From Chitinophaga pinensis (lineage in GTDB: Bacteria > Bacteroidota > Bacteroidia > Chitinophagales > CAMDFR01): a stretch of 59,527 nt of DNA. The position numbers and the translations under genes were made by a program. Position 1 is the first letter of the stretch; the number at the start of each line of letters is the position of its first letter. Under the pieces are notes generated by a model. The model saw only the letters and a program-made list of their open reading frames with translations, had not been told where the DNA came from and ran no database searches. Shown here in pieces: positions 1 to 59,527 of the stretch. The stretch is taken from positions 1-59,527 of the forward strand of contig CAMART010000017.1 of the NCBI GenBank assembly GCA_945860705.1, written 5' to 3'.

Positions 1-106
1 TATATGTAAGATGTCCTTTTTCTACTTCATCTATAAGCTGAAGTTTAAATGCTAAACTGTAATCTTTTTGAGTCCTTTTTGTAAAGTCTTTAGTTCCCTT
101 ATTCAT
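1..106 (-). CDS. IS3-family transposase OrfA, N-terminal fragment cut by the window edge
   Basis: Reading leftward from an ATG at 104-106 gives an open frame to base 1. It begins MNKGTKDFTKRTQKDY and continues SLAFKLQLIDEVEKGHLT. This is the N-terminus of the small helix-turn-helix protein (OrfA) of IS3-family elements common in Bacteroidota, where the consensus is KDFTKRTQ..Y..AFK....EVEKG. OrfA binds the element's ends and is normally joined to the DDE integrase OrfB by programmed frameshifting; OrfB would lie off the left edge. Only about 35 codons are visible, so whether the element is intact cannot be judged. The family call comes from remembered sequence similarity. Confidence 0.72.
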   Translation of the reverse strand, partial: MNKGTKDFTKRTQKDYSLAFKLQLIDEVEKGHLTY

Positions 107-131
107 TATATAAGTTGGTTTTTGTGTCAAC
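1..131 (-). mobile_element. End of an IS3-family insertion sequence
   Basis: The OrfA fragment starts 25 bases inside a sequence that reads, on the minus strand, TTGACACAAAAACCAAC. This resembles the TG...ACxCxAAAA tips of IS3/IS150-group elements. The boundary at about 129-131 is a guess, because the other inverted repeat and the target duplication are outside the window. Confidence 0.5.
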
Positions 132-159
132 TTATTTTAGGATGCTTCAGTACTTTATA

Positions 160-200
160 TAAAAAAAAAGACCACGCGAAGCGTGGTCTTTTTTTTTATA
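160..200. terminator. Bidirectional rho-independent terminator
   Basis: A perfect 8-bp stem (170-177 with 181-188, GACCACGC/GCGTGGTC) is closed by the triloop GAA. A-runs on the left and T-runs on the right make it work for both strands. The tip GCGAAGC is a well-known exceptionally stable mini-hairpin sequence. It ends the minus-strand T9SS gene at 211 and separates it from the insertion sequence. Confidence 0.88.
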
Positions 201-210
201 TTTATAGTAA

Positions 211-2613
211 CTATTTTTTACTTACAGTAATTTTTTTAGTTGCTACACCATTATCATTTTGTACTCTTAAGATGTACATACCATCATTAAGATTAGCTAC
301 ATTGATATATTCATTTGTAGTACCATTTACAATGCCTAAATTTTTGTTATACACTACTTCACCTATTACATTTAATAGTTGTATTGAAGTATTAGTAGAG
401 TTGTTTAAGTCTATAGATACATTTAATAAATCTACTACAGGATTTGGATATACACTTACATTTTCATTTAGATTAAAATCTTGTACTGATATATTTACAA
501 TAGAAATAGTTGTAGTATCACAACAAGTTCCTACAGGATTTGTTGCACAGAATATTACTTCATAAGTACCATTAGCTGGATATGTATATACTATATTCCC
601 ATTTGTAGTCACACCACTTCCTGTCGAAGAACTATATTTCCAAGTCCAACTTGTAGCACCTGCACCTGGATTAGAATACTGGAAATTGAATCTACCTGGT
701 ACTGATGAACTAGGAACAACCGTATGAGCACAATTTGGAGATGTAGCAACTCTCACAGTTCTAACAACTGTAGAAGTATTACCTGCAGCATCTGAAACTG
801 TGTATGTGATTGTATAAGTACCAGCTACTGCAGTATTTACTGTAGAAACTACAGAAATAGAATCTGTTAAATTTCCATCATAACAATCGAATGCAATAGC
901 ACCTGGATCTGCATATGGGCCTGAACCTACTGCTAACCATACTAATGAACTATCTATCATAGATAAATCTGGAGCATCATTGTCTAATTGTTGATTAAAC
1001 TCAGCATTTGTAAAATTAATATTAGATACATAATGGAAGTATGTAGTATCTACATCAGATAATGCAACATTTAATCTAGCAAAAACTGTAGGTATATTGT
1101 AAGTACCAGTAGAAAATTTAGCTGTTGGTGAAGTTTGTGGCCATAATACGTCACCTTCCCAGATAGCATCACCTACTGTAAAGTTTTTAGGAGCTGTTCT
1201 TGTTAAATTTACTACATCAATACCTGCTACTTTAAAATCAGGAAGTGTATTGTCTTCATTTGCACCCACTAATAATGAGTCAGAGTCACACCAAGAGAAG
1301 AATACTTTTGAACCATCTTCAGATCTAGAAGCTTTGATATAGTTATCTAAATTTACATCACCTAATTCTTTTCTTAAACTATTTACATAATCAATTTTAA
1401 TAGCTCTCCATTGACAGTCTGCACTGAATGTAGGGTCGTATGTGATATCATATAAAAATTTATCAGGTGCATTTCCGATGATAGAGAAAGGTGTAGTTGT
1501 AGAACCAGGTAATACTAATGCGCCTAAATGTGGGTTTCCGTTGATATCAACTGCTAATCCTAATTCGAAAGTTGTAGATGCAGGCCCATTGATAGGGTCA
1601 AAAGTAATACCACTTACTGAATCAAGGTCTAATCTTATCATAGATGACCAAGTAGTTCCTCCATCAGTAGTTTTATAAAAAATAGGATCAAAAGTTCCTT
1701 CTCCATCATTGGTTACATCTGCACTTGCAGCTATCCATCCAAATTGACCTGTTGGATCAAATGAAATACATGTACTATTTAAGTGTCTAGCGCCATCTGC
1801 ATTATTATCTAAAGGTACTGTAATAATAGGCAAAGCAGTCCATACAACTCCATTTGAATCTGTATTCCAAGTACCTTTATATACTGAGATACCTGTTGGA
1901 TCAGTGCCATCTGCTGTTGTAGAATATTCATCAACTGCCCAATAGATACCTGGTGCACTTTGTACAAAGCTTGTAGATATTGTTGTATTGCTTGAGTTAG
2001 GTGTATATCCTCTTTCAGTAAATGTACTAGGATGATTATCTAGTCTAGCTCTTCCTACTGGATATCCTTGCCAATCAGCAGCGCTACCACCACTATGGAA
2101 ACTACCAAAATATGTCATGTAAGAACTATCTGGGTTAGTGTTTCCTGTTGGATTGTATACAGAAATTTGAGGATAACGACAAGCAAAACCTGCTTCGCTT
2201 CCTGAAGGATTTACTGTACCATTGTTGATACTCCATGTAGCTCCACCATCTCTTGATACATCATATCTGTATTGACCATTGTTTGCATCATCTCCAGGAA
2301 AAATAAATTTATTAGTTCTATGTATAAATACTACCTGATTGGTAGCACCTATATATGATACCTGATTACAACCTGCTTGTATACTTCCGTATGCATTTCC
2401 AGCAGTTCCTATAGGTGTAGTAGTTACCGTTCTACTACTTCCTCTAGAAGCAGTAGATCTTGTAGTTGGAATGATAGCTGTACCAGTTCTCTGACTTTCA
2501 GCTATTTTGTAATTTGTTTTTGAGAGAAGTCTTGGTGTAGTTATAGCACCAGTTTGAGCAAACATGCAAACTGTTGTAAACATAGCAAAACCCGAAAGTA
2601 ATAGTTTTCTCAT
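211..2613 (-). CDS. T9SS type A secreted protein with Asp-box, DUF5011-like and PKD domains
   Basis: 800 residues, predicted secreted or surface-anchored. Residues 1-19 (MRKLLLSGFAMFTTVCMFA) are a signal peptide. Two Asp-box motifs, SRDGGATW and TTDGGTTW, lie in the first half and suggest a sialidase/BNR-like beta-propeller, but no catalytic residues can be assigned. An Ig-like DUF5011/HYR-type domain follows, beginning near DNDAPDLSM and containing GTYTITYTVSDAAGN. A PKD-like domain (TSWTWKYSS...YTYPANGTYEVIFCA) comes next. The end is a type A sorting domain with VYPNPVVD, LNVIGEVVY and DGMYILRVQ, then KKITVSKK, recognised by the T9SS and removed during export. It has its own promoter (2670-2700) and terminator (160-200). 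Substrate unknown. Confidence 0.9.
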   Translation of the reverse strand: MRKLLLSGFAMFTTVCMFAQTGAITTPRLLSKTNYKIAESQRTGTAIIPTTRSTASRGSSRTVTTTPIGTAGNAYGSIQAGCNQVSYIGATNQVVFIHRTNKFIFPGDDANNGQYRYDVSRDGGATWSINNGTVNPSGSEAGFACRYPQISVYNPTGNTNPDSSYMTYFGSFHSGGSAADWQGYPVGRARLDNHPSTFTERGYTPNSSNTTISTSFVQSAPGIYWAVDEYSTTADGTDPTGISVYKGTWNTDSNGVVWTALPIITVPLDNNADGARHLNSTCISFDPTGQFGWIAASADVTNDGEGTFDPIFYKTTDGGTTWSSMIRLDLDSVSGITFDPINGPASTTFELGLAVDINGNPHLGALVLPGSTTTPFSIIGNAPDKFLYDITYDPTFSADCQWRAIKIDYVNSLRKELGDVNLDNYIKASRSEDGSKVFFSWCDSDSLLVGANEDNTLPDFKVAGIDVVNLTRTAPKNFTVGDAIWEGDVLWPQTSPTAKFSTGTYNIPTVFARLNVALSDVDTTYFHYVSNINFTNAEFNQQLDNDAPDLSMIDSSLVWLAVGSGPYADPGAIAFDCYDGNLTDSISVVSTVNTAVAGTYTITYTVSDAAGNTSTVVRTVRVATSPNCAHTVVPSSSVPGRFNFQYSNPGAGATSWTWKYSSSTGSGVTTNGNIVYTYPANGTYEVIFCATNPVGTCCDTTTISIVNISVQDFNLNENVSVYPNPVVDLLNVSIDLNNSTNTSIQLLNVIGEVVYNKNLGIVNGTTNEYINVANLNDGMYILRVQNDNGVATKKITVSKK

Positions 2614-2669
2614 TTGTAGTTTTTATTTGTTTAATAATTAATAGTTAAAAATATTTTTCGTTTGAACAT

Positions 2670-2700
2670 CAAACTTACTTCATTTTTTAGTAATATCAAA
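2670..2700 (-). promoter_or_regulatory. Bacteroidota promoter for the 211-2613 gene
   Basis: On the minus strand, TTTG (2697-2700) is followed by 19 bases and TAAGTTTG (2670-2677). This matches the Bacteroidota sigma-A pattern TTTG-N19-TAnnTTTG. It predicts a leader of about 50 bases. Confidence 0.75.
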
Positions 2701-2784
2701 ACAAGTAAGTAAAATGTTTATTTCTTTATAGATATAAAGATAGGTAATTTAGTTGTATTAATTTGTCACAAAAATGTAAAATAT

Positions 2785-4659
2785 TTATTTTCCTTTTTGT
2801 TGTGCTTTAGCTTTAGCCTGTTGTTCTTTTGTGTAGTTCTCTAGTTTATCCATCCAACCTCCTTTTTTGGCAGGAGCATTCTTTTTAGCATGAATTTCAG
2901 CTTCTAGTTTTTTCTCATCTATAAAGAATTTTTTGATTACCCACACTTGTACTATTGAAAATACGTTGAACAATAAATAATAATAAGTAAGTGCAGCTGA
3001 AAAACTATTGAACATAAAGAATAACATAAAAGGGAAAATATATGGCATATATTTCATGCCTGGATTGTCTTGACTTTGAGGCTGTGGAGTAATCCATGCA
3101 TTTATCAATGAAGTAATAGTCATTAATATGGTAAATAAACTTAAGTGATCTATACCGAAAATTGGGGGAAAACTGAGTATAGAGTCATAGGTAGATAAAT
3201 CATTAGCCCATAAAAATGAAGCTTGTCTTAGTTCTATAGAAGCTGGGAAGAAATTATACATAGAGATCAAAATCGGCATTTGAAGCAACATAGGCAGACA
3301 ACCACTTAATGGACTCATCCCTACTTTACTCATTATTTTCATTTGTTCAGCACTGAATTTTTGTTGGTCATCTCCATATTTTTCTTTTAGCTTATCCAAT
3401 TCTGGTTTTAATATCTGCATTTTAGCACTATATCTGCTTTGCTGAAGTGTAAATGGAGTTAATACTAACTTTATAATTAGAGCTAATACAAAAATGATAA
3501 TACCGTAGTTGTGTGTGAAGTTTTTGAGTAGGTTGAATATAGGAATTATCGCATATTTATTTACAAATCCCATCCACTTAAATATTGCCATAGAAGAAGC
3601 TAATGGAATTAGGTTTTCATAACCTTTATCCATTTTTCTTAAAGCAGTATAATCATTTGGACCATAATACCACTCTAAATTTAATGATGAGTTTGCACTA
3701 TTTGTTAGTGGTAAATTTACGGTAGAAACATATTTTTTATTTATAGTAGTGTCTTTAGGGTCAAAATCTGTTGCTACTTTACCACTCATACCATCAGGGC
3801 TAGAGAGGATAGTACTAAAAAATTGTTGTTTATATCCAATCCAGCCAATTTCAGATTCGTTTGTTTTACTTTCAGGTGTTTGATCTATTAAATCTGTAAC
3901 AGATTTACTTACACGATTTTGAAAATATAATCCAGAGAATCTTCTTTCGTCTGTTACTTTATATTCTAGTTTTCTGCATTTTTGAGCCCAATTAAGCTCT
4001 ACATAAGCTATGTTGTCGGGTAGTACGTTATTTAAGTTTATAAAATTAACTTTATGACCTAGTACATAATTATTACCTGATATTGTATATACTTGTTCTA
4101 CATATTGTCCATCAGCGGCTTTTAGCTTAAATGAAATAGATTTTTTTTCATCTCCTTTTAGTACAATATTATTATAATCAGATTCAAAATTCATTTCACC
4201 AGAGTTAATAATTAGATTGTTTTTTATTTGAAAATTGAATGAATAATAATTGTCATTATTAGCAGTCATCAATAATGGTTTTTTATCCCAAGTTTTAAAT
4301 TTTTTCAATTCAACTTGTTTTACTGATGCACCTTTATTCGAAAAAGTAATTTTCATTACTTCATTTTCTATTGTAAATGTTTTTACTGGAGTATTTACAC
4401 TATTGGCAAATACACCATATTTTCCTGAAGCTTCTACATTTTTGATAGAATCATTTACTATAGTGTTTGGTACAATACTATTTGTATTTGTAGGAATAGT
4501 TTTTGAATCTGATGATGCAGTCTTTTTATCTACTAGTACTTCTTTCACAGGTGGGTGTTCAAGTCTGTATTTTTTGTCTTTTTGAAAAGACACATACATA
4601 AAAATCATAAAAAGAACTGATGAGAGTGCAAGGCCTATAACGGTATTTCTATCGAACAT
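2785..4659 (-). CDS. yidC: Membrane protein insertase YidC
   Basis: Inner-membrane insertase that places newly made proteins into the membrane, alone or with Sec. 624 residues, the usual length for Gram-negative YidC. A first transmembrane helix is at about 5-25 (TVIGLALSSVLFMIFMYVS). A large periplasmic domain follows to about residue 355. The conserved YidC/Oxa1 core starts near NYGIIIFVLALIIKLVLTPF; a lysine stands where E. coli has the hydrophilic-groove arginine, which I recall as usual in this phylum. Other landmarks are SPLSGCLPMLLQMPI and SIELRQASFLWANDLS. The C-terminal tail from about 577 is strongly basic (KKNAPAKKGG, KEQQAKAKAQQKGK) and could contact the ribosome. Single-gene unit with a -7 box at 4700-4707. 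Confidence 0.97.
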   Translation of the reverse strand: MFDRNTVIGLALSSVLFMIFMYVSFQKDKKYRLEHPPVKEVLVDKKTASSDSKTIPTNTNSIVPNTIVNDSIKNVEASGKYGVFANSVNTPVKTFTIENEVMKITFSNKGASVKQVELKKFKTWDKKPLLMTANNDNYYSFNFQIKNNLIINSGEMNFESDYNNIVLKGDEKKSISFKLKAADGQYVEQVYTISGNNYVLGHKVNFINLNNVLPDNIAYVELNWAQKCRKLEYKVTDERRFSGLYFQNRVSKSVTDLIDQTPESKTNESEIGWIGYKQQFFSTILSSPDGMSGKVATDFDPKDTTINKKYVSTVNLPLTNSANSSLNLEWYYGPNDYTALRKMDKGYENLIPLASSMAIFKWMGFVNKYAIIPIFNLLKNFTHNYGIIIFVLALIIKLVLTPFTLQQSRYSAKMQILKPELDKLKEKYGDDQQKFSAEQMKIMSKVGMSPLSGCLPMLLQMPILISMYNFFPASIELRQASFLWANDLSTYDSILSFPPIFGIDHLSLFTILMTITSLINAWITPQPQSQDNPGMKYMPYIFPFMLFFMFNSFSAALTYYYLLFNVFSIVQVWVIKKFFIDEKKLEAEIHAKKNAPAKKGGWMDKLENYTKEQQAKAKAQQKGK

Positions 4660-4699
4660 CTGGTATATATTTAATCGAATCTATTTCAAAAATTGTTTG

Positions 4700-4707
4700 C
4701 AAAAGTA
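4700..4707 (-). promoter_or_regulatory. -7 element upstream of yidC
   Basis: The minus strand reads TACTTTTG followed by CAAAC, an exact TAnnTTTG match 40 bases before the yidC ATG. No convincing -33 TTTG at 19 bases. Confidence 0.6.
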
Positions 4708-4757
4708 CTACAATTTATGCTAGTAAATGAGGTATCTACAAAATTGTGAGTATTTAA

Positions 4758-5846
4758 CTATTTATCATAGTCAAGCTCTACTATAGCGGTACGTGGATGA
4801 CTTTGACATGTTAGTACATATCCATCATTGATTTCGGCATCTGTAAGTGATTCCCTATCGTCCATATGTACTTTTCCAGTCACGATTTTGGCTCTACAAG
4901 TGCAACATGCTGCTACCATACATGAAAAAGGAGGATCGTATCCTGCATCAAGTGCTGCTTCTAAGATAGTTTGTTTTACATCCATCTCAAAAATAGCCTC
5001 TATTCCATCGTATTTCACTGTTACTTTTGATTTACCTGTATTTATTTCAGGCATATCGCTAGTTCCAGCCTCAGAAGGTTTCATATCTTCAGTGCTCGTT
5101 TTGGCTGTAAAGTATTCTATATGTATTTTATTTGAAGGGATATTCAATTCTATAAAAGCCGCTTTTGCCTCATTCATCATTACCTCTGGACCGCATACAA
5201 AAAACTCAGCATTGTTGTAGTCATTTGTTGCATATTCTTTAAGTAAATTTAAGTTGGTAGATTTTGTCATCATCCCTTGTATACTTTTGAATGATTCAGA
5301 AGACTCATTTAGAATATGAACTATTTTTAATTGATTGGAATTTGAATGTGCAATATTTGTAAGTTCATCTTTGAAAATGATACTCGCCTCATCTCTATTT
5401 CCATAAAATAAAGTTATTTTACTATTTGGTTCTTTAGCAAGAACAGCTTTGATAATAGATACCATAGGGGTGATTCCAGATCCACCACCAAATAAATAGT
5501 AATATTTCGAATGAGTAGGATTTAATTCTGTGTAGAATTTTCCATTTGGCTCCATCACTTCTATTTGATTGCCTTCTTGGAGTTTATCATTGATAAATGT
5601 AGATGCTTTTCCATTATCTACTTTTTTTACACCTATTGAAAAAGATCCAACATCAAAAGGAGATGAGCATATAGAATATGAACGTACTACTTGTTCGCCA
5701 TTTATAAGGAGTCTTAGAGTCACATATTGTCCTTGTATAAATTTATATAAATCTTGTAGGGGTGATGGTACATCAAAAGTGATAGACACAGCGTCATTTG
5801 TTTCTCTTTTGATTTTTTTTACGGTAAGTAAATGGTATCTAGACAT
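4758..5846 (-). CDS. PaaE-like ferredoxin reductase (FAD, NAD(P)H, 2Fe-2S)
   Basis: Soluble electron-transfer flavoprotein of the phenylacetate-oxygenase reductase type. Three domains over 362 residues: FAD-binding (RSYSICSSP, about 55-63), NAD(P)H-binding (LFGGGSGITPMVS, about 118-130; CGPEVMM later), and a C-terminal plant-type ferredoxin domain. The cluster ligands are C309, C314, C317 and C347 in CX4CX2C...C spacing (CMVAACCTC, YVLTCQ). No paaABCD oxygenase genes are present, so phenylacetate breakdown is not implied; it probably passes electrons to another acceptor. It is third in a row with a SufT-like protein and a bacilliredoxin (33- and 32-base gaps), which points to iron-sulfur or thiol chemistry. 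Confidence 0.85.
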   Translation of the reverse strand: MSRYHLLTVKKIKRETNDAVSITFDVPSPLQDLYKFIQGQYVTLRLLINGEQVVRSYSICSSPFDVGSFSIGVKKVDNGKASTFINDKLQEGNQIEVMEPNGKFYTELNPTHSKYYYLFGGGSGITPMVSIIKAVLAKEPNSKITLFYGNRDEASIIFKDELTNIAHSNSNQLKIVHILNESSESFKSIQGMMTKSTNLNLLKEYATNDYNNAEFFVCGPEVMMNEAKAAFIELNIPSNKIHIEYFTAKTSTEDMKPSEAGTSDMPEINTGKSKVTVKYDGIEAIFEMDVKQTILEAALDAGYDPPFSCMVAACCTCRAKIVTGKVHMDDRESLTDAEINDGYVLTCQSHPRTAIVELDYDK

Positions 5847-5878
5847 ATAAAATTTTAATATTCTTAATTAAATAGGGT

Positions 5879-6295
5879 TTAGCAAAAATGATCGTATACT
5901 TTTTTTAAATGCATAGCTATAGATTGAGCGTTATTTCCTTCTATCATGTGTCTTTCTATGAAATGAACCAGCTTGCCATCTTTAAAAAATGCAATACTTG
6001 GGCTTGAAGGTGGGTATGGAATTGTGTATTCTCTTGCTTTGGCTACTGCATCAGTATCTACACCTGCAAAAACTGTATAAAGCTTTGTTGGAAGTTTTCC
6101 ATTGTCTAATGATAATTTTATACCTGGACGTGCTGCACCTGCTGCACAACCGCATACGGAGTTTACTACTATCATTGCAGTACCTTCTTGGCTATTATTC
6201 ATTGCTTCTTCTACTTGTGCTGCTGTTTCTAGTTGAGTAAACCCAATTTCAACTAACTCATTTTTCATAGGTGCTACTAATTCTGCTGGATACAT
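5879..6295 (-). CDS. BrxA/BrxB family bacilliredoxin (DUF1094)
   Basis: Small thioredoxin-fold protein, 138 residues, that removes bacillithiol from protein cysteines. The family signature is complete: MYPAELVAPMK at the start, then VNSVCGCAAGAARP with the CGC active site at residues 48-50, PSSPSIAFF and ERHMIEG later. The N-terminal cysteine is the expected attacking residue. Lies between the SufT-like gene and the reductase on one strand, probably one transcript. Its presence suggests the cell makes bacillithiol; no bsh genes are in this window. Confidence 0.9.
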   Translation of the reverse strand: MYPAELVAPMKNELVEIGFTQLETAAQVEEAMNNSQEGTAMIVVNSVCGCAAGAARPGIKLSLDNGKLPTKLYTVFAGVDTDAVAKAREYTIPYPPSSPSIAFFKDGKLVHFIERHMIEGNNAQSIAMHLKKVYDHFC

Positions 6296-6326
6296 ATTTT
6301 TCTTTTTTATTTTTTTATAAATTTTT

Positions 6327-6641
6327 TTACATCAATCCTAGTTCAAGCATGGCTTCTTCACTCATCATATCTTGGCTCCATGGTGGATCAAATACAAGCT
6401 CTAGAGTCACATCACTCACACCCTCTACATCTTTCACTTTTTGTTCTACTTCGGCAGGCATAGAGCCAGCTACTGGACAAGAAGGAGAAGTCAATGTCAT
6501 GATTACTTCTACATGGTTTTTGTCATCTATATTTACTTCATATATCAGACCTAGTTCATACACATCTACAGGTATTTCAGGGTCATATATAGTTTTGAGT
6601 GCTTCTATAATACTTGATTTTAACTCCTCTTTGGTCTTCAT
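6327..6641 (-). CDS. SufT-like DUF59/MIP18 family iron-sulfur assembly protein
   Basis: 104 residues, the typical size of a stand-alone DUF59 protein that helps mature iron-sulfur proteins. Family landmarks: YDPEIPVDVYELGLIY (about 19-34), LTSPSCPVAGSMP with the conserved reactive cysteine, and FDPPWSQDMMSEEA near the end. PaaD of the phenylacetate pathway is a longer relative, but the length and bacilliredoxin neighbour fit a Suf-type role better. First gene of a three-gene unit, with a -7 box at 6668-6675. Confidence 0.88.
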   Translation of the reverse strand: MKTKEELKSSIIEALKTIYDPEIPVDVYELGLIYEVNIDDKNHVEVIMTLTSPSCPVAGSMPAEVEQKVKDVEGVSDVTLELVFDPPWSQDMMSEEAMLELGLM

Positions 6642-6667
6642 TATCTACAATTCAAAAATCTAAACAA

Positions 6668-6675
6668 CAAAATTA
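6668..6675 (-). promoter_or_regulatory. -7 element of the SufT-like/bacilliredoxin/reductase unit
   Basis: Minus strand TAATTTTG, an exact TAnnTTTG match, 26 bases before the SufT-like ATG. A CTTG lies 16 bases upstream of it, a short spacing. Confidence 0.5.
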
Positions 6676-6706
6676 CAAAATTGGTTCTTATCAAGCGTAT
6701 ATATTA

Positions 6707-8851
6707 TTATTCTTTAAATCTAATATGTTCATTATATTTATAAGATAATTGACCAAATGCGTCTTTTACAGAACTTACTGGCAATTGACAAGTTTTGTTT
6801 ACACAAACATATATCTGTGTTTTACCTTTTTGATATTTTTTAGACAATAAAGGTAGTTTGCTCTCTCCATTGGTACTAGCTACTACTATGCAGTTAGGTA
6901 TATAATATTTATCCAATTCTTTTTTATATTTTACTGCATCAGGTCCTACTATTGCTATCTCATAAAATTCTTTCTCATTCATGAGTATAGCTTTAGCCCA
7001 ATTGGTATGAAACTTTGGATAGCTCACTGTTCGCTCTTTTATTTGTTCAATCATATTAGTTGCTTTCTGCAAATAAGCTTTTTGATCATATATTTTTCCA
7101 AGTTTGATTAGATTTATAGCCATGGTTGAATTTGATGATGGGATTACATTATCATCTATTTCATGTTTTCTAGCTATCAATGCTCTATCAATATTAGAAG
7201 TGTAAAAAAACATTTGTTCATTATTGTCATAAAAATGTGTGATAGTATAATCGGTCATCCCTCTAGCCATAGTTAAATATCTACTTTCTAAGGTGCTTTC
7301 ATAAAGACTTATAAATGATTCTATACAAAATGCATAGTCATCCAAATATGCATTTATATTAGATTTTCCATTTTTATAGTTCCTATTGAGTCGGTACTCT
7401 TTAGTCATACATTTCATCATAATAAAAGAAGCATTATTTTTGGCTTTATCTAGGTATGCCTTATTATGAGAAATCTTATAAGCATCTACATATGCTTTTA
7501 TCATAAGCGCATTCCATGCTACTATTATTTTATCATCTAAACTAGGTTTTGTTCGTATTTCTCGTTCTGCTAGTAGTAGGGCATTTGACTCATCAAGTAT
7601 TTTATTAAATTCAGCGATACTGATACCATTAGTGCTACTAAATTTTTTAATAGATTGTTCTCTATGCAATATGTTTTTACCTTCTTCCCAGTTTCCAGGC
7701 GGATTTATTCCATAAAACTCAGTTACTAAGCTTGCATTATTGCCTAATAAATTTTCTATTTCATCAGATTTCCAAATATAATATTTCCCTTCTTCTCCCT
7801 CACTGTCTGCATCTAGTGATGAATAAAATCCATTTTCTTTTGAGGTCAATTCTTTTTCTATAAATTGGATTGTTTGTTCTACAATCTCTGCATACCTTTT
7901 ATTGCCAGTAGCTCTATATGCATCTGCATACAATGATACAAGTTGTGCATTGTCATAAAGCATTTTTTCGAAGTGAGGTACTAGCCATCGCTCATCTACA
8001 CTATATCTAGCGAAACCTCCACCTAGCTGGTCATAAATACCACCGTTACACATTTTATCTATACTGAGTTTTACATAGTCAAACATTTTATCATCTCTAT
8101 ACAAATAATTATAATATAAAAGAAAATCATAATTGGTAGGCATTGGAAATTTATTGCCACCAATACTTGCACCATATTTTTTATCCATGCTAGGTATCCA
8201 ATTCAGCATCATGGTATCTATAAATGCTTCAGTACTATCATACTTTTTGTTTTCACCTTTATTTATTTTTGGTTCTTTTATATAGTTAGTCACAGAGTCT
8301 GCATATGCATACAAATCATCTTTGTGTTCTGCAAAAGAATCTTGAAGTTTTTCAAGAATATATATCCATCTATCTCTAGGAAAGTATGTGCCTGCAAAAA
8401 TTGGTTTGCCATTTGGAAGCGCAATTACATTGAGAGGCCACCCACCGCTTCCATTCATTGCTTGGCAGGCTTCCATATATATCTGATCTATATCGGGTCT
8501 TTCTTCTCGGTCTATTTTTATATTTACAAAATGGTGGTTCATCACAGAAGCCACTCCTGTATCTTCGAAGCTCTCGTGCTCCATCACATGGCACCAATGA
8601 CATGCTGCGTAGCCTATACTGATTACTATTAATTTATTTTCTTTTTTAGCTTTTTCAAGGGAAGCAGTATTCCAAGCATACCAATTTACTGGGTTGTGAG
8701 CATGTTGTAGTAAATATGGGCTCGTTTCATGAATGAGGTGATTAGTGTATTTTTTGTCAGTCATGTTTTTTGTATTCTTAGGTGAGGGACATCCGCAAAG
8801 CAATAGAATCAGTATCGAAAACAATAAAGATGTAGAAATATATTTTTGCAT
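6707..8851 (-). CDS. DUF255/YyaL thioredoxin-domain protein, probable lipoprotein
   Basis: 714 residues, homologous to YyaL and human SPATA20. The N-terminal thioredoxin-like domain has the family block HLIHETSPYLLQHAHNPV..W and the active-site motif CHWC in YAACHWCHVMEHESFED. The rest is an all-helical (alpha/alpha)6-barrel-like region with LPHFEKMLYDNAQ and SLDADSEGEEG. Unusually, it begins with a lipoprotein signal (MQKYISTSLLFSILILLLCGC), so it is probably exported and lipid-anchored, whereas most homologues are cytosolic. The later methionine in NTKNMTDKKYTN could be a cytosolic start, but the hydrophobic stretch plus lipobox argues for the upstream one. Three bases after rsmD. Exact reaction unknown for the family. 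Confidence 0.85.
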   Translation of the reverse strand: MQKYISTSLLFSILILLLCGCPSPKNTKNMTDKKYTNHLIHETSPYLLQHAHNPVNWYAWNTASLEKAKKENKLIVISIGYAACHWCHVMEHESFEDTGVASVMNHHFVNIKIDREERPDIDQIYMEACQAMNGSGGWPLNVIALPNGKPIFAGTYFPRDRWIYILEKLQDSFAEHKDDLYAYADSVTNYIKEPKINKGENKKYDSTEAFIDTMMLNWIPSMDKKYGASIGGNKFPMPTNYDFLLYYNYLYRDDKMFDYVKLSIDKMCNGGIYDQLGGGFARYSVDERWLVPHFEKMLYDNAQLVSLYADAYRATGNKRYAEIVEQTIQFIEKELTSKENGFYSSLDADSEGEEGKYYIWKSDEIENLLGNNASLVTEFYGINPPGNWEEGKNILHREQSIKKFSSTNGISIAEFNKILDESNALLLAEREIRTKPSLDDKIIVAWNALMIKAYVDAYKISHNKAYLDKAKNNASFIMMKCMTKEYRLNRNYKNGKSNINAYLDDYAFCIESFISLYESTLESRYLTMARGMTDYTITHFYDNNEQMFFYTSNIDRALIARKHEIDDNVIPSSNSTMAINLIKLGKIYDQKAYLQKATNMIEQIKERTVSYPKFHTNWAKAILMNEKEFYEIAIVGPDAVKYKKELDKYYIPNCIVVASTNGESKLPLLSKKYQKGKTQIYVCVNKTCQLPVSSVKDAFGQLSYKYNEHIRFKE

Positions 8852-8854
8852 GTA

Positions 8855-9406
8855 TTATACTTCGGTATTCTTTTTATTAGTAAAAATACTAAAAATCGTA
8901 GTGCCATAATTTCGCTTCATATGAAAGTGAGGATGATTATCAAAATTGTGATTGGGATTATGCTCAAGTATAAACCAACCTTGTCCTTCGATCATATTTT
9001 TTTCTAAAATTAAATCTGGAATAGCATCTAAATTTTCTAAGCCATATGGGGGCCCTGCAAAAATCAAATCAAATGATTCTCTACAGTTTTCTATATAAGT
9101 AAAAACATCCATACAGTAGGATTTAAAACCTTCCATTTTCATTTCGGTTGCTGTTTTTTGTATAAATGCTTGGCATTTTGGAAATCGCTCTATATTCGTA
9201 ATATCTGTGCATCCTCTAGATGAAAACTCAAAGGAGATACTACCAGTACCGCCAAATAAATCTAAGTATTTAATATTATCAAAATTGAAATAATTGTTGA
9301 GCATATTAAATAATCCTTCTTTGGCAAAATCCGTAGTAGGTCGTGTAGGAATATTGCTTGGAGGATTGAATTTTAAGCTTTTGTATTTGCCACCAACTAC
9401 TCTCAT
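8855..9406 (-). CDS. rsmD: 16S rRNA (guanine(966)-N(2))-methyltransferase RsmD
   Basis: Methylates G966 of 16S rRNA using S-adenosylmethionine. 183 residues, normal for the family. It opens with MRVVGGKYKSLKF and TRPTTDFAKEGLFNML, both typical, then the SAM-binding LDLFGGTGS (48-56). The catalytic motif, normally (D/N)PPY, reads GPPY at 118-121 (FDLIFAGPPYGL): the acidic or amide residue is a glycine. Everything else is intact, so I keep the call, but activity may be altered. Its ATG overlaps the stop of the DUF3822 gene by 4 bases, so the two are translationally coupled. Confidence 0.88.
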   Translation of the reverse strand: MRVVGGKYKSLKFNPPSNIPTRPTTDFAKEGLFNMLNNYFNFDNIKYLDLFGGTGSISFEFSSRGCTDITNIERFPKCQAFIQKTATEMKMEGFKSYCMDVFTYIENCRESFDLIFAGPPYGLENLDAIPDLILEKNMIEGQGWFILEHNPNHNFDNHPHFHMKRNYGTTIFSIFTNKKNTEV

Positions 9407-10212
9407 TGTTTTATTATACTTGTAAGTGGATAAATAATATGGTCTTCTATATCATCAAATGCTTTTGTATAATTGATAATAGCATTTTTTTTCATAAACT
9501 GAACATCTTTTACATAGGTAAAAAGCATATCGTATACTTTTGAAGGTTTGGTGATAGTGCCCAGAATGATAGTGCTGACTAATGAGGTACTGAAACCAAA
9601 TAACTCATAAGTACTCAAAATATAATACGAAAAATCAGCTTCTTGTTCTATAGGAAATATATTGTGTAGTAATAATTGAGACCCATCAAAAGCTAATAAT
9701 TCTAGATATCTATCAAAATAGTGGGCATATACAATTTTAGTTTTTTGTATTTGTTGTTTTTTTATCAATGTCTCTATCAATGATGCACTACTAGATGATA
9801 ATTGATAAGCTGGTTTTTTATCAAAAAATGATCTCATCTCACTATTTATCTGATAATATATAGAAGCATTTAATGAAGGCATAGCAGATTTGTCAAATTT
9901 GTTTTCAAGTATTTGATTTTCATAATTCGATACTAAATATGTAGTAGGTGAAAATATACTCAATCGATAATTTAAATAATGAAATTGTAACAACTCGTCA
10001 ATAGAAAAAATAGATTCTAAACTTTGATGAACTGCATTTTCATCGATACTGTATTTTCTTAGATGAATGATACTATTATTCTCAGTATGATAAGACATAA
10101 TGCTCATACTACTAGGTGCATAGAGTAGATAGAGTTGACACTGTGATGCAGGAGTAGATTTCAAATCATCTCCAATACTAAAGTGTGGTTGTATACTCGT
10201 AATATTATTCAT
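9403..10212 (-). CDS. DUF3822 family protein
   Basis: 269 residues, a Bacteroidota-specific family of unknown function that is regularly found next to rsmD, as here. Members look like a degenerate actin/ASKHA fold. Visible features include QLYLLYAPSSMSIMSYH, YYQINSEMRSFFDKKPAYQLSSS and a final ITKAF/ITSIIKQ tail; no catalytic motif. No signal peptide or membrane helix, so probably cytosolic. First gene of the DUF3822-rsmD-DUF255 unit. Its -7 box (10221-10228) is so close to the ATG that the mRNA probably has almost no leader. Confidence 0.75.
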   Translation of the reverse strand: MNNITSIQPHFSIGDDLKSTPASQCQLYLLYAPSSMSIMSYHTENNSIIHLRKYSIDENAVHQSLESIFSIDELLQFHYLNYRLSIFSPTTYLVSNYENQILENKFDKSAMPSLNASIYYQINSEMRSFFDKKPAYQLSSSSASLIETLIKKQQIQKTKIVYAHYFDRYLELLAFDGSQLLLHNIFPIEQEADFSYYILSTYELFGFSTSLVSTIILGTITKPSKVYDMLFTYVKDVQFMKKNAIINYTKAFDDIEDHIIYPLTSIIKQ

Positions 10213-10220
10213 ACAGTATG

Positions 10221-10228
10221 CAAATATA
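10221..10228 (-). promoter_or_regulatory. -7 element giving a nearly leaderless DUF3822-rsmD transcript
   Basis: Minus strand TATATTTG, exact TAnnTTTG. Its last G is only 9 bases from the A of the ATG. Since transcription in this phylum starts roughly 4-8 bases after the element, the leader would be 0-5 bases. Confidence 0.55.
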
Positions 10229-10311
10229 GTACTACATTTTAGGCTTTTTTTAGATTTATTTAATCAGGAGCAATTTTTACTCTCAATTAATATTCCTATC
10301 TTGCACCACAT

Positions 10312-10752
10312 ATGAAAAAACATACTTCTAGAAATCCAAATTTTGTATCTTATGTAAAATCTAAAATTGAAAAAAATTATTTTTCAAATCATATTGGTCT
10401 TACATTTGATAAAATAGAGGAAGGTTATATAGAGGCGAGTGCACCTTTTGAAACTTTTATACAACAACAAGATGGTTATGTTCATGGAGGTTTTACCTCA
10501 GCACTTTGCGATATAGTATGCGGATTTGCAGGATATACTCTTGTAGAAGAGCAGCAAAGAGTAATGACTGTAGAAATAAAAGTATCTTATTTTAATAGAG
10601 GAATTGGTCAAAAAATCATTGGGAAAGGTAGTGTAGTAAAAGCAGGTAAACAATTTTTCTTTTGCGAAGGAGAAGTATACGCTATTAATAATGGTGAAGA
10701 AATATTGATGGCTAAAGCTACTAGTACTATGGCGGTAATTCATAAAAAATAA
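10312..10752 (+). CDS. PaaI-type hotdog thioesterase
   Basis: 146 residues with a single 4HBT/PaaI hotdog domain, cleaving acyl-CoA thioesters. The family signature is at about 52-70: DGYVHGGFTSALCDIVCGFAG, where the HGG turn and the acidic residue in the following helix form the active site. MTVEIKVSYFNRG and GKGSVVKAGKQFFFCEGEVY are the later hotdog strands. No signal peptide. Divergent from DUF3822 and 38 bases upstream of the MATE gene, with which it may be transcribed. Substrate cannot be told from sequence. Confidence 0.82.
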   Translation: MKKHTSRNPNFVSYVKSKIEKNYFSNHIGLTFDKIEEGYIEASAPFETFIQQQDGYVHGGFTSALCDIVCGFAGYTLVEEQQRVMTVEIKVSYFNRGIGQKIIGKGSVVKAGKQFFFCEGEVYAINNGEEILMAKATSTMAVIHKK

Positions 10753-10790
10753 TTTTTAAAGTTTATTCAGTTTTCTCTAAAAAAATAAAA

Positions 10791-12134
10791 GTGTCACAAC
10801 TAAAAGGTACCTACAAAGAAATAATTGTCATTACATTACCTCTATTATTGGGAAATGCGAGTCATACTTTGATAGCACTTACAGACACTATGTTTATGAG
10901 TCGGCTCAATGAAGATGCTCTTGCTTCAGTAGGATATATTTCTATGTTTTATATGTTGCTTGTGGTACTAGGTTATTCGTACACCAAAAGTGTACAAATA
11001 CAAGTAGCAAAAAGAATGGGTGAGCAGCAAGAGCACAAAATAGGTAATATCATAGATAGTGCATTGATTATAATGTTTTTTGCTGCATTGATTCTTTTTA
11101 GTATTCTATATTTCTTTCCTACTTATTTTCTCAAAATATTTATAGATAGTCCAGAGATTATTTCCACAGGTAAAATATTTCTCCACTATAGAGTACCAGG
11201 AATATTTTTCAATTATTTTGGGTGTGTTCTCATAGCATACTATACTGGAATAGGAAAAACAATTATACCAGGAATATCTATGGTTTGTATGTTGTTGTTT
11301 AATATTTTATTTAATTATTTATTAGTATTTGGTCATTGGGGTTTCCCACAAATGGGTGTAGCTGGTTCGGGCTTAGCGTCTACTTTGGCAGAGTTGATTT
11401 CAGTATTAGTCTTGCTCATTGGTATTTTCTTTTTTGGAGGTATTGAAAAACATCAACTACTCAAATTTGTAAAATTTGATAGACAAGAAGTAAAAGAGCT
11501 TAATCATCTAGGTTTGCCCATAGTAGGTCAGACAGCGATAGGTTTTGTATCTTGGATATATTTCTTTTCTTGTATAGAAAATATTATGGGAAAAGAATCA
11601 TTAGCTGTTTCAAATATACTAAGACCAGTATACCAGATATTTTCAGTTCCAGCATGGAGTCTCGCAAATAGCGTAAATACTCTAGTAGGTAATATAAGAG
11701 GACAAGGACTAAGTGATGAGATAGGAAAAGTAGCTAAACGAGTAATGGTAGTGAGTGTTATTGTCACTTTGTTTACGATTCTTATTTTGCTGCCCTTCCC
11801 TTGTTTTTGGATTACCCTCATATCAGGTCAGTCTTCTTATGTAGATCAATGTATAGGTCCACTTTGGATGATATGTGTTTCTATGCTTGTGTTTGCAGTC
11901 GCTATTATTATTTTCAATGTCATAGTGAGTATTGGGTCTACCAGAATATCACTCACTATTGAGATTACATCTATATTTCTTTATTTAGTGTATACATATT
12001 CAGTGTTTCATTTTATGAAACCTACATTGACTTTTGCATGGAGTACAGAGATTGTCTATTGGGTACTTATTGGTATTTTTTCTTATTACTACTTAAAAAA
12101 GTTTGACTGGAAAAAGAAAATTAGGAATACTTAG
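10791..12134 (+). CDS. MATE family multidrug efflux transporter
   Basis: 447 residues with about twelve hydrophobic helices, an inner-membrane antiporter exporting organic cations or drugs using a sodium or proton gradient. Typical MATE features: KEIIVITLPLLLGNASHTLIALTDTMFMSRL at the start (helices 1-2), PQMGVAGSGLASTLAE in the middle, and the second-half repeat beginning LNHLGLPIVGQTAIGF. Start is GTG (GTG TCA CAA CTA), needed because no ATG lies before the first helix. Downstream ABC transporter genes follow on the same strand after 34 bases. Substrate not predictable. Confidence 0.9.
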   Translation: MSQLKGTYKEIIVITLPLLLGNASHTLIALTDTMFMSRLNEDALASVGYISMFYMLLVVLGYSYTKSVQIQVAKRMGEQQEHKIGNIIDSALIIMFFAALILFSILYFFPTYFLKIFIDSPEIISTGKIFLHYRVPGIFFNYFGCVLIAYYTGIGKTIIPGISMVCMLLFNILFNYLLVFGHWGFPQMGVAGSGLASTLAELISVLVLLIGIFFFGGIEKHQLLKFVKFDRQEVKELNHLGLPIVGQTAIGFVSWIYFFSCIENIMGKESLAVSNILRPVYQIFSVPAWSLANSVNTLVGNIRGQGLSDEIGKVAKRVMVVSVIVTLFTILILLPFPCFWITLISGQSSYVDQCIGPLWMICVSMLVFAVAIIIFNVIVSIGSTRISLTIEITSIFLYLVYTYSVFHFMKPTLTFAWSTEIVYWVLIGIFSYYYLKKFDWKKKIRNT

Positions 12135-12168
12135 AAACAAAATGTTAAATTATTTTGTTCATAAGCAT

Positions 12169-13080
12169 ATGTCTATACTCAAAGTAAAAAATCTTTCTAA
12201 AACATACGAGCAATTCAAAGCCTTAGACAATCTAAATTTTGAAGTGAAGCAGGGTCAAATTTATGGTTTGCTAGGACCAAATGGTGCAGGCAAAAGTACT
12301 ACGATGAGATGCTTACTTACACTCATAAAACCAGATTCGGGTGATATTCATTTTTTTGATAAAAATCTAAATCACAATCGAAAAGAAATTTTAAATAGAG
12401 TAGGTTATTTAATAGAAAAACCAGATTTCTATACTTACTTATCAGCATATAATAATCTAAAACTTTTGAGTAAATATAGCCTCAATAAGATAGAAGATAA
12501 AACCATAAGAAACTTAATAGAAAAAGTAGGGCTCAAAGGACGAGAAAATGATGCAGTAAAAAAATATTCTCATGGTATGAAACAAAGGCTCGGACTTGCA
12601 CAAGTTTTACTCAATAATCCAGACTTAATAATTTTGGACGAACCAAATACAGGACTTGATCCACAAGGTATAGTAGAACTTAGAGATTTTATTTTTGAAT
12701 TAAAAAATGAAGGTAAGACAGTAATACTTTCCTCTCATATTCTACATGAGATAGAGCAACTCGCAGACAGTATGATTATAATCAATAAAGGAAAATCTGT
12801 GATACAAGGAAGTAAAGAAGAACTGCTAGGCGAAAATAATTTACATGTAAAAATAGAGATAGAAAGTACAAATGATATCGAAAATGCATTAAATGACACA
12901 CAATGGAAAAATAAATATAATGGTACCACAAACAATATGATGAGTTTTGATATTCAGAAAGATGAAATCGCTCATTTAGTTTCTTTTTTATCTGATAAAA
13001 AAATTGCTATTCTTTCCGTCTCATACCGTAAAAAATTAGAAGAATTATATATGTCACTAACACAAAATACCAATGCTTAA
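12169..13080 (+). CDS. ABC-2 type exporter, ATP-binding subunit
   Basis: Cytosolic ATPase that powers the permease encoded next. 303 residues from the ATG chosen here. Walker A GPNGAGKST, signature SHGMKQRLG, Walker B LIILDEPNTGLDP and switch histidine in VILSSHILHE are all present. The C-terminal third is the variable domain of this subfamily. The frame is open upstream to 12103 within the MATE gene, and an ATG also exists at 12142. I prefer 12169 because MSILKVKNLSKTYEQF is the usual first strand. Overlaps the permease start by 8 bases, indicating coupled translation. Confidence 0.92.
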   Translation: MSILKVKNLSKTYEQFKALDNLNFEVKQGQIYGLLGPNGAGKSTTMRCLLTLIKPDSGDIHFFDKNLNHNRKEILNRVGYLIEKPDFYTYLSAYNNLKLLSKYSLNKIEDKTIRNLIEKVGLKGRENDAVKKYSHGMKQRLGLAQVLLNNPDLIILDEPNTGLDPQGIVELRDFIFELKNEGKTVILSSHILHEIEQLADSMIIINKGKSVIQGSKEELLGENNLHVKIEIESTNDIENALNDTQWKNKYNGTTNNMMSFDIQKDEIAHLVSFLSDKKIAILSVSYRKKLEELYMSLTQNTNA

Positions 13081-13912
13081 GTTAATAGGAGTTGAGCTCT
13101 ATAAAATATACACAAAGCCTAGAAGCTATCTAGGATTGCTAGCTATAACTATCATAGTATTTTTAATACACATAGCTATGTATAGCGGAGGTCAAGAATA
13201 TTTAGATTTTATATTTTCTACATTTAAAGATAGTTTTGATGTAAGTGGTAAAATACTTACAGGAAATCTTATAGCATTTATTATATTACAAATGTTAGTA
13301 GTACAGATGCCACTACTTGTAGCTTTTGTTACAGGCGATATCATATCTGGTGAAGCATCAGGTGGTACCTTACGTATATTGGCAGGTAAGCCATATAGCA
13401 GATCACATATCTTTTTTTCAAAATTTATTGCTTGTGCTATTTATACTTTTGTACTTGTAGTATGGCTAGGTATTTTAGCGGTAGCTTTGGGGCACTTACT
13501 ATTTGGGTCAGGAGATATGATGGTGCTCAAAACAGAAGGCTTGGTAGTGCTCAGAGATGGAGATATATTATGGCGATATGGATATGCATTTATTATTGCA
13601 TTTTTTAGTTTATTATTGATAGCTAGTCTTGCATTTTGTATATCCTCATTTGCAGAAAATAGTATTACACCTATTGTTATCACTATGGGTTTGATTATTA
13701 TTTCTACTGTCATTGGTACTCTTGAAGTTCCCTTATTTGAATATGTAAAACCAATTTTATTTACCACACATATGATTATATGGCGCAATATGTTTGATAA
13801 GCCTGTGCCATGGAATGAGATATTAGTATCTATGAGTATAGTACTATCTTATACATGCTTATTTACCGGTATTGCTTGGTTTCACTTCACAAGAAAAGAT
13901 ATACTTACATAA
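13073..13912 (+). CDS. ABC-2 type exporter, permease subunit
   Basis: 279 residues, six predicted transmembrane helices, the ABC2_membrane/NosY-like type. It begins MLKLIGVELYKIYTKPRSY, the amphipathic start of such permeases, and has FVTGDIISGEASGGTLRILAGKPYSRSHIFFSKF, the conserved cytoplasmic loop (the ISGE motif) that meets the ATPase. Overlaps the ATP-binding gene by 8 bases and lies 12 bases ahead of the LolA-like gene. Transported substrate unknown; the gliding-motility ABC transporter is a relative, but I see no GldG partner. Confidence 0.88.
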   Translation: MLKLIGVELYKIYTKPRSYLGLLAITIIVFLIHIAMYSGGQEYLDFIFSTFKDSFDVSGKILTGNLIAFIILQMLVVQMPLLVAFVTGDIISGEASGGTLRILAGKPYSRSHIFFSKFIACAIYTFVLVVWLGILAVALGHLLFGSGDMMVLKTEGLVVLRDGDILWRYGYAFIIAFFSLLLIASLAFCISSFAENSITPIVITMGLIIISTVIGTLEVPLFEYVKPILFTTHMIIWRNMFDKPVPWNEILVSMSIVLSYTCLFTGIAWFHFTRKDILT

Positions 13913-13924
13913 TACAATTACACA

Positions 13925-14611
13925 ATGAGAAACTATATTTTATTAATTGCACTTTTTATTTCTACAATAATTATTGCACAAGATGCAAAAGAAGTAATAC
14001 GTAGATGCAATAAAAATCTTTTGCAGATAAAAGATTATAATTGTAAAGCCCATATTGATTTTGATATACCTGGATTGAATATTGAAAAAATAGATGGTAC
14101 TATTTACTATAAAAGACCTAATAAATTTAGAATAAAATCTAATGGTATAATATTTTTACCAAAGCAAAATCCAAATCAAATTTTAAGTATTTTAGCCGAT
14201 ACTACTTCTTTTATGCCAGTATTTATCGCAAAGGAAACTGTAAATGGATTGCTCTGTGATGCAGTACAAATGGTTCCGCTCAAAGAAAATGATATAGCTG
14301 CAGCCAAAATATTTGTAGATACAAAAGGCTATATACAAAAAGCAGAAATCACCAGTAAGGAAAACGGTACGGCTACTGTCACTAACAAATTTGATGCTAC
14401 TAGTAAATACGGAATGCCTTGCCAAACACTTATATCGTTTGATATTAAAAAATTTAAAGTACCAAAAATGGTAAGTGTAGAGCTCAACGCAAAAACACCT
14501 TCAAAAACTTCAACCACTACAAGTACCAAAACTACTGGGAGCATCAAAATCACCTATACCAGCTACTTGTTTAATACCAAATTTAGCGATACGGTATTTA
14601 CAGATAAGTAA
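13925..14611 (+). CDS. LolA-like outer-membrane lipoprotein sorting protein
   Basis: 228 residues. A signal peptide at 1-18 (MRNYILLIALFISTIIIA) sends it to the periplasm. The body shows LolA/LolB-superfamily strand patterns: KDYNCKAHIDFDIPG, IDGTIYYKRPNKFRIKSNG, VNGLLCDAVQMVPLKEND, KAEITSKENGTATVTNKF. Proteins of this fold bind lipid acyl chains; it may carry lipoproteins or another lipid. A Thr/Lys/Ser-rich loop (SKTSTTTSTKTTGS) precedes the last strand. 12 bases downstream of the ABC permease, so possibly part of the same export route (inference). Confidence 0.7.
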   Translation: MRNYILLIALFISTIIIAQDAKEVIRRCNKNLLQIKDYNCKAHIDFDIPGLNIEKIDGTIYYKRPNKFRIKSNGIIFLPKQNPNQILSILADTTSFMPVFIAKETVNGLLCDAVQMVPLKENDIAAAKIFVDTKGYIQKAEITSKENGTATVTNKFDATSKYGMPCQTLISFDIKKFKVPKMVSVELNAKTPSKTSTTTSTKTTGSIKITYTSYLFNTKFSDTVFTDK

Positions 14612-14636
14612 TCACAGTTATTTTCATAAAAATTCC

Positions 14637-14644
14637 TAACTTTG
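14637..14644 (+). promoter_or_regulatory. -7 element placing the start at or near the TPR gene's ATG
   Basis: TAACTTTG, exact TAnnTTTG. Its last base is 7 bases before the ATG at 14651, so the transcript would be leaderless or nearly so. It also excludes the upstream TTG at 14642 as a start. Confidence 0.6.
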
Positions 14645-14650
14645 TGCTAT

Positions 14651-15700
14651 ATGAGAAAGCACATAGCCATTGTATTTTTATTAACTTGTTTTATAGGATT
14701 TCTTTCTATTCAATCTTGCGACTATTTTAATAAGAAAAAAGAAATTGATTCTGACGTAGTAGCTGTAACAGATACTACCAAGGGAAGCAAACTCAATCTA
14801 TTAGATGCAGAAATAAAAAAGAATCCAGGCAATCCTAACTTATATCATGAGCGTGCAAAAGAATTATTAAACGTAGCTAAATATGATGATGCACTAAAAG
14901 ATATGTATTATGCTACTAATCTAGATTCATTCAATACGGATTATTATTTTACTATCGCAGATATTTATATAGAAAAAGCTGATGGACCTAAAGCAGTTTT
15001 GGCCCTAGAAAAAGCAGTAAGTATAGCTCCAGAAAGAGCAGATTTGAAAGTAGAAGTAGGTAGATATTGCCTCTATATGAAAGATTACAAAAAGTCTATT
15101 CTCTATCTAGATGAAGCGCTTAAAAAAGATGTATTCAATGCAGATGCCTATTTCTTAAAAGGTATTCTGTATAAAGAACAAAAGAACGAAGCAAAAGCCA
15201 TAAGTAATTTTCAAACTTGTATAGAACAAGAACCTAAGTATGCAGATGCATATGTACAGCTTGGTATGCTCTACGCATCTAATAAAAATGATTTAGCTAT
15301 TCAATACTTTGATAATGCTCTGAAAGCTGACCCCACAGCTACAGATGCGATTTACCAAAAAGCACTATATATACAGAACAAAAAACAGTATACAAAAGCC
15401 ATAGACATATACAAAGAAATGGTGCCTGTAGATAGTAAAAATGAACGAGTTTTTTACAATATTGGCTATTGTTATTTTCAAATAGATAGCATAGACAAAG
15501 CACATAAAAATTTTAGTATAGCTATAGATTTAAATCCACAATATGCAGAAGCGTACTACAATAGAGGGCTTTGTGGATTAACTAAAAATGATATGACAGA
15601 TGCACAATACAATTTTGATCAAGCATTACGAATAGACCCAAATATGAAAGCTGCACAAGCTGCGCTAGATGATATAAAAAAACAATTATTAAATAAATAA
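14651..15700 (+). CDS. Tetratricopeptide-repeat lipoprotein
   Basis: 349 residues from the ATG chosen (an in-frame TTG at 14642 overlaps the promoter). The N-terminus [17 protein letters not shown] with LSIQSC is a lipoprotein signal with the acylated cysteine near residue 23. The rest is seven or more TPR units with the typical W/L-G-Y-A-F-A-P spacing, e.g. [20 protein letters not shown] and [23 protein letters not shown] arrays bind other proteins; likely an envelope scaffold. Same strand as thrS, 38 bases upstream of the start chosen there. Confidence 0.85.
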
Positions 15701-15738
15701 AAATCTTGAGTGTAATCAAGATGATAGAAAAAAAGAGT

Positions 15739-17670
15739 ATGATAAATATAACACTACCCGATGGATCGGTAAGACAGTACGAGGCAGGTATCACTGCTAT
15801 GGATGTAGCCAAAAGTATTTCAGAAGGCTTGGCACGAAAAATTATTGCAGCATCTGTAAACAATGAAGTATGGGATGCTACTAGACCCATAAATGCTGAC
15901 TCCACTTTAAAATTATTAAGTTTTGATGATGCAGATGGTAAAAAAACATTTTGGCATTCATCTGCACACCTTATGGCAGAAGCTCTAGAAGCACTATACC
16001 CTGGTACCAAGTTTGGTATAGGACCTGCTATAGATAACGGATTTTATTATGATGTAGATTTTGGAGATAAAATTTTGTCATCAGATGAGTTTGCACAAAT
16101 AGAAAATAAAGTATTAGAACTAGCAAGAAAAAATTCAGACTATGTTCGTACTGAAGTTTCAAAAGCAGATGCTATTAAATACTTTACAGAGAAAGGAGAT
16201 GAGTATAAACTAGATTTACTTCAAGATTTACAAGATGGACAAATCACATTTTATCAGCAAGGTGATTTTGTAGACTTATGTAAAGGGCCACATATACCAA
16301 ATACAAGTTCTATTAAAGCCATAAAGCTTTTAAATATAGCTGGTGCATACTGGAGAGGTGATGAAAAACGCAAGCAATTATCACGTATCTATGCAATCAG
16401 TTTTCAAAAAGATAAAGACCTTAAAGATTATTTAGTGTTGCTTGAAGAAGCAAAAAAACGCGACCATAGAAAATTGGGTAAAGAAATGGAGCTGTTTACT
16501 TTTAGCGAAAAAGTAGGAATGGGTTTACCATTGTGGCTTCCAAAAGGTGCACAGTTGAGAGAGCGATTAGAAAATTTCTTAAAAAAAGCACAATTGAAAG
16601 CTGGATATCTTCCAGTAGTCACTCCACATATTGGAAATAAAAACTTATATATCACAAGTGGTCACTATGAAAAATATGGTGCAGATAGTTTTCAACCTAT
16701 ACGTACACCACAAGAAGGTGAAGAGTTTTTCTTAAAGCCAATGAACTGTCCTCATCACTGCGAAATATACAAAAGTAAACCACGTTCTTATAAAGACTTG
16801 CCTGTGCGATTTGCAGAGTTTGGTACCGTATATAGATATGAGCAAAGTGGTGAGTTACATGGGCTCACAAGAGTTCGTGGATTTACTCAAGATGACGCGC
16901 ATTTATTTGTGATGCCCGAGCAAGTAAAAGAAGAATTTATGAAAGTGATAGACTTAGTATTATTAGTGTTTACTTCTTTAGGCTTTCAAGATTATACAGC
17001 ACAAGTGTCACTAAGAGATAAAGAAAATAGAGATAAATATATAGGCTCTGACGAAAATTGGGAGAAAGCAGAAAGTGCTATCATAGAAGCAGCGAATGAA
17101 AAAGGTTTGAAAACTGTAGTAGAATATGGTGAAGCGGCTTTTTATGGTCCTAAGTTAGATTTTATGGTAAAAGATGCACTAGGTAGAAAATGGCAACTAG
17201 GAACTATTCAAGTAGATTACAATCTTCCTGAAAGATTTGAATTAGAATATACTGGTAGCGATAATATGAAGCACAGACCAGTGATGATACATAGAGCACC
17301 ATTTGGTTCATTAGAAAGATTTATAGCAGTATTGATAGAGCATTGTGCAGGTCGTTTCCCGCTTTGGTTAGCACCTGAGCAAGGTATCATACTACCTATC
17401 AGTGATAAATATAACGAGTACGCTATAGCTATGAGAGATGCACTTGCAGAACATGACATACGCGTAACTGTAGACGAAAGAAATGAAACAATAGGAAGAA
17501 AAATACGAGATGCTGAAGTAAGCAAGTTACAATATATGTTCATAGTAGGTGAGAAGGAAGCTACTGAAAATAAAGCTAGTATTCGTAAGCAAGGCGAAGG
17601 AGATTTAGGTGCATTTACTATTCAAGACATAATTGATAGACTAAAAATAGAAATAGCTGTACCTTCTTAA
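15739..17670 (+). CDS. thrS: Threonyl-tRNA synthetase
   Basis: Charges tRNA(Thr) with threonine. About 643 residues from this ATG; in-frame starts TTG 15706 and ATG 15721 would add 11 or 6 residues, and [11 protein letters not shown] is the usual beginning. Domains in order: TGS ([14 protein letters not shown]), editing domain with [12 protein letters not shown], class II catalytic core with the zinc-binding [10 protein letters not shown] and [19 protein letters not shown], and the C-terminal anticodon-binding domain ([15 protein letters not shown]). All key residues seem present. The same-strand upstream TPR gene may be cotranscribed. Confidence 0.96.
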
Positions 17671-17697
17671 TAGAAATACCTATCTTAATAGTAAAAT

Positions 17698-18114
17698 ATG
17701 GATACAGAAAATGAAATAGATATTATAGCTGATCTGAGTTATCCTTCTATGACCACACGTATAAAATCAATAGTAATAGATAATTTATTATTGATTTTAT
17801 TTTTATTTTTATTTTCTATTTTGTTTTCAAAATTGCCCAATAAATATGAATGGATTAGAGGAGCTACTATACTATTATTTTTTTTTGTTTATGAACCATT
17901 AGCAATATTTCTAGGAGGTACCATTGGTAATAGGGTTATGAATATTTCAGTTAAAAATTTTTCTAATAAAAAATCAATAAATATATTCCAATCTTTTTTT
18001 AGATTTTTTGTCAAAATTGGGTTAGGCTGGTTGTCATTTTTGACTATTCACTCCAATCCTCAAAAAAGAGCAATACATGATAAATTTTCAGGTACTGTAA
18101 TGATAAATAATTAA
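17698..18114 (+). CDS. RDD family membrane protein
   Basis: 138 residues with three hydrophobic segments. The motif that names the family is near the start: TTRIKSIVIDNLLL, where the aspartate sits in the first helix. GNRVMNISVKN and the closing RAIHDKFSGTVMI are the other conserved spots. Members are small inner-membrane proteins of mostly unknown role, some acting as sodium/proton antiporters. 27 bases after thrS; convergent with the AI-2E-family gene, 18 bases away. Confidence 0.82.
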   Translation: MDTENEIDIIADLSYPSMTTRIKSIVIDNLLLILFLFLFSILFSKLPNKYEWIRGATILLFFFVYEPLAIFLGGTIGNRVMNISVKNFSNKKSINIFQSFFRFFVKIGLGWLSFLTIHSNPQKRAIHDKFSGTVMINN

Positions 18115-18132
18115 TAAAATTGGAAATTTGTT

Positions 18133-19164
18133 CTAATTATTATTTGATTCTCCAATATTGACATTAACTATTTCTTCATCTTTTTTATAAAACTTAATCA
18201 ATAAAAATAGATATGATAAAACCAATGGACCAAGTATAATTCCTAAAAATCCAAAGAGTCTAATACCAAGTATCAATCCAAATATGGTGATGAGTGGATG
18301 TATATCTCCGTATTTTTTTAGTAATAAAAAACGCACTACATTATCAATATTTGTAATGATAAGAATACTATAGATAAGCAATCCACTGCCCTGCAGTGGG
18401 TCACCGGTGATGATAAGATATAAGGATACAGGAAGCCAAATAATAGTAGTTCCTACTATAGGTACTACAGAAAATAATCCAGTAAGTATAGCCCATAAAA
18501 ATGGTTGTTCTACACCAAATATTAAATAACCAATCAATGCAATGATAGCTTGTACTATTCCTAATACAGGTATACCAATACTACTACCATAAATATTGTT
18601 TTTTAGTTCTACTATCAGTAAGTGTGTTTTAGTAAGCGAAAAAGGAGAGAAAGACAATACCCATTTTTCAAATTTCAAATTTTCTTTGAGCATATAGTAC
18701 AATGTGAAATACATAATCACAAGTTGAGTGACTGTATTAGCAGTAGCATTGAGTAGATTTGGTGCGTATTTGGTGATATATCCTGCTGTCTTCTGTAGTA
18801 TATCAGATGTATTGAGTTCTATGCCATACTTATCTAAAAAAACTTGTAGTTGATCGTGTATTGTATTTAAAAAAGTACTGTAGTTATTGACTATGTAGTT
18901 TATCTTACTACTCAATAGAAGACTGATTAACACTAATGGTAGCAGAAAAACTACAAACGTAATAAGTATTATAATCAGTGAAGCAAGTGTAGCATTAAAC
19001 TTTTTTTTCTCTACCATATGCAACAAAAATCTTCTGCTTAAAACGTAAATAACGAAAGCAGCTAAAATACTATTTGCAAAATCTCCAATAAAATAAGCTA
19101 CAAGTATTCCTAGTAAAATGATGCTTACTTTAATAGGGCTGATTTCTATGTCGGATATTTTCAT
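18133..19164 (-). CDS. AI-2E family transporter (PF01594)
   Basis: 343 residues, about eight membrane helices, with the family's late signature: LWAILTGLFSVVPIVGTTIIWLP and IHPLITIFGLILGIRLFGFLGIILGPL. The name comes from E. coli TqsA, but most members are permeases of unknown or cation substrates, so a quorum-sensing role should not be assumed. Has its own -7 box (19178-19185), predicting a short leader of about 8 bases. Transcribed away from the DUF937/OmpA terminator. Confidence 0.85.
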   Translation of the reverse strand: MKISDIEISPIKVSIILLGILVAYFIGDFANSILAAFVIYVLSRRFLLHMVEKKKFNATLASLIIILITFVVFLLPLVLISLLLSSKINYIVNNYSTFLNTIHDQLQVFLDKYGIELNTSDILQKTAGYITKYAPNLLNATANTVTQLVIMYFTLYYMLKENLKFEKWVLSFSPFSLTKTHLLIVELKNNIYGSSIGIPVLGIVQAIIALIGYLIFGVEQPFLWAILTGLFSVVPIVGTTIIWLPVSLYLIITGDPLQGSGLLIYSILIITNIDNVVRFLLLKKYGDIHPLITIFGLILGIRLFGFLGIILGPLVLSYLFLLIKFYKKDEEIVNVNIGESNNN

Positions 19165-19177
19165 ATGTATATTTTTC

Positions 19178-19185
19178 CAAATCTA
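19178..19185 (-). promoter_or_regulatory. -7 element of the AI-2E-family gene
   Basis: Minus strand TAGATTTG, exact TAnnTTTG, 13 bases before the ATG, implying a very short leader. Confidence 0.5.
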
Positions 19186-19202
19186 TCTACAATTTTCCCA
19201 AA

Positions 19203-19236
19203 TAAAAAATGCCTGTAATAAAATCACAGGCATTCA
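19203..19236 (-). terminator. Rho-independent terminator after the DUF937/OmpA gene
   Basis: 9-bp stem AATGCCTGT (19208-19216) with ACAGGCATT (19226-19234) and a 9-base loop. Read on the minus strand it runs into TTTTTTATT. Ends the accD-folC-DUF937/OmpA unit. Confidence 0.85.
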
Positions 19237-19263
19237 TATCAAACTCTATATGTTACTTATCTT

Positions 19264-20589
19264 TTACTTTTTAGTGATTCTTACGTCTATTCTTCTGTTT
19301 TCTTGTCGTCCCTCTTCAGTATCATTTGTAGCTACCGGATGTTCTTGACCGTATCCTTCAGCTTTCAATCTTGCTAAATCAATTCCTTTTTTTACTATTG
19401 CATTCATAACTGTAGTTGCTCTTTCTTCAGATAGTTTTAAGTTTACTTTTGCATCACCCGTATTATCTGTATAGCCACCTATTTTCAATTGCATAGCTGG
19501 ATATGCTTTCATTATTTCTACTATATTATTTATTTGCTCATCGCTTTCTTTTTTCAATGTAGATTTTCCTGTTTCAAATAAAATTCTATCCATAGTGTAC
19601 CATGTTGTTTTATCTACTGGCCTATTCACATCATCTACAAATTTTACTAATTTATTTTCGATACCATTTTCAGGGATATTCAATTCAATACCATTTGGCA
19701 ATTTTCTTTTGAAAAATGCACCTAAACCATCTATTGCATCAGTAGTTTTATTTTTTATAGAATCACCTGCATTATCTATTGTATTAGCTATATCAGTTCC
19801 TCCATTTAGAATATCTTTTTTTGCAGTGTCTGCTATATTGGTGATGTCTGTGCCTATATTTCCTCCAGCATTGTTATTACATCCTTTCAAAAAATACCAC
19901 AACATAGTACCTGCTAGTAAAAGTAATAAAAGAGGCAAAATCCATTTCATTATAGAATTATTACCTGCGTTAATAGTAGCATCTACTTTACTATTGCTAT
20001 TGATATTACTGGTGATATTTTTTGTAGTACCTGCTATACCATCACCAAGTGTAGAAAGATTTTCTAAACCCAAAGCACCAGCAAATCTACTAGGCATCAT
20101 ACCTAATATACTTTCTTTTTGAGCACTTAGTATACTCATTAAGCCATTTACACCTATACTAGTAGAATTAGCCTGTACACCAAGTTTTCCCATGATATAT
20201 GGAGTGATCATACCTATTAATGTACTAGCCGAAGATACTTGAATTCCTGAGCTAGATGCTATAGAGTTTGATACAGCTTCTACTTTGTTTCCAAATAAAT
20301 TTGTAAGCATATTTGTACCCATAGAATTTACTTTTGAAGTTTCTTCATTAGATTCTAGCATACTCATAAAATTTACACCTACTTCACTGCTTATTGCCAT
20401 TTTCATAATGCTTTCTATACTACTAACACCATTGCTAGATGATGCAGTATTCATCAATCCGCCTAGTATTGATGGTACTGCACTAGTTAATGCTTTCTGA
20501 GTGTTTTCAGTGTTTTCGCCTATAGTACTACCTAGCTTAGAAATCAATTCTGGAGAAAATTGCTCCATCAAAAATTTTAAAATATTCAT
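19264..20589 (-). CDS. DUF937 domain / OmpA-family peptidoglycan-binding protein
   Basis: 441 residues in three parts. Residues 1-200 are a DUF937 (YidB-like) helical domain, with ENTQKALTSAVPSILGGLMN at the start. One transmembrane helix follows at about 213-230 (ILPLLLLLLAGTMLWYFL). The C-terminal 120 residues are an OmpA-like domain (ILFETGKSTLKKESD, IGGYTDNTGDAKVNLKLSEERA, GYGQEHPVATNDTEEGRQENRRIDVRI) that binds peptidoglycan. No cleavable signal: the helix would leave the first part in the cytoplasm and the OmpA part in the periplasm. Third gene of the accD-folC unit (38-base gap), with a clear terminator. Confidence 0.88.
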   Translation of the reverse strand: MNILKFLMEQFSPELISKLGSTIGENTENTQKALTSAVPSILGGLMNTASSSNGVSSIESIMKMAISSEVGVNFMSMLESNEETSKVNSMGTNMLTNLFGNKVEAVSNSIASSSGIQVSSASTLIGMITPYIMGKLGVQANSTSIGVNGLMSILSAQKESILGMMPSRFAGALGLENLSTLGDGIAGTTKNITSNINSNSKVDATINAGNNSIMKWILPLLLLLLAGTMLWYFLKGCNNNAGGNIGTDITNIADTAKKDILNGGTDIANTIDNAGDSIKNKTTDAIDGLGAFFKRKLPNGIELNIPENGIENKLVKFVDDVNRPVDKTTWYTMDRILFETGKSTLKKESDEQINNIVEIMKAYPAMQLKIGGYTDNTGDAKVNLKLSEERATTVMNAIVKKGIDLARLKAEGYGQEHPVATNDTEEGRQENRRIDVRITKK

Positions 20590-20627
20590 TTTTTTGTTTT
20601 AAAAGGATAAAATTATTGTAACATACA

Positions 20628-21920
20628 TTACAACACTTCTGCAATGACAAAAATGCTGCCAGAAATTATTATTATTTCAGATGAAGTACAAGAAGATTTT
20701 GCTCCTTCATAAGCAGAGGCCACACTAGTATAGGATTTAGCTACATAGTTCTCTTTTGTAAAAAAGTCCAATAATATCTCTTCGTCTAGTCCTCTAGGAA
20801 TGTTTGGTTTGCATAAATAATATGTTGTGTCCTTTTTTGGTAGAAGATTGATGATTTTACTAAGATCTTTATCATTCACTGAGCCATATACCCAATGTAA
20901 GTGCGTATAGTTTATTGACTTGAGTTGTTGGAGTATTTCTGTGATGCCGGCTTCATTGTGCGCACTATCTATGATCACTGTTGGATTTTTTTGTAGCACT
21001 GTCCAGCGTCCTACAAATGCAGTATTTTTTCTAAGATGTTCCAATCCCGCTTTTATATGTGCATCACTGATAGATATATTATTTTTTCTTAATATCTCTA
21101 GAGCGCTAACTGCTGTGATTATATTTTTGAGTTGATAGCTTGCATAAAAATCTATCTGTACATTTTTTATATCTGTATTATTTTTAATATGAATATTTAG
21201 TGTACTTGCACCAATATCAGTACTCACTATATTATCTATCGATACTTCTTTATCTGCAAAATATATTATAGAATTAGTTTCATACACTTTATTTGTAAAA
21301 ACTTTTTTTACTTCCTCTTGAGTTTCGCCTATCACTACTGGTTTTTTGTATTTGATGATACCCGCTTTTTCTTTAGCTATCAGTGGCAGGGTATCTCCCA
21401 GCATATTCATATGGTCGTAGCTGATATTGGTGATCACAGAGAGCAGAGGTTCTATCACATTGGTAGAGTCGAGTCGGCCACCGAGTCCTGTTTCTATCAC
21501 CGCATAGTCTACTTGCATATATACAAAATAGTCAAAAGCCATAGCAACTGTCATCTCAAAAAAACTAGGTGAGATGCGCTCTATATGTTCTTTCATTTTT
21601 GCTACAAATGCGATCACATATTCTTCAGAAATGTATTCACCATTTATTTTTATTCGTTCTCTATAGTCTTTGTAGTGAGGTGAAATATAGAGTGCTGTTT
21701 TGTAACCCGCCTCTTGTAGTACAGATGCTATCATGTGCGATACGGAGCCTTTTCCATTAGTACCTGCTATATGTATGCATTTAAGTTTTTTGTGCGGATT
21801 ATCTAGTGCTTCTAGAAGCGCTAGCGTATTGTCTAGGTCTTTCTTGTATGCTTGAGCTCCTACACGCTGATACATAGGAAGCATACCAAAAAGATAATCT
21901 ACAGTTTCTTGATAGTTCAA
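20628..21920 (-). CDS. folC: Bifunctional folylpolyglutamate/dihydrofolate synthase
   Basis: Adds glutamate to dihydropteroate and to folates, in the cytosol, with ATP. 430 residues, normal length. Family landmarks: NPHKKLKCIHIAGTNGKGSVSHM with the P-loop GTNGKGS, YISPHYKDYRERIKING, ETGLGGRLDSTNVI, NISYDHMNMLGDT and AKEKAGIIK; the Mur-ligase C-terminal domain has RWTVLQKNPTVIIDSAHNEAG. 11 bases after accD on the same strand; the accD-folC pair is an old, widely conserved neighbourhood. Confidence 0.95.
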   Translation of the reverse strand: MNYQETVDYLFGMLPMYQRVGAQAYKKDLDNTLALLEALDNPHKKLKCIHIAGTNGKGSVSHMIASVLQEAGYKTALYISPHYKDYRERIKINGEYISEEYVIAFVAKMKEHIERISPSFFEMTVAMAFDYFVYMQVDYAVIETGLGGRLDSTNVIEPLLSVITNISYDHMNMLGDTLPLIAKEKAGIIKYKKPVVIGETQEEVKKVFTNKVYETNSIIYFADKEVSIDNIVSTDIGASTLNIHIKNNTDIKNVQIDFYASYQLKNIITAVSALEILRKNNISISDAHIKAGLEHLRKNTAFVGRWTVLQKNPTVIIDSAHNEAGITEILQQLKSINYTHLHWVYGSVNDKDLSKIINLLPKKDTTYYLCKPNIPRGLDEEILLDFFTKENYVAKSYTSVASAYEGAKSSCTSSEIIIISGSIFVIAEVL

Positions 21921-21931
21921 AATAAAAAAAA

Positions 21932-22780
21932 TTAGTCGGGCATCATAGACTTAAGCAATGTAGATACCTTATCTTTCAAGTCTTTTCTTTCTATGATTAA
22001 ATCTAAAAATCCATTTTCCAATACAGATTCTGCTTTTTGAAATCCCTCTGGCAATTCTTTTCTAATAGTTTCTTTTACCACACGTGGACCAGCAAAACCT
22101 ATCAAAGCACCTGGCTCAGATATATTTACATCGCCGAGCATCGCAAAAGAGGCTGTCACACCTCCTGTAGTAGGGTCTGTGAGGAAAGAGATATATGGAA
22201 GTTTTGCATCTGATAGTTGTGTCAATTTCGCAGAGGTTTTCACCATTTGCATAAGCGAAAATGCACTCTCCATCATACGAGCTCCACCACTTTTAGAGAT
22301 GATCATCAGTCCTGCTTTTTTAGCTATTGCTTCATCTACTGCACGAGCTATTTTTTCGCCTACTACACTACCCATACTGCCACCTATAAAGTTGAAATCC
22401 ATAGAAGCTATCACGAGTGGAGTACCATTGCATTTACCTTCAGCTACCGTCATAGCATCGGTCAATCCAGTTTTTTTCTGTGCAGCTTTTAGTTTATCTG
22501 CATATGATTTTTCGTCTACAAACTCTAAGTAATCGTATGGTTCTACTTCTTTGAAAAGTCGTTTAAATCTATTGTCATCAAATAGTATTTCAAAATACTG
22601 AAGTGAGCTAATACGCTCGTGAAAGTTGCACTCTGGACATACATAGTAATTGTCTTTCAGCACATCTTGTGTCATATTTTTTTTGCACGAAGGGCACTTA
22701 TACCAAAGTCCATCAGGTACTTCTTTCTTTTCGCTCGTTTCTGTTGTTATCCCTTGTTTATTTCTTTTCCACCAAGCCAT
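21932..22780 (-). CDS. accD: Acetyl-CoA carboxylase carboxyltransferase subunit beta
   Basis: Beta half of the carboxyltransferase that makes malonyl-CoA for fatty-acid synthesis. 282 residues. An N-terminal zinc ribbon has C29, C32, C48 and C51 ([17 protein letters not shown]). The crotonase-fold body contains [39 protein letters not shown] and [22 protein letters not shown], all diagnostic. First gene of the accD-folC-DUF937/OmpA unit. Promoter at 22871-22900, predicting a leader of about 85 bases that contains a 7-base tandem repeat. Confidence 0.97.
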
Positions 22781-22791
22781 TCTTTTAATTT

Positions 22792-22828
22792 TTGAATTAT
22801 GAATTATGAATTATGAATTTTGAATTAA
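22792..22828. repeat. 7-base tandem repeat in the accD leader
   Basis: Three copies of GAATTAT followed by GAATTTT and GAATTAA, i.e. about five period-7 units, right before the accD start. Simple repeats of this size can change copy number; any effect on accD is speculation. Confidence 0.85.
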
Positions 22829-22870
22829 AAACATCAATGTGACTTATCTATTAATTCCTACTATCATTTC

Positions 22871-22900
22871 CAAATGTAACTATTATCTTTTTGAATCAAT
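22871..22900 (-). promoter_or_regulatory. Promoter of the accD-folC operon
   Basis: Minus strand ATTG (22897-22900), 18 bases, then TACATTTG (22871-22878): close to TTTG-N19-TAnnTTTG. Confidence 0.7.
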
Positions 22901-22921
22901 AATATACTAGTACACATTTTG

Positions 22922-22966
22922 TCAAAAAAAAATGCTAAATATTTAATTTTTAAATATTTAGCATTG
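22922..22966 (-). terminator. Rho-independent terminator after fbaB
   Basis: Perfect 15-bp inverted repeat (22931-22945 with 22951-22965, AATGCTAAATATTTA and its complement) with a 5-base loop, followed on the minus strand by nine T. It is also symmetrical enough to hinder plus-strand transcription. Confidence 0.88.
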
Positions 22967-22984
22967 AATATGTGTATTAATAAA

Positions 22985-24037
22985 TTAAGCGATAGTGATA
23001 GCGCTATCTAAGTATACGTCTTGTATATTGTTAAGTAGTTCTATACCAGTTTTCATATCTTTTTGGAATGCTTTTCTTCCAGATATCAAACCTGTACCAC
23101 CTGCACGTTTGTTGATGATAGCTGTTTCTACTGCTTCTGCAAGATCTGTTTGACCTTTGCTCTCTCCACCGCTATTGATAAGACCGTTTCTACCCATATA
23201 GCAGTTAGCTACTTGGTATCTACAAAGATCTATCGGATGGTCTGTAGTGAGTTCGCTATATACTTTTGGATGCGTTTTGCCGTGTTTCGTAGCAAGGTAT
23301 CCACCATTATTGGTAGGAAGTTTTTGTTTGATGATATCTGCTTGTATAGTACTACCGATATGGTTTGCTTGACTCGTAAGGTCAGATGCTGCATGATAGT
23401 CTACACCGTCTACTTTGAAAGCATTGTTTCTCAAGTAGCACCAAAGAATAGTAGCCATACCTAGTTCGTGAGCGTATTCAAAAGCCTCCGCTACTTCAGT
23501 GATTTGTCTTCTGCTATCTTCTGAGCCAAAATAGATAGTAGCTCCTACTGCTACAGCACCCATATTCCATGCGTCTTTCACAGTACCAAACATGATTTGT
23601 TTAAAATCATTTGGGTAAGAGATAAATTCGTTATGATTGATTTTTACTATAAAAGGAATTTTGTGAGCATACTTTCTAGCGCAAGCACCAAGTACTCCGT
23701 ATGTAGAAGCTACAGCATTGCAACCTCCCTCTATAGCTAGTTTTACGATATTTTCTGGATCAAAATACATTGGGTTTGGTGCAAAAGATGCTCCAGCACT
23801 GTGCTCTATACCTTGGTCAACTGGTAAGATAGATACATAGCCTGTATTAGCTAGTCTACCGGTTCCGTATAGTTGTTGAAGGCTTCTCAATACCTGTGGA
23901 GTACGGTTTGACTGCATCCAGATACGATCTGTAAAATCGGGTCCAGGTAAGTGTAGTTGGTCTTTAGAGATAGTTTTTGACTGGTGGTCTAATAAGTATT
24001 TGGCTCTTTCGTCGCCAATGATTGATGATACATTCAT
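22985..24037 (-). CDS. fbaB: Class I fructose-bisphosphate aldolase (DhnA/FbaB type)
   Basis: Splits fructose 1,6-bisphosphate into triose phosphates by Schiff-base chemistry; glycolysis and gluconeogenesis. 350 residues from the ATG chosen. Very close to E. coli FbaB along its length as I remember it: [81 protein letters not shown] and the last residues VQDVYLDS-type ending in KITIA-like AITIA. The lysine of ADIIKQK is the likely Schiff-base residue. An ATG 13 codons upstream (24076) is rejected because a -7 box at 24074-24081 would put transcription start downstream of it. Confidence 0.94.
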
Positions 24038-24073
24038 GTTTTGATGAATTTTTTGATTTAAAAAATTGGTCTG

Positions 24074-24081
24074 CAAAGGTA
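24074..24081 (-). promoter_or_regulatory. -7 element of fbaB
   Basis: Minus strand TACCTTTG then CAGACC, exact TAnnTTTG. Start of transcription near 24067 gives a 30-base leader to the ATG at 24037. Confidence 0.6.
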
Positions 24082-24198
24082 TGAAAAAATACTCAAGAAA
24101 GTAAGTGGGAGGGATTGTACTTTTTATTACATCAAAATAAAAACATCAATATCTATCTGTATTTATATGCCCATTATTTTATAATAAATAAAATGAAC

Positions 24199-24206
24199 TA
24201 TATTTG
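24199..24206 (+). promoter_or_regulatory. -7 element in front of the hsdM remnant
   Basis: TATATTTG, exact TAnnTTTG, 24 bases before the ATG. The promoter of the lost restriction-modification operon appears intact. Confidence 0.5.
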
Positions 24207-24229
24207 AGAATATAAAAAATAACTAATTC

Positions 24230-24499
24230 ATGTTTGAACAAACCTTTAAAAATATAGACGATATACTACACAAGGACGCAGGTTGTGGAAGTGAACTAGA
24301 CTATGTAGAGCAGACTTCTTGGGTATTGTTCCTTAAATATTTGGACGACTTAGAAAAAGACAAAGTTACTGCTGCAGCATTATCAGGCAAAGCATATCAA
24401 CCATTGATTGATAAAGAATATCAATGGACAGTTTGGGCAGCACCAAAAGGAGCAGATGGAAAGATAGACCATCATAAAGCATTGACTGGTGACGTGTAG
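24230..24499 (+). pseudogene. hsdM remnant: N-terminal helical domain of a type I DNA methyltransferase
   Basis: 89 codons matching the first part of HsdM: FKNIDDILHKDAGCGSELDY, QTSWVLFLKYLDDLEKDK and DHHKALTGD. A full HsdM has about 500 residues, with the SAM site GxGF and NPPF beyond this point, so the product cannot methylate. The frame ends in TAG just after ALTGDV, where HsdM normally continues D.F.NNKLFPYL. From there the DNA reads as the end of HsdR in another frame. So hsdM, hsdS and hsdR have collapsed into one scar by a large internal deletion. Promoter-like element still present. Confidence 0.85.
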
Positions 24500-24741
24500 C
24501 TACTTCACAAGCTACCATTTTTGCACTACTCAATGACAAGCAAAAAGATTTTATTGAATTTGTTTTGAGTAAATATATCGAGACAGGAGTTGAAGAACTT
24601 GACCAAGAGAAGTTACCTATTCTACTTACAAATAAATACCAATCGCTTGAAGATGCCAAAGATATATTAGGTGATGTTGCAAATATCAGTAGACTGTTCA
24701 TAGAGTTTCAACAACATTTATATAAAGAAAAAGTCGCTTAA
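24493..24741 (+). pseudogene. hsdR remnant: C-terminal end of a type I restriction endonuclease subunit
   Basis: Read in the frame two bases after that of the hsdM piece, 24493-24741 encodes 82 residues ending in TAA: TIFALLNDKQKDFIEFVLSK, YIETGVEELDQEKLPILL, TNKYQSLEDAKDILG and RLFIEFQQHLY. This is the conserved C-terminal helical region of HsdR. The helicase and nuclease parts (about 900 residues) are missing and no start codon serves this frame. It touches the hsdM remnant directly, so the deletion junction lies at about 24488-24500. Confidence 0.82.
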
Positions 24742-24797
24742 TTAATTTCAAAATTATAAATAGATTTTTCATTTTATTGAATACTAAAAAAAATATC

Positions 24798-25016
24798 ATG
24801 AACCCAAAAGATATCAAAAAAGAATATAGCAATGGCGAGATTACTGTAGTGTGGCAGTCGGGCAAATGTAGCCATTCTGCCAATTGTGTAAAGCATTTGA
24901 GTGCAGTTTTTAAACCCAAAGAACAACCTTGGATACAACTAGAACATGCAAGTAGTCAAGAAATAATAGACACCGTAAACAAATGCCCATCAGGTGCATT
25001 GAGTATAAAAGACTAA
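24798..25016 (+). CDS. YjdI-like (4Fe-4S) mono-cluster protein, DUF1271/Fer4_19
   Basis: 72 residues from the ATG at 24798; the frame is open to a TTG at 24777, which I do not use. Landmarks: KEYSNGEITVVWQSGKCSHSANCVKHL and VNKCPSGALSI. Three cysteines are visible (in GKCSHSANC and NKCPSGA), fewer than the four of a classic ferredoxin, as is usual in this family. Function unknown; probably a small iron-sulfur or electron-transfer protein. 56 bases after the hsdR scar, and possibly brought next to it by the deletion. Confidence 0.8.
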   Translation: MNPKDIKKEYSNGEITVVWQSGKCSHSANCVKHLSAVFKPKEQPWIQLEHASSQEIIDTVNKCPSGALSIKD

Positions 25017-25030
25017 AATCTATTTCTATT

Positions 25031-25054
25031 ATTCGCGATTCGCGAATCGTGAAT
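25031..25054. repeat. 24-base near-perfect palindrome with period 7
   Basis: Reads ATTCGCG twice, then AATCGTG and AAT; it equals its own reverse complement except at one symmetric pair. Between the YjdI-like gene and tcdA. It could act as a hairpin in RNA or as a protein site. No T-run follows, so it is a poor terminator. Confidence 0.75.
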
Positions 25055-25087
25055 TTGTTATTTCATATAGGTATATGCTACATCTAT

Positions 25088-25095
25088 TATCTTTG
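25088..25095 (+). promoter_or_regulatory. -7 element of tcdA
   Basis: TATCTTTG followed by CACAAAC; exact TAnnTTTG, 18 bases before the ATG. Confidence 0.55.
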
Positions 25096-25113
25096 CACAA
25101 ACAAATAATTTAA

Positions 25114-25848
25114 ATGAAAAATCCGCATTGGATGCAAAGAACAGAGATGCTACTAGGCGAAGACTTACTGCAATCGCTTACACAGAAGCATGTTTTGGTA
25201 GTAGGTCTAGGTGGTGTAGGTGGTATATGTGCAGAGATGATAGCTCGCAGTGGTGTAGGTACGCTCACTATCATAGATGCCGATACTGTTGATCCTACCA
25301 ACAGAAATAGACAAATAATAGCGCTCAAAAGTAATGAGCAACAATTAAAAACAGAAGTGCTTGCACAACGACTTTTGGATATCAATCCAGAGTTGATCTT
25401 GCATATAAAAACTATTTTTGTAGATGAATCTACTATGGATGATATTCTACAAAATCAGCACTTTGATTTTGCTGTAGATTGTATTGATACATTGGCATCA
25501 AAAGTGTTGTTTATAGAAGCCTGTGTGAAAAATAAATTACCACTCGTAAGCAGTATGGGAGCAGGAGGGAAGATAGACCCATCACAAATAAAAGTAGCAG
25601 ATATTAGCAAGAGTTATAACTGTATGTTGGCTCAAGAAGTACGTAAAAGATTACGAAAAGTAAGAATTAGTAAGGGTTTTAAAGTGGTGTTTTCGCCAGA
25701 GTATATAGACAAAAGCAAGGTGAAAGTTGTAGAGAATATGCAAAACAAAAAAAGTGTGATAGGTACAATATCATATATGCCAGCTATGTTTGGCTGTACT
25801 TGTGCTAGTGTCGTGATTAGAGAGTTGATTAAAGATATAATTGAATAG
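25114..25848 (+). CDS. tcdA: tRNA threonylcarbamoyladenosine dehydratase TcdA (ThiF/E1 family)
   Basis: Converts t6A37 of tRNA to the cyclic form ct6A, using ATP. 244 residues, right for TcdA. The start QRTEMLLGEDLLQSL is typical; GLGGVGG at 31-37 is the ATP site; DADTVDPTNRNRQI and VDCIDTLASKV are ThiF-family landmarks; SSMGAGGKIDPSQIKVADIS marks TcdA rather than MoeB or ThiF. No zinc CxxC pair, as expected for TcdA. Stands alone with its own -7 box. Confidence 0.92.
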   Translation: MKNPHWMQRTEMLLGEDLLQSLTQKHVLVVGLGGVGGICAEMIARSGVGTLTIIDADTVDPTNRNRQIIALKSNEQQLKTEVLAQRLLDINPELILHIKTIFVDESTMDDILQNQHFDFAVDCIDTLASKVLFIEACVKNKLPLVSSMGAGGKIDPSQIKVADISKSYNCMLAQEVRKRLRKVRISKGFKVVFSPEYIDKSKVKVVENMQNKKSVIGTISYMPAMFGCTCASVVIRELIKDIIE

Positions 25849-26000
25849 TTTTAAGAATTACAATAATATTATTATTCAGAATTATATATTGAATTATTTA
25901 TATGAAGAATATTTTTTTTCTTTTTTCTTGATAAAAAAGAAACAAAAAATCAAGACTGCGAAATAAACAAATACAAAAGCATCAGTCTTTTTTCATTTAA

Positions 26001-26062
26001 AAAAAAGTAGGCTGAAAGTCAAATTCCAGTGAAATTAAAAGTAATCCTCAGCCTACTTTTTT
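26001..26062. terminator. Long hairpin, bidirectional terminator-like
   Basis: 15-base arms AAAAAAGTAGGCTGA (26001-26015) and its complement (26048-26062) around a 32-base loop. A-run on one side and T-run on the other. 150 bases after tcdA, so it may end that transcript or a small RNA. The large loop is unusual for a plain terminator. Confidence 0.6.
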
Positions 26063-26212
26063 AAAATGCATAAAACCACGCCAAAAAAGCCTATGTTTTG
26101 TAATTTATTTATTTCGAGGTCATCCAAATTGTATCTTATAAATGCAAATTTTCTATAGGTTTTATTTAGTTCTATCTTTATAGTTCAATGAGAACTGTTT
26201 TTTTTATTCTGT

Positions 26213-26242
26213 GATTTCTTTTGCATTGAAACAAAAGAAATC
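26213..26242. repeat. 11-bp inverted repeat
   Basis: GATTTCTTTTG, 8-base loop, CAAAAGAAATC, perfect. Its core (AAA(C)AAAAGAAA) resembles the inverted repeat at 25927-25954. Such T-rich/A-rich paired motifs look like a dispersed intergenic repeat. Confidence 0.7.
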
Positions 26243-26372
26243 GCCGAAGGCAAGAAGCTAAATTCAATAAATACAGAATTCAGATACATATGGTAAAACT
26301 AATAAATTAATGTAAACTGATTAAATTTATAAATTATTGGTAAAGAAAATCGCATATACACTTAAAATTATT

Positions 26373-26380
26373 TACATTTG
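26373..26380 (+). promoter_or_regulatory. -7 element of the SPFH gene
   Basis: TACATTTG, exact TAnnTTTG, 33 bases before the ATG. Confidence 0.55.
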
Positions 26381-26413
26381 TTAAACTTAATAACCTAAAA
26401 AACAAAAATCAAT

Positions 26414-27349
26414 ATGGGAACAGGAACAGTAGTATTTATTTTTATTCTCGTAGTGCTAGTAGTAGCATTATTTGGATGTTTCGTTACAGTACAGCAAGGT
26501 ACAGTAGCTATTATCACACAGTTTGGAAAGTATAAGAGAATTATGCATTCTGGATTGAATATCAAAATTCCTTTTATCGAGACCATCACTCGTAGAATAT
26601 CTGTACAGAATCGTTCTGCAGAGTTAGATTTTCAGGCGATTACTCAAGATCAGGCGAATGTATACTTCAAGGCGATGTTGCTTTATTCGGTATTAAAAGA
26701 AGATGAAGAAGTATTGAGAAATGTGGCGTTCAAATTCGTAAATGATAGAGATTTTATGACGGCACTAGTTCGAACTATTGAAGGAAGTATCAGAGGTTTT
26801 GTTGCTACAAAAAAACAATCAGAAATTCTTTCACTTAGAAAAGAAATCGTAGAAGATGTAAAAGATCAGCTTGATCATATATTAGAAACTTGGGGTTTTC
26901 ACTTGATAGATTTACAATTGAATGATATTACATTTGATGAAGCAATCACTCGTTCTATGGCTCAGGTAGTGGCAAGTAGCAACTTAAAAGCAGCTGCAGA
27001 AAACGAAGGTCAAGCTTTATTGATCACTAAAACGAAAGCAGCAGAAGCAGAAGGTAATGCTATAAAAATAGCAGCAGAAGCAGAGAGAACAGCAGCGCAA
27101 ATGAGAGGTCAGGGTGTGGCACTCTTCAGACAAGAAGTAGCAAAAGGTATGAGTGAGGCAGCTCGTGAAATGCATGATGCGAATCTAGATGCTTCATTCT
27201 TATTATTCTCTATGTGGACAGAATCTATCAAGCATTTTGCTGAGACTGGTAAAGGAAATACTATATTCTTAGATGGTTCACCAGACAATATGCAGAGAAC
27301 AATTCATCAGTTGATGAGTTCTCAGATGAAGTTAGATAAGAAAGCTTAA
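26414..27349 (+). CDS. SPFH/Band 7 (prohibitin-stomatin) family membrane protein
   Basis: 311 residues. One N-terminal membrane helix (about 5-25, VVFIFILVVLVVALFGCFVTV), then the SPFH domain starting VQQGTVAIITQFGKYKRIMHSGLNIKIPFIE, then an Ala/Glu/Lys-rich coiled coil (about 195-240, TKAAEAEGNAIKIAAEAERTA). These proteins form oligomeric membrane scaffolds, sometimes regulating proteases. The length and short C-terminus fit a slipin- or HflC-like member rather than a flotillin. No NfeD or FtsH gene is adjacent, so the partner is unknown. Confidence 0.88.
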   Translation: MGTGTVVFIFILVVLVVALFGCFVTVQQGTVAIITQFGKYKRIMHSGLNIKIPFIETITRRISVQNRSAELDFQAITQDQANVYFKAMLLYSVLKEDEEVLRNVAFKFVNDRDFMTALVRTIEGSIRGFVATKKQSEILSLRKEIVEDVKDQLDHILETWGFHLIDLQLNDITFDEAITRSMAQVVASSNLKAAAENEGQALLITKTKAAEAEGNAIKIAAEAERTAAQMRGQGVALFRQEVAKGMSEAAREMHDANLDASFLLFSMWTESIKHFAETGKGNTIFLDGSPDNMQRTIHQLMSSQMKLDKKA

Positions 27350-27421
27350 ATAATTTTGAATTATTTAATTCAGAATTATGAATTGATAAAATTTCGCAAA
27401 TTCTAATAGATAGAATAAATA

Positions 27422-27464
27422 TATACAAAAAGAGCTTGTCCGTAGGACAAGCTCTTTTTGTATA
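27422..27464. terminator. Bidirectional terminator between the SPFH gene and gcvP
   Basis: Perfect 20-bp stem (27422-27441 with 27445-27464; core AGAGCTTGTCC/GGACAAGCTCT), 3-base loop GTA, flanked by A5 and T5. It serves both convergent genes. Confidence 0.93.
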
Positions 27465-27484
27465 AGCTAGTTAATAATATTATT

Positions 27485-30364
27485 TTATGCCTCTACTGCT
27501 GATTCCATGTATGCTTCTATTGGTGCGCAAGTGCATATCAAGTTTCTATCTCCGTGTGAGTTGTTTACACGAGCTATACTTGGCCAAAATTTATTGACTC
27601 TTACATATGGAAGTGGAAATGCTGCTTTCTCTCTAGAGTAGCTATAATTCCATTCGGTAGCCATACATTCCTCTAAAGTATGTGGTGCATTTTTTAGTAC
27701 ATTATTATTTTTATCTGCACCATTTTCTATCTCTCTTATTTCTTCTCTTATAGCTAACATGGCATCACAAAATCTATCCAATTCCATCAAGTCTTCGCTT
27801 TCTGTTGGTTCTATCATCAAAGTACCCGCCACAGGGAATGATACTGTAGGAGCGTGGAAGCCATAATCCATCAATCTTTTTGCTATATCTTCTACTTCTA
27901 CATTTAGTGTATGTTTAAATGGTCTGAAGTCTAGTATCAATTCGTGTGCGCATCTGCCAAATTCTTTTCCTACATACAATACATCATAGTCTTTTTCTAG
28001 TCTTGCTTTTATATAGTTGGCATTGAGTATAGCATATCTAGTTGCATCTTTCACGCCTTTTGATCCAAGCATTTTTATATATGCATAAGATATCAAAAGT
28101 ATAGAAGCACTACCCCAAGGAGCACTACTGATAGCATGTATCGCTTGTTCACCACCAGTTTTTATTAATGGATTTGATGGTAAAAATGGAGCTAAATGTT
28201 GGCGTACACAGATAGGACCCATGCCTGGACCTCCACCACCATGTGGTATAGCAAAAGTTTTATGAAGGTTGAGGTGGCAAACATCTGCACCTATCAATCC
28301 TGGACTAGTCAAACCTACTTGTGCATTCATATTGGCACCATCCATATATACTTGTCCTCCATTATCATGTATTGCTTGGCATATTTCTTTGATACTGCTT
28401 TCAAAAACTCCATGTGTAGATGGGTAAGTCACCATCAATGAACTTAGTGTGTCTTTGTATTGTGTTGCTTTAGCTTTTAGGTCTTCTACATCTATATTTC
28501 CATGATCATCGCAGTTTACAATAACTATTTTTGCGCCTACCATTGCTGCACTTGCAGGGTTGGTTCCATGTGCAGATGAAGGTATCAAACAAACATTTCT
28601 TTGCGTATCGCCTCTAGATATATGATAGGCTCTGATAACCTGTAGCCCTGCATATTCGCCTTGAGCACCAGAGTTGGGTTGTAGTGAAGTAGCATCAAAA
28701 CCAGTACATTCATTTAAGTATTTTTCTAGTTCTGTGATCATATGTTGGTATCCTGCAACTTGGTCTAGTGGAGCAAAGGGATGTATATGTGCAAATGAAG
28801 CCCAGCTGATAGGTTCTAATTCAGAAGTAGCATTGAGTTTCATAGTACATGAGCCAAGTGGTATCATTGATTTTGTCAATGATAAATCTTTATCTTCTAA
28901 AGATTTGATATATCTGAGCATTCTACTTTCGCTATGATATGAATTGAATACATCGTGTTGTAAATATGAAGTAGTTCTCACTAAAGATTCAGGAGCATTC
29001 GTTTTTGGAGCTTCTACTACTATGTCGATGCTTTCATTTTTATTGCATATTACTTTGATGATATTTTCGATATCGCTTGTTTGAGTTGTTTCATCTATTG
29101 TGATTCCGATAGTATTTGCTCCATAGTTGAAATTCATCTCATGTGCTATTGCTCTACCTTTTATTGCATCTAGCTCTGTAGTGGCAATTGTAAGCGTATC
29201 ATAATAATATTTATTGCTGATAGATACTCCATTTTTTGCAAGTGCATTTGCAAGTGCAGTAGTCAATCCATGTATACGAGTACCAATATTTTTTACTCCT
29301 TCAGCACCATGATATACGGCATACATACTAGACATGATAGCCAATAATGCTTGTGCAGTACAGATATTTGAAGTTGCTTTTTCTCTACGTATATGTTGCT
29401 CACGTGTCTGTAATGCCATACGAAGTGCACGTTGGTTGTTTCTATCTATAGATACTCCAATGATTCTACCGGGTATGATTCTTTTAAAATCATCTTTAGT
29501 AGCAAAGTATGCTGCATGTGGTCCACCATAGCCCATAGGTACTCCAAATCTTTGCGTATTGCCTACAACGCAGTCTGCATTCCATTCACCTGGAGGAGTC
29601 AATAATGTAAGGCTCATCAAGTCTGCACAAACGCATACGTATGCATTCACATCATGTGTAGCTTTTACTATAGCGCTGTAGTCATATATCTCACCATTTT
29701 TTGCAGGGTACTGAAGTACCACACCAAAGTACGAATTGTCTATAGTTATGGTTTCATGATTGCCCACTACCACTTCTATATCGAGTGGTGTAGCTCTTGT
29801 TTTGATTACATCTATAGTTTGTGGGTAGCAAAGTTCAGAAACAAATATTTTATTAAATTCATTTCCTTTTTTGTTTTTTGTATTATGAAACATAGCCATA
29901 GCTTCGGCTGCTGCAGTAGATTCGTCTAGCAAAGAAGCATTTGCAATAGGCATAGAAGTAAGGTCGCAAATCATCGTTTGAAAATTGAGCAATGCCTCCA
30001 ATCTTCCCTGTGCTATTTCAGCTTGGTAAGGTGTATACTGTGTATACCAACCTGGATTTTCCAGTACGTTTCGTCTGATAACACTTGGTGTAATGGTATT
30101 GGTATATCCTAAACCAATATATGATTTGAATATTTTATTTTTATCAGCAATAGTTCTCAGCTCATTTAAATATTGAAATTCGCTCAGTGCTTCTGGAAGA
30201 TTTAGTTCTTCTTGTTTTCTGATACTTGCAGGAACGGTTTCGTCTATTAGTTGTTCTAGAGAAGATACACCAATTGTTTTAAGCATTTTTGCTTTTTCTG
30301 CATCATTGGGTCCTATGTGTCTAGTGCTGAAAGAATCTGTAGAGTTTAAGTTGATTGCTGACAT
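27485..30364 (-). CDS. gcvP: Glycine dehydrogenase (decarboxylating), P-protein of glycine cleavage
   Basis: PLP enzyme that decarboxylates glycine and passes the aminomethyl group to lipoyl-GcvH. 959 residues, the length of the fused single-chain form with both halves (GcvPA and GcvPB) joined. Start [18 protein letters not shown] is typical; the PLP lysine is K702 in [16 protein letters not shown]; other landmarks are [12 protein letters not shown] and [13 protein letters not shown]. gcvT and gcvH are not in the window. Single-gene unit with a -7 box at 30387-30394 and a shared terminator at 27422-27464. Confidence 0.98.
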
Positions 30365-30386
30365 AAATATTTATATTTTCGGTGTG

Positions 30387-30394
30387 CAAAATTA
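30387..30394 (-). promoter_or_regulatory. -7 element of gcvP
   Basis: Minus strand TAATTTTG followed by CACACC; exact TAnnTTTG. No glycine riboswitch fold was recognised in the short leader. Confidence 0.55.
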
Positions 30395-30509
30395 ACTAAA
30401 ATATAACTCTAATGAGTACAATATTGTTGCGATAAATATAAATGTGCGTTATATGTTTATTAGTTAATAGTAAATAGTATAATTATAAGTAAAAAATCTA
30501 AACAAAAGT

Positions 30510-30962
30510 TTAAAAATTCATTTTACAAGTATACCATTCTTTGTCGATATGAGCACCTAGTGACTCATAAAAAGTAATCGCATTTTCATTCCAGTCTAAT
30601 ACTTGCCACCTCATTTGTTTTACGCCTATTTTCTTGCAAATTTCAAATAATTCTTGCATCATTTTTCTACCAATACCTTGCGAACGATAAGCCTCTCGGA
30701 TAACAATATCATCAAGAAAAAGGATTCTTCCTTTCCAGCTACTATATGCTATATAATACAGACAGATGCCTATGATTTCTTTTTCATCATTTTCTGCAAC
30801 TAACAATTTAAAATTGTCTCTAGCTCCAAAAGCATCTTGTTTGAGGACTTCAGGAGTGGTGATTACTTCTTCAGGCGCTTTCTCAAATAGTGCCAATTCC
30901 ATTACTAAGCTATGCACTGCAACTAAATCTGTATCTTTTCCCTCTCTTATTGTATAATTCAT
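30510..30962 (-). CDS. GNAT family N-acetyltransferase
   Basis: 150 residues, single GNAT domain moving an acetyl group from acetyl-CoA to an amine. The start YTIREGKDTDLVAVHSLV, the region FLDDIVIREAYRSQGIGRKMMQEL (acetyl-CoA-binding motif A, R/Q-x-x-G-x-G/A as RSQGIG) and WNENAITFYESLGA are typical of the spermidine/thialysine acetyltransferase branch. The actual amine is not predictable. -7 box at 30986-30993. Divergent from the FG-GAP T9SS gene, with only 48 bases between the starts. Confidence 0.87.
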   Translation of the reverse strand: MNYTIREGKDTDLVAVHSLVMELALFEKAPEEVITTPEVLKQDAFGARDNFKLLVAENDEKEIIGICLYYIAYSSWKGRILFLDDIVIREAYRSQGIGRKMMQELFEICKKIGVKQMRWQVLDWNENAITFYESLGAHIDKEWYTCKMNF

Positions 30963-30985
30963 TGTTGATATTTAATAATTAGAAT

Positions 30986-30993
30986 CAAATTTA
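30986..30993 (-). promoter_or_regulatory. -7 element of the GNAT gene
   Basis: Minus strand TAAATTTG, exact TAnnTTTG, 23 bases before the ATG, inside the 48-base divergent intergenic space. Confidence 0.45.
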
Positions 30994-31010
30994 TGCTTTA
31001 ATTTTATATT

Positions 31011-33233
31011 ATGAATTTAAATAAATATATACTCATCAGTTTTTTAATTTATTCAAACATTTTTATTTATGGTTTGAATGCACAAACTCTTTTGCCAGTA
31101 AAGACAATACCTGTATTCAATAATAATAAAGAACTAAAAAATCCTTGGGTAGGAGGGATGAATAATCCAGAATTTTCTTCTATAGATTTAAACAGAGATA
31201 GCCATAAAGATTTATTTGTCTTTGATAAAGACGGATACAAAGTGAATACCTATATCAATTTAGGAAATCCTGATTCGCCACATTTTGTTTATGCTCCACA
31301 GTATCAAAAGAATTTTCCAGAAATGACTAAATTAGTTTTGATTCGTGATTATAATAAAGATGGAGTAGATGATATATACACTAGTGCTATAGCAGGTTTG
31401 AAATTACTTAAAGGTACTTATTTAGGTGGAGAAAACTATTCATATGCTGTTATAGATTCGCCAGTCAGAGCCAATTTCTTTGGTACTGTTACAAATTTAT
31501 ATAATGCCAATGATGATATACCCGGAATCAGAGACATGGATAATGATGGAGATTTAGATATTTTGGTTAATTCAATATTTGGTCAGACATATGAGTTTTA
31601 TAGAAATTTAAGTGTAGATTCTACGGGCTTTCCAGATACATCGGTATACGAATATGCAAATAGTTGTTGGGGGCATTTTAATGAAGACCCTATAAGAAAT
31701 AATCTATTGTTAGGTGCCTGCAAAACTGATGGACCTGTAAGACATGAAGAGGAAGTAGGAGAATATAGACATTCAGGATGTACTATAGAATTGATAGACC
31801 AAGATGGCGATAATGATGTAGAGTTATTGCTCGGTGATCCAGGATTTAATACGATAGTATTTGGTAAAAATGGGGGTACACTTGCAGATGCTAATATCAC
31901 TAGTGAAGATACAATTTTCCCCGCATATAGTAATTCAATAAGACTCAATATATTTCCAGCTACTTTTTCACTTGATATGAATAATGATGGTGCAAATGAT
32001 ATCATAGCGGCACCCAATGTAGAAACTGCAGCAGAAAATGTAGGCAATGTTTGGTATTACAAAAATGTTGGCCCAACTTCCAATCAACAATTTATATTTC
32101 AGTCAGATTCATTTATGGTAGGAGACATGATAGATGTAGGTAAAAACTCAAAACCAGTTTTATTTGATTTTAACAATGATAATTTAGATGATATATTAGT
32201 TGCTAATGAAGGATATTTTAATAAAACAACTTTACAACAAGAATCTAAAATAGCTCTATATCAAAATATTGGAACTGCGGACTCTCCAACATATAAACTA
32301 ATTACTAAAGATTATCAAAGTTTGTATGCTTTAGGTCTTGTGGATATGAAAATATCTATGGGTGATATAGATGCAGATGGAGATGAAGATATGCTCATAG
32401 GTGACAATGATGGCAAATTAAATATGTTTTACAATCAACCTACTGGCGGTGTAGCCAATTTCACCAACTTAAGTCCAACAATAGGATTAGCAGGAATAGA
32501 TGTAGGACTCAGAGCCAATCCATGTTTATATGATATAGATGCTGATGGCGATTTAGATATCATCACTGGTAGAATAGATGGTAAAGTGAGTTATTATTGG
32601 AATTTTGGTACTGCATCAGTTTTTCAGTTTGATAAAGATTCTGTAAATTCTAATTTCGGACAAATAAATGTCTTAAATACTACTAGTCATCCAGATGGAA
32701 ACTCATCCGTATTTATCAAAAATTCGCTAATATATGTTGGTTCTCAGTATGGTGTTATACAAGTATACCAAATAAATATAGATAGTTTACGAACAGGTAC
32801 ATTTGTGAAAAATACTTCAAAATTTGCACAAATAAGAGATGGATATAATTCAAATATTTATATTAAGGATTTGAATCAAGATGGTTTACTAGAATATCTG
32901 CTTGGCAATAGTAGAGGAGGTGTGACGATGTATTCAGAAGCAGACTGGGATACTATTATTGCTCCAAAAGATGTGATCTATAATAGCATAGCTGATGTAG
33001 AAAAAATAAAACTATACATATATCCAAATCCAAGTAATGATTATATAACTATAACGACAGATTTGAAAAATGCCAATTTTGTAATATATAATATGGATGG
33101 ACAAGTATTAGCTAATGATGTTATTAAATCAACTAATACACAAATAGATATTAGAAACTATAGAGCAGGAATTTATTTTGTAAAAATATATACCGATAAG
33201 AAAACAATCACAAGTAAGTTGGTAGTGTATTAG
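31011..33233 (+). CDS. FG-GAP/VCBS repeat protein with T9SS type A signal
   Basis: 740 residues, predicted cell-surface or secreted. Signal peptide about 1-24. The body has nine or so calcium-binding FG-GAP/VCBS loops of the form D.(N/D).D...D: DLNRDSHKDLFVF, DYNKDGVDDIYTS, DMDNDGDLDILVN, DMNNDGANDIIAA, DFNNDNLDDILVA, DIDADGDEDMLIG, DIDADGDLDIITG and DLNQDGLLEYLLG. These form an integrin-like beta-propeller. The last 75 residues are the sorting domain (IYPNPSNDYITI, YNMDGQV, YRAGIYFVKIYTDKK). Its stop overlaps the stop of the convergent ffh gene by 4 bases. Ligand unknown. Confidence 0.93.
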   Translation: MNLNKYILISFLIYSNIFIYGLNAQTLLPVKTIPVFNNNKELKNPWVGGMNNPEFSSIDLNRDSHKDLFVFDKDGYKVNTYINLGNPDSPHFVYAPQYQKNFPEMTKLVLIRDYNKDGVDDIYTSAIAGLKLLKGTYLGGENYSYAVIDSPVRANFFGTVTNLYNANDDIPGIRDMDNDGDLDILVNSIFGQTYEFYRNLSVDSTGFPDTSVYEYANSCWGHFNEDPIRNNLLLGACKTDGPVRHEEEVGEYRHSGCTIELIDQDGDNDVELLLGDPGFNTIVFGKNGGTLADANITSEDTIFPAYSNSIRLNIFPATFSLDMNNDGANDIIAAPNVETAAENVGNVWYYKNVGPTSNQQFIFQSDSFMVGDMIDVGKNSKPVLFDFNNDNLDDILVANEGYFNKTTLQQESKIALYQNIGTADSPTYKLITKDYQSLYALGLVDMKISMGDIDADGDEDMLIGDNDGKLNMFYNQPTGGVANFTNLSPTIGLAGIDVGLRANPCLYDIDADGDLDIITGRIDGKVSYYWNFGTASVFQFDKDSVNSNFGQINVLNTTSHPDGNSSVFIKNSLIYVGSQYGVIQVYQINIDSLRTGTFVKNTSKFAQIRDGYNSNIYIKDLNQDGLLEYLLGNSRGGVTMYSEADWDTIIAPKDVIYNSIADVEKIKLYIYPNPSNDYITITTDLKNANFVIYNMDGQVLANDVIKSTNTQIDIRNYRAGIYFVKIYTDKKTITSKLVVY

Positions 33234-34552
33234 AAAGGCAATTTCATACCTCTACCTTTTCCTTGCATTCCTTGCATGGTTTTCATCATCTTTTTCATAT
33301 CTTCAAATTGTTTCAAGAAGTTATTTACATCTTGTATGCTATTACCGCTTCCATCAGCTATTCTTTTTCTTCTTATTCCGTTCATCAAATCAGGATTGCC
33401 TCTTTCTTTTGGCGTCATAGATAAAATAATAGCCTCTATTTTACTGAAAGATTTATCATCTATATCTATATCTTTTATAGCTTTGCCTACACCTGGTATC
33501 ATACCGAGTAGGTCTTTTACGTTACCCATTTTCTTGATTTGATTTAGTTGATTTAAGAAATCATTAAAATCAAATTGGTTTTTACTTATTTTCTTTTGAA
33601 GTTCAGCTGCTTTTTTCTCATCAAAATGTTCTTGAGCTTTTTCTACAAATGATACGATATCACCCATGCCCAATATTCTTTGCGACATTCTATCTGGGTG
33701 AAATACATCTAGCGTATCTACTTTCTCACCCATACTAACAAACTTGATAGGTTTGTTCACTGTATATTTGATAGTAAGCGCTGCACCACCTCGAGTATCA
33801 CCATCAAGTTTGGTCAATACTACACCATCAAAATCAAGTCTATCATTAAACGTTTTAGCGGTATTTACCGCATCTTGACCCGTCATAGAATCAACAACAA
33901 AGAGTGTTTCATTAGGATTTACAGCTTTTTTTACTTGCTCTATTTCTTTCATCATCTCCTCGTCAATTGCCAAACGACCTGCAGTATCTATGATAATGGT
34001 ATTATATCCGTGCACTTTGGCATGTTCTAGTGCATTTTTTGCTATTTGTACAGCGTTTTTATTTTCAATTTCGCTATATACAGGTATATCTATCGCTTTA
34101 CCAAGTACAATCAATTGGTCTATAGCGGCAGGTCTGTATATATCACAGGCTACCATCAAAGGATTCTTACCTTTTTTAGTTTTTAAAAAGTGAGCTAATT
34201 TATGAGTAAATGTAGTTTTACCAGAACCTTGAAGACCAGCAATAAGTATAATAGTAGGATTTCCTTTTAGATTAATTTCGCTTACCGAGCCACCCATCAG
34301 TTTTATCAACTCATCATTGACTATTTTTACCATTAATTGACTAGGCGAAACTGCTGTCAATACATTTTGACCCATCGCTTCTTCTTTTACTTTATCAGTA
34401 AATTCTTTAGCTATTTTATAGTTCACATCGGCATCAACAAGTGCTCTACGTATTTCTTTTATGGTAGCGGCTACATTTATTTCTGTTATTTTACCTTGAC
34501 CTTTTAGAGTCTTAAACGCACTATCTAACTTATCCTGTAAATTTTCAAACAT
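33230..34552 (-). CDS. ffh: Signal recognition particle protein Ffh
   Basis: GTPase that with SRP RNA targets ribosomes making membrane proteins to FtsY. 440 residues. NG domain: GLQGSGKTT (G1), DTAGR (G3), TKLDGDTRGGAAL (G4 region). The M domain follows, with NDFLNQLNQIKKMGNVKDLLGMIPG and the RNA-binding SMTPKERGNPDLM..IRRKRIADGSG. The C-terminus is methionine-rich (MKKMMKTMQGMQGKGRGMKLPF), the signal-sequence groove tail. Complete and canonical. -7 box at 34577-34584. Confidence 0.98.
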   Translation of the reverse strand: MFENLQDKLDSAFKTLKGQGKITEINVAATIKEIRRALVDADVNYKIAKEFTDKVKEEAMGQNVLTAVSPSQLMVKIVNDELIKLMGGSVSEINLKGNPTIILIAGLQGSGKTTFTHKLAHFLKTKKGKNPLMVACDIYRPAAIDQLIVLGKAIDIPVYSEIENKNAVQIAKNALEHAKVHGYNTIIIDTAGRLAIDEEMMKEIEQVKKAVNPNETLFVVDSMTGQDAVNTAKTFNDRLDFDGVVLTKLDGDTRGGAALTIKYTVNKPIKFVSMGEKVDTLDVFHPDRMSQRILGMGDIVSFVEKAQEHFDEKKAAELQKKISKNQFDFNDFLNQLNQIKKMGNVKDLLGMIPGVGKAIKDIDIDDKSFSKIEAIILSMTPKERGNPDLMNGIRRKRIADGSGNSIQDVNNFLKQFEDMKKMMKTMQGMQGKGRGMKLPF

Positions 34553-34576
34553 AATATTATCTCATTTTAAAGTGTG

Positions 34577-34584
34577 CAAAATTA
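34577..34584 (-). promoter_or_regulatory. -7 element of ffh
   Basis: Minus strand TAATTTTG followed by CACAC; the same 13 bases occur upstream of gcvP. 24 bases before the ATG. Confidence 0.55.
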
Positions 34585-34637
34585 AAATAAATTATAGCTA
34601 ATAAACAGAATGTGTTAAAATAAATGATAAATAAAAT

Positions 34638-34667
34638 TTTGATTTCGTTTTAAAATAATTATAATTG
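34638..34667 (+). promoter_or_regulatory. Promoter of the lysine-repeat/START gene
   Basis: TTTG (34638-34641), 18 bases, TATAATTG (34660-34667): one mismatch to TAnnTTTG. Confidence 0.45.
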
Positions 34668-34705
34668 CAAGTTGATTCATTTTTCACTTAAAGATATTAT
34701 GTAAG

Positions 34706-36130
34706 TTGGCACAGAAAAAAGTACAAAAAGCTACCGCAAAAAAGCCAGTAGCTAAGAAAACAGTAGCAAAACCTGCATCTAAAAAGCCTGCATCAAAAGC
34801 AGTTGTAAATAAAAAACCTGCACCAAAAGCAGTAGCTAAAAAAGTAGCACCAAAAGCAGTAGCTAAAAAAGTAGCACCAAAAGCAGTGGTAAAAAAGCCT
34901 GCACCAAAAGTTGTTGCAAAAAAAGTAGCACCAAAGGCAGTTGCGAAAAAGCCTGCACCAAAAGTTGTTGCAAAAAAAGTAGCACCAAAAGCAGTGGCAA
35001 AAAAGCCTGTTGCAAAAAAAGTAGCACCAAAAGCAGTAGCTAAAAAACCTATTACAAAAAAAGTGGCACCGAAAGCGGTGGCTAAAAAACCTGTTGCAAA
35101 AAAAGTAGCACCAAAAGCTGTTGCTAAAAAACCTGTTGCAAAAAAAGTGGCACCAAAAGTAGTAGCTAAAAAACTAATACAAAAAGCTACAAATAAAAAA
35201 GATATAAAGGGAGTTTCGAAAAAATCTGTTACGCCTGTTTTAAAGAAAAATATAATTAAACCGGCACAAAAAGCTACAAAAAAAGAAGTTATTAAAAAAG
35301 ATACTAAAAAAGCGCTCCCGAAAGCTCAAGATAAAAAGAAGATATTAGATACTATAAAAGCTACTATTAAAAATAAAGTTGTAGAAACTAAAAAAACTAC
35401 ACCTATAAGTAAAATCAAGTCATCTGTAGAAGTTAAACCTGCAGTAGTGCCAGTAAAAAAAGCAATCAAAGAAGATACTTCATCAAAAGCAAAATTACAT
35501 ATAGAGCATGAAGATGTAAGTACTAAGCCAGTAATGATGCTAAGCAAAGATATTAAAGATATCAAAGGCACTATTGTGAGTGTTGTAAAACCAAAACTTA
35601 ACAGAGAAGAAAAGAAAGCGCTAAAAGAAAAACTTAGACTCAAAGCTCAAGCACAAAAGAAAGCATCTGGTGTAAAGATAAATTATGCTGAGGTAAGAAG
35701 ATTGGCTCGTATCAAAGCACAAGCTGAAATAGACGCATATTTAAAAGCAAATCCTAAAAGAAGATTATTGAAGTTGGAATTTGTGATACGTTCATCACCT
35801 ACTATACTTTACACATTTTTAAAATCATCTTCATGTTTAGCATTATGGTTCTGTGATGTATGCTCGGAAAATGGAAATGATTATTCGTTTACATGGAATG
35901 GAGATACACAATATGCTACCATGGTAGAAGATCATGAAGACGAAAGCGTAAAATACAAATGGGTAGGTGCACCAAAAGAAGAATTTATTGAGTTCTCTAT
36001 CAGTAAATCGGAGATATCATTTGATACGATACTTACTATCAAAGAATTTATAGATGCAGGTGATGAAGCTAGCCAAAGTGTACTTTGGGAGGAACAAGTA
36101 AAATCACTATTGAAACATATAGGAGGATAG
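34706..36130 (+). CDS. Histone H1-like lysine-repeat protein fused to a START-like domain
   Basis: 474 residues. Residues 1-165 are a low-complexity Lys/Ala/Pro tail with about a dozen APK(A/V)VAKK(P/V) units, like the C-terminal tails of histone H1 or bacterial Hc1/AlgP. Residues 165-350 stay very basic and become helical (EEKKALKEKLRLKAQAQKK, RRLARIKAQAEIDAYL). Residues 350-474 form a START-like/SRPBCC domain of the Bacteroidota type (LKLEFVIRSSPTILYTFL, SCLALWFCDVCSENGNDYSF, FIDAGDEASQSVLWEEQ). The start is TTG: no ATG exists before the repeats, and an ATG at 34699 is followed at once by TAA. The tail probably binds DNA or RNA; the START domain could bind a lipid or other ligand. Role unknown. 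Confidence 0.85.
   Translation: MAQKKVQKATAKKPVAKKTVAKPASKKPASKAVVNKKPAPKAVAKKVAPKAVAKKVAPKAVVKKPAPKVVAKKVAPKAVAKKPAPKVVAKKVAPKAVAKKPVAKKVAPKAVAKKPITKKVAPKAVAKKPVAKKVAPKAVAKKPVAKKVAPKVVAKKLIQKATNKKDIKGVSKKSVTPVLKKNIIKPAQKATKKEVIKKDTKKALPKAQDKKKILDTIKATIKNKVVETKKTTPISKIKSSVEVKPAVVPVKKAIKEDTSSKAKLHIEHEDVSTKPVMMLSKDIKDIKGTIVSVVKPKLNREEKKALKEKLRLKAQAQKKASGVKINYAEVRRLARIKAQAEIDAYLKANPKRRLLKLEFVIRSSPTILYTFLKSSSCLALWFCDVCSENGNDYSFTWNGDTQYATMVEDHEDESVKYKWVGAPKEEFIEFSISKSEISFDTILTIKEFIDAGDEASQSVLWEEQVKSLLKHIGG
34780..35190 (+). repeat. Coding tandem repeats of the APKAVAKK units
   Basis: About a dozen imperfect 24-42 base units, core GTAGCACCAAAAGCAGTAGC, encoding APKAVAKKP/V. Many units are identical at the DNA level as well as in protein, so copy number may change by slippage or recombination. 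Confidence 0.85.
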
Positions 36131-36154
36131 TATCCTTTTACAATAATTATTAAT

Positions 36155-36201
36155 AAATAGATAATATATTCTGAGTGTAGAATTTGTTATCTATTTTTTT
36201 A
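36155..36201 (+). terminator. Possible terminator of the START gene, overlapping the methyltransferase 3' end
   Basis: Stem AAATAGATAA (36155-36164) with TTATCTATTT (36187-36196), then T-rich. The right arm covers the stop codon of the convergent methyltransferase gene. The stem is AT-rich, hence moderate confidence. Confidence 0.5.
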
Positions 36202-37162
36202 ATGCTTTCATAATATTTTTTGCTATTGCTTCTATTATTGGCACACTCACCGAATTGCCAGCTTGCTTGTATAAGTGAGCATTAGCCATGTTTTCAGGTA
36301 GTTGATATTGTTTTTCAAAAACAGGATAACCTTGCAGTGCAAAACATTCAATAGGTGTAAGTTTTCTGATGCCATTAGTTGTTAGTGTTAATGGTACATT
36401 GTGCCCACCTGTGCCCATATTTGCAGTAAGAGTGGGGCAAAGATTATTTTTATTTTCACGCACATATTGTCTTCTCCACTGATAGAGTGTATTGCTATTA
36501 GTTATAGTAGATTGTAGTTTATCATAAAATAATTTATCTTCCCTATAGTAAAATTTCTCCTCCATTTTTTTATTGATGATAAAATCTTTTACTTTTTTAG
36601 TGAGTGCTTGTTTTTCAGGAAATTCAAATTTGTAGTTTGTATTGTACTTACTATTTTTATCAAAACATACGATGAAAATTCGTTCTCTATTATGAGGTAT
36701 ATTTCCGTAATCTTTGGTATTTAATACTTTTGCATTAAAAGTATAATTTCTTTCTTCTATTGATTTTTGTATTACTTTAAACGTATTACCTTCATCATGA
36801 CCCACCAAATTTTTTACATTTTCTAGAAAAATAACTTTTGGTCTCATAATATCTATAAAATCTAAGATTTTATAAAAGTGATTGCCTCTATGGTCATCAA
36901 ATCCCTTTCTATAGCCAGCTACAGAGAATGGCTGACAAGGAAATCCAGCAGTGAGTAAATCTATTTTTTTAAGTTTTTTTATATCTAGGCTGAGCACATC
37001 TTCTTCTATCAACGTATGTTTGAAGTTTTCTCTATAAGTAATACAGGCATTTTTATCTATTTCGTTGGCCCACGACAAATCAAATCCTGCACGCTGAAAC
37101 CCAAGACATATACCACCAACTCCTGCATATAAACTTCCTACTGTAAACTTATTCTCTTTCAT
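36191..37162 (-). CDS. DNA (cytosine-5) methyltransferase, orphan
   Basis: Methylates C5 of cytosine in DNA. 323 residues from the ATG; a TTG three codons upstream is possible. Motif I GSLYAGVGGICLGF (9-22), motif IV AGFPCQPFSVAG with catalytic C76, motif VI ENV (114-116), motif VIII RERIFIVCF, motif X KQAGNSVSVPIIEAIAKNI. The target-recognition region between VIII and IX is short; its DNA site cannot be read. No restriction endonuclease is next to it, so it is either solitary or left over from an R-M pair. -7 box at 37173-37180, giving a leader of only about 5 bases. Confidence 0.93.
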   Translation of the reverse strand: MKENKFTVGSLYAGVGGICLGFQRAGFDLSWANEIDKNACITYRENFKHTLIEEDVLSLDIKKLKKIDLLTAGFPCQPFSVAGYRKGFDDHRGNHFYKILDFIDIMRPKVIFLENVKNLVGHDEGNTFKVIQKSIEERNYTFNAKVLNTKDYGNIPHNRERIFIVCFDKNSKYNTNYKFEFPEKQALTKKVKDFIINKKMEEKFYYREDKLFYDKLQSTITNSNTLYQWRRQYVRENKNNLCPTLTANMGTGGHNVPLTLTTNGIRKLTPIECFALQGYPVFEKQYQLPENMANAHLYKQAGNSVSVPIIEAIAKNIMKALKK

Positions 37163-37172
37163 ATTTAGCAAT

Positions 37173-37180
37173 CAAAAATA
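37173..37180 (-). promoter_or_regulatory. -7 element of the methyltransferase gene
   Basis: Minus strand TATTTTTG, exact TAnnTTTG, 11 bases before the ATG; it implies a very short leader and supports the ATG at 37162 over the TTG at 37171. Confidence 0.5.
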
Positions 37181-37218
37181 CAATGTTTTTTTGATGTTAT
37201 ATTAGTATTAAAATAATG

Positions 37219-37226
37219 TAACTTTG
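37219..37226 (+). promoter_or_regulatory. -7 element of the M42 peptidase gene
   Basis: TAACTTTG followed by CACTC, exact TAnnTTTG, 24 bases before the ATG. Divergent from the methyltransferase promoter 40 bases away. Confidence 0.6.
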
Positions 37227-37250
37227 CACTCTTAAAAATTTAATATAAAA

Positions 37251-38369
37251 ATGGCAAAATCCATCAGTAAAACAACAACTAAAAAAGATACTTTTAAAAG
37301 TATTTTATCGAAAGAAGATCATGAATTCATGAAAAATTATTTAAATAATTTCTCACCAACTGGATTTGAATGGAAAGGTCAAAAAATATGGTTAGATTTT
37401 TTGAAACCATATATTGATACATATGAAGTTGATAATTATGGTACCGCATATGGTATTATTAATCCAAAAGCTCCTTATAGAGTAGTGATAGAAGCTCATG
37501 CAGATGAGATATCTTGGTTTGTTAGTTATATTACTGAAGATGGTTTGATTTATGTAAAAAGAAATGGTGGTAGTGATCATATAATAGCACCATCAAAAAG
37601 AGTATTTATTCATACTAAAAAAGGATTGGTACCAGGCTTTTTTGGATGGCCAGCTATACATACAAGAGCAGGAAAAGACGAAATGCCAGAATTGAAAAAT
37701 ATCTGTATTGATACAGGATGTTTTAATAAACAAGAAGTTGCAGATTTAGGAATAGAAGTAGGAGATGTGATTACTTTTCAAGATGAATTTATTACATTGA
37801 ATAATAGATATTATGTAGGAAGAGCACTAGATAATAGAATGGGAGGTTTTATGATAGCTATGGTAGCAAAAATGCTCAAACAAAACAAAAAGAAATTACC
37901 TTTTGCATTATACATTGTAAACTCTGTTCAAGAAGAAGTAGGATTGAGAGGTGCAGAAATGATAGCACATACTATAAAACCTAATGTAGCCATAGTAACG
38001 GATGTGACTCATGATACCACTACACCTATGATTAATAAAATAATAGAAGGTGATACAAAATGTGGAAATGGGCCTGTGCTTACAGTTGGTCCTGCTGTAC
38101 ACAATAAACTTTTGAATTTGATAAAAGACGAAGCAAAAGCAAATAAGATACCTTTTCAAATGGATACTGCTAGTAGAGCTACAGGTACTGATACAGATGC
38201 TTTTGCATATGCAAATGGCGGAACTCCTTCAGCTTTGATTTCATTGCCATTGAGATATATGCATACTACTGTAGAAAGTGTACATAAAGAAGATGTAGAA
38301 AATGTAATTCATTTGATTTATCATTCTCTACTCAAATTAAAACCAGATTTTAATTTTAAATATTTATAG
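37251..38369 (+). CDS. M42 family metallo-aminopeptidase
   Basis: 372 residues, a cytosolic dinuclear-metal peptidase of the TET/FrvX/glutamyl-aminopeptidase family. Metal and catalytic residues are in order: VIEAHADEISWFV (His, Asp), GRALDNRMGG (bridging Asp), SVQEEVGLRGAE (Glu-Glu), VTDVTHDTT (Asp) and RYMHTTVESVHKED (His). FSPTGFEW near the start is the usual substrate-lid motif. The first 20 residues (KSISKTTTKKDTFKS) are a basic extension. Followed after 15 bases by the UbiA-like gene, perhaps on one transcript. Confidence 0.93.
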   Translation: MAKSISKTTTKKDTFKSILSKEDHEFMKNYLNNFSPTGFEWKGQKIWLDFLKPYIDTYEVDNYGTAYGIINPKAPYRVVIEAHADEISWFVSYITEDGLIYVKRNGGSDHIIAPSKRVFIHTKKGLVPGFFGWPAIHTRAGKDEMPELKNICIDTGCFNKQEVADLGIEVGDVITFQDEFITLNNRYYVGRALDNRMGGFMIAMVAKMLKQNKKKLPFALYIVNSVQEEVGLRGAEMIAHTIKPNVAIVTDVTHDTTTPMINKIIEGDTKCGNGPVLTVGPAVHNKLLNLIKDEAKANKIPFQMDTASRATGTDTDAFAYANGGTPSALISLPLRYMHTTVESVHKEDVENVIHLIYHSLLKLKPDFNFKYL

Positions 38370-38384
38370 TTAAAAAAATAATAT

Positions 38385-39353
38385 ATGAAACATATCATCA
38401 AGTTCCTAAGCTTCTCAAATATTTGGATTGGTTTAGGAGCTTGTTTGCTTTCTATAGCTAATCTTTTAGCATTGAGATGGCTTCCAAACATGCAAGACAA
38501 TTACTTGTCGCTCTCAAATGCAAAGTATTTATTAGTGTTTAATTTTTTTGCAACAGTTTTTATTTATACATTTATTAGACTTCTAGGGTTAAGAGAAAAG
38601 CATCCTCAAGCTACTTCTGAAATGCTCGATTGGGTCAGAAAAAATAAAATTGTTTTAATATTATGGACTATAGTCAGTGGAATTATTTCCATATATTGCT
38701 TATATCATTTACATAGATCGCAACAATATATAATTTTATCTCTAGGGGCATTGTCTATACTTTATGCAATGCCAGTATATAAATCAAATGGTATATGGAA
38801 ATCTCTCAGACATATTCCATATATCAAAACAATAATTGTAGCTATAGTTTGGTCTGTACTCACGGTGATATGTGTTGTAGCAAATACTGAAATGTATCCG
38901 GTTTTAATAAGACCTCAACATATCTTACTAACGATAATTAATTTTATATTTATACTAGCCTTGACTATACCTTTTGATATACGAGATATAGCTTATGATT
39001 CTGAAGTAGCAGTAAAAACTATTGCACAAAAATTAGGTATAGAACAAACAAAAAAATTAAGTATAGGATTACTGATTTTGTACATGGTATTAAGTTTTAT
39101 ATTGTACATATATTGGCCATGTTATATTTATTATCCAGAATTTTTTAGAAGTTTCAATTTGGCCACTTTTGTAGCTGCTATGTTTGGCGGTCTAGGGTCT
39201 ATTTTTATTATTAAAAATATAAGTGCATCATCAGATGAACAGGTCTATACATTTCAAATTGATGGTATGATAGTAGTTCAAAGTATTTTTATGATACTAA
39301 TCTATAGCATCTATTATATCGGCGACTTAAGCTTCTTTAAGTTTTATGTGTAA
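38385..39353 (+). CDS. UbiA-superfamily-like membrane protein lacking the first Asp-rich motif
   Basis: 322 residues, about eight or nine transmembrane helices. The second UbiA motif is recognisable near 197-217: DIRDIAYDSEVAVKTIAQKLG, as in membrane prenyltransferases. The first motif (NDxxDxxxD), expected after helix 2, is absent; NFFATVFIYTFIRLLGL stands there instead. Without it, magnesium-pyrophosphate binding would be incomplete. It may be a Bacteroidota branch with altered chemistry, or a non-enzymatic relative. Same strand as, and 15 bases after, the M42 gene; convergent with the SDR gene. Confidence 0.7.
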   Translation: MKHIIKFLSFSNIWIGLGACLLSIANLLALRWLPNMQDNYLSLSNAKYLLVFNFFATVFIYTFIRLLGLREKHPQATSEMLDWVRKNKIVLILWTIVSGIISIYCLYHLHRSQQYIILSLGALSILYAMPVYKSNGIWKSLRHIPYIKTIIVAIVWSVLTVICVVANTEMYPVLIRPQHILLTIINFIFILALTIPFDIRDIAYDSEVAVKTIAQKLGIEQTKKLSIGLLILYMVLSFILYIYWPCYIYYPEFFRSFNLATFVAAMFGGLGSIFIIKNISASSDEQVYTFQIDGMIVVQSIFMILIYSIYYIGDLSFFKFYV

Positions 39354-39361
39354 CAATACAT

Positions 39362-40285
39362 TTACTTGTAGTATATATTAGTTAGCTTTTCAGATGCATT
39401 CCAAAGTTTTTTAGCGTCATCTATATTTTGAGCATGTGGCATAGGATTTACAATTATAGGATATCCTTTCATCTCTCTTCTTCCATCAGGTCCATAATAT
39501 TCAGCTCCTTTTACATTCAAGTCTACCGCTGCTCTCAACTCTGGCAACGCACCCATAGAAGCAGGTTGTATCATAAAATTAAAAATTGGTTTTAATAAAC
39601 TCATCACCCAATTTGGTAATATATCATTAAATAAATTCGTATCAGATACACCAGGATGAGCGCCTACTGCTATACAATCTATATTATTTTTTTCAAAAAA
39701 TCTTTGTAGTTCAAATGTAAATAAAAGATTGGCTAATTTAGATCTGCCATAGGCTTTCATAGGTGTATAGTCTTTACCATTTGTATATAGTAGATTATCG
39801 AAATCCATACGACCATTTTTATGTGCTATACTACTTACATTTATTACTCTAGATTTTGGAGTTTTTTTGAGTATATCAAGTAATAAACCCGTTAGTGCAA
39901 AATGCCCTAGATGATTAGTTCCCATTTGACTTTCAAATCCATCTTTTGTCAGTTCATATGGAGGCATCATGATTCCAGCATTGTTTATTAAAACATCTAG
40001 ATGAGTATTATCTGACTTGTATTGATTTGAAAATTGACGAATAGAATCTAAATCTGCTATGTCTAGTTTTGATACAATAATATTTGCTTTATTATCAAAT
40101 TCAAGAATTGATTTTTTAGCTTGTTCACCTTTTTCAATATTTCTACAAGCTAAAATAACTTTTGCACCTTTATTTGAAAGAGCTTTTACAGCTTCAAAAC
40201 CTAAGCCACTATTGCCACCAGTTACTATTATGTTTTTACCATTTAAATTTCCAATGTTTTCTGTAGTCCAATTTTTAATACTCAT
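39362..40285 (-). CDS. Short-chain dehydrogenase/reductase, retinol-dehydrogenase-like
   Basis: 307 residues, NAD(P)-dependent Rossmann-fold oxidoreductase. Cofactor motif TGGNSGLG (22-29), ACRN shortly after (typical of the retinol dehydrogenase/protochlorophyllide-reductase-like group), NNAGIM, catalytic serine in VINVSSIAHKNG, YGRSKLAN with the Tyr and Lys. The C-terminal AEYYGPDGRREMKGYP is usual for this group. Substrate unknown. Probably cotranscribed with the SRPBCC gene upstream (64-base gap). Confidence 0.88.
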   Translation of the reverse strand: MSIKNWTTENIGNLNGKNIIVTGGNSGLGFEAVKALSNKGAKVILACRNIEKGEQAKKSILEFDNKANIIVSKLDIADLDSIRQFSNQYKSDNTHLDVLINNAGIMMPPYELTKDGFESQMGTNHLGHFALTGLLLDILKKTPKSRVINVSSIAHKNGRMDFDNLLYTNGKDYTPMKAYGRSKLANLLFTFELQRFFEKNNIDCIAVGAHPGVSDTNLFNDILPNWVMSLLKPIFNFMIQPASMGALPELRAAVDLNVKGAEYYGPDGRREMKGYPIIVNPMPHAQNIDDAKKLWNASEKLTNIYYK

Positions 40286-40349
40286 AATCCTTATTTGATA
40301 TGTACAACTAATATTATGTAGATATAGTTTTAATTTATAAAATAAAAAA

Positions 40350-40763
40350 TTAATTATTTTTTAGTATATAATCTATAGATTTTAAAACAGCACTTTTTAC
40401 TAATTCTTGATTAGAAAAAATCTCACCTGTTTTTTTATTTACCCAATTAATTGTATAAGTAATTTTAGTTTCTGTTTCAGAAATTTTTTCTGCAATATTA
40501 TCTACATATCCATTATATATAGGATGTTCTATAATAAGAAATTTCACCCAATAAGGTGCATGTGTTATTTTTTCTTTTAGTCGAATAGTAATACCATCAG
40601 GAGAAGTTATATTCATCTCTCTTAGTGTATGCATATCATTTTTTTCTGTAATAATTACATCACTTACTCCAGGTACAAAATATTCAGGATGCTCTATTTT
40701 AAAAACAAAATTTTCCCATACTGTTTCAATAGATTTATTTATTAGTTCAGAGTGACTTATCAT
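40350..40763 (-). CDS. SRPBCC family protein, AtaL/DUF1857-like
   Basis: 137 residues. The pattern SIETVWENFVFKIEHPEYFVPGVSD, MHTLREMNITSP and ITHAPYWVKFLI fits the SRPBCC (START/Bet v1) fold and most closely DUF1857. Such proteins hold hydrophobic ligands in a cavity. The SDR gene downstream may act on the same molecule, but this is a guess. No signal peptide, so cytosolic. Confidence 0.62.
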   Translation of the reverse strand: MISHSELINKSIETVWENFVFKIEHPEYFVPGVSDVIITEKNDMHTLREMNITSPDGITIRLKEKITHAPYWVKFLIIEHPIYNGYVDNIAEKISETETKITYTINWVNKKTGEIFSNQELVKSAVLKSIDYILKNN

Positions 40764-40785
40764 ATTTATATTTTTTAAGATTTAA

Positions 40786-40822
40786 TTAAAAAAAAGTCTC
40801 ACTTTATGTGAGACTTTTAGTG
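40786..40822 (-). terminator. Rho-independent terminator after the T9SS type B gene
   Basis: 11-bp stem (40792-40802 with 40808-40818, AAAAGTCTCAC and its complement), 5-base loop; T9 tail on the minus strand. Confidence 0.9.
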
Positions 40823-40840
40823 TTAGTAGTAAATTTATTT

Positions 40841-42784
40841 TTATCTAATTAAACTAAATACGCCATTAGATTCTATAGTTTTATTGATATTAGCAGATTT
40901 TGCTTTTATATAATAAATATAAGTTCCTATCGCTTGTTCTTTACCTTTAAATTTGCCATTCCATCCATTATTTATATCATTCGTTTCATAAACTAATTCT
41001 CCCCATCTATTAAATATTCTCATATTAAATTCGCTGAGTCCACTACAAATATATAAAGGAGCGTATGTTTCATTTAGATTATCCCCGTTTGGAGTAAATC
41101 CATCTGGATATACAAGTTTGCAATCACAAGGTTCTACGGTCACATATATACTATCCGTTTTTGTACCACAAGTATTACTTACTGTTGCTTTATACCATCC
41201 GCTTGTTGTTACGTTATAAGTACTATTTGTACTAGCATCTTGCCATATAATATTGTCCCAATTTGCACCAGCATCTAGTAGTACATTTTTATCATCACAA
41301 ATACTAGTATCATTTCCAAGCTCTATTGTAGGTAGTTCTCCGATAAATAAATCTATAGACTCGGTATCAGTACAACCAGTATATGTATAAATAATTAATT
41401 TCACAGTATGAATACCAGGAGTGCTAAATGCATGGAAAGGATTTGGGAATGAATCAATAGTGCCATCGCCAAAATCGTAAAGTAAATATGCATACGAACC
41501 TGTAGAAGTATTGCTAAATGAAATTACTTCACCTAAACAATATGGTTCTGAGGCATGCGTAAATCCTGCATAATATAATAAGGAACTTAGTTGTATACTA
41601 TCCCGGTAGCTACATAATCCATTTGATATAGTATACCAATATCGTCCTGCTATGATTCCAGAGATAGAATCAGAGGCTGGAGTAGTGGATCGATTGGTAT
41701 TCCGTATGATTCCAGATGTATCTTCCCAGACAAAATTAAATATACCTGTACCTATATTACCTATAGCATCTAGTCTTATAGCATTATCATTTGAATTTAA
41801 ACATGCTGCAACAGAAGAAGAAGCATTGTAGTCAAATGCTGCATTGTATAGATACATAGTATCAGAGGTTTTCATAGAGCGTATTATTGAATCTGATAGT
41901 CCGCAAGTTAATGAGGTTACATTTGTATCTACTATAGCAATAATTTCAGTAGTATCAGATACTAAAACATCTATTGAAGTGCCACTACCAGAATATACTC
42001 CATCAACATAAAAATAGGAGTTTAAACTTGTAAATACTGGTAATGGTGCAAATGGTACAGATGCAACAGTATAACTTCCTCCAGAAGGAGTAAATTGCCA
42101 TGCTTCAAATGCAGTAGTCCATGGTCCAGTATTTCTTCCTGGAGGACTTATTCCTATTGTGCCACTTGTATTTTGTACACCTACTAATCCATTGCCACTA
42201 TTCCATGCACTACACAAATCTTTATTACCTATATGCACCTCTATATTATTGCTAGTTTCATACAGTAATATTTGATGAGAAGCTCTTAGAGATGTGCAGC
42301 TAAACATAGGTACATTGCACATATTGAAAACAAAAATTCTGTTGGGCGCATTTCCAATAATACCATAAGAAATAGTTCCACCCGGTATGGTAGGAAGTAA
42401 ATCATGATATACGCCAAAAATAGAATTTAAAGGTAAAGCTGGATTTGGACAAAGAGTAGTATAGGCCCAAGGAGAGTATCCATTAGAATCAGCTATATCA
42501 AATGATAGATATCCATTTGTAGAAAGCAAACATTTAGTATAAGTATTACCAAAATATGTAAATGGGAATCCAATATCTATGGTTCCTGAAAATATATCAT
42601 CTGAACTTAAATCGGTCAATTCACCAGTAGCACCGATAAATGACGATCTTATATTAACCATGTTGGCACCACATAGAGTATCATCTGGACCCAGTGTTAC
42701 ACCTAAAAGAGGTTGAGCACTTAGATGAGTAAGTGATAAAAAAATGGATAATATGAATATGAGTAGTGTAGAGTTTTTAATCAT
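40841..42784 (-). CDS. T9SS type B (gliding-motility-associated C-terminal domain) secreted protein
   Basis: 647 residues. Signal peptide about 1-23. The first 240 residues are a beta-rich surface region (DIGFPFTYFGNTYTKCLLSTNGYLSFD, a nidogen-like or cohesin-like opening). A PKD domain follows at about 405-470 (SFSNTSTGSYAYLLYDFGDGT, FSTPGIHTVKLIIYTYTG), then LGNDTSICDDKNVLLDAG. The end is the CHU_C/type B domain: YPDGFTPNGDNLNETYAP, FNMRIFNRWGELVYET, NGWNGKFKGKEQAIGTYIYYI. Type B cargo is often surface-bound adhesins such as SprB. Monocistronic with its own terminator; binding target unknown. Confidence 0.93.
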   Translation of the reverse strand: MIKNSTLLIFILSIFLSLTHLSAQPLLGVTLGPDDTLCGANMVNIRSSFIGATGELTDLSSDDIFSGTIDIGFPFTYFGNTYTKCLLSTNGYLSFDIADSNGYSPWAYTTLCPNPALPLNSIFGVYHDLLPTIPGGTISYGIIGNAPNRIFVFNMCNVPMFSCTSLRASHQILLYETSNNIEVHIGNKDLCSAWNSGNGLVGVQNTSGTIGISPPGRNTGPWTTAFEAWQFTPSGGSYTVASVPFAPLPVFTSLNSYFYVDGVYSGSGTSIDVLVSDTTEIIAIVDTNVTSLTCGLSDSIIRSMKTSDTMYLYNAAFDYNASSSVAACLNSNDNAIRLDAIGNIGTGIFNFVWEDTSGIIRNTNRSTTPASDSISGIIAGRYWYTISNGLCSYRDSIQLSSLLYYAGFTHASEPYCLGEVISFSNTSTGSYAYLLYDFGDGTIDSFPNPFHAFSTPGIHTVKLIIYTYTGCTDTESIDLFIGELPTIELGNDTSICDDKNVLLDAGANWDNIIWQDASTNSTYNVTTSGWYKATVSNTCGTKTDSIYVTVEPCDCKLVYPDGFTPNGDNLNETYAPLYICSGLSEFNMRIFNRWGELVYETNDINNGWNGKFKGKEQAIGTYIYYIKAKSANINKTIESNGVFSLIR

Positions 42785-42899
42785 ACGCTTTATTTAGAGG
42801 TTTATAATATATGCTAAGATAATATCTTTTTTCAAATAAAAAAATAATATTAATAAATAATTAAAACTTTTGAATATTTGCAATACTAAAAATACTATT

Positions 42900-43832
42900 A
42901 TGAATATATCAATAGCCATACATGGTGGTGCAGGCACTATACTTGCATCTAAAATGACAAATGAATTAGAAGCTAACTATAGAAAAGGTTTACAAGATGC
43001 TTTAAATATTGGTTATGATATTTTAAAACAAGGCGGCTCAAGCCTAGATGCTGTAGAAGCAAGTGTAAAGAGTATGGAAGATTTTCCATTGTTTAATGCA
43101 GGGAAAGGAAGTGTATTTAATAACAAAGGAGCACATGAAATGGATGCATCTATCATGTATGGGAAAACACTAGAAGCAGGTGCAGTAAGTTCAGTTTCAA
43201 ATATCAAAAATCCAATAGTTTTAGCAAAAACAATTATGCAAAAAAGTGAACATGTTTTTTTATGCAAAGAAGGTGCTGAAGAGTTTGCAAAATTAAATGG
43301 AATTGAGTTTGAAAATGATGCCTATTTTTATAATGATACTCGCTATCAACAATGGCAAGAAATCAAAGATTCCGATACTTTTCAATTGGATCATACAGAT
43401 AATAAACATGATAAAAAGTTTGGTACAGTTGGAGCCGTAGCATTAGACAAAGAAGGGAATCTTTCTGCAGCTACATCCACTGGTGGTATGACCAATAAAA
43501 AATTTGGAAGGGTAGGAGATACGCCTATGATAGGTGCTGGGACATATGCTAACAATAATACTTGTGCAGTATCTTGTACAGGTCATGGTGAGTTGTTTAT
43601 TCGTTCTGTTGTTGCTTATGATATCAGTTGTTTGATGGAATATAAAGGTATGTCATTATCAGAAGCATGCAAATTTGTAGTGCATGATAAGTTGATAAAA
43701 ATAGGTGGTGAAGGAGGTATTATTGCTATTGATAAAAATGCAAATATTTGCCTAGATTTTAATAGTGAAGGAATGTATAGAGCTTCTGTGGATAAAGATG
43801 GAAAAGAATTTATAGCTATTTATAAAAACTAA
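42900..43832 (+). CDS. Isoaspartyl peptidase/L-asparaginase (Ntn hydrolase)
   Basis: 310 residues from the ATG at 42900; the frame continues to a TTG at 42870 but MNISIAIHGGAG is the usual beginning. A single precursor that cuts itself before a threonine, here in KKFGTVGAVALDKEGNLSAATSTGG; the exposed Thr is the nucleophile. Other landmarks: GGSSLDAVEASVKSMEDFPLFNAG, GKGSVFNNKGAHEMDASIM and GTYANNNTCAVSCTGHGE. It breaks down isoaspartyl peptides and asparagine. 5 bases ahead of the dihydroorotase gene, so cotranscribed. Confidence 0.93.
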   Translation: MNISIAIHGGAGTILASKMTNELEANYRKGLQDALNIGYDILKQGGSSLDAVEASVKSMEDFPLFNAGKGSVFNNKGAHEMDASIMYGKTLEAGAVSSVSNIKNPIVLAKTIMQKSEHVFLCKEGAEEFAKLNGIEFENDAYFYNDTRYQQWQEIKDSDTFQLDHTDNKHDKKFGTVGAVALDKEGNLSAATSTGGMTNKKFGRVGDTPMIGAGTYANNNTCAVSCTGHGELFIRSVVAYDISCLMEYKGMSLSEACKFVVHDKLIKIGGEGGIIAIDKNANICLDFNSEGMYRASVDKDGKEFIAIYKN

Positions 43833-43837
43833 AAAAC

Positions 43838-45178
43838 ATGAGTATACTAATAAAAAATGCACTTATAGTAAATGAAGGTATTATTACTTCAAAAGATATT
43901 TTTATCAAAAATGATAGAATTGAAAAAATCGAAAACTCTATTTCTAATATCAATGAAAATCATAAAGAAATAGATGCCTCAGATAAATATTTATTACCAG
44001 GTATTATAGATGATCAGGTACATTTTAGAGAGCCAGGACTTACTCATAAAGGAACGATATATACAGAAGCAAAGTCTGGTGTAGCAGGAGGAGTTACTAC
44101 CTTTATGGAAATGCCCAATACTAAACCTGCAGCTCTTACTAGACATTTATTAGCAGATAAATATGAAATAGCTCGACAACATTCATTAGCTAACTACTCA
44201 TTTTTTATGGGAACAAGCAATGATAATTATGAGGAAATCATGCAAACAGATTTCACAAAAGTATGTGGTCTAAAAATATTTATGGGAAGTAGTACAGGAA
44301 ATTTGTTGGTAGACGATGAACATGTATTATCAAAATTATTTGCCAATGTACCAGCACTAATAGCCACACATTGCGAAGATGAAGAAACTATTAAACATAA
44401 TTTAGCAATAGCAAAAGAAAAATATGGAGAGTTGATTCCTGTATATCAACATCCAATAATTAGAAATACAGAAGCATGCTATTTATCATCGAGTAAAGCC
44501 AAAGCACTTGCTGAAAAACACAATACAAGATTGCATATTTTGCATATTTCTACAGAAAAAGAATGTAGCTTGTTTAGAAATGATATACCCTTAAATCAAA
44601 AAAGAATTACGGCTGAAGCATGTATACATCACCTATGGTTTAATGATGCTTCATACGAAACCAAGGGAAATTTTATCAAATGGAATCCAGCTATAAAAAC
44701 TGAAAATGATAGACAAGCAATTTGGAAAGCCTTGCTAGATGATCGAATAGACATAATAGCTACAGACCATGCTCCACATACTTTTGAAGAAAAAAACAAT
44801 CTTAATTATACCGACATCCCAAGTGGTGGACCTTTGCTACAACATACTCTTCAAGCGATGTTGCAATTTTACCATCAAGGAAAAATATCGCTAGAACGAA
44901 TAGTAGAAAAAATGTGTCATGCACCTGCTATTTGTTTTCAGGTAAAAGAAAGAGGATATCTAAGGGAAGGATATTTTGCAGATATGTCTATAGTAGATAT
45001 CCATAAAAATATGCAAATAAATTCTTCAAATATTTTGAGTAAATGTGGATGGAGTCCATTCGAAAATGAAACTATGAAAGGGGTAATTACTCATACTATT
45101 ATTAATGGAAATTTAGTATATGACAATGGTGTTTTTGATGAAAGTAGTAGAGGTATGCGAATAGAATTTAATAGATAA
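43838..45178 (+). CDS. pyrC: Dihydroorotase
   Basis: Third step of pyrimidine synthesis, ring closure of carbamoyl aspartate. 446 residues, class I amidohydrolase. Metal region PGIIDDQVHFREPGLTHKG: the usual HxH is QxH here, which I recall as standard for Bacteroidota dihydroorotases. Then EMPNTKPAAL, GLKIFMGSSTGNLLVDD (lysine), ATHCEDE, LHILHIST and catalytic IIATDHAPH. Directly follows the asparaginase gene; both concern aspartate-derived compounds. Possible weak terminator at 45186-45222. Confidence 0.92.
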   Translation: MSILIKNALIVNEGIITSKDIFIKNDRIEKIENSISNINENHKEIDASDKYLLPGIIDDQVHFREPGLTHKGTIYTEAKSGVAGGVTTFMEMPNTKPAALTRHLLADKYEIARQHSLANYSFFMGTSNDNYEEIMQTDFTKVCGLKIFMGSSTGNLLVDDEHVLSKLFANVPALIATHCEDEETIKHNLAIAKEKYGELIPVYQHPIIRNTEACYLSSSKAKALAEKHNTRLHILHISTEKECSLFRNDIPLNQKRITAEACIHHLWFNDASYETKGNFIKWNPAIKTENDRQAIWKALLDDRIDIIATDHAPHTFEEKNNLNYTDIPSGGPLLQHTLQAMLQFYHQGKISLERIVEKMCHAPAICFQVKERGYLREGYFADMSIVDIHKNMQINSSNILSKCGWSPFENETMKGVITHTIINGNLVYDNGVFDESSRGMRIEFNR

Positions 45179-45185
45179 TCTTTTA

Positions 45186-45222
45186 AAGTTATTTTATTGA
45201 TAACTTCACTTTTTTTGTGAAT
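45186..45222 (+). terminator. Weak terminator candidate after the dihydroorotase gene
   Basis: AAGTTAT (45186-45192) pairs with ATAACTT (45200-45206), and TCAC/GTGA around seven T follows. AT-rich and weak. Confidence 0.35.
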
Positions 45223-45263
45223 AATTCTATCCCGTTTATTCAATATTATATAGTATTCTAAAG

Positions 45264-45271
45264 TAATTTTG
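45264..45271 (+). promoter_or_regulatory. -7 element upstream of the 1,589-residue surface protein
   Basis: TAATTTTG then CAAGC, exact TAnnTTTG. A second, weaker box AATCTTTG then CAAC lies at 45336-45343, nearer the ATG (45363). Confidence 0.45.
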
Positions 45272-45362
45272 CAAGCAGGTATTAATCTTAATTTATTAAT
45301 GATAAGTTATTAATATACAGGTAATACTAAATCCAAATCTTTGCAACTAAATCTATATTCAT

Positions 45363-48300
45363 ATGAAAAAACTATTTTACTTCTTATTGATTTGTATCTT
45401 ATCTATAAGTGCAATCAATGCACAGACATTTTATACAATGTCATCGGGCAATTACACCCAAGATTTCGCAAATATTAGTACTTGGACAGCAAGCTATGCA
45501 TCAGGAACAGGGGCAAGCAATTGGAGAGTAGCAACTAGTGTTACTCCCTCTTCAGTATTAAATACAACAACTGTTTTTTCTACAGGTTCTTCAGGTGGAG
45601 TTCAAAAAGGTACGGCCGATATGGTTTTCTTAGCCACAGGTACAAATAGCACAGGTACAGACTTATTATTAAATTTCAGTGGTAGAACAGCTGGTAGTAT
45701 TACATTAGATTGGGCAAAAATAGCGAATACAGTATCTGTCACACCTAGAACATCAGACATTAAAATTCAATATAGTATAGACAATGGGCTTACTTTTACA
45801 GACTTAACTGGCTACACTATACCACGTGTTACCAATAATGCAACTGCAGAAACAGGTACTCTAAGTGCAGTTGCATTACCAACTGCTCTTGATGGGCAAG
45901 CTCAAGTGGTTATTCGTTTTTATGTATGGAATAATGGTCAAACAGCTGGTTCTGGTAATAGACCTAAAATTTCTATTGATAATATTTCAGTTACTAGTTC
46001 AGTTTTAAGTACACCAAGTATTATCGCTACACCAACAACATTATCAGGTTTTACATATATAGAGGGAAGTGGTCCGTCTACCAATCAATCTTTTTCAGTG
46101 AGTGCAACAAGTTTATTAGGCGATTTAGTTTTGGGAGCTCCTTCAAATTATCAAATTGATACCAACTCTTCAGGTACATATTACGATTCAATTACATTAG
46201 CTCCAAGTTCAGGTACTGTAGCTACAAGAACTATTTATGCTCGTTTAAAAGCTGGTTTATTGACAGCAGGTTCTCCTTACAATCAAGTATTAACAATTGC
46301 TTCAACTAGTGCAACAACAGTTAACATCAATCTTAATGGTACTGTTACTCCTTTATGTATTGCTCCAACTTCTCAACCAACAGCATTAAATTTTACAACA
46401 GTTACTTTCAATAATATAATTGGTTCATTTACTTCAACAACTGCTGATGGATATTTAGTAGTACAAAGTACTTCTCCAACTTTATCTGGTACTCCTTCTA
46501 CAGGCTCTACATATACAGTTGGCGCTACAGTTTTTGGAGGTACTATTATATCAATAGGTAGTGGTACATCATTTAATTCAACTGGACTTAGTTCATCAAC
46601 TCAATATTATTATTTTGTTTTCGCATACAATAATCTTGCATGTGGTGGTGGACCAGCATATAATACAGTATCTCCATTATCTAGAGATACTACTACATTA
46701 GTAGCACCTTGTATTGCAGAAGGGTTTACAGGTACTACTACACCTGCTACACCTACTGGTTGGGCATTTACATCAATTACTGGTACATATACATCAGTTG
46801 GAAATTTTGGTATGGCATCTCCATCTGTTAAATTTGATGCAACTGGAAGTAGCCAAGTTACTACAAGTTCAATCGCTCCACAAATGGCAACAAGTTTATC
46901 ATTTTGGATGAAAGGTCAAGGAACAATGACTGGATCATCATTATTAGTCGAAGGTTATATTGGAGGTTCATGGACTACTATTCATAATATAACATCAATT
47001 TCAACAACAGCAACTACTAGATTATATAACTCTTCTTCAACACCAGCATTACCATTAGGTGTTACACAAGTTAGATTTACTTATAATAAAGTATCTGGTA
47101 ACTTAGCATTTGATGATGTTATATTGTACTGTGCTCCAATGCCAGTTTGCAGTGAACCAACTACTCAAGCTTCAGGAGTTAATTTTACAAGTGTTACTCA
47201 TAATTCAATGACCATAAATTGGACAAGTGGAAGCGGAGATAGTTCTTTAGTTGTTGTTAGACAAAGTAGTCCAGTAACAGTTTCTCCACTAGATGCAGTT
47301 ACTTATAATCCAACATCAGTATTTGGAACTACAGGAGCTGGAAGAACAGTAGCTACTGGACAATATGTTGTTTATACAGGAGGTGCTAATTCAGTAAATA
47401 TTACCAATTTATTACCTTCAAATACATATCATGTTGCTGTGTTTTCATTTAATCAAGCATTAACTCCATGTTATTTAGATACAATTACTGGAATTGCTTC
47501 TCAAACAACATTAGCTCCACCAATTGTTATTAGTCCTACTTCATTAAGTACATTTACTTATGATTATGGTTCTGGTCCTTCTAGTATTCAAAATGTTTCT
47601 GTTTCTGCTACAGGCTTAACTCCTAGCTCTGGAAATGTTGTCATCACACCTTTAAATGCAGCATATGAAGTATCTACTTCTTTTGGTGGTACTTATTTAT
47701 CAAGTATAACCTTACCATATACTTCATCTACATTGTCTAGTACACCTATATATATTAGATTAATATCTGGTTTAAATATTGGTAATTATAATACTCAACT
47801 TCAAGCTACAAATGATGTTGATACTACAAAAATAAATATAAATGGTAATGTAAATGTAGCTCCTTGTTCAAATTTATTCTTTAGCGAATATATAGAAGGA
47901 ACAAGTAATGAAAAATATTTTGAAGTCTACAATGCATCAGATTTCAGCATTGATTTGTCAAATTATAATTTAATGGTATATGCTAATGGTTCTGTTACTG
48001 CTACCTCTATTGATTCTTCTATTACTGGATTACTATCTCCACACACAGTGAGAGTGTTTAAAAATTCTGGAGCTTTATTGTATACAGGTATTGCAACATC
48101 AACTATAGCTACATTTTATAATGGTGATGATGCTTTAGTATTATTTGATAAAATATTAAATGCTCCAATTGATATTATTGGTAGAATAGGAGAAGATCCA
48201 GGTACACAATGGGCTTCTTCAGGAAGAACCACCTTAGACAAAACATTAATAAGAAAATTCTCTGTGACAAGAGGGGTTAGCATTAATCCATCTAGTGGAT

Positions 48301-50132
48301 TCCCTACATTGTCTACTGAATGGGATACATTATCTACAAATGATATTACAAATTTAGGTATATACAGAAATGTATGTTGTGTGCCAGTTAGTAATAGTAT
48401 TTCAGAATCTATTTGTGCTGGAACTTATTATGAATTTAATGGAGTTTCTATTACTTCATCAGGAGTATACAGAGATACATTAGTTAATCATTTAGGTTGT
48501 GATAGTTTCCTAACACTAACTCTTACTCTAAATCCAATGGGTTCGATTTCATGTCCTATACCACCAGTAAATGATAATATGTGTAATGCATTAGATTTAA
48601 CAACAGATTATGTAACTACTACTCCTTATGCATATGTTGGATATGCAAGTGTAAATACTCATACTGAAACTATTTCAGCGTCTAATAGTCTATCATCTTT
48701 TCAAGTAGGTGAACCGGTAGGCTCTTGTGGTGGGGCATCATTTATTAATAAAACTATGTGGTATAAAATTGCCACTCCAAATTGTGCTACGCCACAACTA
48801 CACATATCTACAGATGTAAGAGCTACTACAGATTTTGATACTCGAATTTCAGTTTATAGAAGGAGTAATCCTATCACATGTAGTAGCACATTTACAGAAA
48901 TAGCATGTAATGATAATGGCATATATTATATGAATGCAGGAAGTACAAATAATTCGACAGTTGTATTAACTCCAAATAGTGCAACGCCTAGTACAAATGA
49001 ATATGCACCTGGTGAAGAATTATACATTCAAACTTCTGGTGTTGGTAGTGCAAGTGGAAATTATGGTTTAATAATAGATGCAGAACCTTTTGTTCCAACT
49101 CTTAGTTCTGTAGGCGCAGGTGTGGCTGTTGTTGATTGGGCTCCAGCATATACTAGTACTTGGGGAGGAATTACAGGTGTATATATTCAATGGAGACCAG
49201 TAGGAGCATCAGCTACTACAGCTGGAACATGGGTATATAAAGCAGCACCATCAAGTTCTCATACAATATCAGGGTTACTTCCAGGAACTGCATATGAAGT
49301 ATGGGCATCTTATGTATGTGGAAACGGAGGAAGATGGTATAGTAAAAAAGCAACTTTCACAACCAATGCAACATGTACAGTGGCTACTATACCTACTATC
49401 ACCAGTATAGCACCAGCACCACCAAGAGATTGTAGAAGACCATCAGTGACTATCAGTGCACCAGGTATAGAGTTCTCTTCATACAAAATCGTGAGAAAAA
49501 GAGGTTCTTCATTGTGGTATTCACCATCATATGCACCAAGCGCATCTATTACGTATGTAGACTCTAGATCATTGACTTATGGCTGGACTTACCAATACTA
49601 TATAGTAGGATACTGTGGAAGTACAATAGCATATACATCACTAATGACTAACTACACAGCATGTAGTGCTGCTAGAATGTCAGATCCATCAGCAGAAGAA
49701 GCAGATGTAGTATATACATTACCTACAGGCGAGATGATGTATGGTCTACCATTCAACGAAATAGCATGGCATATGAATGAAGGAGAAGGAGAAATCAACC
49801 TTCAAACAACAGATGCAAATACATATTTCGGAAGAGAAATAGTGAAAGAATCATTGGTAGGAGTTCCGACCTCATTCGGAATGAGTATCTATCCAAACCC
49901 AGCTACCAGCGAAGCTGCTATTAGCTACACACTTGAGAAAGAAGTAAGCAACATGGTAATACGAGTAATGGATGCACAAGGAAAAGAGATGATGAATGAG
50001 ACAATCACATACCCAGAGGTGAGTGGTATCTACAATATCAACTTGAATAACTATAGTGCAGGTATTTACTTTGTAAGAATCCAAGCTGGCAACTATACAG
50101 ACGCTAAAAAATTAGTAGTAGACAGACATTAA
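45363..50132 (+). CDS. Giant T9SS type A surface protein with Ig-like, lamin-tail and fibronectin-III-like domains
   Basis: 1,589 residues. Signal peptide 1-20. Region 22-210 is a beta-rich choice-of-anchor-like domain (IKIQYSIDNGLTF). Two related 110-residue modules, at about 220-330 and 720-835, begin SP/ATxLSxFTY and contain GPS.NQ/IQ..SVSAT. Fibronectin-type regions (TSVTHNSMTINWTSG) lie between. A lamin-tail domain is at about 835-1000 (LFFSEYIEGTSNEKYFEVYNAS, NGDDALVLF). From about 1067 the sequence is paralogous to the tail of the next gene (QVGEPVGSCGG, DFDTRISVYRR, IEIACNDNG-like). The end is the sorting domain (MSIYPNPATSEAAISY, VMDAQGKEM, YSAGIYFVRIQAG). Likely adhesin. Confidence 0.92.
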   Translation: MKKLFYFLLICILSISAINAQTFYTMSSGNYTQDFANISTWTASYASGTGASNWRVATSVTPSSVLNTTTVFSTGSSGGVQKGTADMVFLATGTNSTGTDLLLNFSGRTAGSITLDWAKIANTVSVTPRTSDIKIQYSIDNGLTFTDLTGYTIPRVTNNATAETGTLSAVALPTALDGQAQVVIRFYVWNNGQTAGSGNRPKISIDNISVTSSVLSTPSIIATPTTLSGFTYIEGSGPSTNQSFSVSATSLLGDLVLGAPSNYQIDTNSSGTYYDSITLAPSSGTVATRTIYARLKAGLLTAGSPYNQVLTIASTSATTVNINLNGTVTPLCIAPTSQPTALNFTTVTFNNIIGSFTSTTADGYLVVQSTSPTLSGTPSTGSTYTVGATVFGGTIISIGSGTSFNSTGLSSSTQYYYFVFAYNNLACGGGPAYNTVSPLSRDTTTLVAPCIAEGFTGTTTPATPTGWAFTSITGTYTSVGNFGMASPSVKFDATGSSQVTTSSIAPQMATSLSFWMKGQGTMTGSSLLVEGYIGGSWTTIHNITSISTTATTRLYNSSSTPALPLGVTQVRFTYNKVSGNLAFDDVILYCAPMPVCSEPTTQASGVNFTSVTHNSMTINWTSGSGDSSLVVVRQSSPVTVSPLDAVTYNPTSVFGTTGAGRTVATGQYVVYTGGANSVNITNLLPSNTYHVAVFSFNQALTPCYLDTITGIASQTTLAPPIVISPTSLSTFTYDYGSGPSSIQNVSVSATGLTPSSGNVVITPLNAAYEVSTSFGGTYLSSITLPYTSSTLSSTPIYIRLISGLNIGNYNTQLQATNDVDTTKININGNVNVAPCSNLFFSEYIEGTSNEKYFEVYNASDFSIDLSNYNLMVYANGSVTATSIDSSITGLLSPHTVRVFKNSGALLYTGIATSTIATFYNGDDALVLFDKILNAPIDIIGRIGEDPGTQWASSGRTTLDKTLIRKFSVTRGVSINPSSGFPTLSTEWDTLSTNDITNLGIYRNVCCVPVSNSISESICAGTYYEFNGVSITSSGVYRDTLVNHLGCDSFLTLTLTLNPMGSISCPIPPVNDNMCNALDLTTDYVTTTPYAYVGYASVNTHTETISASNSLSSFQVGEPVGSCGGASFINKTMWYKIATPNCATPQLHISTDVRATTDFDTRISVYRRSNPITCSSTFTEIACNDNGIYYMNAGSTNNSTVVLTPNSATPSTNEYAPGEELYIQTSGVGSASGNYGLIIDAEPFVPTLSSVGAGVAVVDWAPAYTSTWGGITGVYIQWRPVGASATTAGTWVYKAAPSSSHTISGLLPGTAYEVWASYVCGNGGRWYSKKATFTTNATCTVATIPTITSIAPAPPRDCRRPSVTISAPGIEFSSYKIVRKRGSSLWYSPSYAPSASITYVDSRSLTYGWTYQYYIVGYCGSTIAYTSLMTNYTACSAARMSDPSAEEADVVYTLPTGEMMYGLPFNEIAWHMNEGEGEINLQTTDANTYFGREIVKESLVGVPTSFGMSIYPNPATSEAAISYTLEKEVSNMVIRVMDAQGKEMMNETITYPEVSGIYNINLNNYSAGIYFVRIQAGNYTDAKKLVVDRH
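48560..49462 (+). repeat. C-terminal paralogous region, copy 1
   Basis: Corresponds to 58610-59527. Shared protein landmarks: QVGEPxGSCGG, HISTDxRxTTDFDTRISVYRR, SGNYGLIIDAEPF, YIQWRPVGA, YVCGNGGRWxSKKATFTTNATCTVAT. DNA similarity rises toward the 3' end; 49391-49462 matches 59456-59527 at 71 of 72 bases. Confidence 0.9.
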
Positions 50133-50157
50133 TTTATTAGTTTAAACAAGTATTTTA

Positions 50158-50193
50158 TTAAACCGTATCAATTCATTTTGCTGCGGTTTTTTA
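50158..50193 (+). terminator. Terminator between the two giant genes
   Basis: AAACCGTA (50160-50167) pairs with TGCGGTTT (50182-50189), with one G-T pair and a 14-base loop, then a T-run. Confidence 0.68.
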
Positions 50194-50323
50194 ATTATAA
50201 ATACATTTAAAATCAAATAAAATAGATATGTATATTAAAATATACACTTTTAATAATTCGTAATATATTGAATATCAATAAATAACCTAAATACTTATGT
50301 TAATAATTTTTTATATTAAATAG

Positions 50324-50354
50324 TTTGTTAATAAAATTTACTTTCATATTTTTG
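50324..50354 (+). promoter_or_regulatory. Promoter of the second giant surface protein
   Basis: TTTG (50324-50327), 19 bases, TATTTTTG (50347-50354): perfect TTTG-N19-TAnnTTTG. Leader about 28 bases. Confidence 0.8.
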
Positions 50355-50387
50355 TATTAAATATTATTTAACTAAACCAAATATCAA

Positions 50388-53300
50388 ATGAACAGAAAAA
50401 CTACGTCATTCAATATTGGACTTTTGAGAAGCATTAAACTAATGTTGATTACAACATTGGTATTATTATTTTCAAGCCAATTAAATGCTCAAGTAACCGT
50501 TTCGGGTGGTACTTCTGCTGCAGGTTCTTACACCACTATCAAAGCAGCAGCTGATGCTATCAGTGCAAACCCAGTCACAGGTGCTATTACAGTAGATGTA
50601 TTAGCAGGTCATACAGAGACTTTACCATCTCGTATTGATTTTACGGCTACTGGTACTGCATCTAATACTATCACTTTTCAAAAAAGTGGAGCAGGTGCAA
50701 ATCCTATTATTACAGCGTATACTGGTACAAATTTAAATAGTTCTGCTACCACATTAGATGGTATGTGGAGTTTTTCTGGATCTGATTACATCATTATAGA
50801 TGGTATAAATTTAGTAGATTCTAATACTACAGCAGCTGGCTATATGGAATATGGCTATGGTTTTTTTAAAGCATCTGCTACAGATGGATGTAATAATAAT
50901 ATCATCAGAAACTGTTCTATTCATCTAGATAGAAATAATGTGGTAACTGGTGTAGGAACAAGAATAGAAATAAGTGGTGCTTCTGGTATATTACTTTTGA
51001 ACGCTACAGCTACACTTACAAGTTCTGCTCTTACTGCAACTTCATTAGCTGGAGCTAGTTCAAACAATTTATTTGAAAGAAATACAATTCAAGATTGTAA
51101 TAATGGTATTTGTATTATAGGTTCTCCTATAACAACAGCACCTTACACTAATGCAGATTTAAATAATACTATTGGTGGTTCTATGGGTAATGGAAATAGC
51201 ATTATCAATTTTGGTGGTGGTGCTTCTCCTACAGGAGCTTGTGCTGCAGTATTGCACAAAAATCAATGGAGTGCTAATATTTCATTCAATACTATCAGTA
51301 ATAATGTAGGAGGTAGTGGTGGTATAAACCATACAACATCAAATAGAGGTATTTGGTTATTTAATGCTTCACCTGGAGCAAGTGTGGATGTCAATAATAA
51401 TTTTATTCAAATTAGATCTTCTACTACTGGTACAACAATAAACTGGGTAATCGATTGCGAAATGGCATCTACAGGTACAGGAAATACTATAAACATCAAT
51501 AATAATACATTTCAAGCTTGTCTAAATTTAGCAGCATCTACTGGAGAATTTCAATTAGTATGGTTAGCTACTGTAGCAAGTACAGTAAATATCAATAATA
51601 ATATCATAAACAATTTTCAATATGCTGGTACAGCAAATGCAGGTTTTATAGTTAATAAAACTGCAGGTATTGGTACATTGAATGCCAATAATAATAAAAT
51701 CAATGGAATTACTTATACAGGTACAGGTACTAAGTCTGCATTATTTTATAACACAGTTACTTTGACTAATTTAAATTTAGTAAATAATAGAGTATCAAAT
51801 GTAGCTATAAACACTGCCACTTCAGGTACTTTTTATGGGGTATATACTGGTTCTCCTACAAATGGTCTTTTAGATAAAGATACAGTTGAAAATGTGGCTT
51901 ATACTGCTCCAACTTCTACAGGTACTATATATGGTTTATATGATATTAGCTCTGGTGTAAATATGACGTACTCAAATAATATTATTAGAAATTTTGGAAC
52001 ACCTACAACTGGTACCATGCACGGTATTAGAGAATTTGGTACAACTGGAATAAAAAGGATTTTTAATAATACAGTTTCAGATTTTGCAACATATCCAGGA
52101 GGAACAGGTGGTTCTTCATTCAATGGTATTGTTTTACAAACAGGAAGTACTGATAGTATTTATGGCAATATTGTGACACGTATGAATGTAACTGGAGGTA
52201 CTGGAGGTACAAACTTTGGTATGCAGGTTTCAGGTGGTACTACTAATTATATTTTTAATAATATAGTTAATGACCTTTCAAATGGCTCAACAGGTGGTAC
52301 TATGAATGGTATGACTTTTACTGCTGGTACTACCAACCATATATATAATAACTTTATTTCTGATATCAGAACACCCTCTATGAATGGTGCAAATAATGTG
52401 TTTGGTATGCAATTGGGCGGTACTACAAGTACTCACCACGTATCTTTTAATACTATAAATTTAGGTAGTGGAGGTTCGATGAGCAGTGCTGGAGCAGCAT
52501 TTGGTGTATCAGGATTATATATAAGTAGTGCACTTACCACTGCTATCATTAAAAATAATATTATCAATGTAAAAGCTACTACAGCTAGTACTAGTTCATG
52601 GATAGCAGCTTTTAGAAGAGTAAGTGGAACAGCAGGTGTAAAACCTTCTACAATTACTGCTAGTAACAATATATACTATGTCACTCCAGCTACAAATAGT
52701 TTGATTTATGGTGAAGGTACAGGAGCTCCTACTGCAGTAACGAATCCATATTTTACCTCTGGTACAAGTACTATTACAGGAGCTATTCTAGATGCAAATT
52801 TTAATACTTCATGTGGTCTTTATAAAATATTTATGGCAGAGACAGGTACCTTTACAGAAAATAATCTTACTGCTGGAGTTATACCAGGTACTTTTGTACC
52901 AAGTGGAGCTTCTTTTGCTGAGTCTAACGCTACTAGTTCTACTATTCCTTCAATCGGTGTAGATTTTGCTGGAGTATCTAGATCTACAGCAGATATAGGA
53001 GCACTTCAATTTAGTGGTTCTGCTTCAGATGCTACAGGTCCAAGTATTTCATATACAAATATACCTAATCAGGCTTGTACGAATCCACCATCTTTATCAG
53101 CAGTGATTACAGATGCTAGTGGAGTAAATAGTACAGCTGGAACAAAACCAAGGTTATATTTCAAAAAATCTACAGATGCAAATACATTAGCTGATTGGAA
53201 ATTTGTTGAATCTACAAGTTCTTCATCTCCATTTGCATTTGCTATTGATTATACATTATTAACCTCAGCTCCTGCTGTTTCTGGAGATATTATTGAATAT

Positions 53301-56300
53301 TTTGTAGTAGCACAAGATAATGCAGGAACTGCAAATGTAGGTTCAAATCTTGCATCTTATCCTTCAGGATTTTGTCCTACGTCAGTAGCATTGCCTTCGG
53401 GTGCATTCCCAATAGGAGGGACTATCAGAAACTATACAATAGCTGCAGTATCAGATGCATTTGCGTTTGCTAGTCCAGATCCAGTATGCGATGGTAGCCC
53501 AGTATCACTTTCTGCAGCGATAGCTTCACCTGCAAATGTGGCAATGGGTCCAGGACTTACTACAAGTGCTACATATTCAAATCCTTTTTATAGTTTATGG
53601 TCAAACTTACACCATCAATCTATAATTAGAGCAAGTGAATTATTAGCTGCAGGTATTGTACCAGGTCCAATAAACTCAGTTTCATTAAATATAACAAACG
53701 CAGGTACTTTACCTATGATCAATCTCCAAGTAAAAATTGCTCATACTTCTGCTACAACTATGGCATCTTTTGTATCACCTTCATTTAGTACGGTATTTAC
53801 AAGTGCTTCTTATTTGCCTACTCTAGGTGAAAATGTACTTACCTTCTCTACTCCATTTATGTGGGATGGTACTTCTAATATCGTATTAGAATTCTGTCAT
53901 GGAAATCCTGCAAGTACTGCTACTATGAGTAGAACTTGTTTGATGGATGTTACTTCTTATGTTTCTACTATCAAAACACATATCACTACAGCACCAGGTA
54001 GTTCTAGTGCTACTATTTGTGGTGATGTTTCTACTAATATTCTTACTTATAGTACTAGACCTCGTTATATTTTCAATGCATTATCTGGAACAGTTCCTGT
54101 ATCTACTACATGGACACTAGTACCTTCTATGACTGCAATTGGTACATCAAATCCTCAATCTACAACTGCTAGTTTTGGTATGGCAAGTACTCTAGAATAT
54201 GCAGTGACAGCTGCAGATGCAGCAGGTTGTACTTTTTCAGATTCAGTGACTGTTACTAAAAATACTAGTATGCCAACAATCACTGCAACTAGTTTATCAA
54301 GAACATCTTTATGTGCTGGAGATTCAACACAAGTTTCTGTAACAGCTTCTTTAGGTTGTCCTCCATTATCATATTTATGGAGTACAGGTCAAACTAATGC
54401 TACTTTCAGACATACACCAAGTGTTACTACTACTTATACTGTTACCGTTACCGATTTTTCAGGACAAACTGTGACTGCAACAGCAGGAACTACCACTGTA
54501 AATAATCCTTTGTTATTATCTGTACAAGGCGATACGATTTGTGGAGTTGATACAGTTCAATTAAATGCTACGGGATCAGTTGGTTCTACAATCAATTGGT
54601 ATAGAACTCCTACAGGAGGTGCACCATTTACTACTGGTAATATTTATACTACTCCAGTTTTATCTAGTGATACTACTTTTTGGGTTACAGCTTCACAAGG
54701 TGGAGTAAGCAATGCACCATTAGGAGGAAATCAAACAGCAGCTAGTACATTAACACCATTAGGTGCTCATCAAACCACATTGATGAGTGGGGCATCTAAT
54801 ATTTATCAAACATTAGTGCCATTAACAATAAATTCTGTAACCATATATCCTGCAGCTACTGTTGGTACATCATTTACAATAGAATTAAGATCTGGAACAG
54901 CTACAGGTCCATTAGTAGCTACATATACTGGTACTACTACTGTAACTAACGTTGGAGGGTCTACTTTGCCTATCAATGCTCAGATAGTTCCTACAAATTT
55001 TGTAGTACCAACTGCTGGTATTTATCATATGGGTTTTGCAGGAACAAATCCAAATACATGGAGATCTGGATTTTTATCTGCACCAGATTTTGGATACCCA
55101 TTATCTCTACCAGGTATTGTAAATATGACTGGTGCTAGTTTGAGTGGATATGTATATTATTTTTATGATTTAAGAGTTAGTACAGGTTGTGAGTCTCCTA
55201 GACAAGCAGTATTAGCAAAAGTAAATCCTGCTACAACTATATCTGCTACAGCAACACCAAGTACTCCATTATGTGCAGGTCAAAGTACTGTATTGAACGT
55301 ATCTAGTGCCAATCCTGCTTATGTGTACACATGGGGTCCAGGATCTTTATCAGGTGCTTCTCATACAGTTACACCTTCTTCATCTACTACGTATACAGTT
55401 ACTGCAATTGATGCAGTAGCACAATGTTCTCAAGTTGCTACAGTGCCAGTTACAGTATATCAAGCTATCACAGGAACTGTATCTGGAGGAAATATTGATT
55501 CATGTGCGGGTACGACTACTACAATTACTGCAAACCCAGTAGGTGCTGGTACAGTGTATACAAATGATTTTTCATCTAGCATACTTGATACCACTAAAGC
55601 AAAATTATATGGAAATAGTTCTTCAATAAGCGGAGGTAGATTACAAATCAACTCATCTGCAGCATCTAGAAATGGAGCTATTGAAATTCAAAATACAACA
55701 GGTATAGTATCGAATGATTTTGAAATTACATTTGATTTACTCACTACACCAGGTTCTACTTCACCAGCAGATGGTATCAGTTATAGTTATGGGCCAGATG
55801 TAGTGCCTTTGCCTACAGGAACAGGTAGTACAGTGGTAAATACTACTGTAGCACCAAATACTACCAATGTTGAAAATGGTTCTGGTACTAAGCTAAAACT
55901 TTCTTTTGATGCATATACAAATGGTGCAAATGCAGCTGGTATTTACTTGATGTACAATTGTCCGGTTTGGAATCAAGCTACAACAAACCCTGCAGTACTA
56001 TTTTATTCTCCAGATGTATCATGGAGAGCGACAACTACACTAGCAAAAACTACTGCAGTTAAGATAGTTATTAATGCAGCAGGTCAAGTTTCGTTATTCT
56101 TAAATGGAACTTTAGTACTTCCTCCTACATCATTGCCAGCATCTTATTTATCTGATAATAAACTGAGTTGGAAACACGTATTTGCAGGTAGAACTGGAGC
56201 TGAATTCCAAGGTCAGTTTATAGATAATTTAGATATCAAATATTCAAACATTTATGAATATAGTGATGATGGATTTACAACATCTCAAACATCACCAGTT

Positions 56301-59300
56301 TTTGTGAAAACTTCTGGCACATGGCCTATAAGTGTAAGATATATTGCTAATCCAACATGTCCTACTTTATTAGGTACGGTAACAGTAGCACCATATAGTC
56401 CAATAGTAGGTACAGTTACTTCTAGTACTGCATCAATTTGTGTGAGTGGTACTCCTACATTGACAGTAACAGGTAATGGTCCAGAAATTCAATGGCAATC
56501 TTCTACTACAAGTTCTACTACAGGATTTACAGATGTATCAGGTGCTACCAATGCATTGTATACCCCTAGTTCACCTATTACTACTACTACTTGGTATCGA
56601 GTAAAAAGTGAATGTATAACTACAGGAGCTATAAACTACTCAAGTGCTGTAGCTGTGATAGTATTAAATCCTACAGTTACATCTATTACCCCAAATACTA
56701 GATGTGGTGTTGGAACAACTACTTTAAGTGCAACTGGTACAGCAGGTACAATTATTAGATGGTATGATGCTTCTAATTCTTATTTAGCTACAGGTAATTC
56801 ATTTACAACACCAACAATAAGTTCGTCTACTACATATAAACTAGAAGCATCCATTACAGGAACAGGAACTACACCTGTAGGCTTGGGTGCAACAACTTCA
56901 ACGACTTATCCAAATCCTTTTTATAGTTTATGGTCAAATACTCACAATCAATATTTGATTACTGCATCAGAACTAGCAGCATCAGGAGTACTTCCTGGTA
57001 ATATTAATTCTATAGCATTGGATATTACTGCAGCGGGTACATTACCTATGTTAGGCTTAAGTGTTAAAATGGGACATACTTCTGCAACTAGTATGGCTAC
57101 TTTTGTATCACCATCATTTACTACTGTTCATACAAGTGCATCTTATTTACCTACACTTGGTATAAATACACTTTCATTCTCAACACCATTTAACTGGGAT
57201 GGAGTATCAAATGTAGTAATTGAATTTTGTCATGGTAATCCAGCCTCTACAGCTACTATGTCAAGAACTTGTAAAGTTGACAATACATCATATGTGTCTA
57301 CAATACATACACATATAACTACAGCACCAGGTACTTCAGGTGCTACTATATGTGGTGATATTACTTCAAATCTTACAACGTATTCAATAAGACCACAATT
57401 TATTGTTAATGGTAATATCGTACTTTGTTCTTCATCTCCACGTGATACGGTAGTAGCAACAGTAACAGCACCTCCAGCATTAGTGATGGGAGATACTACC
57501 AATATGTGCTTAGGTACTCAAGATACTTTAAGTGTAAGTTCTGTAGATCCAGGTTATACGTATACATGGAGTCCAGGTAGTTTATCGGGTGCTACACCTT
57601 TGGTAACACCAACATCATCTACTACTTATACAGTAACTGCTACAAATACTACATCAGGTTGTGTAAATGTTGGAACTCAAAGAGTATTAGTAAATCCAGT
57701 TCCAGCTTCAGTTAGTATTATTTCTAATCCTGCTCCAGTTTGTTATGGATTAGGAGTAGATACACTTGTAGCTACGGGTGGTTTATCTTTCTTAGCTACA
57801 AATATTACAGTTAGTGGTACATCACCTACTACAAGTACAGGAACAAATACTCCATTATACAGAAATTTTGAAGGTTTTAAAAGACAATATTTGGTAAGAG
57901 CAAGTGAACTTACAGCATTAGGATATGGTGCAGGACAACTTACTTCATTGAGTTATAATGTTACAACATTAGGCGCATCACCAAATCATAATTTTAATAA
58001 TTTAAATATTTCAATAGGGCATACAGGTGCAGTGGCATTGACTTCTACTTTCCAACCTACACCAAGTTTACCAGTGTTTTCTAGTCCTTTATATAATGCA
58101 GTATTAGGTGCAAATACATTTACATTTAGTACTCCTTTCAACTGGGATGGCACAAGTAATATACTAATAGAAATGTGTCATGACAATGATCCTTCAGGAT
58201 CTTGTACAGCAGGTACTCCAGTATGTTGGGGTAATATACCTACGCAAAGTGTAGCTACTACTCCGTTTGTTTCTGTAACTTCTCAATACTCAGATAATGA
58301 TGCTGGTACACCTAGAACATTCTGTACTACACCTACAGGAACTATAGTTACATCATCAATTAGACCAGTAATTACATTTGCGTATTTACTAAATAATCCT
58401 ACAAATAGATATACATGGACACCTGCTACAGGATTATTTATAGACGCAGCAGGTACTACTCCATATACCGCAGGTGCTCTAGAAGATACAGTATATGCTA
58501 GACCAAGCACTACTACATCTTATACGGCAACATCTACTATTATTAGCACAGCTTGTTTCACAAATTCAGCAAGTGCGTCAGTAATTGTAAATGCACCAGG
58601 AACTGGAGGATGTCCTTCATTACCTACGAACGATAGTTTATGTAAACCAATGAATGTGACTACTAATTATGTAGCTACAATACCATACTATATGGTTGGC
58701 TTTGCTAATATCAATCCACATACAGATACAATTAATCAATCAAATATTATAGCTACGAATCAAGTAGGTGAGCCAATAGGCTCATGTGGTGGAGCAGGCG
58801 CAAGTAACAAAACATTATGGTATAGACTTACCACACCATTCTGTTCTACACCTCAGCTTCATATATCTACAGATGCTCGTGGTACAACAGATTTTGATAC
58901 CAGAATATCTGTGTATAGAAGAGATGATGTAAATAACTGTAACGGTACTTATACAGAAATAGCATGTAATGATAATGGTACATATTATTTAAATACAGGT
59001 CTTACAAATAATTCATCAGTAGTATTATCACCAAATAGTGTTACTACAGGAGCACTTACCAATGAATATTTACCAGGTGAGGATATATATGTGCAGACAT
59101 CAGGAGTAGGATCATCGAGTGGTAACTATGGTTTGATCATAGATGCGGAACCATTTATTCCAACATTGAGTTCAATAGGAGCAGGATCAGTAGTTGTAGA
59201 TTGGTCACCTGTATTGACTAGTACTTGGGGTAATATATCTGGAGCTTATATACAATGGAGACCAGTAGGAGCACCATCTACTGTATCAGGTACATGGATA

Positions 59301-59527
59301 TATAAAGATGCAACATCTACAACTCATACTATTACTGGACTAATGCCGGGAGTAGCATACGAAGTATTCGCATCATATGTATGTGGAAACGGAGGCAGAT
59401 GGTGGAGTAAAAAAGCAACATTTACTACAAATGCTACTTGTACAGTTGCTACTGCACCTACTATCACTAGTATAGCACCAGCACCACCAAGAGATTGTAG
59501 AAGACCATCAGTGACTATCAGTGCACC
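50388..59527 (+). CDS. Giant secreted/surface protein (beta-helix, Ig-like, lectin-like modules), 3' end missing
   Basis: At least 3,046 codons, open to the last base, starting ATG after a perfect promoter. Signal peptide about 1-35 (LMLITTLVLLFSSQLNAQ). Residues 36-855: right-handed beta-helix-like region rich in NN-I turns (NNIIRNCSI, NISFNTISNN). About 885-1018: Ig-like. Three copies of a 180-200 residue module (about 1053-1245, 2165-2343, 2468-2668) with (S/T)TPFxWDGxSN(I/V)(V/L)IE(F/M)CH. Ig-like domains with SSTTTYTVTATN lie between. About 1718-1958: legume-lectin/ConA-like (NDFEITFDLLTTPGST). From 2738 it is paralogous to the tail of the previous gene, so a T9SS sorting domain probably follows beyond the window. 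Likely adhesin or structural surface protein. Confidence 0.9.
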   Translation, partial: MNRKTTSFNIGLLRSIKLMLITTLVLLFSSQLNAQVTVSGGTSAAGSYTTIKAAADAISANPVTGAITVDVLAGHTETLPSRIDFTATGTASNTITFQKSGAGANPIITAYTGTNLNSSATTLDGMWSFSGSDYIIIDGINLVDSNTTAAGYMEYGYGFFKASATDGCNNNIIRNCSIHLDRNNVVTGVGTRIEISGASGILLLNATATLTSSALTATSLAGASSNNLFERNTIQDCNNGICIIGSPITTAPYTNADLNNTIGGSMGNGNSIINFGGGASPTGACAAVLHKNQWSANISFNTISNNVGGSGGINHTTSNRGIWLFNASPGASVDVNNNFIQIRSSTTGTTINWVIDCEMASTGTGNTININNNTFQACLNLAASTGEFQLVWLATVASTVNINNNIINNFQYAGTANAGFIVNKTAGIGTLNANNNKINGITYTGTGTKSALFYNTVTLTNLNLVNNRVSNVAINTATSGTFYGVYTGSPTNGLLDKDTVENVAYTAPTSTGTIYGLYDISSGVNMTYSNNIIRNFGTPTTGTMHGIREFGTTGIKRIFNNTVSDFATYPGGTGGSSFNGIVLQTGSTDSIYGNIVTRMNVTGGTGGTNFGMQVSGGTTNYIFNNIVNDLSNGSTGGTMNGMTFTAGTTNHIYNNFISDIRTPSMNGANNVFGMQLGGTTSTHHVSFNTINLGSGGSMSSAGAAFGVSGLYISSALTTAIIKNNIINVKATTASTSSWIAAFRRVSGTAGVKPSTITASNNIYYVTPATNSLIYGEGTGAPTAVTNPYFTSGTSTITGAILDANFNTSCGLYKIFMAETGTFTENNLTAGVIPGTFVPSGASFAESNATSSTIPSIGVDFAGVSRSTADIGALQFSGSASDATGPSISYTNIPNQACTNPPSLSAVITDASGVNSTAGTKPRLYFKKSTDANTLADWKFVESTSSSSPFAFAIDYTLLTSAPAVSGDIIEYFVVAQDNAGTANVGSNLASYPSGFCPTSVALPSGAFPIGGTIRNYTIAAVSDAFAFASPDPVCDGSPVSLSAAIASPANVAMGPGLTTSATYSNPFYSLWSNLHHQSIIRASELLAAGIVPGPINSVSLNITNAGTLPMINLQVKIAHTSATTMASFVSPSFSTVFTSASYLPTLGENVLTFSTPFMWDGTSNIVLEFCHGNPASTATMSRTCLMDVTSYVSTIKTHITTAPGSSSATICGDVSTNILTYSTRPRYIFNALSGTVPVSTTWTLVPSMTAIGTSNPQSTTASFGMASTLEYAVTAADAAGCTFSDSVTVTKNTSMPTITATSLSRTSLCAGDSTQVSVTASLGCPPLSYLWSTGQTNATFRHTPSVTTTYTVTVTDFSGQTVTATAGTTTVNNPLLLSVQGDTICGVDTVQLNATGSVGSTINWYRTPTGGAPFTTGNIYTTPVLSSDTTFWVTASQGGVSNAPLGGNQTAASTLTPLGAHQTTLMSGASNIYQTLVPLTINSVTIYPAATVGTSFTIELRSGTATGPLVATYTGTTTVTNVGGSTLPINAQIVPTNFVVPTAGIYHMGFAGTNPNTWRSGFLSAPDFGYPLSLPGIVNMTGASLSGYVYYFYDLRVSTGCESPRQAVLAKVNPATTISATATPSTPLCAGQSTVLNVSSANPAYVYTWGPGSLSGASHTVTPSSSTTYTVTAIDAVAQCSQVATVPVTVYQAITGTVSGGNIDSCAGTTTTITANPVGAGTVYTNDFSSSILDTTKAKLYGNSSSISGGRLQINSSAASRNGAIEIQNTTGIVSNDFEITFDLLTTPGSTSPADGISYSYGPDVVPLPTGTGSTVVNTTVAPNTTNVENGSGTKLKLSFDAYTNGANAAGIYLMYNCPVWNQATTNPAVLFYSPDVSWRATTTLAKTTAVKIVINAAGQVSLFLNGTLVLPPTSLPASYLSDNKLSWKHVFAGRTGAEFQGQFIDNLDIKYSNIYEYSDDGFTTSQTSPVFVKTSGTWPISVRYIANPTCPTLLGTVTVAPYSPIVGTVTSSTASICVSGTPTLTVTGNGPEIQWQSSTTSSTTGFTDVSGATNALYTPSSPITTTTWYRVKSECITTGAINYSSAVAVIVLNPTVTSITPNTRCGVGTTTLSATGTAGTIIRWYDASNSYLATGNSFTTPTISSSTTYKLEASITGTGTTPVGLGATTSTTYPNPFYSLWSNTHNQYLITASELAASGVLPGNINSIALDITAAGTLPMLGLSVKMGHTSATSMATFVSPSFTTVHTSASYLPTLGINTLSFSTPFNWDGVSNVVIEFCHGNPASTATMSRTCKVDNTSYVSTIHTHITTAPGTSGATICGDITSNLTTYSIRPQFIVNGNIVLCSSSPRDTVVATVTAPPALVMGDTTNMCLGTQDTLSVSSVDPGYTYTWSPGSLSGATPLVTPTSSTTYTVTATNTTSGCVNVGTQRVLVNPVPASVSIISNPAPVCYGLGVDTLVATGGLSFLATNITVSGTSPTTSTGTNTPLYRNFEGFKRQYLVRASELTALGYGAGQLTSLSYNVTTLGASPNHNFNNLNISIGHTGAVALTSTFQPTPSLPVFSSPLYNAVLGANTFTFSTPFNWDGTSNILIEMCHDNDPSGSCTAGTPVCWGNIPTQSVATTPFVSVTSQYSDNDAGTPRTFCTTPTGTIVTSSIRPVITFAYLLNNPTNRYTWTPATGLFIDAAGTTPYTAGALEDTVYARPSTTTSYTATSTIISTACFTNSASASVIVNAPGTGGCPSLPTNDSLCKPMNVTTNYVATIPYYMVGFANINPHTDTINQSNIIATNQVGEPIGSCGGAGASNKTLWYRLTTPFCSTPQLHISTDARGTTDFDTRISVYRRDDVNNCNGTYTEIACNDNGTYYLNTGLTNNSSVVLSPNSVTTGALTNEYLPGEDIYVQTSGVGSSSGNYGLIIDAEPFIPTLSSIGAGSVVVDWSPVLTSTWGNISGAYIQWRPVGAPSTVSGTWIYKDATSTTHTITGLMPGVAYEVFASYVCGNGGRWWSKKATFTTNATCTVATAPTITSIAPAPPRDCRRPSVTISA
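53545..54110 (+). repeat. Module copy 1 (FYSLWSN module)
   Basis: Encodes NPFYSLWSN, IRASELLAAG, GTLPMINLQVKIAHTSATTMASF, SASYLPTLG, STPFMWDGTSN, EFCHGNPASTATMSRTC and THITTAPGSS. 53578-53605 is identical to 56911-56938. Confidence 0.88.
56890..57415 (+). repeat. Module copy 2 (FYSLWSN module)
   Basis: NPFYSLWSN, ITASELAASG, GTLPMLGLSVKMGHTSATSMATF, STPFNWDGVSN, EFCHGNPASTATMSRTC and THITTAPGTS: nearly the same as copy 1 in protein. Confidence 0.88.
57790..58390 (+). repeat. Module copy 3, diverged
   Basis: RNFEGFKRQYLVRASELTALG, ISIGHTGAVALTSTFQ, STPFNWDGTSNILIEMCHDND and TIVTSSIRPVI: same order of motifs, clearly diverged from copies 1 and 2. Confidence 0.8.
58610..59527 (+). repeat. C-terminal paralogous region, copy 2, cut by the window end
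   Basis: Matches 48560-49462 (see there). The window stops inside the near-identical part. Confidence 0.9.

Follow-up and report, generated by a model that had tools for sequence, protein, structure and literature searches.

Lysine-rich repeats resembling histone H1 are found on several unrelated bacterial proteins, and DNA binding has been described for those of TopA, HupB, Ku and PhaF (PMC7398561, PMC9239181, PMC5658603). The repeats of TopA, HupB and Ku are needed for DNA interaction or processivity (PMC7398561), the tail of PhaF is a non-specific DNA binder that anchors granules to the nucleoid (PMC5658603), and the H1-like protein AlgP has been found with polyphosphate granules (PMC9239181). 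Here, we analyse a gene of Chitinophaga pinensis in which a tail of this kind precedes a START-like domain; the window referred to throughout is the whole stretch of DNA that was analysed, 59,527 nucleotides long. START and SRPBCC folds commonly bind hydrophobic ligands, and an earlier note on this DNA had seen in the combination a ligand-controlled nucleoid or RNA binder that belonged to no described system. On the latter point the note is supported, as neither the fusion of the tail to this domain (START_2, PF19569) nor PF19569 itself is described in the literature searched, outside of which lie subscription papers and most preprints. The gene and its immediate surroundings are composed of the following features.

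33230-34552, minus strand: ffh (SRP54), divergent neighbour and synteny anchor in the four genomes of the genus; named from its sequence, not by a Pfam run.
34636-34705, plus strand: conserved upstream sequence that differs little among the four genomes of the genus, presumed from this to be a promoter or leader.
34706-36130, plus strand: whole gene, 474 aa, TTG start, stop at 36128-36130; from the list of open reading frames, with a start common to the four genomes of the genus.
34706-35215, plus strand: residues 1-170, H1-like K/A/V/P repeat region, 34% K, pI 11.5, net charge +57, by composition.
35216-35605, plus strand: residues 171-300, lysine-rich with less regular repeats, 27% K, net charge +23, by composition.
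35606-35764, plus strand: residues 301-353, basic junction, 84% identical to G020 and conserved within the genus by comparison; helix-prone according to a low-confidence model.
35765-36124, plus strand: residues 354-473, START_2 domain PF19569, acidic, pI 4.4, by Pfam profile match; PDB relative 2LIO.

The 474-residue frame bears out the earlier description of some 350 lysine-rich residues ahead of a START-like domain. Residues 1-345 contain 30% K, 17% A, 14% V and 8% P, giving a pI of 10.7 and a net charge of +87, and the START domain carries a net charge of -11. Lysine makes up a median of 7% and a maximum of 12% of the other long open reading frames in the window, so the lysine-rich tail is not a chance feature. 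The repeats are real, if slightly fewer than the dozen APKAVAKK units first counted: there are 11 copies of APK[AV]V[AV]KK at residues 39-156, 7 of which are exact APKAVAKK, and the DNA of this region forms imperfect arrays of 27, 42 and 54 bp. The START_2 profile matches residues 354-473 over its positions 6-125 of 126 (E 3e-22, 79.2 bits against a cut-off of 23.6), which confirms the domain and moves its beginning about 9 residues on from residue 345, where it had been placed. By sequence comparison 2LIO is a START_2 relative in the PDB (1e-34 with the family profile), which also holds weak Aha1/SRPBCC relatives, the Aha1 domain protein being weaker than 2LIO. The predicted structure, from an alignment of two sequences only (the window protein and L053), is a poor model with a pLDDT of 48.

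The tail and the domain appear to belong to one gene. The tail-START architecture is present as an open frame (484, 485, 508 and 557 aa) in each of the four genomes sampled from the genus, and the TTGGCACA start is conserved in 4/4 behind closely similar upstream sequence. No in-frame ATG lies between residue 279 and the START domain in the window frame, and none lies within the last 60 codons before the domain in 24 of 44 tailed relatives; in-frame TTG codons at residues 333, 355 and 357 are possible internal starts on sequence alone. Given the uninterrupted frame, the TTG start shared by four genomes and the lack of an ATG from residue 279 onwards, we reject a reading as two separate genes, and the single chain that had been proposed is upheld in the window. 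A private oddity or misassembly is likewise rejected, as the architecture is shared by four genomes of the genus and by about 16 families. These observations support a single-chain fusion of an H1-like polycation and a START-like domain as the product of the window gene.

The window protein resembles the named H1-like families in composition only. HC2 (PF07382) scores 21.3 bits against a cut-off of 40 and hist_H1_lk_Burk (NF038053) 18.8 bits against 80, both below threshold and far enough from the curated cut-offs for membership to be rejected. Hc1 (PF07432) has no match in the window protein or elsewhere in the genome, and no phasin domain was matched by Pfam in the window protein. We also rejected the tail as a substitute for Hc1, since absence of the Hc1 gene is alike in tailed (23/31) and untailed (24/33) rows, with no association between tail and gene and with independent pairs that are uninformative.

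START_2 was found in 337 of 396 Bacteroidia genomes and in 135 of 150 genomes of the order, nearly always as one copy and mostly in open frames of 126-150 residues (order and class searches). There is one copy in the window's genome, so the tailed protein is itself the orthologue rather than an additional paralogue. Within the order, lysine-rich extensions occur in 4/4 genomes of the window's genus, in f3 (g38, g57, g73), in f22 (g45) and in one f9 genome. Among the roughly 155 best-scoring class matches listed, 50 had open frames of at least 186 residues, and every one of the 30 that were read had a lysine-rich front end. The search for further lysine-tail/START fusions that the earlier note had recommended has thus found them in about 16 Bacteroidia families, and the tail is more widespread than the note supposed. 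Its picture of a domain that normally stands alone at about 125 residues fits most genomes but not the many families with lysine-rich N-terminal extensions, and of its caution that the fusion might prove widespread and already characterised, the first half is true of Bacteroidia and the second is not seen in the searchable literature.

On a START tree of 105 rows, which were partly picked for long frames and so give biased frequencies, the tail requires 8 changes of state (bootstrap range 8-9), at least 5 of them being forced by well-supported branches, in counts that do not distinguish gain from loss. One large clade has the tail in 23/23 rows, many of these tails being longer than 200 residues. 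The window's genus lies on a long branch of this tree (1.28), and in place of TDF, a motif widely conserved in START_2, it has KEF (window 36039-36050), with REF in G034.

Across 44 tailed proteins from loci of 28-49% GC, the tail has a net charge per residue of +0.27 ± 0.05. As GC rises the lysine content of these tails drops slightly (rho -0.37) and the share of AAG among their lysine codons grows (rho 0.44). A steady charge combined with a codon shift from AAA to AAG points to selection at the protein level; it argues that tail charge is probably under selection, and led us to reject an AT-rich accident as the origin of the tail. In the comparison of G000 with G020 the START part is slow to change (dN 0.05, dS 0.94), and the tail is 54% identical after alignment against 94% identity; the aligned tail has a dN/dS of about 0.3 or less, with the alignment of repeats unsure. 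Such fast divergence is as expected of a repeat selected for its composition.

Further tails in the same genome were searched for with two DNA patterns, an incomplete search in which counts were not clearly above a reversed-pattern control, and for this reason only tails read from open reading frames are used here.

L114:16-1611, plus strand: DNA topoisomerase I with a C-terminal AKK-type tail.
L136:367-495, plus strand: tail-only open reading frame of 42 codons on contig C19, with KKAAPKKAVAKK-type repeats throughout.
L137:679-1980, minus strand: HemD (uroporphyrinogen-III synthase) on contig C3 with a 178-residue lysine-rich N-terminus; relatives L148-L150.
L138:1305-1481, minus strand: Thx-like ribosomal protein of 58 residues with an AKK-type KKAPAKKATKKK end.

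The Thx-like protein scores just under the Thx cut-off (28.1/29.7 bits), and the 42-residue product of the tail-only frame is possibly a stand-alone mini H1-like protein. The lysine-rich N-terminal tail of HemD is 160-200 residues long in 4/4 genomes of the genus and is present in shorter form in f3, f9, f17 and f20; no lysine-rich HemD was found in literature searches, whose reach stops short of subscription papers and most preprints. Two of the five tail carriers, TopA and the Thx-like protein, are associated with nucleic acid, and the tail-only frame is uncharacterised; we know of no nucleic-acid role for HemD, a tetrapyrrole enzyme, or for START_2. Since a tail of this kind is present on HemD, its occurrence on a protein is not in itself evidence of a DNA function.

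The neighbours of START_2 belong largely to the envelope. Its commonest downstream neighbour is LptF/LptG, followed by glycosyltransferases, and in many Bacteroidia families START_2 lies directly upstream of LptF/LptG (e.g., L083, L086, L091, L096), often with an unannotated convergent gene between the two. This adjacency suggests that START_2 is an uncharacterised partner of envelope-lipid export, and synteny suggests an envelope-lipid role for the ancestral protein. In the large tailed clade START_2 is followed by PAP2 and then by PMT_2/glycosyltransferase genes, and in f81 its neighbours include PEMT-like and aminotransferase-I/II-like genes, the latter appearing by reading of its sequence to be of the alpha-oxoamine-synthase type. 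An LptF/G operon was rejected as the reason for the tail, since the linkage is found at tailed and untailed loci alike and is absent in the window's own genome, where LptF/LptG lie on other contigs than START_2. In f3, f21 and f22, ffh and an rpoD-like gene adjoin START (genes named from sequence, no Pfam run). We also observed a C-5 cytosine DNA methylase adjoining START in the window (36191-37171, minus strand), absent from this position in the closest relative G020 (L047), and, at L094, L095 and L096 in f81, an Hc1 gene between the upstream aminotransferase-I/II-like gene and an untailed START_2.

The fusion is supported by observation, namely by its single-chain architecture, the identity of the domain, its recurrence, its conserved charge and the tail chemistry that it shares with other proteins. 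We give a probability of about one half to the reading that, by analogy with PhaF, TopA and HupB, the tail is a generic H1-like tether for polyanions (DNA/RNA) on a START_2 orthologue. The long N-terminal polycation would be disordered and would bind acidic polymer non-specifically, chiefly nucleic acid, either RNA/ribosomes or the DNA of the nucleoid, and would so raise the local concentration of the folded, acidic START domain at the polymer, in the way that the lysine repeats of those three proteins act. The domain itself would retain its ancestral and probably lipid-related job, with whatever ligand, lipid or other, it may take; ligand-regulated binding is no part of this mechanism and is not needed. 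Of the possible targets nucleic acid is the most likely, since this tail chemistry is common to TopA and the Thx-like protein in this genome and to proven DNA-binding tails elsewhere.

The tail could instead be held by other acidic surfaces. The envelope-lipid neighbours of START_2, i.e., LptF/LptG in many families, PAP2 with PMT_2/glycosyltransferase genes in the large tailed clade and PEMT-like and aminotransferase-like genes in f81, keep alive a rival in which the tail would bind to the cytoplasmic side of the inner membrane, through anionic phospholipid or the phosphate of lipid A, near the envelope-lipid machinery, and the hydrophobic ligands common to START/SRPBCC folds would suit such a place. 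We nevertheless consider a membrane tether unlikely, as the LptF/LptG linkage extends to untailed loci and is lost in this genome, and as known DNA-binding tails have this K/A/P repeat chemistry, which recurs on TopA and the Thx-like protein. It is also doubtful that the tail is a polycation with no target, added to cytosolic proteins for solubility, charge balance, polyphosphate or condensates, with any nucleic-acid binding incidental. The tail on HemD in the genus and in other families, a sequence that diverges fast while its charge persists and the association of AlgP with polyphosphate granules would all agree with this, but a charge near +0.27 per residue in 23/23 rows of one clade suggests a positive function.

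The ligand control proposed in the earlier note, in which lipid sensing by the START pocket would switch the tail on or off nucleic acid, perhaps through competition of the acidic domain for the tail, is not borne out and seems to us very improbable. Domain (pI 4.4) and tail (pI 10.7) are oppositely charged, which would permit intramolecular competition, but START domains of untailed relatives match those of tailed ones in acidity (median net charge -11 without and -9 with a tail), so the acidity of the domain did not evolve for the tail. No ligand is known, and the tail is a generic module found also on TopA, the Thx-like protein, HemD and a tail-only frame; START neighbours elsewhere are mostly envelope-lipid and not DNA genes, and the tail does not track Hc1. 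Least credible of all is a functionless low-complexity expansion of an AAA-rich repeat by in-frame slippage. The tandem DNA arrays of 27-54 bp and the rapid divergence within the genus are what it would produce, but the charge is kept from 28 to 49% GC with lysine codons moving to AAG, tails are retained in 4/4 genomes of the genus and 23/23 rows of one clade, and the tentatively aligned tail has a low dN/dS.

START_2 is an almost universal, single-copy and uncharacterised protein of Bacteroidia. Gain or loss of the tail on START_2 several times, together with its presence on HemD, suggests selection for holding both proteins at an acidic polymer, and if the target of the tail is the nucleoid, envelope-lipid biology would be tied to chromosome organisation in a major bacterial group. 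A broader proposal, speculative and in our view improbable, is that Bacteroidia repeatedly add H1-like modules to ligand-binding proteins such as START_2 and HemD, giving rise to an undescribed class of metabolic proteins tethered to the nucleoid or to RNA, in which the lipid bound by START_2 would report the state of the envelope to the chromosome.

Among the known systems closest to the fusion, the stand-alone START_2 proteins of Bacteroidia, with 2LIO as a solved relative, have the same domain in single copy and are orthologous by tree and shared neighbours; most of them lack a tail and are 126-140 aa long, whereas the window protein is tailed. AlgP, the Burkholderia-type H1-like proteins and chlamydial Hc2 (PF07382, NF038053) are alike in tail composition and repeat style, with sub-threshold matches, but lack the START domain that the window protein has. 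In actinobacterial TopA, HupB and Ku, H1-like lysine repeats are likewise added to an unrelated domain, as in the TopA of this genome, although those domains bind DNA themselves and START_2 is not known to. PhaF, the Pseudomonas phasin with an AAKP/KPAA H1-like tail, likewise joins a domain with a hydrophobic partner to highly basic K/A/P repeats, but its domain is a helical phasin with a C-terminal tail, in contrast to the START_2 fold and N-terminal tail of the window protein. In tail-START_2, two parts of known kinds are joined in a new and apparently undescribed way, and the result does not amount to a novel kind of system.
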